IMG/VR virus record: IMGVR_UViG_3300022602_003929
Span: 1 to 33,810 of that record
Reading direction: 5' to 3' (one strand)
Source of the DNA: a virus
Length of the DNA stretch: 33,810 bases
This document shows, piece after piece, positions 1 to 33,810 of this stretch. Numbering within the stretch: the first letter of the stretch is position 1; every line of letters starts with the position of its first letter. The notes under the pieces are model-generated. The model saw nothing but the letters and a program-made list of their open reading frames with translations. It searched no databases and had not been told where the DNA came from. Both the position numbers and the translations under genes were made by a program.

Positions 1-1546
1 TTAAAGCTATTAATGAACCAATTGTAAATGATGTACCACTGCTTGTTAATGCAGCTGTTGGTACTGGATATACTGCAACACTATTATTTGTAGTAGCTGT
101 AGCATTATTAGAGCTTGTTACTGTTAATGTATATAGTGTATTGGTTGTAGGGGTTACTGTATAACTGTTACCAGATACAACAGCGCCTACACCATTATCA
201 ATAGCACCTGTACCATTACTAAAGTTAGGAGTTAATGTAATAGTACCACCAGCTGTAATAATAGTTGGTGAAGCATTTAAGCCACTTGCAACAGGGGCTG
301 GCGGTGGTGGTGGGGCTGATATTGTTACTGTTGTGCTTGAAGTTGTTGTAACACCACCAGATGTAACATTAACATTATATACAGTGGTTGTAGTTGGCGT
401 AAAAGAATATGTGTGACCAGATACTGCAGAAGCTACTAATACCGTGCCTGAACCATCTGTAATAGTACCTGTACCAGAATAGAACACTGGAGTAATAGAA
501 ACTGCACCAGAAGTAGGATCAACTGTGCCTGCACTAATTGTTGGAGGTATGGTAGCCAATACGCTTGATACACTCATATTAGATAAGCTAATGTATAATG
601 TAAACTGAGCTGTTTGACCAGCTGTTAAAGAACCAACATCCCAAGTTTGACCAATACCTGTATCACTTGTAAATGTATTACCATCTACATATGTGTTAGA
701 ATCATATAGAGCTGAATTATATAATTGATAACCACCACCAAAGCCTATATTAACAAATCCTTTAGCTCTTGGATCTGGAGCAATTAAGAAAATGTTAGCT
801 GATGTTGTACCACCTGTTGAAGCAGCTTGTACTACTGAATAACCATCCTGTGCTGATGTATTAAGAATGTTATTAATTGTTGTATAACTACCACCAATAT
901 CTACTGTATTATCTGGATCAACGTTCCAAGTATAACGAACATGATTTAATGTAGTACTACCTACATTCTTTAATGTTACTAATATAGTAAAGAACTTATC
1001 TGATACACCTAAATGAATATCTTGTGTAACCTGTAAATTGTTATTAAATGTAGCTACTGCCTCTGCACTTGTATCTGTTGTGCTACTACCCGATGTTGTA
1101 TCTGTTACACCACCAGCTACTAAGCCTGTACCGGCCGTATAACCACTACTGGTATTAATAGCATTTGCTGCATAATTTGTAGAACCAATTTGATAACCAC
1201 AACCCCAGGATACGTAAGGTGAACCTGGCATAAAGTAGTCAAAGTCTCCTGTATTAGAACCAACAACTAATCCTCCTGCATTAGTTACGTTAGTGTCCAT
1301 ACCAATGATATTTCTGGATACTGTACCAGAGAATCCAAATGTAGATGGAGCTGCTGTATTATGTGAACCAAATGTTCCAATAGGGCTAATGCCAAGTTCA
1401 ATGTATTGGCCACCAATTAAAACTTCAGATGCTGCTGCGCCATTAACGCTATTGCTCTGAGTTACATGGTGTATACCCTGATTTGTTGCATATACTGATG
1501 TAATTGCTAGTAACATCAATGTTATAAGTTTTAATGTATTCTTCAT
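1..1546 (-). CDS. Secreted surface protein with Ig-like repeats (3' end beyond window)
   Basis: The frame is open from the ATG at 1546 to the window edge, so the C-terminus is missing. The first 20 residues form a clear signal peptide: Lys-containing start, hydrophobic core LKLITLMLLAI, and a signal peptidase I site after SVYA. A Gly/Ser/Thr/Asn-rich globular region of about 300 residues follows (nt 1486 to about 560). After it come at least two Ig-like repeats, at about nt 548-310 and 290-70, separated by a poly-Pro linker (PPPPPAP). Each repeat carries a pattern like GTGxIxxGxGxVxSG then VTPTTxTxYTLTVT, common in secreted surface proteins of bacteria. It sits just downstream of a minus-strand terminator, so it is probably transcribed on its own. 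A secreted adhesin-like protein is unusual for a phage; acquisition from a host, or a virion fibre role, are both possible. The exact function is not recognised. Confidence 0.8.
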   Translation of the reverse strand, partial: MKNTLKLITLMLLAITSVYATNQGIHHVTQSNSVNGAAASEVLIGGQYIELGISPIGTFGSHNTAAPSTFGFSGTVSRNIIGMDTNVTNAGGLVVGSNTGDFDYFMPGSPYVSWGCGYQIGSTNYAANAINTSSGYTAGTGLVAGGVTDTTSGSSTTDTSAEAVATFNNNLQVTQDIHLGVSDKFFTILVTLKNVGSTTLNHVRYTWNVDPDNTVDIGGSYTTINNILNTSAQDGYSVVQAASTGGTTSANIFLIAPDPRAKGFVNIGFGGGYQLYNSALYDSNTYVDGNTFTSDTGIGQTWDVGSLTAGQTAQFTLYISLSNMSVSSVLATIPPTISAGTVDPTSGAVSITPVFYSGTGTITDGSGTVLVASAVSGHTYSFTPTTTTVYNVNVTSGGVTTTSSTTVTISAPPPPPAPVASGLNASPTIITAGGTITLTPNFSNGTGAIDNGVGAVVSGNSYTVTPTTNTLYTLTVTSSNNATATTNNSVAVYPVPTAALTSSGTSFTIGSLIAL

Positions 1547-1578
1547 GCTTTTATATTTACTTTAAAAATTAAAAAAGA

Positions 1579-1606
1579 ACCCGGCTCAGATTGCTCTAAG
1601 CCGGGT
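1579..1606 (-). terminator. Rho-independent terminator after the 61-aa gene
   Basis: Inverted repeat ACCCGGCT (1579-1586) / AGCCGGGT (1599-1606) with a 12-nt loop. On the minus strand it is followed by TCTTTTTT. The GC-rich stem in an AT-rich region plus the U-run is the classic form. It closes the transcript of the 1628-1813 gene and separates it from the secreted protein gene. Confidence 0.8.
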
Positions 1607-1627
1607 ATGGATTACTAGCTTATAGTA

Positions 1628-1813
1628 TTAAAATAGATGTTGATGTGGGGCTGAAATAGCGTCTTTCCACGCTTTTTTAAACCCTACCCAAAACTTTTTA
1701 ATACTTTCAACGAACTTTGACTTTGTCTTACTGTTACCTATCTTATAATCCTCGTATGCGAGTCTAACAAGACCACCAACAGCAAGATAACTTGTTATGA
1801 TTATTGCTTGCAT
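1628..1813 (-). CDS. Small protein with one hydrophobic N-terminal segment
   Basis: 61 aa. The N-terminus (MQAIIITSYLAVGGLVRLAYED) could form one membrane segment. The rest is basic and amphipathic (KSKFVESIKKFWVGFKKAWKD). The size and one-TM, basic-tail layout would suit a small membrane-acting phage protein such as a holin-like or inner-membrane protein, but no family is recognised. It has its own long structured leader (1814-1986) and a terminator 21 bases after its stop, so it looks like a monocistronic, possibly RNA-regulated gene. Confidence 0.55.
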   Translation of the reverse strand: MQAIIITSYLAVGGLVRLAYEDYKIGNSKTKSKFVESIKKFWVGFKKAWKDAISAPHQHLF

Positions 1814-1986
1814 ATGTGTTGTTTTGATTAGAACCGCCGCCCGGGGGCTTTGGTTGTTATGTTGGATAATGTCACCAACACAAATACTTATGTTGTTTTC
1901 TATAGATAGTTCTCTTAAAATCTATAGGTAGAAACTATCATTTTGATAGTTATAAAATATGACTAATATTAATATCTGGTAAATTA
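1814..1986 (-). promoter_or_regulatory. Hairpin-rich untranslated leader of the 61-aa gene
   Basis: No ORF is seen here. On the minus strand it holds four hairpins in order: AACTATCA/TGATAGTT (1933-1951, perfect 8 bp, 3-nt loop); CTATAGAT/ATCTATAG (1900-1927, perfect 8 bp); TGTTGG/CCAACA (1860-1880) whose loop region includes GGTGACATTAT; and a GC-rich element at about 1832-1855 with AACC...GGTT closing GCC-CCCG-GGC. The last is conspicuous in a region that is otherwise mostly A/T and lies about 20 bases before the ATG. The arrangement suggests an RNA leader or attenuator, but it matches no riboswitch class I know. Confidence 0.4.
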
Positions 1987-1988
1987 AA

Positions 1989-2092
1989 ACGGCTATAGGT
2001 TGCAAGCTCGAGTGCCAATTCGTTGATACCGTGAGCAGAAAGGTGAAAAAAGCTCACATCCTTGATCCCTATAATGTCACCTTAACAGCCGT
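1989..2092 (-). ncRNA. Candidate pseudoknotted small RNA downstream of tmRNA
   Basis: The minus strand folds into a compact nested structure. Helix A is ACGGCT/AGCCGT (2087-2092 with 1989-1994). Helix B is TATAGG/CCTATA (2068-2073 with 1994-1999), stacked on A except for one shared base. Helix C is GTGAGC/GCTCAC (2052-2057 with 2031-2036). A 7-bp pseudoknot helix D, AAGGTGA/TCACCTT, pairs 2077-2083 (between A and B) with 2040-2046 (loop of C). A bulged hairpin, UUG-G-CA with UG-CAA, fits between C and B. The 3' side runs into GCCGTTTTAATTT, which could end transcription. It begins only four bases (TTTT) after the tmRNA CCA, so the two may be co-transcribed. No known RNA family is recognised; a cis-acting 3' element of the tmRNA transcript is the main alternative. 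Confidence 0.5.
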
Positions 2093-2096
2093 AAAA

Positions 2097-2477
2097 TGGT
2101 GGACCTGCCGGGATTTGAACCCGGGTGTTCTATACCGTTCTTATTAGTTTCTACAAGCTTATCATTACTAATAAGATATATACCCGTAATGCTGATATAT
2201 AAATTGTTTGGTAGTGTTCCTGCTATTCTACTACCATGGAATAGTCAGTCTCGCTGAATGACGGTTATAATATATAGCGAGAATCTATACTACAACCGAT
2301 CGAGCTTAAGCAGCTACGAGTGCGAAGCTTTCGCTTGTATTGAATGAATCCGTTACAGAAGCGACTGCGTTCTTGAGGCTTTGAATAATGCCGTTTGTTT
2401 TGTAGTAATTTATAAGGATTTACTAATCCTGCTTGCTTCTAATACATCTGTTATAGAGTCGAATCCAGAACAGGCCC
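2097..2477 (-). ncRNA. ssrA: tmRNA (transfer-messenger RNA), phage-encoded
   Basis: 381 nt. The 5' end GGGCCTG (2477-2471) pairs perfectly, with one G-U, to CAGGTCC just before the encoded ACCA (2097-2100), forming a 7-bp acceptor stem. The 5' end continues with the tmRNA signature TTCTGGATTCGAC. The T arm CCGGG-TTCAAAT-CCCGG abuts the acceptor directly. PK1 is visible at 2403-2430: stem AGGATT/AATCCT, whose loop TAGTAA pairs with TTACTA. Ten nucleotides later comes the resume codon GGC (2392-2390), the same PK1-to-resume spacing as in E. coli tmRNA. The RNA would tag stalled nascent proteins and free ribosomes during infection. It is divergent from the gene at 2521, sharing a 43-base promoter region. 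Confidence 0.93.
2306..2392 (-). other. tmRNA tag-peptide reading frame (28 codons plus TAA)
   Basis: From the inferred resume codon GGC the frame encodes GIIQSLKNAVASV then TDSFNTSESFALVAA and TAA. The hydrophobic end (FALVAA) matches the usual (Y/F)AL(A/V)AA degron recognised by ClpXP-type proteases. At 28 residues it is long compared with the usual 8-15. A Gly resume codon resembles Bacteroidota tags such as GENNYALAA. The exact resume point is inferred from PK1 spacing and could be shifted by a codon or more; the stop and C-terminal residues are certain. Confidence 0.75.
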
Positions 2478-2520
2478 ATAAAATATGTTAAAGAACTATA
2501 AGTAATATAATATATTTACC

Positions 2521-2934
2521 ATGAATAGCAACTTAAAAGTATTATCTGAACAATATCAATTAATGTTAGAAAAACGTGTTCAACCAAAACCAGATACAGA
2601 AGAAGCATTACAACAATTTTTAGAAAAAAGAGCTGCTGGAGCTGCTAAGATTGCTAATAGTTCAAAAGAAAAAGGTGGTTTTGCTACTTTGACAGCTATT
2701 CATTTTGCTGCAAAAGCAAAACCTTACGCAGAAGCTGAAAAGATGGAAAATGATCCTAATAAGGATTGTGACAAATGTAATGCTCATTATAAAAAAATGG
2801 CAGAAGAGGTTTATGCTAAATTAGCAGACTTAGATAAATTGTCTCAAAAAGATTTTCAAGCTCTTATGGGTGAGTTAGAAGTTTGGGGAGAAGTTTATAT
2901 TCGCGCCACCAAACCTGGTAGCTTAAAGATTTAA
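2521..2934 (+). CDS. Unknown helical phage protein
   Basis: 137 aa, mostly charged and helical, with no membrane segment or signal. It has a CDKC pair at about residues 81-84 that is too isolated to call a zinc site. The first residues (MNSNLKVLSEQYQLML) resemble the N-termini of many short T4-superfamily proteins of unknown role. It is divergent from the tmRNA; AT-rich sequence including TATAAT lies just upstream and there is no Shine-Dalgarno motif. Its last 12 bases overlap tail-to-tail with a small minus-strand gene. Function not recognised. Confidence 0.7.
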   Translation: MNSNLKVLSEQYQLMLEKRVQPKPDTEEALQQFLEKRAAGAAKIANSSKEKGGFATLTAIHFAAKAKPYAEAEKMENDPNKDCDKCNAHYKKMAEEVYAKLADLDKLSQKDFQALMGELEVWGEVYIRATKPGSLKI

Positions 2935-3102
2935 ATCTGTAAAATCATTTAATATACCTTCATAAGGCTTATCTTGCTTAAAAATTTGCATGATACGATT
3001 ATGTTCATAATCTGTGGTTGGTATTATTTTAGGTTCTTCTCCTTTAAGAAAAATAACAGTATAAGCTTTATGCTTATCTACCATTCTACGAATTACTATC
3101 AT
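2923..3102 (-). CDS. Small unknown protein coupled to upstream methyltransferase
   Basis: 59 aa, starting MIVIRRMVDKHKAYTVIFL and ending ILNDFTDLNL. Its ATG overlaps the TGA stop of the methyltransferase gene as ATGA (3099-3102), the same coupling used by many gene pairs in this genome, which is the main reason to accept it. A short beta-rich start and a helical C-terminal half are plausible. No family recognised. Confidence 0.6.
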   Translation of the reverse strand: MIVIRRMVDKHKAYTVIFLKGEEPKIIPTTDYEHNRIMQIFKQDKPYEGILNDFTDLNL

Positions 3103-3674
3103 GCTTTATAGACACACCAACATTGTTCTCCACAATCAACAGTTCCGCCACTAGCAATATATCCAGCAAAATAATCATTAACTGCTTCTACCACTCCTGG
3201 CCAAGTTGCACCATAATCATGACCAGCAATATGCCCGCCTTTCTTTACTTTAGGGAACCAAAGCATAATATCATCCATAACCGCTCTATAGATATGATTA
3301 GCATCAATAAAAACAAAATCTAATGATTCATCTGCATATAATTTAGATGCTTCAATTGAGCTTAATTTTTTTGGGTTAATAATATGTTTTACAGGTTCTA
3401 TATTTTTAAGAAATAATTGATAAACAATATCATCTGGTAATTTTTCTGGGTTTATAGTACCAAGACCTTCTATGGTAATTCTATCCCAAGTGTCAATACA
3501 ATCTAATTTAATATTGTGACCAGAATTAATAATTTCTACTGCCATAAAAGCAGCTGAATTGCCTTGAAAACTTCCAATTTCTACAAAATGAGCATTATCA
3601 TATCTTTTAGCCATATAAGAATATAACTGAGGATATGTAAACCAACCTGGTATTTTATAATGAAAGTGTTCCAT
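3099..3674 (-). CDS. Class I SAM-dependent methyltransferase (Methyltransf_24-like)
   Basis: 191 aa. The SAM-binding motif I is VEIGSFQGNSAAFMA (about residues 31-45), followed by the acidic strand LDCIDTWDR and the motif DFVFIDANHIYRAVMDDI (about 119-136), then GGHIAGHDYG. This ordering is typical of the CmcI/Methyltransf_24 group often found in polysaccharide clusters, where members act on sugars or small molecules. It is a compact single domain. The neighbours are glycosyltransferases, so modification of a surface glycan is the likely role; the substrate cannot be read from sequence. Confidence 0.75.
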   Translation of the reverse strand: MEHFHYKIPGWFTYPQLYSYMAKRYDNAHFVEIGSFQGNSAAFMAVEIINSGHNIKLDCIDTWDRITIEGLGTINPEKLPDDIVYQLFLKNIEPVKHIINPKKLSSIEASKLYADESLDFVFIDANHIYRAVMDDIMLWFPKVKKGGHIAGHDYGATWPGVVEAVNDYFAGYIASGGTVDCGEQCWCVYKA

Positions 3675-3724
3675 ATTATTATTAACTATAAGAGGTTAAT
3701 ATTCAAGTAGAATAATGTCCTGTT

Positions 3725-3730
3725 TATAAT
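3725..3730 (+). promoter_or_regulatory. Possible -10 box TATAAT before the GT17 gene
   Basis: TATAATAA lies 10 bases before the ATG at 3741, giving a very short or absent leader. The same arrangement occurs before the plus-strand gene at 5920. No convincing -35 box is seen. These isolated plus-strand genes in minus-strand surroundings need their own promoters, which supports the call. Confidence 0.35.
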
Positions 3731-3740
3731 AAGTCTTTGT

Positions 3741-4511
3741 ATGAAAATTTATGATACGTTTATGTTTAATGGTGAGACTAAAATATTAAACTTTAGACTG
3801 CATGAATTAAATGATTATGTAGATTATTTTATTTTTACAGAAAGCATTTACACACATCAAGGTAATAAAAAAGAATTAATATATCCTCAAATAGATTCAC
3901 AATTTGAAAAATTTAAAGATAAAATCATATATGTGCCTTGTATAGAACTGTTTTCTACAACAGAATCTTGGCATAATGAACAAGGTCAAAGAAAATATGT
4001 TGTTAATGGGTTAAATCAATTAGACCTAGATGATAATGATGTATTATTGCATTCAGATGCAGATGAAATACCAGATTCTAATATTTTAGCTCAAATAAAA
4101 AATATTGGTCTTAAAGGGTCCTATGTATTTCCACAGCATTTGTATTATTATAATATAAAATGTAGATGTGAAGCTATATGGAAAGGAACTGTTGCTACAG
4201 ATATTGGGACATTTAAATCTTTAAGCTCAAATACACAAAAATTAAGAGCTAGCACCAATGAATTACCTAATATTACTGGTAATAATGGTATTGCTGGATG
4301 GCATTTTTCTTATTTTGGTAATGAACAAGACATTATTAGAAAACTTAAAAGCTTTGCACATACAGAATTTAATAATGATTATTTTACCAATCCAGAAAGA
4401 ATTAAACAAGTTATTGAACAAAATGCAGACTTATTTGATCGTGGAATATATAAATTCAGTAAGATACAAGATGAATCATACTTGCCAAAGTATGTTCATT
4501 TACTGAATTAA
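3741..4511 (+). CDS. Glycosyltransferase family 17
   Basis: 256 aa. The start (KIYDTFMFNGETKILNFRL then HELNDYVDYFIFTES) is the family 17 hallmark, and LLHSDADEIPD (about residues 103-113) is the metal-binding DxD-type motif. GT17 enzymes transfer N-acetylglucosamine in eukaryotes; bacterial and viral members act on surface glycans of unknown structure. It is a lone plus-strand gene with its own TATAAT, ending in a 4-base tail-to-tail overlap with the FkbM gene. A hairpin CATACTT/AAGTATG at 4477-4494 near its 3' end lacks a U-run. Confidence 0.8.
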   Translation: MKIYDTFMFNGETKILNFRLHELNDYVDYFIFTESIYTHQGNKKELIYPQIDSQFEKFKDKIIYVPCIELFSTTESWHNEQGQRKYVVNGLNQLDLDDNDVLLHSDADEIPDSNILAQIKNIGLKGSYVFPQHLYYYNIKCRCEAIWKGTVATDIGTFKSLSSNTQKLRASTNELPNITGNNGIAGWHFSYFGNEQDIIRKLKSFAHTEFNNDYFTNPERIKQVIEQNADLFDRGIYKFSKIQDESYLPKYVHLLN

Positions 4512-5164
4512 ATTCTTTCGTATTTATATACTGCTATATTAGTATGATTGGTAGTGTTACCATTTGGATCTTTTGCAAAAAATGATCCCTGCCATTTTAC
4601 TATAAATCCTAAATTTTGAATATATTGATGTAATAGATCAATATGCTTTCCAGGACCTGCAACACTCTCATCATGTATTTCTATATAAATAGTTTTAAAG
4701 CGTTGGAATATAAAGCTTGGAGATTTTAAAAAGATATCATATTCTGCACCTTCAATATCCATTTTTAATACAATATCTTCATTAACTGGAAACCAGCTAA
4801 TAATATCGGTTAAAGATATTGTGCTAATAGTAATATTGCCTTGATTGATACGAGATTGACAACCCTTGTCTTCAATAGTAATAAAGTCTCCAGTATTATT
4901 TGTTACCGCTGCATTAATAGCTTTATAACAAGCAATATCTTTAGTATTTTGTAATAGCTTTACAAAATTATTTGGATTTGCCTCTACAGTAATGATTTGT
5001 TTAGCATTTAAATCATTACAATACAAATCAAACATTCCAAAATGACCGCCAATATCTAATATATTTTTACTAGTTATTTCTTCTGGTGTTACATTATAAA
5101 CATTCCAATCAAAGATTTCTGAATATACAAATTCATCTTGTAATTTTAAATGTGGATATTTCAT
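4508..5164 (-). CDS. FkbM-family methyltransferase
   Basis: 218 aa. It shows NILDIGGHFGMFDLYC (motif I, about residues 34-49), IITVEANPNNF (acidic loop), VLKMDIEGAEYDIF (the FkbM signature, about 132-145) and IYIEIHDE. FkbM-type enzymes are O-methyltransferases and in surface-polysaccharide clusters methylate sugar hydroxyls. The start overlaps the GT2 stop as ATGA, so the pair is translated together. The likely role is capping or decorating the glycan built by the adjacent transferase. Confidence 0.85.
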   Translation of the reverse strand: MKYPHLKLQDEFVYSEIFDWNVYNVTPEEITSKNILDIGGHFGMFDLYCNDLNAKQIITVEANPNNFVKLLQNTKDIACYKAINAAVTNNTGDFITIEDKGCQSRINQGNITISTISLTDIISWFPVNEDIVLKMDIEGAEYDIFLKSPSFIFQRFKTIYIEIHDESVAGPGKHIDLLHQYIQNLGFIVKWQGSFFAKDPNGNTTNHTNIAVYKYERI

Positions 5165-5847
5165 GGGTATTGGGTTCCGTAGCGCTCTAAAAGTATATTA
5201 CGAGATTTTGTTGTTACATCTGCCACATCTAATCCGTTAAAGGTAGCTGCTCCAATATGCCATATTGGAAAAGGTCCATGTTTCATATTGTGGTTATTTG
5301 CATCACTTGGCAATACTTGTTCTGGTATTTGATGAATAGTATATCCAGCAGCCCCAGCTCTTAAACAAAAATCAACATCTTCTCCTGTTCCTGGTGTAAA
5401 GGTGATATCTAATAATCCAACCTTATTAAACACTTCTTTTTTTACTGCTGCACAAAAGAATATTACCCAAGGTTTATTATTCCAAAGATCTTTTACAAGA
5501 CCTGTAACCCCAGCAGATTGTTTAGTAATAAAAGGATCAATTAATAATGGTAGCCATGTATTAGACAATAATTTAACATCATTATTAAGTAAAATAATAT
5601 ATTCTCCTTTACTAGCACAAATGCCCATATTAACAGCATTTGGATAACCAATAGGTTCTGGCCATTGTATAAGCTTAAATGATGGATCTAAATTGCTAAC
5701 ATATTCAATAGTACCATCTTTACAGCCATTAGATACAATTATAACTTCCGTATTAGTAAGGTCTGTATGATCAATAATACTTTCAATACATGTTTTAAGT
5801 AAAGATAACTTATTATATGTAGGAATAATTATAGAATTTTTGACCAC
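5161..5847 (-). CDS. Glycosyltransferase family 2
   Basis: 228 aa with a complete GT-A fold pattern: SIIIPTYNKLSLLKTCIESI at the N-terminus, EVIIVSNGCKDGT, then YPNAVNMGICASKGEYIILL followed by NNDV (the DxD-equivalent, about residues 93-96) and TPGTGEDVDFCLRAGAAGY, whose ED is the usual catalytic-base site. The start codon is GTG, the only in-frame start near the hydrophobic strand. It is cytoplasmic with no membrane segment. It is coupled to the FkbM methyltransferase. Confidence 0.88.
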   Translation of the reverse strand: MVKNSIIIPTYNKLSLLKTCIESIIDHTDLTNTEVIIVSNGCKDGTIEYVSNLDPSFKLIQWPEPIGYPNAVNMGICASKGEYIILLNNDVKLLSNTWLPLLIDPFITKQSAGVTGLVKDLWNNKPWVIFFCAAVKKEVFNKVGLLDITFTPGTGEDVDFCLRAGAAGYTIHQIPEQVLPSDANNHNMKHGPFPIWHIGAATFNGLDVADVTTKSRNILLERYGTQYP

Positions 5848-5902
5848 ATAACAAATTACACTATTTTAATAAAAAATCAAATGAATTGATTATTATTGAT
5901 GT

Positions 5903-5908
5903 TATAAT
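5903..5908 (+). promoter_or_regulatory. Possible -10 box TATAAT before the methyltransferase gene
   Basis: TATAATAA lies 11 bases before the ATG at 5920, the same spacing class as the element before 3741. No clear -35 box is visible in the 72-base divergent intergenic region. Confidence 0.35.
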
Positions 5909-5919
5909 AAATTGTTTTT

Positions 5920-6612
5920 ATGTCTCTTACACAAATAGGTATTAAATATGGCACAGATAAAGCTAGTGTTCATAAATTCACAGATTTTTATGATTCCTAT
6001 TTAAACCCTCGTAAAAATGAGTTATTGAATATCCTAGAAATTGGAATAGACAACGGTTGCTCTTTAGCTATGTGGAAAGAATATCTTCCAAATAGTGCTA
6101 TATATGCTATTGATATACAGCCCAAATTTCAATATAAAAGCAATAATGTCTTTATAGCTCAAGGAGATCAAGGTGATAGTAATTTTTTACAAAACGTATT
6201 CCCTGGTGTAAAATTTGATTTTATTATTGATGATGGTAGTCATTATATATCTCATCAATTAATTTCTTTAAGAACCTTGTTTAGTCGTTTAAAGAGCAAC
6301 GGTTTATATGCAATAGAAGATTTACATACAAGTTATACTCAAAGAAAAATTGTTAATGTAACAGGTGAACCTTGGGTATTTGAATATGGTGGTCATTATG
6401 GCTCACCAATAGACTATACAACTTTAAAGGTAATAGAAGACTTAGAATCCTCAAAATACTATAATTATAATCCTTATCTACCCGTAGATCAATATAACTA
6501 TATTAAATCAAATGTATCTCAAGTAAAACTGCATAGAACCTCTGATGTTCCACCAGGATTTAAATGGGAAGATAAATACGATAGTATTACTTCAATGCTA
6601 GTTAAAAAATAG
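5920..6612 (+). CDS. Class I SAM-dependent methyltransferase of polysaccharide-cluster type
   Basis: 230 aa. The N-terminus (IGIKYGTDKASVHKFTDFYD) followed by ILEIGIDNGCSLAMWKEYLP (SAM motif I) and IYAIDIQPKF is characteristic of a methyltransferase group found beside bacterial O-antigen and macrolide sugar genes. DFIIDDGSHYISHQ (about residues 99-112) is the following catalytic/metal-type motif. It is a lone plus-strand gene with its own TATAAT. The stop TAG sits inside a minus-strand terminator. A sugar O-methyltransferase is likely; the substrate is unknown. Confidence 0.8.
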   Translation: MSLTQIGIKYGTDKASVHKFTDFYDSYLNPRKNELLNILEIGIDNGCSLAMWKEYLPNSAIYAIDIQPKFQYKSNNVFIAQGDQGDSNFLQNVFPGVKFDFIIDDGSHYISHQLISLRTLFSRLKSNGLYAIEDLHTSYTQRKIVNVTGEPWVFEYGGHYGSPIDYTTLKVIEDLESSKYYNYNPYLPVDQYNYIKSNVSQVKLHRTSDVPPGFKWEDKYDSITSMLVKK

Positions 6613-6641
6613 GGTGATTATTTGTGTGTCAGGAAATCACC
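6604..6641 (-). terminator. Rho-independent terminator closing the replication operon
   Basis: On the minus strand, GGTGATT (6641-6635) pairs with AATCACC (6619-6613) and is followed by CTATTTTTT (6612-6604). It would end the long minus-strand operon that begins at 17132. It overlaps the stop codon of the convergent methyltransferase gene. The 15-base loop is long, which lowers certainty. Confidence 0.55.
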
Positions 6642-6712
6642 AAACCCCGTGAGAGCAGCCCATCCTGTTTTCGCTTCAACGGTTGCAGAATATTGATACA
6701 GGTCTGCAAATA
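6613..6712 (-). ncRNA. Candidate structured RNA in convergent intergenic region
   Basis: About 100 bases between two convergent genes, clearly more GC-rich than its surroundings. Besides the terminator stem, it contains TTGCAGA/TCTGCAA (6683-6689 with 6703-6709). An interrupted stem AACC..GTGA / TCAACGGTT spans 6643-6684. A loop-loop pairing CCTGT (6664-6668) / ACAGG (6698-6702) is also possible. The fold works on either strand; minus is preferred because the terminator with its U-run is on that strand. The same stretch reads as an open frame without a start on the minus strand. Not a family I recognise. Confidence 0.35.
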
Positions 6713-6714
6713 AT

Positions 6715-6984
6715 TTATAAAAGCTTAGTTTTAGATTTCTTAGGCTTTTCTGTTTTTTCTGTAAGAATCTTAGGAGATTGTGGATTAATAAGATTCATTA
6801 TATCCTCTGGTAATTCTTGAACTTCCCAAGTACCATGTGGAGGGCAATGAACAAATGTAACCTCATCAATAGTAGTATCTTCTCTTGTAATAACATTGCG
6901 ATGAATACTACAAATAAATACAGAATTTAAAATAACAGGTTTATTCTTATGTGCTGGATTAGCATTGGTTAGGGTAATGAGCAT
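6715..6984 (-). CDS. Unknown 89-aa protein
   Basis: The N-terminal two-thirds is predicted beta-rich (ITLTNANPAHKNKPVILNSV, then TFVHCPPHGTWEVQE), ending in a basic Lys/Pro/Thr-rich tail (KTEKPKKSKTKLL). It is the last gene of the long minus-strand operon. No family recognised. An open +1 frame continues past its stop for about 35 codons with different codon use; see findings. Confidence 0.6.
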   Translation of the reverse strand: MLITLTNANPAHKNKPVILNSVFICSIHRNVITREDTTIDEVTFVHCPPHGTWEVQELPEDIMNLINPQSPKILTEKTEKPKKSKTKLL

Positions 6985-7017
6985 AAAAATAATTATTAAA
7001 TTAATCTGTAAATCAAC

Positions 7018-7275
7018 TTATATCGGAATATTGACTTCTCCTATATTGATACTATTGCCAACCTTATGATATAAAAATACTTTTTTAGGTAATCCATCTT
7101 CAAATTTTAATTTTTTAGCTGATTCAATAGCACTATTAGAATCTTGATATTTTGCTGTTTTGTCTGTATTACGACTCCAGCTATTATCGCAATAAAAAAG
7201 ATATTCTTCCAATACATTTCTAGCATTCATGTATTTAACTGAAATATCTGCAATAATAAATTCTGGGTTTGACAT
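7018..7275 (-). CDS. Unknown 85-aa protein
   Basis: Soluble, mixed alpha/beta composition. It contains YLFYCDNSWSRNTDKTAKY, then a helix (SNSAIESAKKLKFEDG) and VFLYHKVGNSINIGEVNIPI, suggesting a small fold with a C-terminal beta hairpin. One base separates it from the stop of the upstream gene. No family recognised. Confidence 0.6.
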   Translation of the reverse strand: MSNPEFIIADISVKYMNARNVLEEYLFYCDNSWSRNTDKTAKYQDSNSAIESAKKLKFEDGLPKKVFLYHKVGNSINIGEVNIPI

Positions 7276-7276
7276 A

Positions 7277-7561
7277 TTAATCTGTTACATCTAACAATGT
7301 TAATCTTTTTTCCAATTGAAGATTTTTAATATTATAAAGAGTTTTTTCTATGTCTTGAGATACTTTAAATTTTATTTGTAATTCACTAGACCGTTTATCA
7401 ACATATTCTAAAATATCTAATGGTTTAATATATTTAAGACCTTCATTACCATAGAAATTGATTTTTTTATCTTTACATTTTTCTGCTATTATATCTACTG
7501 CTTCCATTAATGCTGCCCATCTAGAAAATTCATATAAAGTAATTGTATTCTTAACTGGCAT
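7277..7561 (-). CDS. Unknown helical protein
   Basis: 94 aa from the ATG at 7561 (MPVKNTITLYEFSRWAALME). An earlier in-frame ATG at 7597 would add 12 residues but overlap the upstream gene by 47 bases instead of 11, so the shorter form is preferred. It is predicted largely helical (LEYVDKRSSELQIKFKV, then IEKTLYNIKNLQLEKRL). No family recognised. Confidence 0.55.
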   Translation of the reverse strand: MPVKNTITLYEFSRWAALMEAVDIIAEKCKDKKINFYGNEGLKYIKPLDILEYVDKRSSELQIKFKVSQDIEKTLYNIKNLQLEKRLTLLDVTD

Positions 7562-7976
7562 CGGCTTGTTTGTTTTTGTTAAGTGGATTTGTTTCATACA
7601 AAGGTTCTGTAACTACAGCTGTTGTAGCTGTTATATAAATTGAATTTTTAGTATTGCAATGACCGCAAGTGTAACGGTTTTCTTGATTAAATCTTATAGG
7701 AACTTCTGATTCTTTTTTGCAATTAGCACATTCTACTATAGCCATACTAGCTGCTAATACTTCTGCTTCTTTAATCATTAAATCTCTGGCATCCCTAGCA
7801 GCTTTATATTCCATATATGCTCCAAACAAATAGAATATAATAAATTGAATTATAATAGCTTCTATAAAAGTTGGTAAAAATTTATAGCCTATTAAATGAC
7901 CTGCTTCACCAATTATAGAAGCTATAATGATAGTCTTAAGCAAAGAGCTACCTAGGCTAACCCACATATTTTTCAT
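7551..7976 (-). CDS. Small membrane protein with zinc ribbon
   Basis: 141 aa. Two hydrophobic segments (about residues 8-28 and 31-53, including FIEAIIIQFIIFYLFGAYM) precede a cytoplasmic-type helix (YKAARDARDLMIKEAEV). A Cys4 zinc ribbon follows: CANCKKE at about residue 78, then CGHCNTKN at about 98. The membrane plus zinc-ribbon layout suggests a membrane-anchored binding or scaffold protein. No named family recognised. Confidence 0.65.
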   Translation of the reverse strand: MKNMWVSLGSSLLKTIIIASIIGEAGHLIGYKFLPTFIEAIIIQFIIFYLFGAYMEYKAARDARDLMIKEAEVLAASMAIVECANCKKESEVPIRFNQENRYTCGHCNTKNSIYITATTAVVTEPLYETNPLNKNKQADAS

Positions 7977-7988
7977 AATGTGAGAATA

Positions 7989-8408
7989 TTAGCTGTTTTT
8001 TACAAAAGGGGCAAGAGAAAAATCTTGTAAATTTGAAGCTAATTTTTTACACTCTACCATTATTCCGTTTAACTTATTACGGAAATCTTCTATCTGCTCT
8101 TCTTTACCTTTAAATAAAGGAAGATCTTTTGCTTCACGAACTTTATTACGTAGATCTTGAGTCTTTACATAGATATCTGCTAATTCTCTTAATGCATCTT
8201 GTAAAGGAAATGGTAAACTTTGAGGTGGTAGAGAAGATAGATATCTGTTACCTAGATTTCCCATTTTGTTAAGACTAGGCACACTATCTCTACTAAATTC
8301 ATAAGGTGACATAGCCTCTGGTGCAGTAGCACCTTGCTCACCGGTATAGTAAGAAGATTCTTCTAGGGTTTTCTCTAGAATAGATTCTGTTTTACTTTTT
8401 TGGTCCAT
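7989..8408 (-). CDS. Unknown protein with C-terminal coiled coil
   Basis: 139 aa. The N-terminal half is polar and Pro/Gly/Ser-rich, likely disordered (YYTGEQGATAPEAMSPYEFS). The C-terminal half is helical with heptad-like spacing (LQDALRELADIYVKTQDLR, then EDFRNKLNGIMVECKKLASN). It overlaps the upstream zinc-ribbon gene by 17 bases. Function not recognised. Confidence 0.6.
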   Translation of the reverse strand: MDQKSKTESILEKTLEESSYYTGEQGATAPEAMSPYEFSRDSVPSLNKMGNLGNRYLSSLPPQSLPFPLQDALRELADIYVKTQDLRNKVREAKDLPLFKGKEEQIEDFRNKLNGIMVECKKLASNLQDFSLAPFVKNS

Positions 8409-8586
8409 TAGCTGGTGTAGTATTTAATACGCCTGTTAAAAATCTGCTATTGCATTTAGGACAAATCCAATGTGCTTCAGTAACAATATTTTGACCTCTT
8501 TTTACTTGCATAATACGAGGATGAACAGAGCTTTGACCACATGTTGTGCAAGAAGATGGACGTGGTTCTATTGTATTTTGTAACAT
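8392..8586 (-). CDS. Zinc-ribbon mini-protein
   Basis: 64 aa with two knuckles, CTTCGQS (about residues 15-21) and WICPKCNSRF (about 40-49), spaced as in a classic zinc ribbon. Such phage proteins bind nucleic acid or protein partners; the specific role is unknown. It begins 12 bases after the stop of the 5' nuclease gene, in the same operon. Confidence 0.7.
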   Translation of the reverse strand: MLQNTIEPRPSSCTTCGQSSVHPRIMQVKRGQNIVTEAHWICPKCNSRFLTGVLNTTPANGPKK

Positions 8587-8598
8587 AGATAATTATAT

Positions 8599-9549
8599 TT
8601 ACTCAAACATTTTAAAATACTCAGTGAATAATGCATTCATTTGTGGCTTATTAAAAGTAGATTTCCATGTATCTAAATAATCTAAAATAGAATTGAATTC
8701 TAAATCTACACAAACCTCTTTAAATTTATCAAAATTAGATTTGAAATTATCATTCTGAACTCGTTGAGATTCATATAGTTCCAATTCTTCATTGTATTGT
8801 TTAATGCCATATGAAAGATCTACTAATTTAAGATTTTCTAAGACCAAATTTTCATTGTTCTTTATAGTCAAAATATCCTTTTCAGAACAAGCATTATTAT
8901 TCACATAAGCATTATAAGCTTTTGCTAATTTAACACCTCTAACTTTACCAACACCTTCTATACCTGCAATATTATCTGAGGTATCTCCTACTATGGCTTT
9001 ATAATAAAGAAATTCTTTAGGTGTTAATTCAAATATACTTTCAAAATTTTCTATTGTTATAAGCTGCTTCTTAACAGGATTAAATAAAGATATATTTGTA
9101 TTAACAAGCTGGGCAAAATCTTTATCTGCACTTATTATAATCTTATTGCCTTCAATAGTAGATGCTAGCCAATTAATAACATCATCTGCTTCTAATCTTC
9201 CTGGATAATAGCTTTTAACACCTAGATAACCAGCTACTTCTGCAATAAGATCTGCATTATCATAAACACCTTTATTCTTTTCTGGGTCTCTATTTCCTTT
9301 ATAAGATCCATTGGTAGACTCTTGACGGAAATTCTTAAGCCCATATTGAAGCTTTTTATCCCAAATTAAACAAATTTGATCTGTATTGAATTTTTCTGCA
9401 TAAGACTTTAGTATCTTAAGAAAGGTAAAAACACTTCCAACATTATCACCTTTTGAATTTAATAATTGCTTACCTTGACTGTTTGTTACCCAATGAGCTC
9501 GATGTAGAATGTTGTTTCCGTCTATTAGAAGTGTTGGTTTTTGATTCAT
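8599..9549 (-). CDS. 5'-3' exonuclease / flap endonuclease (T4 Rnh type)
   Basis: 316 aa, close to T4 Rnh (305 aa). The acidic metal-site motifs are all present: LLIDGNNILHRA (about residues 7-18), GRLEADDVINWLA (about 117-129), IISADKDFAQLV (about 136-147) and the H3TH region AIVGDTSDNIAGIEGVGKVR (about 185-204). The family removes RNA primers from Okazaki fragments and trims flaps. It overlaps the gene before it by 80 bases, unusually long here, but the motif DGNN begins at residue 10 so this start is needed. Confidence 0.9.
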   Translation of the reverse strand: MNQKPTLLIDGNNILHRAHWVTNSQGKQLLNSKGDNVGSVFTFLKILKSYAEKFNTDQICLIWDKKLQYGLKNFRQESTNGSYKGNRDPEKNKGVYDNADLIAEVAGYLGVKSYYPGRLEADDVINWLASTIEGNKIIISADKDFAQLVNTNISLFNPVKKQLITIENFESIFELTPKEFLYYKAIVGDTSDNIAGIEGVGKVRGVKLAKAYNAYVNNNACSEKDILTIKNNENLVLENLKLVDLSYGIKQYNEELELYESQRVQNDNFKSNFDKFKEVCVDLEFNSILDYLDTWKSTFNKPQMNALFTEYFKMFE

Positions 9550-9853
9550 TTTTAGATGCTTTAATTAACTGTTCACTATATTCAGCTAAACATACATTAT
9601 AGACATCTTGAGGTAGAACACCACCTATTTCTAAAACTTTATTAGACAAACCCCATTCTATTTCTTTATTATCTATAGATCGAATATGTTTATCCGGTAA
9701 AGAAAAAAATAAAGAAGTGTCTTTATCTTGCTTAATTCGAACCAACCATTCTCCTTTATAAACACCTTGAGTCACCACATAAATGTGATGTTGTTTGGAT
9801 GAAAATAAAGATCTAATTTTTTTAAGGAGTGAACCCATATGGGTCTTGACCAT
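9470..9853 (-). CDS. Unknown basic protein
   Basis: 127 aa. The central part is beta-rich (HHIYVVTQGVYKGEWLVRI), with a basic N-terminus (GSLLKKIRSLFSSK) and a polar, probably disordered C-terminus (SNRRKQHSTSSSLGNK). It overlaps both neighbours (32 and 80 bases), and the C-terminal tail lies entirely over the 5' nuclease start, so the tail may be poorly constrained. An alternative start is Met6. Function not recognised. Confidence 0.55.
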   Translation of the reverse strand: MVKTHMGSLLKKIRSLFSSKQHHIYVVTQGVYKGEWLVRIKQDKDTSLFFSLPDKHIRSIDNKEIEWGLSNKVLEIGGVLPQDVYNVCLAEYSEQLIKASKNESKTNTSNRRKQHSTSSSLGNKQSR

Positions 9854-10265
9854 TACTATTCATTATGTTTTGGTTAATTTTAAACATCACTCTACGAAAT
9901 CTTTCCAACAAAGCATCATTTTCTGCTGTATTGTTAGCTGAAACAACTTCTACTGGATTATTGTTTAAATCATAACCTATTAATATATAAGGGCCCATGA
10001 ATTCTTTAATCTGTGAGTCTAATGTATTAAATTCTTTATTGGTCTCTTTAACCAATTTGGTCTGCATCTGCTTAAACCTGGCTTGAGCTAAAGCCACCAT
10101 TTCAACTATTTTCTTTTGCTCTTCTGCTGTAATATCTGTTGGACTGTTTACTTCTACAGCAGATAATAAAGGAGAGTCTGTAGAAGTAAATTGTCCCGGA
10201 GCAATATTTTGTTTTGTTTTTTTCTTAGAAACACTCTTACCAGGTTTAGGTGTTTTGCTCATCAA
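9822..10265 (-). CDS. Unknown protein with basic N-terminus
   Basis: 147 aa. A Lys/Ser/Pro-rich start (KTPKPGKSVSKKKTKQ) is followed by a long helix (EEQKKIVEMVALAQARFKQM and onward) and a short strand PYILIGYDLNNNPVEVVS. The layout of basic tail plus coiled coil would suit a DNA- or protein-binding accessory factor, but no family is recognised. It lies 13 bases after folE2. Confidence 0.6.
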   Translation of the reverse strand: MMSKTPKPGKSVSKKKTKQNIAPGQFTSTDSPLLSAVEVNSPTDITAEEQKKIVEMVALAQARFKQMQTKLVKETNKEFNTLDSQIKEFMGPYILIGYDLNNNPVEVVSANNTAENDALLERFRRVMFKINQNIMNSNGQDPYGFTP

Positions 10266-10278
10266 TATACTTACTATA

Positions 10279-11352
10279 TTAGCGAACTAAACTACGCAAT
10301 TCTGCTTCAGATACACTTGGAGTAAAGCCTTTATCTACACCCTTTACAATACAACCAATTGCATCATGAGAATGTAATGATTCTAGATGTGAGCAGATAA
10401 TTTTAAAATCTATGATACGACTATCATTATTAAATACTTCATAAAGAAGACGAGAAGCATCTTCTACAAATTTTAAATTAGCTCCATTTAATTCTGCAAA
10501 TGCTTGTTCATCTTCTCTCTTAACCATTACTTGAGTCTCTGTAGCTAAAGCTTTTACGCACATTTGTTGAATTTCTTCAAACCAAACATGCTTATCATAT
10601 TTAATTGAAATGCGAGCTACTGATCTTTGAGAATGAGATACAACCGCTTTATTACGATACTTACGAGCATGTTCTCCTAATTCATATGAGCAAGGACATG
10701 CTGAGGAATAAACAAAATCAAAATGAACAATACGCTCAAATACATGGGCTTGATCCAAATTACATTCAACGGCGATATTATAGTATTGATAACCATGATT
10801 ACCTGAACGTAAGCTTTTTTGAATAATTGGATAAGAAATCTTAAGAATAATCTTTGCATCAAAGGTTTGAAGATTAGATTTATATAAACGTAAAATGTCT
10901 TCAATATAATCTGCATTAAATACATTACCTTTATGCTCATAGAAAGAACGAATAATACGAGACATATTAATTCCTTTCTTTTCTGCGGCTAAAGATACTG
11001 TTCCTGTAACAGCTGTCTCTAATTCAATTGGATCTCCACTTTGACGCGTCCATTTAAGAGGCAATTTAAAATTATGAATACCAACTTGTTGAATAGCTAC
11101 TTTAGCACCTTGAATAAGAGATGATGGTCCATTTTGCAGATCTGGTAAAGTGGCAATATATGCAGCATCAACCTTAAGGTTAGTATCATAAGTGCGATCT
11201 GGCTCTCTATATGAACCATTTGTATTATTAGAATCTGATGTAATTGCAGACTCTTTATCTTCACCTAACCAGTCATAAGATTGTGTATTAGTATTTTTCA
11301 CGTGTTTAAATTGTTCTCCCGTTGTATAGCTCTGATTTGTTATTGATTCCAT
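10279..11352 (-). CDS. folE2: GTP cyclohydrolase IB (FolE2 family)
   Basis: 357 aa. It converts GTP to 7,8-dihydroneopterin triphosphate, the first step to folate or to 7-deazaguanines (queuosine, preQ0). Family motifs: VGIHNFKLPL (about 90-99), TVSLAAEKKGINMSR (118-132), SSACPCSYELGEH (216-228) with the catalytic-type Cys219-Pro-Cys221, and SQRSVARISIK (241-251). About 70 extra polar residues precede the conserved core (from ATLPDLQN), longer than usual; the first Met is the only possible start. It overlaps the preceding gene by 47 bases. In a phage the most likely use is to feed 7-deazaguanine synthesis for DNA modification; the DpdA-like gene at 19557 supports this. Confidence 0.9.
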   Translation of the reverse strand: MESITNQSYTTGEQFKHVKNTNTQSYDWLGEDKESAITSDSNNTNGSYREPDRTYDTNLKVDAAYIATLPDLQNGPSSLIQGAKVAIQQVGIHNFKLPLKWTRQSGDPIELETAVTGTVSLAAEKKGINMSRIIRSFYEHKGNVFNADYIEDILRLYKSNLQTFDAKIILKISYPIIQKSLRSGNHGYQYYNIAVECNLDQAHVFERIVHFDFVYSSACPCSYELGEHARKYRNKAVVSHSQRSVARISIKYDKHVWFEEIQQMCVKALATETQVMVKREDEQAFAELNGANLKFVEDASRLLYEVFNNDSRIIDFKIICSHLESLHSHDAIGCIVKGVDKGFTPSVSEAELRSLVR

Positions 11353-11635
11353 ATTTTACTAAATAGCTTATTATCACCTCAATTGAATCGGTTTTCAACT
11401 TAAACTTTTCTGGAATAAATTGACCACCATCATAAAATTCAAAAAAGGTTTCTCCAAATAATTCTTTATGATTAAGGTAACATGTGCAAAATACTGATGC
11501 ATTGCCTGGATCAATCATTACTGTCCAGGAACGAGGATCTGCTTCACTATATCCATCAAAGATCTTATAGACCATGTAACCTGAGTCTTTAAGTCTTTTT
11601 ATAAAATAACTTTGAGTTGTTAATTTATTAGCCAT
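11306..11635 (-). CDS. Unknown 109-aa phage protein
   Basis: A compact alpha/beta protein: N-terminal helix (TTQSYFIKRLKDSGYMVYKI), strands around SWTVMIDPGNASVFCTCY and FFEFYDGGQ, and a C-terminal helix (SIEVIISYLVKYGIN). Its ATG shares one base with the clamp stop (TAATG), so the two are probably co-translated. Function not recognised. Confidence 0.65.
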   Translation of the reverse strand: MANKLTTQSYFIKRLKDSGYMVYKIFDGYSEADPRSWTVMIDPGNASVFCTCYLNHKELFGETFFEFYDGGQFIPEKFKLKTDSIEVIISYLVKYGINNKSELYNGRTI

Positions 11636-12369
11636 TATTTAACCAACCCTGAAATAATAAATTTAAACTCCACTTCTGGAGATGGCTTAACATAGAATAT
11701 CATAATCTTATGATTAAGATTTATTCCAATTCTTGCATTATCAAATTTTACTGAAGCTAATACTCTAAAAATATCTAAATTAAAAGGCAATACTTGAGTT
11801 AAAGGTTTACCCTCTACTGTATCTCCAATCTTAATAGTTATATTATCAGTATTGCTCTTTTCTCTATCTCCTAATTCACAATAAATACCATCTGCATCTG
11901 CAAATAGATAAATCTTATTAGAATCTGTGGTAAATGAGCTGGCTTTAAGAACCTCTTGAAGCTTCTTATAATTGATATCAAAGAAAGTATTAAGCTCTAA
12001 TGCTTCAATCTTTTCCCTTTTAGTAGTAACCTTAGGAACTATTGTATCATCTAAGAAATGATATTTAAATTGAACAGCTTTTGATTTATAAGACATGCTG
12101 TTACTATCAATTTTAAAATTGATAATGTCTTCTGGTATAACCTCTAATACTCTAAGAAGCTTTTTAATATCTCCTATATTTAAAGAGGTTTCTTGCTCTA
12201 TTTCTATTGGGTAATTGTATTTTCCAAGTAAAATAATACTAGTGTCTGGTTTATTACAAATAACATGTATACCTTCTTTAGATACTTTAAGAGAAGCTAT
12301 ATCAACAGCTTTACTTATTACATTAAGAAAATTATCGGCAAAATCTTTTTTAACCAGGTTGAGTTCCAT
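11635..12369 (-). CDS. Sliding clamp (T4 gp45-like)
   Basis: 244 aa, near T4 gp45 (228 aa). It would form the trimeric ring that holds the polymerase on DNA and, in T4, activates late transcription through gp55 and gp33. Pattern: N-terminal helix with DFADNFLNVISKAVDIASLK, beta-rich repeats such as EGIHVICNKPDTSIILLG, central linker TIVPKVTTKREKIEALELN, and a second domain ending FDNARIGINLNHKIMIFYV. Identification rests on fold-type pattern, size, and position beside gp32; there is no catalytic motif to check. Confidence 0.8.
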   Translation of the reverse strand: MELNLVKKDFADNFLNVISKAVDIASLKVSKEGIHVICNKPDTSIILLGKYNYPIEIEQETSLNIGDIKKLLRVLEVIPEDIINFKIDSNSMSYKSKAVQFKYHFLDDTIVPKVTTKREKIEALELNTFFDINYKKLQEVLKASSFTTDSNKIYLFADADGIYCELGDREKSNTDNITIKIGDTVEGKPLTQVLPFNLDIFRVLASVKFDNARIGINLNHKIMIFYVKPSPEVEFKFIISGLVK

Positions 12370-12976
12370 TTGTTACTTTCAGTTTTTTTTTATTAATATT
12401 AGAATCTTTAAGAATAGCAAGAGTTTGTTGTGCTATTTCATTAAAATGATTCATTTGCTGACGTAATGATTGGAGCTCATTTAAAATATCATTCATTTGA
12501 GCCTGTTTATCTAAATCAAATTCTAATTGATTAGGATCTGAAGGTGTTTGGCTAATGATTTGTGCTTGTTGCACCGGTTGTGCTAAAAATTGAAAATCTG
12601 GCTGTATTACTGGTTGAGGTGCTGGTTGAAATACAGGTTGAGGTGCTGGTGCAGGTATTACTGGTTGTTGATAAACAGGTGCTTGGCGTTGAGGTTGAAT
12701 ACCCATAGCTTTAGCAATACCAGATGGCATTACTTTAGACATATCAACATCTGTGACATTAAGAGAATCCCCAACGCTATTCTTCTTAATACCACCTAGA
12801 TCATTTGATACCATTTTACCAAGCATAGCAATAGCTATCATTTGTTCTTGCGTCAATCCTTGAGATTGTGAGGCTATACGCTCAGCATCAGCATCAGACA
12901 TAGACTGCGCAGCAGGTCTATTAAGGTCCTGCTGGCGAGCCAACATAATTTGCTGTCTTCTTTGTTCTTCAGTCAT
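12350..12976 (-). CDS. Disordered Pro/Gln-rich protein next to clamp and SSB
   Basis: 208 aa. A helical N-terminus (TEEQRRQQIMLARQQDLN) and a conserved-looking middle are followed by a Pro/Gln/Ala linker built from repeats of the type PAPAPQPVFQPAPQPVIQP (about residues 108-125). Then come a short acidic motif DPNQLEFDLDKQ (about 148-159) and a C-terminal coiled coil. QLEFDL resembles short bacterial clamp-binding peptides (QLxLF type). With gp45 directly downstream (20-base overlap) and gp32 2 bases upstream, a flexible replisome adaptor is a reasonable guess only. Confidence 0.6.
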   Translation of the reverse strand: MTEEQRRQQIMLARQQDLNRPAAQSMSDADAERIASQSQGLTQEQMIAIAMLGKMVSNDLGGIKKNSVGDSLNVTDVDMSKVMPSGIAKAMGIQPQRQAPVYQQPVIPAPAPQPVFQPAPQPVIQPDFQFLAQPVQQAQIISQTPSDPNQLEFDLDKQAQMNDILNELQSLRQQMNHFNEIAQQTLAILKDSNINKKKLKVTNGTQPG

Positions 12977-12978
12977 TT

Positions 12979-13896
12979 TTATAGATCATCTAGACCAGCT
13001 AATAGATTTTTAATCTTAGCATCCTTAGCTGGATCTGCTGCTTCGGATTTAGGTGTATCTACAATAGCTTTGGCTGGAGGATTATAAGGAACATCTTCTT
13101 CTTCATCTACTACAGGTGTTGTTACTTTAGCTGTAGTAATGGTAGTTGGTTGTTGACCACCATAATAATGTTGATCAATAAACTTCTTAATATCATCTAC
13201 AGTCTTATGTTCTAAGAATGAAGATAAATCATGAATTGACTTATAAATCTCTTCTGCTTTAGAAGCATCTAATCCATCAATTGGAGATGGGCTTAGAAAA
13301 CGTGAAGCTGTATAAGTAGGATACTTTGGAGCTTTAGGATTATCTGATACTAATTCGCATTTAATACGAAGATTACATCCCTTTTCAGAGAGATCAAAGA
13401 TCTTCATACCAAATTCATTAGCATCATCACCATTAATAGCTGATTGGATAATCTTATCTAATTGACGACCAAAGCGTAATACCTTTACTGTTCCATTGTT
13501 ATCTGGATTATTTGGATCATTAATAACATAAACATTAACCATCCAATTTTCTTTACGCTTAAGTAATTCTTTAGCACGCTTAAGTTCATCTTCTGATGAA
13601 TTAGTATTACGAATGATCTTAAAATATAATTCACTAATTGGGCAGCGTTCACCCCAAGTAGAAGGTGATGTCATACTAACATATTGACCTGTTTCAATAC
13701 TCTGCCAACCATGATGATAATAATGACTAAAGGTATTTTCTGGCGATTTAGTATTTGGCAATAGACGCACTAGATATGTGCCTGGTTGCGCAATAGATAA
13801 GAGGTTCTTGTAATTTACACCAGAACCTTGTTTGTTCTTGGCATTATCAAGAGCCGATTTAATACTTTCAAACATGCTTGCATTGAATGTAGACAT
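12979..13896 (-). CDS. Single-stranded DNA-binding protein (T4 gp32-like)
   Basis: 305 aa, matching T4 gp32 (301 aa). Alignable features: basic N-terminus with FESIKSALDNAKNKQGSG, the core start GTYLVRLLPN..., YHHGWQSIETGQYVS, ENWMVNVYVINDPNNPDNNG, VLRFGRQLDKIIQSAI, and a C-terminus KNLLAGLDDL resembling the acidic gp32 tail. It coats ssDNA and organises polymerase, helicase loader and recombinase. In T4 a zinc is held by His-Cys3; here only one Cys (GERCPIS) remains in that region, so the zinc site appears lost. It lies between the clamp and the gp59-like gene. Confidence 0.88.
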   Translation of the reverse strand: MSTFNASMFESIKSALDNAKNKQGSGVNYKNLLSIAQPGTYLVRLLPNTKSPENTFSHYYHHGWQSIETGQYVSMTSPSTWGERCPISELYFKIIRNTNSSEDELKRAKELLKRKENWMVNVYVINDPNNPDNNGTVKVLRFGRQLDKIIQSAINGDDANEFGMKIFDLSEKGCNLRIKCELVSDNPKAPKYPTYTASRFLSPSPIDGLDASKAEEIYKSIHDLSSFLEHKTVDDIKKFIDQHYYGGQQPTTITTAKVTTPVVDEEEDVPYNPPAKAIVDTPKSEAADPAKDAKIKNLLAGLDDL

Positions 13897-13909
13897 AATA
13901 TTTTAGGAT

Positions 13910-14557
13910 TTAAGGATTATTTGAGTTTAGGATATTTTTTATTAGTTTGAAGCCATTTGCAATTACAATTTTAGCTTTAACGGAATTATACAATCTTGTT
14001 TTATACTTGGCAACATTATTGCATAATTCTTTAAGAAAAATTTCTTTGTCCTGACCACAAAATATATTTAATTGATCTTCAAAGTGAGGCAAGGAGATCA
14101 ATACATAGATATTAACTCTATTTTCTAGATAATCAACAAATGGTTGAGTTGTGTAACCATTGTTTTTTTGACTATATTGTTCTAAAGTCATTTTCTCTTC
14201 TGAACATAAAAGAGCTATGTATTTTAAAGATTTCTTAATACTTTCTAAATGACTGTCTGAATCTGGAGATTCTTCTAATTTTAATTTTTGAATCTTACTA
14301 TAAACTGCAATAGCCTTTTGAGTATTATAAAATGATAATGGGAAATGATCCTCATCTTTATACATAAGATAAGGCGCCATAAAGAATTCTCTAGCATTGA
14401 TTTGCGGAAATTTCTTAAGGAATAATTCTATTTTTTTACAGTATACACCATCTGAAGTCTCGTCAAAATTATTAAAATCTTTACGAGCTTTCCATGGTTT
14501 ATTCCTAGCACCTCTAGAGACACTTAAATAGGTGTTATACACCTGATGATGGTTCAT
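13910..14557 (-). CDS. Probable helicase loader (T4 gp59-like)
   Basis: 215 aa (T4 gp59 is 217). It is all-helical and basic. The N-terminus (MNHHQVYNTYLSVSR, then KARKDFNNFDET) and the next block (KKIELFLKKFPQINAREFFM then APYLMYKDEDHF) follow the order of gp59: VYxxYL start, Phe-rich helix, then an F(F/V)xxxL(M/V) helix. In T4, gene 59 is likewise directly next to gene 32. gp59 loads the gp41 helicase onto gp32-coated forks, and both partners are in this operon. The call rests on size, position and weak pattern, not on a diagnostic motif. Confidence 0.5.
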   Translation of the reverse strand: MNHHQVYNTYLSVSRGARNKPWKARKDFNNFDETSDGVYCKKIELFLKKFPQINAREFFMAPYLMYKDEDHFPLSFYNTQKAIAVYSKIQKLKLEESPDSDSHLESIKKSLKYIALLCSEEKMTLEQYSQKNNGYTTQPFVDYLENRVNIYVLISLPHFEDQLNIFCGQDKEIFLKELCNNVAKYKTRLYNSVKAKIVIANGFKLIKNILNSNNP

Positions 14558-14856
14558 TACTTAAATTTTAATATATCTTTTACAATTTTGCTACGGCAAA
14601 GATTTGTATTATTTTTAAGAAATATTAAAATAGCTTTCTTCTCATTATCAACATGAATAATCTTCATGAATATCTTTTTATAGATGGGCTTTCTGATAAT
14701 AAGAGAAAAGATTGCTACATCATTAAGCTTTTTATTATGAATAATAGAACAAAAAGACGAGAATTTAACTATCTCTGAATGTGTCTCTTCAGCTGTTAAT
14801 TCTTTTAATGGGTTTGAATCAATAGATTCTTTTAAAGCTGTAATTACTCCTGACAT
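14557..14856 (-). CDS. Unknown 99-aa protein between DHH and gp59-like genes
   Basis: Predicted mostly helical, with a basic C-terminal half (NLCRSKIVKDILKFK). It overlaps the gp59-like gene by one base and follows the DHH gene after one base, so it is tightly embedded in the replication operon. T4 has the small late co-activator gp33 near this position, but I see no residue pattern to support that identity. Confidence 0.6.
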   Translation of the reverse strand: MSGVITALKESIDSNPLKELTAEETHSEIVKFSSFCSIIHNKKLNDVAIFSLIIRKPIYKKIFMKIIHVDNEKKAILIFLKNNTNLCRSKIVKDILKFK

Positions 14857-14857
14857 A

Positions 14858-15772
14858 TTATATCTTAGGGGTTAAAGATTTAGTAAATTCAAAAAATGCT
14901 GGGGTTGATTGGCCACCAGCTGCATATTCATGGCCACCACCTTGACATAATTTAGCTGCCAATTTTGATAGGTCTATTTCACATGTTTTTGATTTACGCC
15001 AGGATACATGATTACTGTTTATATTATAAAAGAATGCAATTTCTGCATTATGTTTTTCAATAAGATGATGGCAAATCTCATTGGTAAATTTTTCTCCATG
15101 AGTACCAACAATATATCTATCTTGTTTGCCAATGCTTACCTTGCCTTCAAAAATCTTTAATCCAGCTATAGCAGCATTTTTACGTTCAATATAATCTTTA
15201 ATAATATTGGCTTCTTGAACTGTAAATTGATTAAATCCCTCATAAAACCTTTCTAAGAATTTATGTGTCCTTGATTTATCTGGAGATTTCTGAGTGTTTG
15301 TAAATAAACAATTTAAATTATAAGAATCTGGTAATTTAAAGACATAACTATCATAATCATCACACAAAGCTATAAAATATTTTTGTGCATCTGTTAAATG
15401 GGATAATTTGTCTTTATAAGTGCGATAAATTAATTTAGAGCAAGAAGTGGTTACAGTTACCATCCCCTGAGCTCGTTTATATTTGTCTGCATTCTTAGCG
15501 TGAGAATTATGATGATCTATAACTATTACATTAGGTGCATCAATTAGATCTATAATCTCACTTGTATCCAAATCTAAAAAATAAACATTGGTATAATTAA
15601 CAAAACTGTCTGTCTCAAGCCAACGGAGTAATTCTTTACGTATATTAGATACTGAAGCCGCTGTAAATTTGATATCACCAGGTTTTGCACCTAATACTTG
15701 ATGTATAGCTATTAAGCTACCAACACCATCAAGATCAATATCTGTAAAAATATATGTTGAACTATTGGACAC
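14858..15772 (-). CDS. DHH-family phosphoesterase (RecJ/NrnA superfamily)
   Basis: 304 aa. Motif I is YIFTDIDLDGVGSLIA (about residues 7-22), a second metal motif is VYFLDLDTSE, the DHH signature is VIVIDHHNSH (about 82-91), and the DHHA1 glycine motif CQGGGHEYAAGG lies at about 278-289. Mn-dependent members degrade ssDNA (RecJ), nanoRNA (NrnA) or cyclic dinucleotides (GdpP-type). Starts at GTG. It sits between the gp41 helicase and the gp59/gp32 genes, so a role in DNA processing is plausible, but cleavage of a defence cyclic dinucleotide cannot be excluded from sequence. Confidence 0.85.
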   Translation of the reverse strand: MSNSSTYIFTDIDLDGVGSLIAIHQVLGAKPGDIKFTAASVSNIRKELLRWLETDSFVNYTNVYFLDLDTSEIIDLIDAPNVIVIDHHNSHAKNADKYKRAQGMVTVTTSCSKLIYRTYKDKLSHLTDAQKYFIALCDDYDSYVFKLPDSYNLNCLFTNTQKSPDKSRTHKFLERFYEGFNQFTVQEANIIKDYIERKNAAIAGLKIFEGKVSIGKQDRYIVGTHGEKFTNEICHHLIEKHNAEIAFFYNINSNHVSWRKSKTCEIDLSKLAAKLCQGGGHEYAAGGQSTPAFFEFTKSLTPKI

Positions 15773-15776
15773 AAAA

Positions 15777-17132
15777 CTATTTACCTTTTGAGCTTATATT
15801 GTCCAGTTTTTGTGTTAATAATGATACTTCATCTGGTTTAGCTCTCTTTTTATTGTCTAAACCTATATAATCATCTTCTTCTGACAGAGTTAATGTCTTA
15901 TAGTCAATTTTAAAGGCTTTAGCTTCATGTTTGGGTCCTAAACGGTTTTTAATACCGCTTACTTTGATAATACCTAAATCTAAATCGCCTTCTTCTTGAT
16001 ATATACCCCAAACCACATCTGCTGTAAAGGCTACACCCATAGATTCTGATACTGTATCTAAGCTAGGTATATTCATGCCTTCTCTATTGGTCTGAATAGC
16101 ACTTACTACTGGTAGATTAAAATAATAAGATAAAGCTCGTAATTCTTCTGCTACATTTTTGCCTTGTTCATAAGAATTATCACCTGCTGCTTTAATTAGT
16201 CCAAGATAATCTACAACCAATACTTCTACTTTTATACCCTTTTTGATCAAAGATTCAACATATGACTTAATTCCAGCCACAGTAATAGCTTTAGGTGGAA
16301 ATTCTTTAATGATTAATTTCCTCTTTCTCTTTTCAGAGACATCTTTAAAATAAGATTCTAAAGATGTAATATTACTATTAATGTCATTAATAGGTATCTT
16401 AGATAGATGACTACTAATACGTTTAGCATACATCATCTCAGGCATTTCTAAAGATATAAGGCATGTGGTTAAGCCTTTATCTGCCATATTAGATGCAACA
16501 TTACCTAAAAAGATAGATTTACCAACATTGGTAGGACCTAAGAATAGATAAAGAGCTCTACCATTCTTAGCTAAACCTCCACCAATCTTATCATCTAAGA
16601 AATTCCAACCTAAAGGTAATGTCTCTGTCTTTGTGCTAAATTCATTTAATATCTTTTGATAATCTCCATAGAAATCTAATCCTGTATCATTTACCAAAGA
16701 TATATTACAAGCCTTTTCAAACAATTGTAGGAATCGAGCATAATCTGCTTCACCATTAAGAAATTCATTTACAATAGTGCTAACACTATTAGCTACAGAC
16801 TTTTCTTTAAAGTATAATTCTGAATTATGGATTAATTCATCTATATTACCATTAAGATCTACAGATTTATAAGATGTTAATGCATTTTTAGCTAATGTAA
16901 TTTCATCTTCTGTTTTAAGGTAAGTCTTAATCTCTGTTATAGTTGGTAAAGTATTTCTCTTTGTAAAGAAATCCTTTATAATGCTTATAACTAAACGATT
17001 ACCTTCTGATTTAAAATTTTCTGGTATTAAATGATCTAATACTAATGAGGTATAATAATTATTGGTGAGAGCATTACTACATATAACATTCTCAAAATAC
17101 TCATTATTAATTTTTAAAGATTCTTTTTTCAC
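15777..17132 (-). CDS. Replicative DNA helicase (DnaB/T4 gp41 family)
   Basis: 451 aa (T4 gp41 is 475). An N-terminal helical domain precedes a RecA-type motor: Walker A FLGPTNVGKSIFLGN (about residues 197-211), LISLEMPEMMYAKR (helicase motif 1a), Walker B VEVLVVDYLGLIKAA, and SAIQTNREGM (motif 3). It unwinds DNA at the fork as a hexamer. Starts with GTG after an A/T-rich region containing TATAATATAAA, and lies just downstream of a strong terminator, so it is likely first in its operon. No primase gene is visible in the window. Confidence 0.92.
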   Translation of the reverse strand: MKKESLKINNEYFENVICSNALTNNYYTSLVLDHLIPENFKSEGNRLVISIIKDFFTKRNTLPTITEIKTYLKTEDEITLAKNALTSYKSVDLNGNIDELIHNSELYFKEKSVANSVSTIVNEFLNGEADYARFLQLFEKACNISLVNDTGLDFYGDYQKILNEFSTKTETLPLGWNFLDDKIGGGLAKNGRALYLFLGPTNVGKSIFLGNVASNMADKGLTTCLISLEMPEMMYAKRISSHLSKIPINDINSNITSLESYFKDVSEKRKRKLIIKEFPPKAITVAGIKSYVESLIKKGIKVEVLVVDYLGLIKAAGDNSYEQGKNVAEELRALSYYFNLPVVSAIQTNREGMNIPSLDTVSESMGVAFTADVVWGIYQEEGDLDLGIIKVSGIKNRLGPKHEAKAFKIDYKTLTLSEEDDYIGLDNKKRAKPDEVSLLTQKLDNISSKGK

Positions 17133-17180
17133 AATATACCTTATTATGGGTTAATGTTTTATATTATACAACCATAAATT
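17133..17180 (-). promoter_or_regulatory. Likely promoter region for the gp41-to-ORF89 operon
   Basis: The 48 bases between the terminator and the gp41 GTG contain, on the minus strand, TTGTATAATATAAAAC, with a full TATAAT about 30 bases before the start codon. No convincing -35 element is seen. The terminator immediately upstream makes a promoter here necessary unless readthrough supplies the operon. Confidence 0.4.
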
Positions 17181-17210
17181 AAAAAAGCTAAGTGTTAACT
17201 TAGCTTTTTT
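17181..17210 (-). terminator. Strong bidirectional terminator after uvsX
   Basis: A perfect 12-bp inverted repeat, AAAAAAGCTAAG / CTTAGCTTTTTT, with loop TGTTAA. It lies 6 bases past the uvsX stop. The A-run and U-run make it active on either strand. It separates the uvsX operon from the gp41 operon. Confidence 0.88.
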
Positions 17211-17215
17211 GTTAA

Positions 17216-18373
17216 TTATACTTGTTCAATTGGAACTAGAGGAACCGGCTCTAGCTCATTTTCTTTATTACCACCAAATCGAACTTTTTCATTAAGAGTC
17301 TGTTCTAATAGAGGTAATACCTTCTTTTCCCAAAAATCTGGATCATTTTCCCAGGTCTTAGCATATCCAATCTTTTCCCCATTCATAATAAATGTAGGAC
17401 CAGATGCTTGAATAAGGCCAAAAGCAATCGCCATGTCTTTAAGACCTGCATATTTGCTTAAACCAGTGCGAAAATTAAGATATAATTCTGCTTTTAAGAA
17501 AGGAGGAGCAAAACGATTCTTAACAGTCATAGCTGTAAGAGTAACGCCACTCACACTATGAGCTACTGCTACTGATTCTTGGTCTTCGTTTTTATCAATC
17601 TTCTCGTTTCGAGTCGCAAGCTGAACCAACAGAGAAGCAAGATAAATAGGGCCGCTACCACCGGATTGCTTCTTAACCAATTCAGGATAGAGTGATGTTG
17701 GGTTGTCATAAATATGATTAGTAAACAGAATAGGCACTCGAGCCTTAGCTGCTTTAAAGGTTAAAGCTCTCATCATAGATTTCATGGCCTTAGCTTTTAA
17801 ACCCATGTCTGCAGCATCTTTACCCTCTTGAACATCTCTTAATTCTTTAGCACTAGCTAAATTACCAAGACTATCAATTGCAATAATGACTTTTAGATCT
17901 GGATCATTAGCTTCAATAATCTTATCTAAGAATGTTGCAATTTGATTGCGGCAATCTTCTACAGATTCTACAGGATAATATTTAAGACGAGAGCTATCTA
18001 CTCCAAGATCTTCTGCAGATTTCTTATCTACAGCTGCTTCTGTATCCCAAATGGCTGCAAAGTATCCTTTCTTTTGAGCATTAGCAATAATCTTATTGAT
18101 AATGAGAGATTTACCAGATTGAGATGGACCAACAAACCCAGTAATGCGTCCTACTGGAATGCCTTTATATAGGCTACCTGAGAAGATAGCATTTAAAGAA
18201 TATGATCCTGTATCAATCCAATCTGATACGATAGATAATGAATTGTCTTCTGATAAAAGAGCTGAATCTTCATTTAAGGCATCAACGGCTGCAAATATAT
18301 CTTTAATATTTGAGCTCATTTTAGGCTTAGAAGAATCATCATCAGATGATTTATTTTTTTTAACGTAAGCCAT
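17216..18373 (-). CDS. uvsX: Recombinase UvsX / RecA family
   Basis: 385 aa (T4 UvsX is 391). Walker A GPSQSGKSLII (about residues 82-92), AAIWDTEAAVD (about 105-115), Walker B KVIIAIDSLGNLAS (about 160-173) and the L2-like ILFTNHIYDNP with KKQSGGSGPIYLAS follow in UvsX order. It forms filaments on ssDNA and drives strand exchange and recombination-dependent replication together with gp32 and UvsW. It has a polar, Ser/Asp/Lys-rich first 20 residues. It lies 5 bases after ORF116, last in its operon. Confidence 0.92.
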   Translation of the reverse strand: MAYVKKNKSSDDDSSKPKMSSNIKDIFAAVDALNEDSALLSEDNSLSIVSDWIDTGSYSLNAIFSGSLYKGIPVGRITGFVGPSQSGKSLIINKIIANAQKKGYFAAIWDTEAAVDKKSAEDLGVDSSRLKYYPVESVEDCRNQIATFLDKIIEANDPDLKVIIAIDSLGNLASAKELRDVQEGKDAADMGLKAKAMKSMMRALTFKAAKARVPILFTNHIYDNPTSLYPELVKKQSGGSGPIYLASLLVQLATRNEKIDKNEDQESVAVAHSVSGVTLTAMTVKNRFAPPFLKAELYLNFRTGLSKYAGLKDMAIAFGLIQASGPTFIMNGEKIGYAKTWENDPDFWEKKVLPLLEQTLNEKVRFGGNKENELEPVPLVPIEQV

Positions 18374-18378
18374 ATATT

Positions 18379-18729
18379 TTAGCTGTTATCGTCTGCGTCA
18401 AATAATTTAATGGTTGGTGCTGGTTCTGCTTTAACAGATTTAAACATTTCAACATATTGAGCAATAAGATTTGGCTCTAAGGTTAAATTATCTGTAAGAG
18501 CAATTTGATTTTTGCTATAAGTCCAATTTGGAAATGAATCACGATCTGCAAAAAATTCTCTAAACATTAAAGGATAAAGCTGAACTTGAAGCTTTTTGTC
18601 TTGAGATGGTGTAACATTAAGAATTGCTGGTTTAGTAACCACAATTGAATTAGCATCATCACTTATATAGGTAGCAACAATAGTGCGTTGAATATTATCT
18701 AGGAATACAATGATTTGGTTTTGGTTCAT
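18379..18729 (-). CDS. Unknown 116-aa phage protein
   Basis: The first half is beta-rich (QIIVFLDNIQRTIVATYIS, then SIVVTKPAILNVTP), followed by QLYPLMFREFFADRD and an acidic C-terminus (LFDADDNS). The all-beta start followed by a short helical part could be a small barrel with an acidic tail. It is directly upstream of uvsX in the same operon. No family recognised. Confidence 0.65.
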   Translation of the reverse strand: MNQNQIIVFLDNIQRTIVATYISDDANSIVVTKPAILNVTPSQDKKLQVQLYPLMFREFFADRDSFPNWTYSKNQIALTDNLTLEPNLIAQYVEMFKSVKAEPAPTIKLFDADDNS

Positions 18730-18766
18730 GTTATAATTTTATAGGATTAAGGTTAAATATCAAGTA

Positions 18767-19333
18767 TTATTCTAAGTCTTGTTTGATTTGTTTTTCAATT
18801 ATATCTATACGTTCAGCTACAGATCCCTTTACTAGAACTACTTTATCTGTAGTCTCTTGTAATAATTTTATATAATGAGAAAATTGCGTAACGGTTTTAT
18901 CAAAAAATTCTTGACCGACACTACGAACATTATCATTAACTAAAGGTAATTCAGGAATAATATAAAAAATACGACTATAATATGGCAGACAACTCTTATA
19001 AATTGTCTCTAATACATCCATTTCTTGAGCTGTAATATCTCCTTTATTAAAATGATATCTAGTATAAGATATTACATCTAATACAGATCTATCTGTAATG
19101 ACTCTTCCAGGTTTTAAACAAGCTTCCGCCTGCTTTGAAAGTATCATATATTGAGTAAGCAAAGTCCCACCCTCATTAATAGGTAGATATGTTCCAACCT
19201 CTCTAGCCACTCCACTTAAGAAAGAAATTTTATACTCACTAACAATATTCCTATGCTTTAATTCATTAATAAGTGTAGTCTTACCTTGAGAATGAGCTCC
19301 ACTTATTGCTGCCTTATAATTAGTTTTATTCAT
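18767..19333 (-). CDS. P-loop ATPase/kinase (NadR/AAA_28-like)
   Basis: 188 aa. Walker A is AISGAHSQGKTTLIN (about residues 9-23). The later motif VITDRSVLDVISYTRYH (about 79-95) matches the nucleoside-kinase-like DRS region of NadR and deoxynucleoside kinase relatives, and a LID-like stretch with conserved Arg (NDNVRSVGQEFFD) follows. It probably phosphorylates a small nucleoside-type molecule; the substrate is unknown. The start overlaps the ORF76 stop as ATGA. Confidence 0.75.
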   Translation of the reverse strand: MNKTNYKAAISGAHSQGKTTLINELKHRNIVSEYKISFLSGVAREVGTYLPINEGGTLLTQYMILSKQAEACLKPGRVITDRSVLDVISYTRYHFNKGDITAQEMDVLETIYKSCLPYYSRIFYIIPELPLVNDNVRSVGQEFFDKTVTQFSHYIKLLQETTDKVVLVKGSVAERIDIIEKQIKQDLE

Positions 19334-19560
19334 ATTTTTAAGCGATACCCTATTGTATTATCACTAAAGAAAATTACAAGCGCAAAATCAACAATTCCTT
19401 TAGAAACTAGATAAGGTTTGACCTCTTCTATTTCTTTTACCGGGAGTTCTTGATTACGAATACAATCCCAAAAACAATAATCGCGGATATAAACAGAATC
19501 GGCCAGTAAGTGAGGATAGTTTGCATGTACTGAATTAGTTATAGCTTCTAATGATGTCAT
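19330..19560 (-). CDS. Unknown 76-aa protein
   Basis: Acidic, mixed alpha/beta, containing YIRDYCFWDCIRNQELPVKE and VDFALVIFFSDNTIGYRL. It is coupled at both ends by ATGA overlaps, to the DpdA-like gene upstream and the kinase downstream, so it probably functions with them. No family recognised. Confidence 0.6.
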   Translation of the reverse strand: MTSLEAITNSVHANYPHLLADSVYIRDYCFWDCIRNQELPVKEIEEVKPYLVSKGIVDFALVIFFSDNTIGYRLKI

Positions 19561-20369
19561 TTACCATTAACATATAATTTAAATTGTTTAATATTATTTT
19601 CTATAATATTAAATTGAACATTATCAACCTTGGTTTCTAATAGATCAACCAATTTAGTAGATTCTTTATTCCATGTTCCTACTTGTTCATTATATTTAAT
19701 TTTCTTAAGACCATGAACAATAGGAGAAGATGTATCTAAAGTATCAATCCAATTAAATTCTGATCCTTGATAAAAACTAAATTCTCTTGGATGAGAGCTT
19801 CCTAATAGATGATGAGGTAAATTTTTATTAATAACACCATCATTTAATAATTTGCTAAGGACCAATACTCTACCCATAGCCATAGATACCCATTTATTAG
19901 GATGAGGAAAAGCTTTTGTATAAGCATCTCCTATAAATGCAAAAGCTATTTTAGAGCAAAAACCTGAATCATTTAAGGTTTTATAACATTCAACTATATC
20001 TTCATAGGAAGAACCTTGAACTACTCCAATAGCTTTGGTTTCTTTGGTGATATCTTTACTATAATTTTTTATAAAATTATTAAATAGTTCAATAGTTTTA
20101 TTCTTATCACCCAAAGCATCAGGAATAATGTATTCTGTTGGATTTAATTTATTAATCCATTTGACATATTCTGTTGGGTTAAATGCTTCACCTAATTCAA
20201 ATAAAGAATTATCTAATAAGACATGTCTCTTAGTCTTTACGCTATTTTCGTAAAATTTATAATAATCTGGATATTTTTCAAAAAGATGCACCAAAGCATA
20301 ATCATAATCATTCCAAATAATAGACATTGGAAGAAGACTTAAAGGGCATTCATGGGATATCTTAATCAT
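19557..20369 (-). CDS. TGT/DpdA-like 7-deazaguanine transglycosylase
   Basis: 270 aa. The motifs line up with tRNA-guanine transglycosylases and the DNA-acting DpdA branch. HVLLDNSLFELG (49-60) is the DSGGF-like strand, YIIPDALGDK (80-89) and IGVVQGSSYEDIV (114-126) match the family G(I/V)VQG motif, and HHLLGSSHP (186-194) is followed by WIDTLDTSSPIVHG (207-220), at the position of the catalytic Asp and xPTR-like motif. It is much shorter than tRNA TGT (about 375 aa) and lacks its C-terminal CxCxxC zinc site, which favours a phage DpdA-type enzyme swapping guanine for a 7-deazaguanine in DNA. It overlaps the DNA polymerase stop as ATGA. Confidence 0.72.
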   Translation of the reverse strand: MIKISHECPLSLLPMSIIWNDYDYALVHLFEKYPDYYKFYENSVKTKRHVLLDNSLFELGEAFNPTEYVKWINKLNPTEYIIPDALGDKNKTIELFNNFIKNYSKDITKETKAIGVVQGSSYEDIVECYKTLNDSGFCSKIAFAFIGDAYTKAFPHPNKWVSMAMGRVLVLSKLLNDGVINKNLPHHLLGSSHPREFSFYQGSEFNWIDTLDTSSPIVHGLKKIKYNEQVGTWNKESTKLVDLLETKVDNVQFNIIENNIKQFKLYVNGK

Positions 20370-23098
20370 GAGAATAATTCAAAAATATTAGTTGTTACTT
20401 CATTATTAATGTCTGGTAGCTCCCATGTCAACGCTTCATATACAGATTTTACAGGGGGTTTAATAATACCATCAAACATTTCTACATAATCTACTTTAAA
20501 TTCTTCTTCTAATTCAACCGGAAAAGTTCCAGTATAGCATAAAGTATCAACCTTAAATTTATTAGGTAAAATATAAATCTTTTTGACTTTACTGCCAGAA
20601 CCTATCATTTCATATTTTCCGTCTAGATTATAATGACGTAATAATTCATTATACCATAAGGCCCCTTTGACATGATTAGCGGTTCCTTTACCAATAGCAA
20701 AACCATCTGATTTAGACTCTCCCTTTTCCAGGTCACTCAATCCACCACGAAGAGCTACATCATCTCTTGGCAAATTCTTAAAGGATTCATATATGCTCCT
20801 ATAAAGGCTATTAGCTTTAACTTGATCATGTTCTAAAAGCGTATTTTCAATAACCTTCTTGATTAATTCTTTAGCTTTCTTAGGTGTAGCTGAGGCTGCT
20901 ATTTGAACCCCTACATATTTAAATTTATTAGTCTCTACCCCCTCATTATCTAAAATATGTAATATATATCTTTTCTTTTGTAGATATACCCCGACATCAC
21001 AAATAGCTTCTCTCTTAAAGAAATAACGAGGATCTACAGAATTTAAATTATCTCCAGCCCATTCTTTAATCTTATTATTTAAATAAACTCCCAAATCATC
21101 ATCAATTAATTCTAAACCTTTCTTAGTAACCTTATTATTATCAAATATATCAAGCTTTGCTATATCTAAGATAGGTTGAATGGTAACATGACAGCTATCT
21201 GTATCTGAATAAAGAGTTAATGATTTGTCCTCATAGCCATATTTTTCTTTGGCATATTGATCAATAATAACACTAGCTTGTTTTACCACCGCTTGACCTG
21301 TAAGAGTAATACTACCTGCATGATCACTATCACAAATAGGACTAAATTTATTAGCAAATACTCCATATATGGAATTAAGTAAGAGCTTAATCACATTTTG
21401 TAATGCATCATATCTTTCCATCTCAGAATTAGTGCTAATATATTCTGAATCTTCTTTGGTTATCTTAGATAACTTTTTCTTTAATGTATTTGATAATTTC
21501 TTGGCAGATACACGCTCATTATAAAGACTATCAATAAGGGTTGGTACTACTCCTTTGGTCTTTTGAGTATATAATACATTTGCTTTAGATATAGCTATTT
21601 TCTCATTCTGGACAAACTGTATGAATTTGTCTGTTGGAAGCGTGTATTCCTTATTAGATGCAAGCAAAATAGTAACAGATTCAGGTGTCTTAGATATAAT
21701 CTTACCTACTTTAGTCTCAGGTGAGATATTAAGAGTAATAATGGTGTTAGGATATAGAGAATTAGCATCATAGCTAACCACAGCTGTTTTACGGCCTTTA
21801 TCCGGTTCTTTAACAAACCCACCTTCAATTTCATCTCTAGTAGGGCCACCCACAAAGGTAGGAATAATCATACCTTGTTTATAAGCAGCTAAAGCAACCG
21901 CCCCTGTAACAATAACAACCTTGCCTTGAGCTCTATCAAAATCTGTTAAACCTTTATAGGCTAACATGCGCAATATCTTAAAATGTTGCTTCTTTTGATC
22001 TATTCTAACCAAAAGCTCTACGTCTTGAATGTTATAATCTACAAAGTTCTCCCAATCTGTTTCTGCCAGTTGAGCTAGATTAGAAGCATTAATAGCCAAT
22101 TTACCTTCTCCTAATTCATGTTGAGCTACAAAATTCAAAGAATAAGACTCAAGGGGTTGATGTGGAAAGGTTTTATATAATTCTAGATAATCTACGCAAG
22201 AAATACCATGGATATTCCATTTATCCATTTCTTGGCCTTTAATAAAGATACCTTTACGACACCAAATACTATTTACTGGCGATAATTTCTTGGCATGCTC
22301 TTCACTTAAGACTTTAGTAATGCGGTTAATTAAATAAGGAAAGTCAAAGCCATTAGCATTCCAACCTGAAAGAATATCTGGATAAAAATCATCTGTCCAG
22401 AATTTTAAAAAGTTAAGGAATAAATCAGATTCTGATTTACAATGAAAATAGATAGCATTTTCTTTTTTAGGTGTATAAGGCTTTATACCCCAAGTATAGA
22501 ATTTGCTTGTTAAGCTATCATATATTGTTAATAAATTAATAGGATGCTTAACCTCATCAGTCTCTGGAAATTCTGTCTTAGTATAGATTGAAATATAATA
22601 AGGCGTCCAGATCTGCTCTTGATCATTTAAAACTTCATAGCTTTCTATATCTTTCTTAGCTCGAAGTTCACCAAGAGACATTTTTTCTTCTGATTTAGAT
22701 CCTTTTAATCTTACCTTTACAATCTTATCTGCATGATAGATATGGGTATCAACTTCTATATCTAAAAAGCATACTTTAAGAGGAAATCTTGTAAATTCTG
22801 GCTTATCATATTCATCTTTAAAGGTATCTATTAAAAATTGTTGTTCTACTTGAACATTATGATAGATTCTCTTAATTGCTCCATCTTGAGCTGCCTTATT
22901 ACGCTCAAAAGCGCTTTTAAAAGTCTTTTTCTTTAATTTGGTGTTAAAGATTGATAATCCATCTACTTGATCTGAATTAGTCTCTATATAGAAATAAGGA
23001 AAGAATGGCTCTTTCTTTACAATTCTATTTCCATTCTCATCCCAGGTAAAAAGATGACAACATTGCTCACGGGCACTATAATAGATATTTCTATACAC
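20366..23098 (-). CDS. Family B DNA polymerase (T4 gp43-like)
   Basis: 910 aa (T4 gp43 is 898). Exonuclease motifs: FLDIEVD (Asp113, Glu115), NANGFDFPYLI (248-258) and YNIQDVELL (355-363). Polymerase motifs: YDANSLYPN (443-451), KLLLNSIYG (571-579) and LYSDTDSCH (629-637). It is therefore a complete proofreading replicase. The C-terminal TNIFELFS resembles the clamp-binding tail of gp43. The start codon is GTG, the only one fitting the conserved N-terminus. It is followed by a DpdA-like gene in ATGA overlap. Confidence 0.96.
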   Translation of the reverse strand: MYRNIYYSAREQCCHLFTWDENGNRIVKKEPFFPYFYIETNSDQVDGLSIFNTKLKKKTFKSAFERNKAAQDGAIKRIYHNVQVEQQFLIDTFKDEYDKPEFTRFPLKVCFLDIEVDTHIYHADKIVKVRLKGSKSEEKMSLGELRAKKDIESYEVLNDQEQIWTPYYISIYTKTEFPETDEVKHPINLLTIYDSLTSKFYTWGIKPYTPKKENAIYFHCKSESDLFLNFLKFWTDDFYPDILSGWNANGFDFPYLINRITKVLSEEHAKKLSPVNSIWCRKGIFIKGQEMDKWNIHGISCVDYLELYKTFPHQPLESYSLNFVAQHELGEGKLAINASNLAQLAETDWENFVDYNIQDVELLVRIDQKKQHFKILRMLAYKGLTDFDRAQGKVVIVTGAVALAAYKQGMIIPTFVGGPTRDEIEGGFVKEPDKGRKTAVVSYDANSLYPNTIITLNISPETKVGKIISKTPESVTILLASNKEYTLPTDKFIQFVQNEKIAISKANVLYTQKTKGVVPTLIDSLYNERVSAKKLSNTLKKKLSKITKEDSEYISTNSEMERYDALQNVIKLLLNSIYGVFANKFSPICDSDHAGSITLTGQAVVKQASVIIDQYAKEKYGYEDKSLTLYSDTDSCHVTIQPILDIAKLDIFDNNKVTKKGLELIDDDLGVYLNNKIKEWAGDNLNSVDPRYFFKREAICDVGVYLQKKRYILHILDNEGVETNKFKYVGVQIAASATPKKAKELIKKVIENTLLEHDQVKANSLYRSIYESFKNLPRDDVALRGGLSDLEKGESKSDGFAIGKGTANHVKGALWYNELLRHYNLDGKYEMIGSGSKVKKIYILPNKFKVDTLCYTGTFPVELEEEFKVDYVEMFDGIIKPPVKSVYEALTWELPDINNEVTTNIFELFS

Positions 23099-23129
23099 AA
23101 ACCTATTCTACCTTAACCTTTAACAAATA

Positions 23130-24311
23130 TCAAGAAAAATATAAATTACAATACTCTTGAATATGATCTTCTAACCAATACTTTGTAGCATTCTTACGAG
23201 CAATATCTGATTCTGTTAAATATCGTTTGCGATCTGATACTAAAGTCTTAATAGTCTCAATCATTTCATCACCACTATTAAATTTTAATGGTGCATCCTT
23301 ATAAGGTTCAAGATTTTGACATACACAAGGAATTCCTAATGCTCCAGCCTCAATATGCTTAATATTAGCTTTAGCTAAATTAAAACGATTATTTTGTAAT
23401 GGTGCAATAACAACATTAACATTTAAAGCATTAAATGCTGATGGATAATCCCAAATGCGAGTCCAACCAATATAATCAATATCACCATTTCTTACATATT
23501 CTGCAAGCTCTGCTGGACAACCACCCATTAAAACCCATTTAAATTGTTTAAGTGTCTTTTTAATCACATCTAATATATCACCAAAATCATCTTTGACTCC
23601 TGGTAAATTAGCTACATTAAAATGGGTGGGACTACCAATATAACCTATACGTGGACGTTTTTTGTAAAGTTCATAATTCTCTGTAATCTTTGTTTTATTA
23701 TAAAAACGATCCATCCAAAATTTTGGCATATAGTTAGGTAATGTAATTCCTTTTACGCCGGATTTTTCTTGGTAATATTTTGACATGTAATCTGTGGGGG
23801 TAGTAATACCATCACATAATTGCATGATTTCAATAGCTGTCTTAGCTATATTAGGATCTGTAAATGCTTCTCTAGCTTTATTATAAAGAGGAATATCTTC
23901 TGCAAAGATAACATCATCAATTTCATAATAAATTTTAAATTTATTGGTTTTATTTGAGATACCTCTTAAAAATTGAACAAATTGTAATTGGGTTGGTGTA
24001 ACCTGCCTTTGAATTCTTACACACTTAATATCTTGATAAAAATTCTCTTGGAGAATCATAAAGTTATTATTATTGATAATACCCATTTGATTACCGTTAA
24101 TAATAGCTTCAGGCCAATGCATTCTCCAGAAACCACAACCTTGATGATCTGCTGCATAACTTACAGCTCTCTTTATACCTTCTGGCAAACCGGTAGCTTG
24201 CATAGGGACCGTTGCACCACCAGGTGCATTAACTAAGGGATTACCAAATGTAGGTACTCCAAAAGGAAGTTGAGGTGCTCCAAGGACTCCGTTTGCGTTA
24301 AGAAAGTTCAT
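23130..24311 (-). CDS. GT-B glycosyltransferase (GT1/GT4-like)
   Basis: 393 aa. After a Gly/Pro-rich 40-residue start come CGFWRMHWPEAIIN, FKIYYEIDDVIFAED, GITTPTDYMSKYY, the domain-linker motif RPRIGYIGSPTHFNVANL, and WVLMGGCP. The C-terminal domain holds NVVIAPLQNNRFNLAKANIK then HIEAGALGIPCVCQNL, the sugar-nucleotide site of GT4-type enzymes. It likely transfers a sugar from an NDP donor to a surface or virion acceptor. It overlaps the gp46 stop by 14 bases, placing a sugar transferase inside the replication operon. Confidence 0.82.
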   Translation of the reverse strand: MNFLNANGVLGAPQLPFGVPTFGNPLVNAPGGATVPMQATGLPEGIKRAVSYAADHQGCGFWRMHWPEAIINGNQMGIINNNNFMILQENFYQDIKCVRIQRQVTPTQLQFVQFLRGISNKTNKFKIYYEIDDVIFAEDIPLYNKAREAFTDPNIAKTAIEIMQLCDGITTPTDYMSKYYQEKSGVKGITLPNYMPKFWMDRFYNKTKITENYELYKKRPRIGYIGSPTHFNVANLPGVKDDFGDILDVIKKTLKQFKWVLMGGCPAELAEYVRNGDIDYIGWTRIWDYPSAFNALNVNVVIAPLQNNRFNLAKANIKHIEAGALGIPCVCQNLEPYKDAPLKFNSGDEMIETIKTLVSDRKRYLTESDIARKNATKYWLEDHIQEYCNLYFS

Positions 24312-26625
24312 AATTTGTGGTTCTAGTAGTTATACCGTTTCTTTTCTCTAAGAAAATCATTTCGCCGCTAGCACAATACTTGCGACATTCTTTTCGATGT
24401 GAAATGATATAAATTGCTTCATTATATGAATTTACACGTTCTTTTAATATATCAAGCACTAGATCAATGCCTTTTTCATCTAAAGAAGAGTCCAATAATT
24501 CATCAAACATGACCAAATTAATACCTACTGCTGCTTGTGCTCTTCTTATATCTTGGAAAGTAAAAAGCATAGCTAAATCAATGGCTTTACGTTCTGCACC
24601 AGAAAAATTAAAATAGCTACATTCTTTGTTTCTTTCATTAATGATAATCTCATCAAAAATCTCATTAAATCTAACTATACAATTACTTTCCAATTTCTTA
24701 AGATAATAAAGTAACCTATTATTAAGAACCTGTAAGATCTTTTTAACAATATAAGATTTAACACCATCTTCAGAAGCTATAAATTTAGCACTTTCAATAA
24801 TGTCTGCTCTTTCTTGAAGATCTACAATTAATTGCTTTGATGTATCTATTCTTTTATTAATTGATTTAATAATATCATCATATCTATTGGATTCATTATT
24901 AAGACTTTCTATGTCTTTAGATACTTCTTTTTGCCAATATATCAAATCAACTTTACGTTGATTAAGAGATTCAATCTCTTGTTTTTTGATTTTAAAATCA
25001 TCAAATTTTTTAATAAGAGATTCATAATCTTTATTTGTTACATCTATATCAGATTGAATTGATTCTATTAATTTTGATTTTTCTATAATGATCTTTTCAT
25101 TTTCTAATATATTAGAAGACAATTCATTTAATATCTTATTATATTTTTCAGTCTCTTTTTCAAATGATTCTAATTCTAATTTGAAAGACTGTAATGAAAA
25201 TTTAGCTTGTTGTAATTTTTGTTCTAAAGATGTGATATTTTTAGATTTAATATAATAGTCATTATTCTTTTTGTCTAAATCTTTAATAGAATTTTCTATT
25301 TCTGCTCTTTTAGATGTCAATTTATCTAAAGATGTTTTAGTTTTAGCTAACTGATTCTGATGCTCTAATAATTCATCTTCTGTATTTTTCTTATTGGTTT
25401 CATAATGAATGACACCAACCTCCTCAATATTTTTACCACAATGAGGACAAGATTTATCTGGTTTCTTAAGATTTTTAAGAGCATCATTGCATACTGATAT
25501 TTTACCTTCAGCAATAGCTATAGTCTTATTAGCATCTTTAATTTTCTTATCAATAGTGTCTATGGCTACTTTAAATGAATCTAATTCATCTTTAATATTT
25601 GTTAATTCATTTGTATCTAATTGACCTAAATTAAGTAATTGAGATTCTAGATCTTTAACTGTTTGCTGTAATTCATCTTCTGAATTGGTTATTTTTTTAA
25701 TTGGTTTCTTTAATTCTTGGGAATCTCTTTTATCTTTTTTAATGTGAGACTCTGCAATAGCTACTTTAGACCTATTATCTTCTAATTTGTCTTTAAGCTT
25801 TGAAATTTTCTCGGCAGATTCTTTAATATCATTATTAAGCTTTTGATATATTTTAGGATCTAAAATACCAATACTATCAATTTTCTTTTCTATTACAGCT
25901 ATTTCTCTCTCATTATTGGCGGATTTAGTTTGTAAATCTACCAATTTTTTATTCTTAGTATTTTCCCAAGCTTCTTTTTGATTGGTAGTATCTTGAAGAT
26001 TACGAAGGATTTCTTCCAATTTAGTAGATTCTACCTCTAATGTTTTCTTAGTCTCATTAGCATCTTCTCTAGCTAATTGTAGCATATTACTAAAAACCTC
26101 TAAACCCAATATACCCTCTATGAATTTTCTTTTCTCAATTTTCTTCTGAGCCATAAATGGCACAGTATTATTGACTGACATAATAACACTATTTTGAAAT
26201 ACCTCTGGTGATGTCCTAATAGTATCAATTATTAATTCTGTAGTCTGGGGCATACCAGACCGAGTAACATCTACATTATCTACATAAAAATAACATTTAG
26301 TAGGATTAATAGATCTGATTATTTTGCATTCTCTAGTTTGATCTCCAGATACACAAGAAAAATTTAATTCTACTTCACACAGTTGATCAGGTGCTTGATC
26401 ATTGACTATATTCTCTTTTTTAAGCTCTCTTAATGTATTACCATATAATGCAAAGAATATAGCATCAGTAATAGTAGATTTACCAACACCATTTGCTCTA
26501 TCTACTTTATCATAATTTTTACCTGTTATAACATTAATACCAGGTGCAAAGGTAATTTCTACAGGCTTTTTGCCAATAGACAAAAAGTTAGATACCTTTA
26601 AATGTTTAAAGTAGACATACTGCAT
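24298..26625 (-). CDS. Recombination endonuclease ATPase subunit (T4 gp46, Rad50/SbcC)
   Basis: 775 aa. It has an N-terminal ABC half with Walker A GVGKSTITDAIFF (46-58). A long coiled coil is interrupted near residue 393 by the zinc hook CPHC (393-396). The C-terminal half carries FSGAERKAIDLAM (ABC signature) and Walker B NLVMFDELLDSS, followed by IYIISHRKE (H-loop). With gp47 it resects DNA ends for recombination-dependent replication. T4 gp46 is 560 aa; the coiled coil here is longer. gp47 is 4 kb upstream, separated by glycosyltransferase genes, whereas in T4 the two are adjacent. Confidence 0.94.
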   Translation of the reverse strand: MQYVYFKHLKVSNFLSIGKKPVEITFAPGINVITGKNYDKVDRANGVGKSTITDAIFFALYGNTLRELKKENIVNDQAPDQLCEVELNFSCVSGDQTRECKIIRSINPTKCYFYVDNVDVTRSGMPQTTELIIDTIRTSPEVFQNSVIMSVNNTVPFMAQKKIEKRKFIEGILGLEVFSNMLQLAREDANETKKTLEVESTKLEEILRNLQDTTNQKEAWENTKNKKLVDLQTKSANNEREIAVIEKKIDSIGILDPKIYQKLNNDIKESAEKISKLKDKLEDNRSKVAIAESHIKKDKRDSQELKKPIKKITNSEDELQQTVKDLESQLLNLGQLDTNELTNIKDELDSFKVAIDTIDKKIKDANKTIAIAEGKISVCNDALKNLKKPDKSCPHCGKNIEEVGVIHYETNKKNTEDELLEHQNQLAKTKTSLDKLTSKRAEIENSIKDLDKKNNDYYIKSKNITSLEQKLQQAKFSLQSFKLELESFEKETEKYNKILNELSSNILENEKIIIEKSKLIESIQSDIDVTNKDYESLIKKFDDFKIKKQEIESLNQRKVDLIYWQKEVSKDIESLNNESNRYDDIIKSINKRIDTSKQLIVDLQERADIIESAKFIASEDGVKSYIVKKILQVLNNRLLYYLKKLESNCIVRFNEIFDEIIINERNKECSYFNFSGAERKAIDLAMLFTFQDIRRAQAAVGINLVMFDELLDSSLDEKGIDLVLDILKERVNSYNEAIYIISHRKECRKYCASGEMIFLEKRNGITTRTTNYELS

Positions 26626-26664
26626 TAATATCTATTATAGCAGATTTTTAAAAATAATCCCAGC

Positions 26665-27444
26665 TTATTTTATATTAAAATAGCTAGAACCTGTTGGTTC
26701 TAAAGTAACTTTTTGATTTCCAGGTGTATCTGATGGATTATCTTGAACAAATAACTGAGGATAAAGATCTTTATAATCTGGTCGACCATTACCATGTTGA
26801 TCTGCTTCTCTATAAAGCTTTACACCATATTTATAAGCCAAATTGGTCATTATGGCTTGTTCTGTCCTATGTTCTCTCATTCCTGGAAGTTCTTCTGCTA
26901 AAACACTAGGATCAAAAGTAGTTGCTCTAGGATTAACACAATAGGTTAACCATTCCATTAAAAATTGTGTAGATTTCCATTTACCTTTTTGAAATAGCAT
27001 GAATCTAGCACATCCTTGAGGCACTTTATGGTATTTTGCATTGTCTTGTGCCATTACAATATAACAATCTCTTTTACACCAAATAGAATGTTGATGTGCA
27101 TTAGAAAATAACATTATGCCACCATCTTTATCACATTGATCATATAACATTGAAAAATTGCTAATAGGATAACAATCAGCATCTGTAAACATGACAATAT
27201 CACCATCATTTAATGATTGTAATGCATGATAAACAATAAAAGGCTTCCAGCAATACCAACCAAATCCTCTTTTATGAGGATGCTCCCATAACCATTTATT
27301 TTGTTCATAAAAGGGTTGGGTTAAAAGCCATTTGTCATCATAAACCTTTACTTCATCAGCACCATATTTAAGGCCATCTTCAACTATAATTTTAGTTGTT
27401 CTTTCATATAAACTACCGCTGAATGTAATATAGACCTTTTTCAC
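26665..27444 (-). CDS. GT-A-fold glycosyltransferase
   Basis: 259 aa. The DxD motif is IVMFTDADCYPISNF (about residues 83-97), preceded by WEHPHKRGFGWYCWKPFIVY, whose Trp-rich K-P-F motif is typical of bacterial and viral transferases that bind NDP-sugars through a DAD motif. The acceptor-side region includes QGCARFMLFQKGKWKS and EHRTEQAIMTNLA. It is soluble with no signal or membrane segment. It is transcribed away from the plus-strand transferase at 27518. Donor and acceptor are unknown. Confidence 0.75.
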   Translation of the reverse strand: MKKVYITFSGSLYERTTKIIVEDGLKYGADEVKVYDDKWLLTQPFYEQNKWLWEHPHKRGFGWYCWKPFIVYHALQSLNDGDIVMFTDADCYPISNFSMLYDQCDKDGGIMLFSNAHQHSIWCKRDCYIVMAQDNAKYHKVPQGCARFMLFQKGKWKSTQFLMEWLTYCVNPRATTFDPSVLAEELPGMREHRTEQAIMTNLAYKYGVKLYREADQHGNGRPDYKDLYPQLFVQDNPSDTPGNQKVTLEPTGSSYFNIK

Positions 27445-27517
27445 TTGTTTAATAATTTAAAGCTGGTTTATTATTAGTCAACTTGATATTATAAAATCTT
27501 ATTTAAATATAAACAAT

Positions 27518-28267
27518 ATGACTGATTTAAAAGATTTAACCTTTTTAATACCTGTAAAAATTGATAGTGATGATAGACTAAGCAATTTAGACATTATTGT
27601 ATCTTATTTACAAGAGAATTTTAATTCAGAAATTATTGTATGTGAGCAAGATACAGAACCCAAATTAAAAGATAGATATAATTGCAAATATATCTATATA
27701 CCTATGGGTCAGAATTTTAATAAATCTAAAAGTATTAACACTGCAGCTAAGGCAGCTTCTACACCAGTAATAGCGGTTTATGATGCGGATACTTTATTAA
27801 CGGTAAATCAAATTACCAAATCCACAAAGATTATTTTAGATAATCAAGCTGATGTAATATATCCTTATGATGGTAGATTTTATGATGTTCCTAAGAATTA
27901 TCATCAAGCAATTAAAGAGAATAAAGATTTAAGCATTATCAATCTTGATGATTGTAAGTTATTTAATAAAGGATCTGTAGGTGGAGCTGTATTCTACAAT
28001 AAAGAAATATTCTTAAAATTTGGTGGAGCTAATCAAAAATTTGAAGGTTGGGGTTATGAAGATAATGAGCTCTTTGTAAGGTTTACTAAGGTTGGTGCTA
28101 GAGTAGCTCGAGTAACTAAACCTTTATTACATTTAACTCATGAAAGAGTTAAACCAGCTTTTTATAATCCTTTATTAGAAGAAAAAAATAGGCAGGTGAT
28201 GGAATTAATCAATTACATGTCACCTGCCCAGATATTACAAGAGATTAACTCTTGGTCGTGGAAGTAA
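27518..28267 (+). CDS. Glycosyltransferase (GT2 with GT27-like C-terminal motif)
   Basis: 249 aa. DLTFLIPVKIDSDDRLSNL starts a GT-A fold. STPVIAVYDADTLLT (about residues 86-100) holds the DxD, and GAVFYNKEIFLKFGG with FEGWGYEDNELFVRF is the acceptor motif shared with polypeptide GalNAc transferases and chondroitin-type polymerases (WGxEDxE). It is a lone plus-strand gene; AAATATAAAC lies just before its ATG. Its 3' end overlaps the GT10 gene by 23 bases and also encodes, on the other strand, that operon's terminator. Confidence 0.82.
   Translation: MTDLKDLTFLIPVKIDSDDRLSNLDIIVSYLQENFNSEIIVCEQDTEPKLKDRYNCKYIYIPMGQNFNKSKSINTAAKAASTPVIAVYDADTLLTVNQITKSTKIILDNQADVIYPYDGRFYDVPKNYHQAIKENKDLSIINLDDCKLFNKGSVGGAVFYNKEIFLKFGGANQKFEGWGYEDNELFVRFTKVGARVARVTKPLLHLTHERVKPAFYNPLLEEKNRQVMELINYMSPAQILQEINSWSWK
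28182..28228 (-). terminator. Terminator of the uvsW-gp55-gp47 operon, embedded antisense in a coding region
   Basis: A perfect 9-bp inverted repeat GGCAGGTGA (28191-28199) / TCACCTGCC (28220-28228), with an inner AATT/AATT. On the minus strand it is followed by TATTTTTTTC (the U-run is at 28188-28182). It lies 17 bases beyond the GT10 stop, inside the 3' coding part of the plus-strand transferase. Confidence 0.8.
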
Positions 28268-29066
28268 GAATATTCTTAGCTATCCAATTTTCAGGTAAGA
28301 TATAATCTTTAGCCTTTTCAAAGTTTTCTTTTATGATATCTTTTTTGCTATCATAATACTCTGGTGTGCATAGCTTAAGTTTATCTTTTAATTCATATAA
28401 ATCATTGAATATAATAAAACCTTCTGGATTAAAGAATTTCTCAATAGAAGGGCATCCCCAGAAAATAGGAATAGTGCCTGTCATTAAAGTATCAATAAGC
28501 TTTTCTGAAAAATAAAAGTCTCTTTTACAATTTTCAATAACGAAGTGATATCTATAATCCTTTAAACCTTCAATCTTATTAGATGCATGTTCTTTAAAAG
28601 GTATATAGCTAGGACCAAATGCATCTATTTTCTTACCAGCTGCTTGAATAATTTGATGTCTTAATTGATGACCCTGTGTTTGGTTTTTATTAGAAGCAAT
28701 AATAGAAAACATTTTTGATTTATCATATATTTTTCTATCTTCTTCTTTTAACCAACAACCACCTACTGGATAAAATTTAGCATTTGGAAATACTAAAAGT
28801 TCTTTATCATGAGTCCAAATTTCTTTATATTTTTTAGGGTTTTGCCTTATATATTCATATGCAAATGGATGAATAGCATAAGGTTCTAAAATCCATGCAA
28901 TATTACCTTCTTGTAATTTAAAATCTGTGCATACCACATCAACTCCTGGTGGTGGTGTAGTCCTATCCCATTCAATATCTGCTGTTAGATTTACCGGTGG
29001 GGTGGGATTGCTGCTATACAAGCAATGACTAAAATTACTATCTTTAATATATAATTTCTTTTTCAT
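28245..29066 (-). CDS. GT10-family fucosyltransferase
   Basis: 273 aa. The C-terminal domain has YRYHFVIENCKRDFYFSEKL (about residues 171-190) then IDTLMTGTIPIFWGCPSIEK and FFNPEGFIIF, the GDP-fucose-binding signature of alpha-1,3/1,4-fucosyltransferases. The N-terminal half is divergent, as usual for the acceptor domain. It probably adds fucose to a glycan. It is the last gene of its operon, starting 3 bases inside the diphosphohydrolase stop region (4-base overlap). No signal or membrane anchor. Confidence 0.85.
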   Translation of the reverse strand: MKKKLYIKDSNFSHCLYSSNPTPPVNLTADIEWDRTTPPPGVDVVCTDFKLQEGNIAWILEPYAIHPFAYEYIRQNPKKYKEIWTHDKELLVFPNAKFYPVGGCWLKEEDRKIYDKSKMFSIIASNKNQTQGHQLRHQIIQAAGKKIDAFGPSYIPFKEHASNKIEGLKDYRYHFVIENCKRDFYFSEKLIDTLMTGTIPIFWGCPSIEKFFNPEGFIIFNDLYELKDKLKLCTPEYYDSKKDIIKENFEKAKDYILPENWIAKNILTSTTKS

Positions 29067-29377
29067 TTAAAATTCTTTCTATCATCTAATTCTGGTTTAT
29101 TTTTTTCTGTCCACATAGCACACATTATATTCCATACCACTGCTGCCATATGATCTTCATCATCTTGACCCATCCACCATTTTAAAAGATGTCTTTGAGC
29201 ACTATCATAAAAGACTGATGTGGTCATTCCTTTTTTCCAATTGCTTTCACCATATTTGTCTGCACCATTGCGAAAATGCTGCATCACACGAATGAGTTCT
29301 TCCGTAGGTATTAAACTCATTTTAGGTTTACCTATATCTGTGTCTCTATGAGCACCTGTGCTAAATTCTCTTTTCAT
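29063..29377 (-). CDS. dATP/dGTP diphosphohydrolase-like protein (MazG-type, DUF5664)
   Basis: 104 aa from the ATG at 29377, which overlaps the GT11 stop as ATGA; an earlier ATG at 29389 would add four residues. GKPKMSLIPTEELIRVMQ, FRNGADKYGESNWKKGM and FYDSAQRHLLKWWMGQDDED then HMAAVVWNIMCAMW follow the family order: GKP(R/K)xxLIP, GAxKYGxxNW, RHLxxWxxGxDxD, HxAxxxxN. The paired Asp/Glu and His residues would bind metal. Members hydrolyse dNTPs to dNMP and pyrophosphate, shaping nucleotide pools in phage infection. It lies between two fucosyltransferases. Confidence 0.78.
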   Translation of the reverse strand: MKREFSTGAHRDTDIGKPKMSLIPTEELIRVMQHFRNGADKYGESNWKKGMTTSVFYDSAQRHLLKWWMGQDDEDHMAAVVWNIMCAMWTEKNKPELDDRKNFK

Positions 29378-30168
29378 AATCTTAACCACCCATCTACAGC
29401 TAAACTATCTGCATTAGTTGGTCCCGACCAAGGACCTTCTGATCCAAACCAAAGTTTAGGCATGATTATTGTTTTATTAGGATTCTTATTAAGCCAAGCT
29501 GCCCACCAAGAAAAAGTAGAATTGGTAATAATATTATGCTTACAAAGTGATATACCTATAAAATCATCAATTTGAGTTCTACCCTTATAGAATAAAACCT
29601 TTTTACCAGTTTGTGAGAATAATCCTATATTTAATTTACACCAAGTATGATCATCTGAAAATACAATATAAGTATCTACATTATTCTTTGATTCTATTTG
29701 TTTTTGAGCATTTACCCAATAATCTTTAGGTTGTTGAGGGTGTATATTAGGATAATTTAAATAGTCTCCCCTACGAACATGTATTGAGCATGTATCTCCC
29801 AAATTACCTTGTGAAAGAATATTATTAACATCATCCACTAAAGATTTTTTAAATTCAAAGGTATCTCTTACGGTCTTTTCTGAATTAATAAAATGTTTAT
29901 GACTTTGAAAATAACCATCTAAATAAACAAGCCTATCAACAGGAATGATTACTGGGTGATAATCCCAACTCTTTTCTTTTATAGTTGTAGCTACTCCAGG
30001 TTCTAAATCTGGTAATGAATTAGCAAAATATTCATTATTCTTCCATTTAGCAAAACCATATTTTACTTTATGAGCTTCTGCAATGCCAATAGTGCTAGCA
30101 ATCAAAAACATTTGATTACCTAAACCATGACCTTGAGCTTTTAAAATGCCTATGTGAGAGACTTGCAT
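29374..30168 (-). CDS. GT11-family alpha-1,2-fucosyltransferase
   Basis: 264 aa. GHGLGNQMFLIASTIGIA (about residues 13-30), SIHVRRGDYLNYPNIHP (about 133-149), YIVFSDDHTWCK and NIITNSTFSWWAAWLNKNP are the successive family 11 motifs; the HxRRGDY Arg is the GDP-fucose site. It overlaps the preceding transferase by 19 bases. Two fucosyltransferases in one operon suggest that a fucosylated structure is made or mimicked. Cytoplasmic. Confidence 0.9.
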   Translation of the reverse strand: MQVSHIGILKAQGHGLGNQMFLIASTIGIAEAHKVKYGFAKWKNNEYFANSLPDLEPGVATTIKEKSWDYHPVIIPVDRLVYLDGYFQSHKHFINSEKTVRDTFEFKKSLVDDVNNILSQGNLGDTCSIHVRRGDYLNYPNIHPQQPKDYWVNAQKQIESKNNVDTYIVFSDDHTWCKLNIGLFSQTGKKVLFYKGRTQIDDFIGISLCKHNIITNSTFSWWAAWLNKNPNKTIIMPKLWFGSEGPWSGPTNADSLAVDGWLRL

Positions 30169-30956
30169 TTGTAAATTTCTTTAAGTTTTTGTAAAACAAT
30201 ATTTAAAGGAGTGTCTGGATTTTCAACTGCCGATACGCCATGCTGTTTTCTATAATAATCAGCACCTCTTTTCATGTTGGTTGTCCATTTTTCTGTATGA
30301 GTAATAGAGCTATTTTGAATAGATCCAGGAATTTCTGCTAACATATCATCACTACCTTCAACATCTGGAAACCACCAAAAAGCTGGTAATAAACCCATTT
30401 TAATACCTCTCTGACATAATTCTACATGTTCCCAAGCATTTTGAAAATATTCATCATGATAACCCACCTTATTAATATATTTTAAATTAAAATAAGAAAA
30501 GGCTCCAACACTATGAGGATTAAGAGCTACTTTAATACCATTTGGATATTCTACAATATATCTTGGATTTGGTTTTTTATAATCTGGAGTTCTATTAGCT
30601 GGACCATGATAACCAAAATTTAAATGTGTAATACCTGTAGCATTTGCAACATCAATATATTTTTGCCATACATTTGGTGTTTTAATTAAAATATCATTCT
30701 CTATAAGAAATATATGATCACAGCCTCTATTTAAAAGAGTTCGCATAGCATTATTCTTAGCTTTACCAACAGTCTGATAAGGTGGTCTATTATTCATTAC
30801 CTCAATACCATCTGGTAATGTTCCATCTGGTATTTTAATACCATCATTAATAAGAATAATATCTGTTAAAGGACCTTTATTTGCAAGTAAACTATCAACA
30901 CTTTGCTTAGTGTATTCAAGTCTATCACAAGCTATGATTGCTGCTCCAATTTTCAT
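30150..30956 (-). CDS. GT-A glycosyltransferase (GT2-like)
   Basis: 268 aa. Start KIGAAIIACDRLEYTKQSVD, then DIILINDG, KAKNNAMRTLLNRGCDHIFL followed by IENDILI, where END is the DxD-type motif (about residues 90-92), and YFQNAWEHVELCQRGIKMG with the ExxE/D-type acceptor motif. It is coupled to gp47 by an ATGA overlap at 30953-30956. It is likely part of the fucosylated glycan pathway of this operon; donor unknown. Confidence 0.8.
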   Translation of the reverse strand: MKIGAAIIACDRLEYTKQSVDSLLANKGPLTDIILINDGIKIPDGTLPDGIEVMNNRPPYQTVGKAKNNAMRTLLNRGCDHIFLIENDILIKTPNVWQKYIDVANATGITHLNFGYHGPANRTPDYKKPNPRYIVEYPNGIKVALNPHSVGAFSYFNLKYINKVGYHDEYFQNAWEHVELCQRGIKMGLLPAFWWFPDVEGSDDMLAEIPGSIQNSSITHTEKWTTNMKRGADYYRKQHGVSAVENPDTPLNIVLQKLKEIYKCKSLT

Positions 30957-32008
30957 GATGTTATAATTGCTTTATGATAAAGTTCATTAATATATGTCTT
31001 TACTTTATCTTTATACTTAACTTCCGTTAAATCAACAAATTCTTCAATAGATTTCTCTACACTAACATTAAAATTTGTGTCTTCTGCTTTATCTTTATCA
31101 ACCTTAATTAAATCATCATAAGAATATTCTGTTATATATTCTACCGGTTTAAGTAAAGATAACTTTTTAGAAATTGCATCTGTGGTAGATTGATCTGCTT
31201 CTTTATCTATAATAAGCTTAATAATATTGCCTGGAACAATCTCTTTTAATTGTTTAGCTGTAATATTACCATTTTCTATCTCAGAATAATAAACCTTTAT
31301 ATGTTTAGGAGAAATATTATTCTCTATGAATTCATATTTTAAAGTGTCTAAATCTAAAATATATAAACCTTTAGATGTTTCATAATCACCCCAATCTTGC
31401 TGATATGGACAACCTACATAAAGAATAATACCGTCTTTATATTTTCTTTCTTCTTTATGGTGAAAATGACCTGAAATAGTTAATTTAGCTCTTTGTGTAA
31501 AGTCTGCTGCTTTGTAACCATTGGTGCAAACCTTATAAGAATTCATTTTAAAACTATTAATTTCAAAATGACCTACAATTAAATCACATTTAGGTATTTC
31601 ATTAATATCCTGACCCCAAGGACAAAAAGCTATTTTCGTCTTTTTATAATCAAATAAATGCAGCCTATCAATAACAGTAATATTATTCCGTCCTTTGAAA
31701 ATAGAAACAGAATTAACATTAGAATTATCTTTATAATAAGCATCATGATTTCCAACAGTAATGATAATATTAAAATCGGCAAATTCCCTAAAAATATCAT
31801 TAACAATATGAAGAGTATTAACAGCAATATCATTGCGATCATGGAATATATCTCCTGGAATTATTATATCTTTTATACTTCTTTGTTTAAATTGTGCAGC
31901 CACCCACTTAGCATGATCTAAAGCTATCTTATGCCAAGTAGTCCCGTTACGATGTATACCATAATGAGGATCTGAAAATATGCCTACCTCTGGATTGTTA
32001 ATCAACAT
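30953..32008 (-). CDS. Recombination nuclease subunit (T4 gp47, Mre11/SbcD)
   Basis: 351 aa (T4 gp47 is 339). All five metallophosphoesterase motifs are visible: SDPHYG (Asp13, His15), PGDIFHDRND (51-60), TVGNHDA (84-90), IVGHFE (144-149) and SGHFHH (179-184). It forms the nuclease half of the complex with gp46. Its ATG shares one base with the gp55 stop (TAATG). In T4, genes 55, 47 and 46 occur in this direction; here glycosyltransferases have come between 47 and 46. Confidence 0.94.
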   Translation of the reverse strand: MLINNPEVGIFSDPHYGIHRNGTTWHKIALDHAKWVAAQFKQRSIKDIIIPGDIFHDRNDIAVNTLHIVNDIFREFADFNIIITVGNHDAYYKDNSNVNSVSIFKGRNNITVIDRLHLFDYKKTKIAFCPWGQDINEIPKCDLIVGHFEINSFKMNSYKVCTNGYKAADFTQRAKLTISGHFHHKEERKYKDGIILYVGCPYQQDWGDYETSKGLYILDLDTLKYEFIENNISPKHIKVYYSEIENGNITAKQLKEIVPGNIIKLIIDKEADQSTTDAISKKLSLLKPVEYITEYSYDDLIKVDKDKAEDTNFNVSVEKSIEEFVDLTEVKYKDKVKTYINELYHKAIITS

Positions 32009-32541
32009 TATTGTTCTGTTTCTTTAGAATCCATATTTGGACCTAGAATACTATACATTTCTTCTTGATAAGCTGCAAGTGTATCTCTCATGCGCTTTTC
32101 TTTTTTAATGCGACTTCTCCAGCAATTAAAAGAAATAGAATTAAAATATGAAAATGGGTTATAACCTAAATTAAAGTTATATTTTTTCTTTTTAATCGCA
32201 TTAAACATATTAATTAGACAGTCTCCAATAGCTTCTTCTCTAAAGGTATAATTAATGAAATTAGGAGCATGGGCAAGACCATAAGCAATATTTTTGATCA
32301 TTAATGCTAATTTGTCTGTAATAATGTCAGTCTCATAATATTTTTTAAGTTCATCTGTAAATTCTTGAGGATTTACATAATAAACCTTTTTTGGAGAATT
32401 TTTGCTTTTAGCATCTAAAACCACCACAGGAACATCTGGAATTATTACATCAACAACAACCTCTTCAACTTTGGGTTTCTTTGATTGTTTTGTCTTGGAT
32501 GGGGATTTGTTCTTTGACGTAAATGTCTTTTCTTTTTTCAT
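32008..32541 (-). CDS. Late-transcription sigma factor (T4 gp55-like)
   Basis: 177 aa (T4 gp55 is 185). A basic Lys/Ser/Pro-rich first 50 residues precede the conserved sigma-2-like core: ALMIKNIAYGLAHAPNFINY, TFREEAIGDCLINMFNAIKK, NFNLGYNPFSYFNSISFNCW, then RSRIKKEKRMRD. This matches gp55 (Y-x-F-N-P-xx-Y-x-x-xx-x-F then R-IKKE). It would redirect host RNA polymerase to short late promoters with the gp45 clamp. Its start lies 77 bases inside uvsW. There is no alternative Met nearby. No clear TATAAATA late promoter was found in the window. Confidence 0.82.
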   Translation of the reverse strand: MKKEKTFTSKNKSPSKTKQSKKPKVEEVVVDVIIPDVPVVVLDAKSKNSPKKVYYVNPQEFTDELKKYYETDIITDKLALMIKNIAYGLAHAPNFINYTFREEAIGDCLINMFNAIKKKKYNFNLGYNPFSYFNSISFNCWRSRIKKEKRMRDTLAAYQEEMYSILGPNMDSKETEQ

Positions 32542-33810
32542 AATGTTTAAAGGCGTATACTAATTCATCAACTAAATCTATAATGGTAAGAATGTCTTTA
32601 TTCTCATGGGTTCTTAAACCTCTACCAATAGATTGCAGGGTCTTAATCTTTGATTTACCACCCGCTGCAAATATAATGTAATGAATGTTTTTAATGGAAA
32701 TTCCTGTGGAGAAGATTTTACTTATGGCTATACAAACTATATTATCATCTTTTTCCATAAGGGTTTGAATTTTCTTACGATCTTCAACCTCCATACTACC
32801 TTGAATAAAAAATACTTGTTTGCCTTCAAGGCTATCTAATGCCTCTTTCATTTTTAAACCATGATCTATATAATCTACCAATATAAGACAATTGTTATTA
32901 AGATTTTTAACCACTCTTTGAATAACTTTATATCTAAAATCTTTATTATGAATATATTCTAATTCTAGACGATACATATCACTAGAGGACACAGATGTAT
33001 AATCTGGCTTAAAATCATATTCAATATGCAAAGCAAGCACCTGAGCATTGGCTATATATTTATCACCCACATCTTGTCTTAATTCTGTGGTGGTTTTTTT
33101 GAATATTACTGGACCTATAAAATTATTAATATTCCATTTATCAATATTGTTTTCTGGTAAAGTGCCTGTAAAACCTATTCTTCTTAAAGTTGGTATTTTA
33201 TCAATAAGCTTGCATACTTTGTTACCTCTACGCAATTTATGGCAATTACTTACAAGTATACCGTTAGCATAATAGTTGTTGTTATGCTCTACTTCTATAT
33301 TGAATACGTCTTCATTTTGACGAGGTATTTTTTTTATGTTTAGAATTTTCATAAAAAACGAAGGTTTAATGCAAATTATTTCATCATTAATAGATAATGC
33401 ATCTGCTCTAATCATACCTTTCTTGGTGTAAATCTTGTGATTAGGTGTAACCTGTATAGTGTTGCCGTCGTCTGTTGTAATTTCTAAAAAATGATCATAA
33501 GCATTGCTTTTGTACAAATTACGCCAAACGTTTAGTACTTTTTGAAATTCATTACAACCGGTCTCAATATTATATGACATTACTAAGTCGTTTATTTTTA
33601 TATCTTGTATATACTTGTAGCCAGAAGGTGTAATTAAAGTAGTATTTTTTCTTAAACATTCATCTACAACCAATAAACCCACTTTACTAAACCAACTAAT
33701 ATCTGAATTTTTACTTTGTAAAATACCCATATTAGCAACAATAACTCTAGCATTAGGATCTAATTCTGAATCTCCAGTCCATTTGCTCACTATAGACATC
33801 GGAAAGTTAT
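32465..33810 (-). CDS. uvsW: UvsW-like DNA/RNA helicase with mini-intein (5' end beyond window)
   Basis: The frame stays open to the window edge (Asn-Phe-Pro precede the first visible Met at 33799), so the N-terminus and Walker A lie outside. The visible part has ARVIVANMGILQSK, LLVVDE-[intein]-CHKLRRG (the DECH box), IGFTGTLPE (motif III), CLILVDYIDHGL (IV), AISKIFSTGISIKN (V) and TLQSIGRGLRTHENK (VI), in the order of T4 UvsW. UvsW remodels branched DNA and unwinds R-loops, shifting replication from origins to recombination. It is expected to need intein removal for activity, since the Walker B motif is interrupted. Confidence 0.92.
   Translation of the reverse strand, partial: NFPMSIVSKWTGDSELDPNARVIVANMGILQSKNSDISWFSKVGLLVVDECLRKNTTLITPSGYKYIQDIKINDLVMSYNIETGCNEFQKVLNVWRNLYKSNAYDHFLEITTDDGNTIQVTPNHKIYTKKGMIRADALSINDEIICIKPSFFMKILNIKKIPRQNEDVFNIEVEHNNNYYANGILVSNCHKLRRGNKVCKLIDKIPTLRRIGFTGTLPENNIDKWNINNFIGPVIFKKTTTELRQDVGDKYIANAQVLALHIEYDFKPDYTSVSSSDMYRLELEYIHNKDFRYKVIQRVVKNLNNNCLILVDYIDHGLKMKEALDSLEGKQVFFIQGSMEVEDRKKIQTLMEKDDNIVCIAISKIFSTGISIKNIHYIIFAAGGKSKIKTLQSIGRGLRTHENKDILTIIDLVDELVYAFKHYEKRKDIYVKEQIPIQDKTIKETQS
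33245..33658 (-). other. Mini-intein in the UvsW DECH box (138 aa)
   Basis: Starts with Cys (CLRKNTTLITPSGYKYIQDI, splicing block A), has block B GNTIQVTPNHKIYTKKG with the TxxH motif, and ends with block F DVFNIEVEHNNNYYANGIL then VSN, followed by Cys+1 of the host motif. Splicing would join VVDE to CH. The usual penultimate His is Ser here; terminal Asn and both Cys nucleophiles are present. No homing endonuclease domain fits between blocks B and F. Positions are exact: Cys1 codon 33658-33656, Asn138 codon 33247-33245. Confidence 0.93.

Follow-up and report, generated by a model that had tools for sequence, protein, structure and literature searches.

A predicted one-piece phage tmRNA with a conserved 28-residue tag and an adjoining Atu_At1-family RNA

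Phage-encoded tmRNAs are already known (PMC4131195; PMC9004378), as an earlier note on the DNA described here had remarked. Mycobacteriophages Bxz1, Cali and Wildcat and Bacillus phage G carry a tmRNA on the virus genome (PMC4131195), and the T4-like aquatic phage Melnitz and the pelagiphages encode a two-piece, permuted form (PMC9004378). The bacterial one-piece tmRNA (RF00023) consists of a tRNA-like domain with a G3:U70 pair, four pseudoknots (PK1-PK4) and a single tag frame ending in -AA. Mesoplasma and Mycoplasma have tags of about 27 residues, and these Mollicutes use Lon instead of ClpXP.

The window, the whole stretch of DNA analysed, is a 33.8-kb IMG/VR virus contig (33,810 nucleotides). 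Its tmRNA shares all the listed parts with the bacterial one-piece molecules, but its tag has 28 residues and starts with Gly, whereas 14 bacterial control tmRNAs read by the same script have tags of 9-14 residues. The tag had been described beforehand as unusually long, which holds against these bacteria but not among viruses, where a set of long-tag tmRNAs exists. In contrast to the Melnitz and pelagiphage molecules, the window tmRNA is in one piece. It resembles those of Bxz1, Cali, Wildcat and phage G in lying on a virus genome, but neither its DNA (blastn) nor its tag peptide has a match in a collection of 50,697 phage records. With the Mollicutes it shares a long tag and a degron-like end, although the sequences are unrelated. 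What is new is that several lineages of uncultured viruses have long tags that are conserved, together with an apparent exchange of tags between scaffolds, and the coupling of the window tmRNA to a phage-wide structured RNA.

The tmRNA gene and its contig

A cmscan search matched RF00023 over its full model length to exactly 2477-2097 on the minus strand, which carries the tmRNA parts described below; the score is 88.2 bits, where 47 is the cut-off, and E=3.8e-33. Besides scoring above the curated cut-off, the match contains the tRNA-like domain, PK1 close to the resume codon, a stop-ended tag and three further pseudoknots. The 5′ acceptor strand GGGCCUG (2471-2477) pairs at 7/7 positions with CAGGUCC (2107-2101), including the G3:U70 alanine identity pair, and is invariant among 16 aligned relatives. 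The 3′ strand with discriminator A and encoded CCA (2097-2107) is supported by the covariance-model match and by the relatives' alignment, and the T arm CCGGG-UUCAAAU-CCCGG (2108-2124) covaries in the relatives. PK1 (2403-2430; AGGAU/AUCCU and UAGUAA/UUACUA) has seven pairs with both sides changed, PK2 (2249-2298) and PK3 (2209-2244) are paired and partly covarying, and PK4 (2163-2200) has eight pairs with both sides changed. Across the 16 relatives the helices are 90-100% paired, with changes on both sides of pairs in the T arm, the long P2 helix, PK1, PK2a, PK3a and PK4. The earlier note had read perfect acceptor pairing, a 10-nt spacing between PK1 and the resume codon, a T arm and an encoded CCA from the letters, and each of these is borne out; it had also proposed Infernal and ARAGORN as checks, and only the first gave a hit. 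ARAGORN called no tmRNA in the window, but it also failed on every window-type relative and is therefore uninformative as a test of the call. On comparative sequence grounds the locus is a complete tmRNA: its tRNA-like domain bears the alanine identity pair, all four pseudoknots are there, and selection acts on the 28-codon tag frame.

A permuted two-piece tmRNA (RF04321) was considered and rejected, as the 5′ acceptor precedes the tag, the CCA comes last and the model gives only a 16.9-bit fragment against a cut-off of 47. Phage contigs with such permuted tmRNAs, shown for the upstream half of L408, have the window's acceptor GGGCCTG/CAGGTCC and short ANDEKYALAA-type tags that look betaproteobacterial; L410, L411, L180, L218 and others resemble L408 at the 5′ half. 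Two relatives of the window tmRNA, L095 and L133, have the T loop GGCAGTA instead of TTCRANT, and their T arm is perhaps decaying or modified. The non-standard loop of L095 suggests that decay occurs within this tmRNA family.

The window encodes T4-like replication genes assigned through PHROGs (UvsX, a replicative helicase, SbcC/SbcD-type gp46/gp47, a single-strand binding protein and an exonuclease), together with a family B DNA polymerase. T4-type portal genes are present on contigs with window-type, L065-type, L066-type, L193-type and acidic tags, and the same portal search found none on basic-tag contigs. Judged by its genes, the contig is a T4-like phage. The replication genes in the window and the portal genes on contigs with the same tmRNA likewise uphold the earlier claim that the tmRNA is phage-encoded. 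The DNA polymerase gene (20366-23098, minus strand) exceeds its closest relatives (L004-L006, 60% identical) by about 56 codons, which suggests an insertion. The Walker B motif of a UvsW-like helicase (32465-33799, minus strand) appears, by eye, to contain a mini-intein (DE-C...HNNNYYANGILVSN-CHK). The product of the ORF at 2-1546 (minus strand), which runs off the contig end, is large and, again by eye, looks secreted: it has a signal peptide, and Ig-like segments recur along it.

The tag reading frame

The tag GIIQSLKNAVASVTDSFNTSESFALVAA is encoded by 28 codons at 2392-2309 and followed by UAA at 2308-2306, so that the reading frame spans 2306-2392. Its resume codon GGC (2392-2390) is the one that the earlier note had placed at 2392, and the frame proposed there stands, being kept in 13 distinct variants. 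In E. coli, the main determinant of the frame is A86, four bases before the resume codon (PMC2481249). The corresponding A at -4 before GGC is invariant in the 13 variants (13/13), which come from a scan for the window-type 5′ end that returned 60 viral contig stretches with 13 distinct window-type tags. All are 27-28 codons long, start GII[QN]SLKNAVA[SA]V and end in FALVAA, FALAAA, FALAA, FAFAAA or FVLAAA; their sole length change is one whole codon. Set against 14 amino-acid changes, the GGC frame has 13 extra synonymous codons, and no variant has a stop in it. The synonymous bias is found only there: the other two frames have synonymous/amino-acid counts of 5/22 and 3/23, and stops occur in 3 and 4 of their columns, respectively. 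From this comparison the tag is judged to be real.

The first 13 residues are the best conserved part of the tag, variation being placed in its middle. Synonymous changes are few in these 13 codons, so part of the conservation may reflect constraint at the RNA level or recent ancestry. The N-terminal half, GIIQSLKNAVASV, would be amphipathic as a helix (its moment of 0.47 is matched by 0.4% of shuffled sequences, for a segment picked by eye), and amphipathic N-terminal segments occur in several viral tag families. More distant cousins (L193, L263) have a 20-codon tag, GINKALSNFFGFAEEMPLAA. The best reading is of a two-part tag, amphipathic in its N-terminal segment and degron-like at its end. 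That related viruses keep the long tag suggests it may have a job of its own.

We favour, with a probability of roughly 0.7, a functional phage tmRNA whose long tag is handled through host proteolysis. The host AlaRS would charge the phage tmRNA, which host SmpB and EF-Tu would then carry to ribosomes that have stalled on broken mRNAs in the infected cell. Translation would then resume at GGC and append Ala-GIIQSLKNAVASVTDSFNTSESFALVAA, whose FALVAA end would act as a degron for host AAA+ proteases. More speculatively, the amphipathic segment could be an added element that aids handling by a protease, an adaptor or the membrane. No smpB was detected in 30 long-tag or related virus records, some larger than 100 kb but possibly incomplete, and the same search was positive in 10 of the 14 control genomes, all bacteria; the phage thus probably uses the host protein.

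Long tags in other viruses and competing explanations

Among T4-like relatives collected through the DNA polymerase, the tmRNA tag is 35 residues long in L064, 34 in L065 and 33 in L066, the last determined by hand and ending in ELV rather than -AA. The L064 and L065 tags share AE[ND]NT...LAEAEY...ADE[VI]LA...LLAA, and of the 37 differences between them 19 fall on the third base of a codon. A motif scan of viral contigs gave, among the matches listed, further one-piece families, including basic (GAKNRVRALGLKNRLAAKRFGFKSRKLALAA) and acidic (GEGYDSIEELLEAAREEYDNLVQFEQAEELEMVA, up to 41 residues) types. Several other uncultured-virus families have tags of 20-41 residues that mostly end in AA. In total, about 35 of 57 distinct viral one-piece tmRNAs carry tags of at least 20 residues, in a sample biased by the two motifs used. 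Searches of sequenced phages with tmRNA DNA found none of the other long-tag families; at the peptide level, the basic and L064/L065-type tags had no credible match in the 50,697 phage records, and the matches to the acidic tag were no better than chance (E of about 5 or more). ARAGORN, a standard finder, missed 27 of the 57 and misplaced the tag in others, so long-tag viral tmRNAs are likely under-reported.

Tag type and scaffold type do not always coincide. The scaffolds of the L161 and L199 tmRNAs are much alike, yet their tags are unrelated, one being acidic and the other basic, whereas L198 and L238 have an acidic tag homologous to that of L161 on a diverged scaffold. Such a pattern is what an exchange of peptide modules would look like.

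One possibility, which we hold to be real though clearly the less probable, is that the N-terminal extension is passive: the tmRNA would be functional, its degron an ordinary one ending in AA, and its length free to drift. This qualifies the functional-tmRNA interpretation from within rather than competing with it. The spread of tag lengths across viral families (20-41 residues) and the existence of Mollicute tags of about 27 residues count in its favour. E. coli tmRNA is also tolerant of altered tag templates (PMC2481249). Free drift sits poorly with a tag that is best conserved over its first 13 residues, with homologous acidic tags on two scaffolds and with amphipathic N-terminal segments in several families.

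A bolder proposal, which we consider unlikely, is that long viral tags are exchangeable effector peptides and not just degrons, redirecting tagged proteins or the rescue pathway and being replaced on a constant scaffold. Amphipathic, acidic or basic modules would steer nascent chains to the membrane, to an adaptor or to a protease of the phage's choice, while an arms race or a change of host would drive tag replacement. Should uncultured phages indeed have long, conserved and exchangeable tags, tmRNA would be a viral route for appending the virus's own peptide to stalled proteins of the infected cell, and phage tmRNA would not be merely a copy of a host function.

It is improbable that the molecule acts as a decoy, blocking host trans-translation by occupying SmpB or ribosomes while adding no tag itself. 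Precedent comes from phage DS6A, which carries little beyond the tRNA-like domain; a similar molecule is a strong inhibitor of tmRNA, perhaps because it titrates SmpB (PMC4131195), and the lack of smpB in the 30 related records would agree with it. However, PK1-PK4, the resume context and the tag frame are all intact and conserved in the window type.

We give very little weight to resumption one base later, at GCA, which would produce the 12-residue tag ALFKASRTQSLL. GCA is a common resume codon, here too an A lies at -4, and a stop ends the frame; across the variants, however, this frame yields an altered product (ALSIASRTQSLL), stop columns and mostly non-synonymous change, and lacks an AA-type end, whereas the GGC frame keeps its residues. 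Least probable of all is that the gene is bacterial contamination or a host ssrA copy captured at an attachment site. Although integration into host ssrA genes is known (discussed in PMC9004378), the gene content is T4-like and the same gene lies beside phage tRNAs in many viral contigs.

The Atu_At1-family RNA downstream of the tmRNA

The functional phage tmRNA favoured above has a structured neighbour that the first reading of the DNA overlooked. A 108-nt match to RF02496 (Atu_At1; 1989-2096, minus strand) begins at the base after the tmRNA CCA, scores 64.6 bits against a cut-off of 60 and has the conserved helices. Rfam holds this family as a Rhizobiales sRNA; the phage RNA shares the helices of that sRNA but directly follows a tmRNA and has a supported pseudoknot outside the Rfam structure line. 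The pseudoknot pairs AAGGUGA (2083-2077) with UCACCUU (2046-2040) and links the first hairpin loop to a U-rich loop. In a filtered set of 115 sequences, 37 viral and 78 bacterial, five helices and the pseudoknot are supported by GC/CG/AT/TA exchanges.

A scan with a short pattern taken from this RNA hit 64 viral stretches and, among the genome matches listed, occurrences in many Rhizobiales and other Alphaproteobacteria; the bacterial members among the matches listed are almost all alphaproteobacterial. Copies are found in L067, L095, L097, L133, L134 and L140, and stand-alone ones among L096-L158 and L277-L395. Atu_At1 is accordingly a widespread phage RNA, present in dozens of phage contigs, with a well-supported pseudoknot. 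A 140-kb relative (G019) has the same order of tmRNA and Atu_At1 RNA followed by tRNA-Tyr and tRNA-Met, whereas in other relatives a tRNA follows the tmRNA instead; the two RNAs are thus often, but not always, paired. They are probably co-transcribed and belong to an array of stable phage RNAs, which in relatives includes tRNAs.

A cis-regulatory role was considered and rejected, since phages and Alphaproteobacteria do not have the same genes next to the RNA. Many phage copies lie, by eye, just behind promoter-like TATAAATA or TATAAT-like sequences, and together these observations make Atu_At1 look like a free-standing RNA. An HDV-like ribozyme trimming the CCA end was set aside because most copies stand alone and the outer helix closes the whole RNA. 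In the literature consulted, a search by name and accession returned no role for the Agrobacterium relative. For the phage's host, the alphaproteobacterial cue from Atu_At1 and the betaproteobacterial-looking tags of same-acceptor phage tmRNAs point to different groups.

Further downstream on the minus strand, a 61-aa ORF (1628-1813) possibly belongs to the same transcript. A strong intrinsic terminator (1606-1579), with a 12-bp stem followed by a T run, is the probable transcript end and may close a unit of tmRNA, Atu_At1 RNA and 61-aa ORF. In L095, two tryptophan-halogenase-like proteins (d1 and d2), recognised by eye, are encoded downstream of the tmRNA and Atu_At1 RNA.
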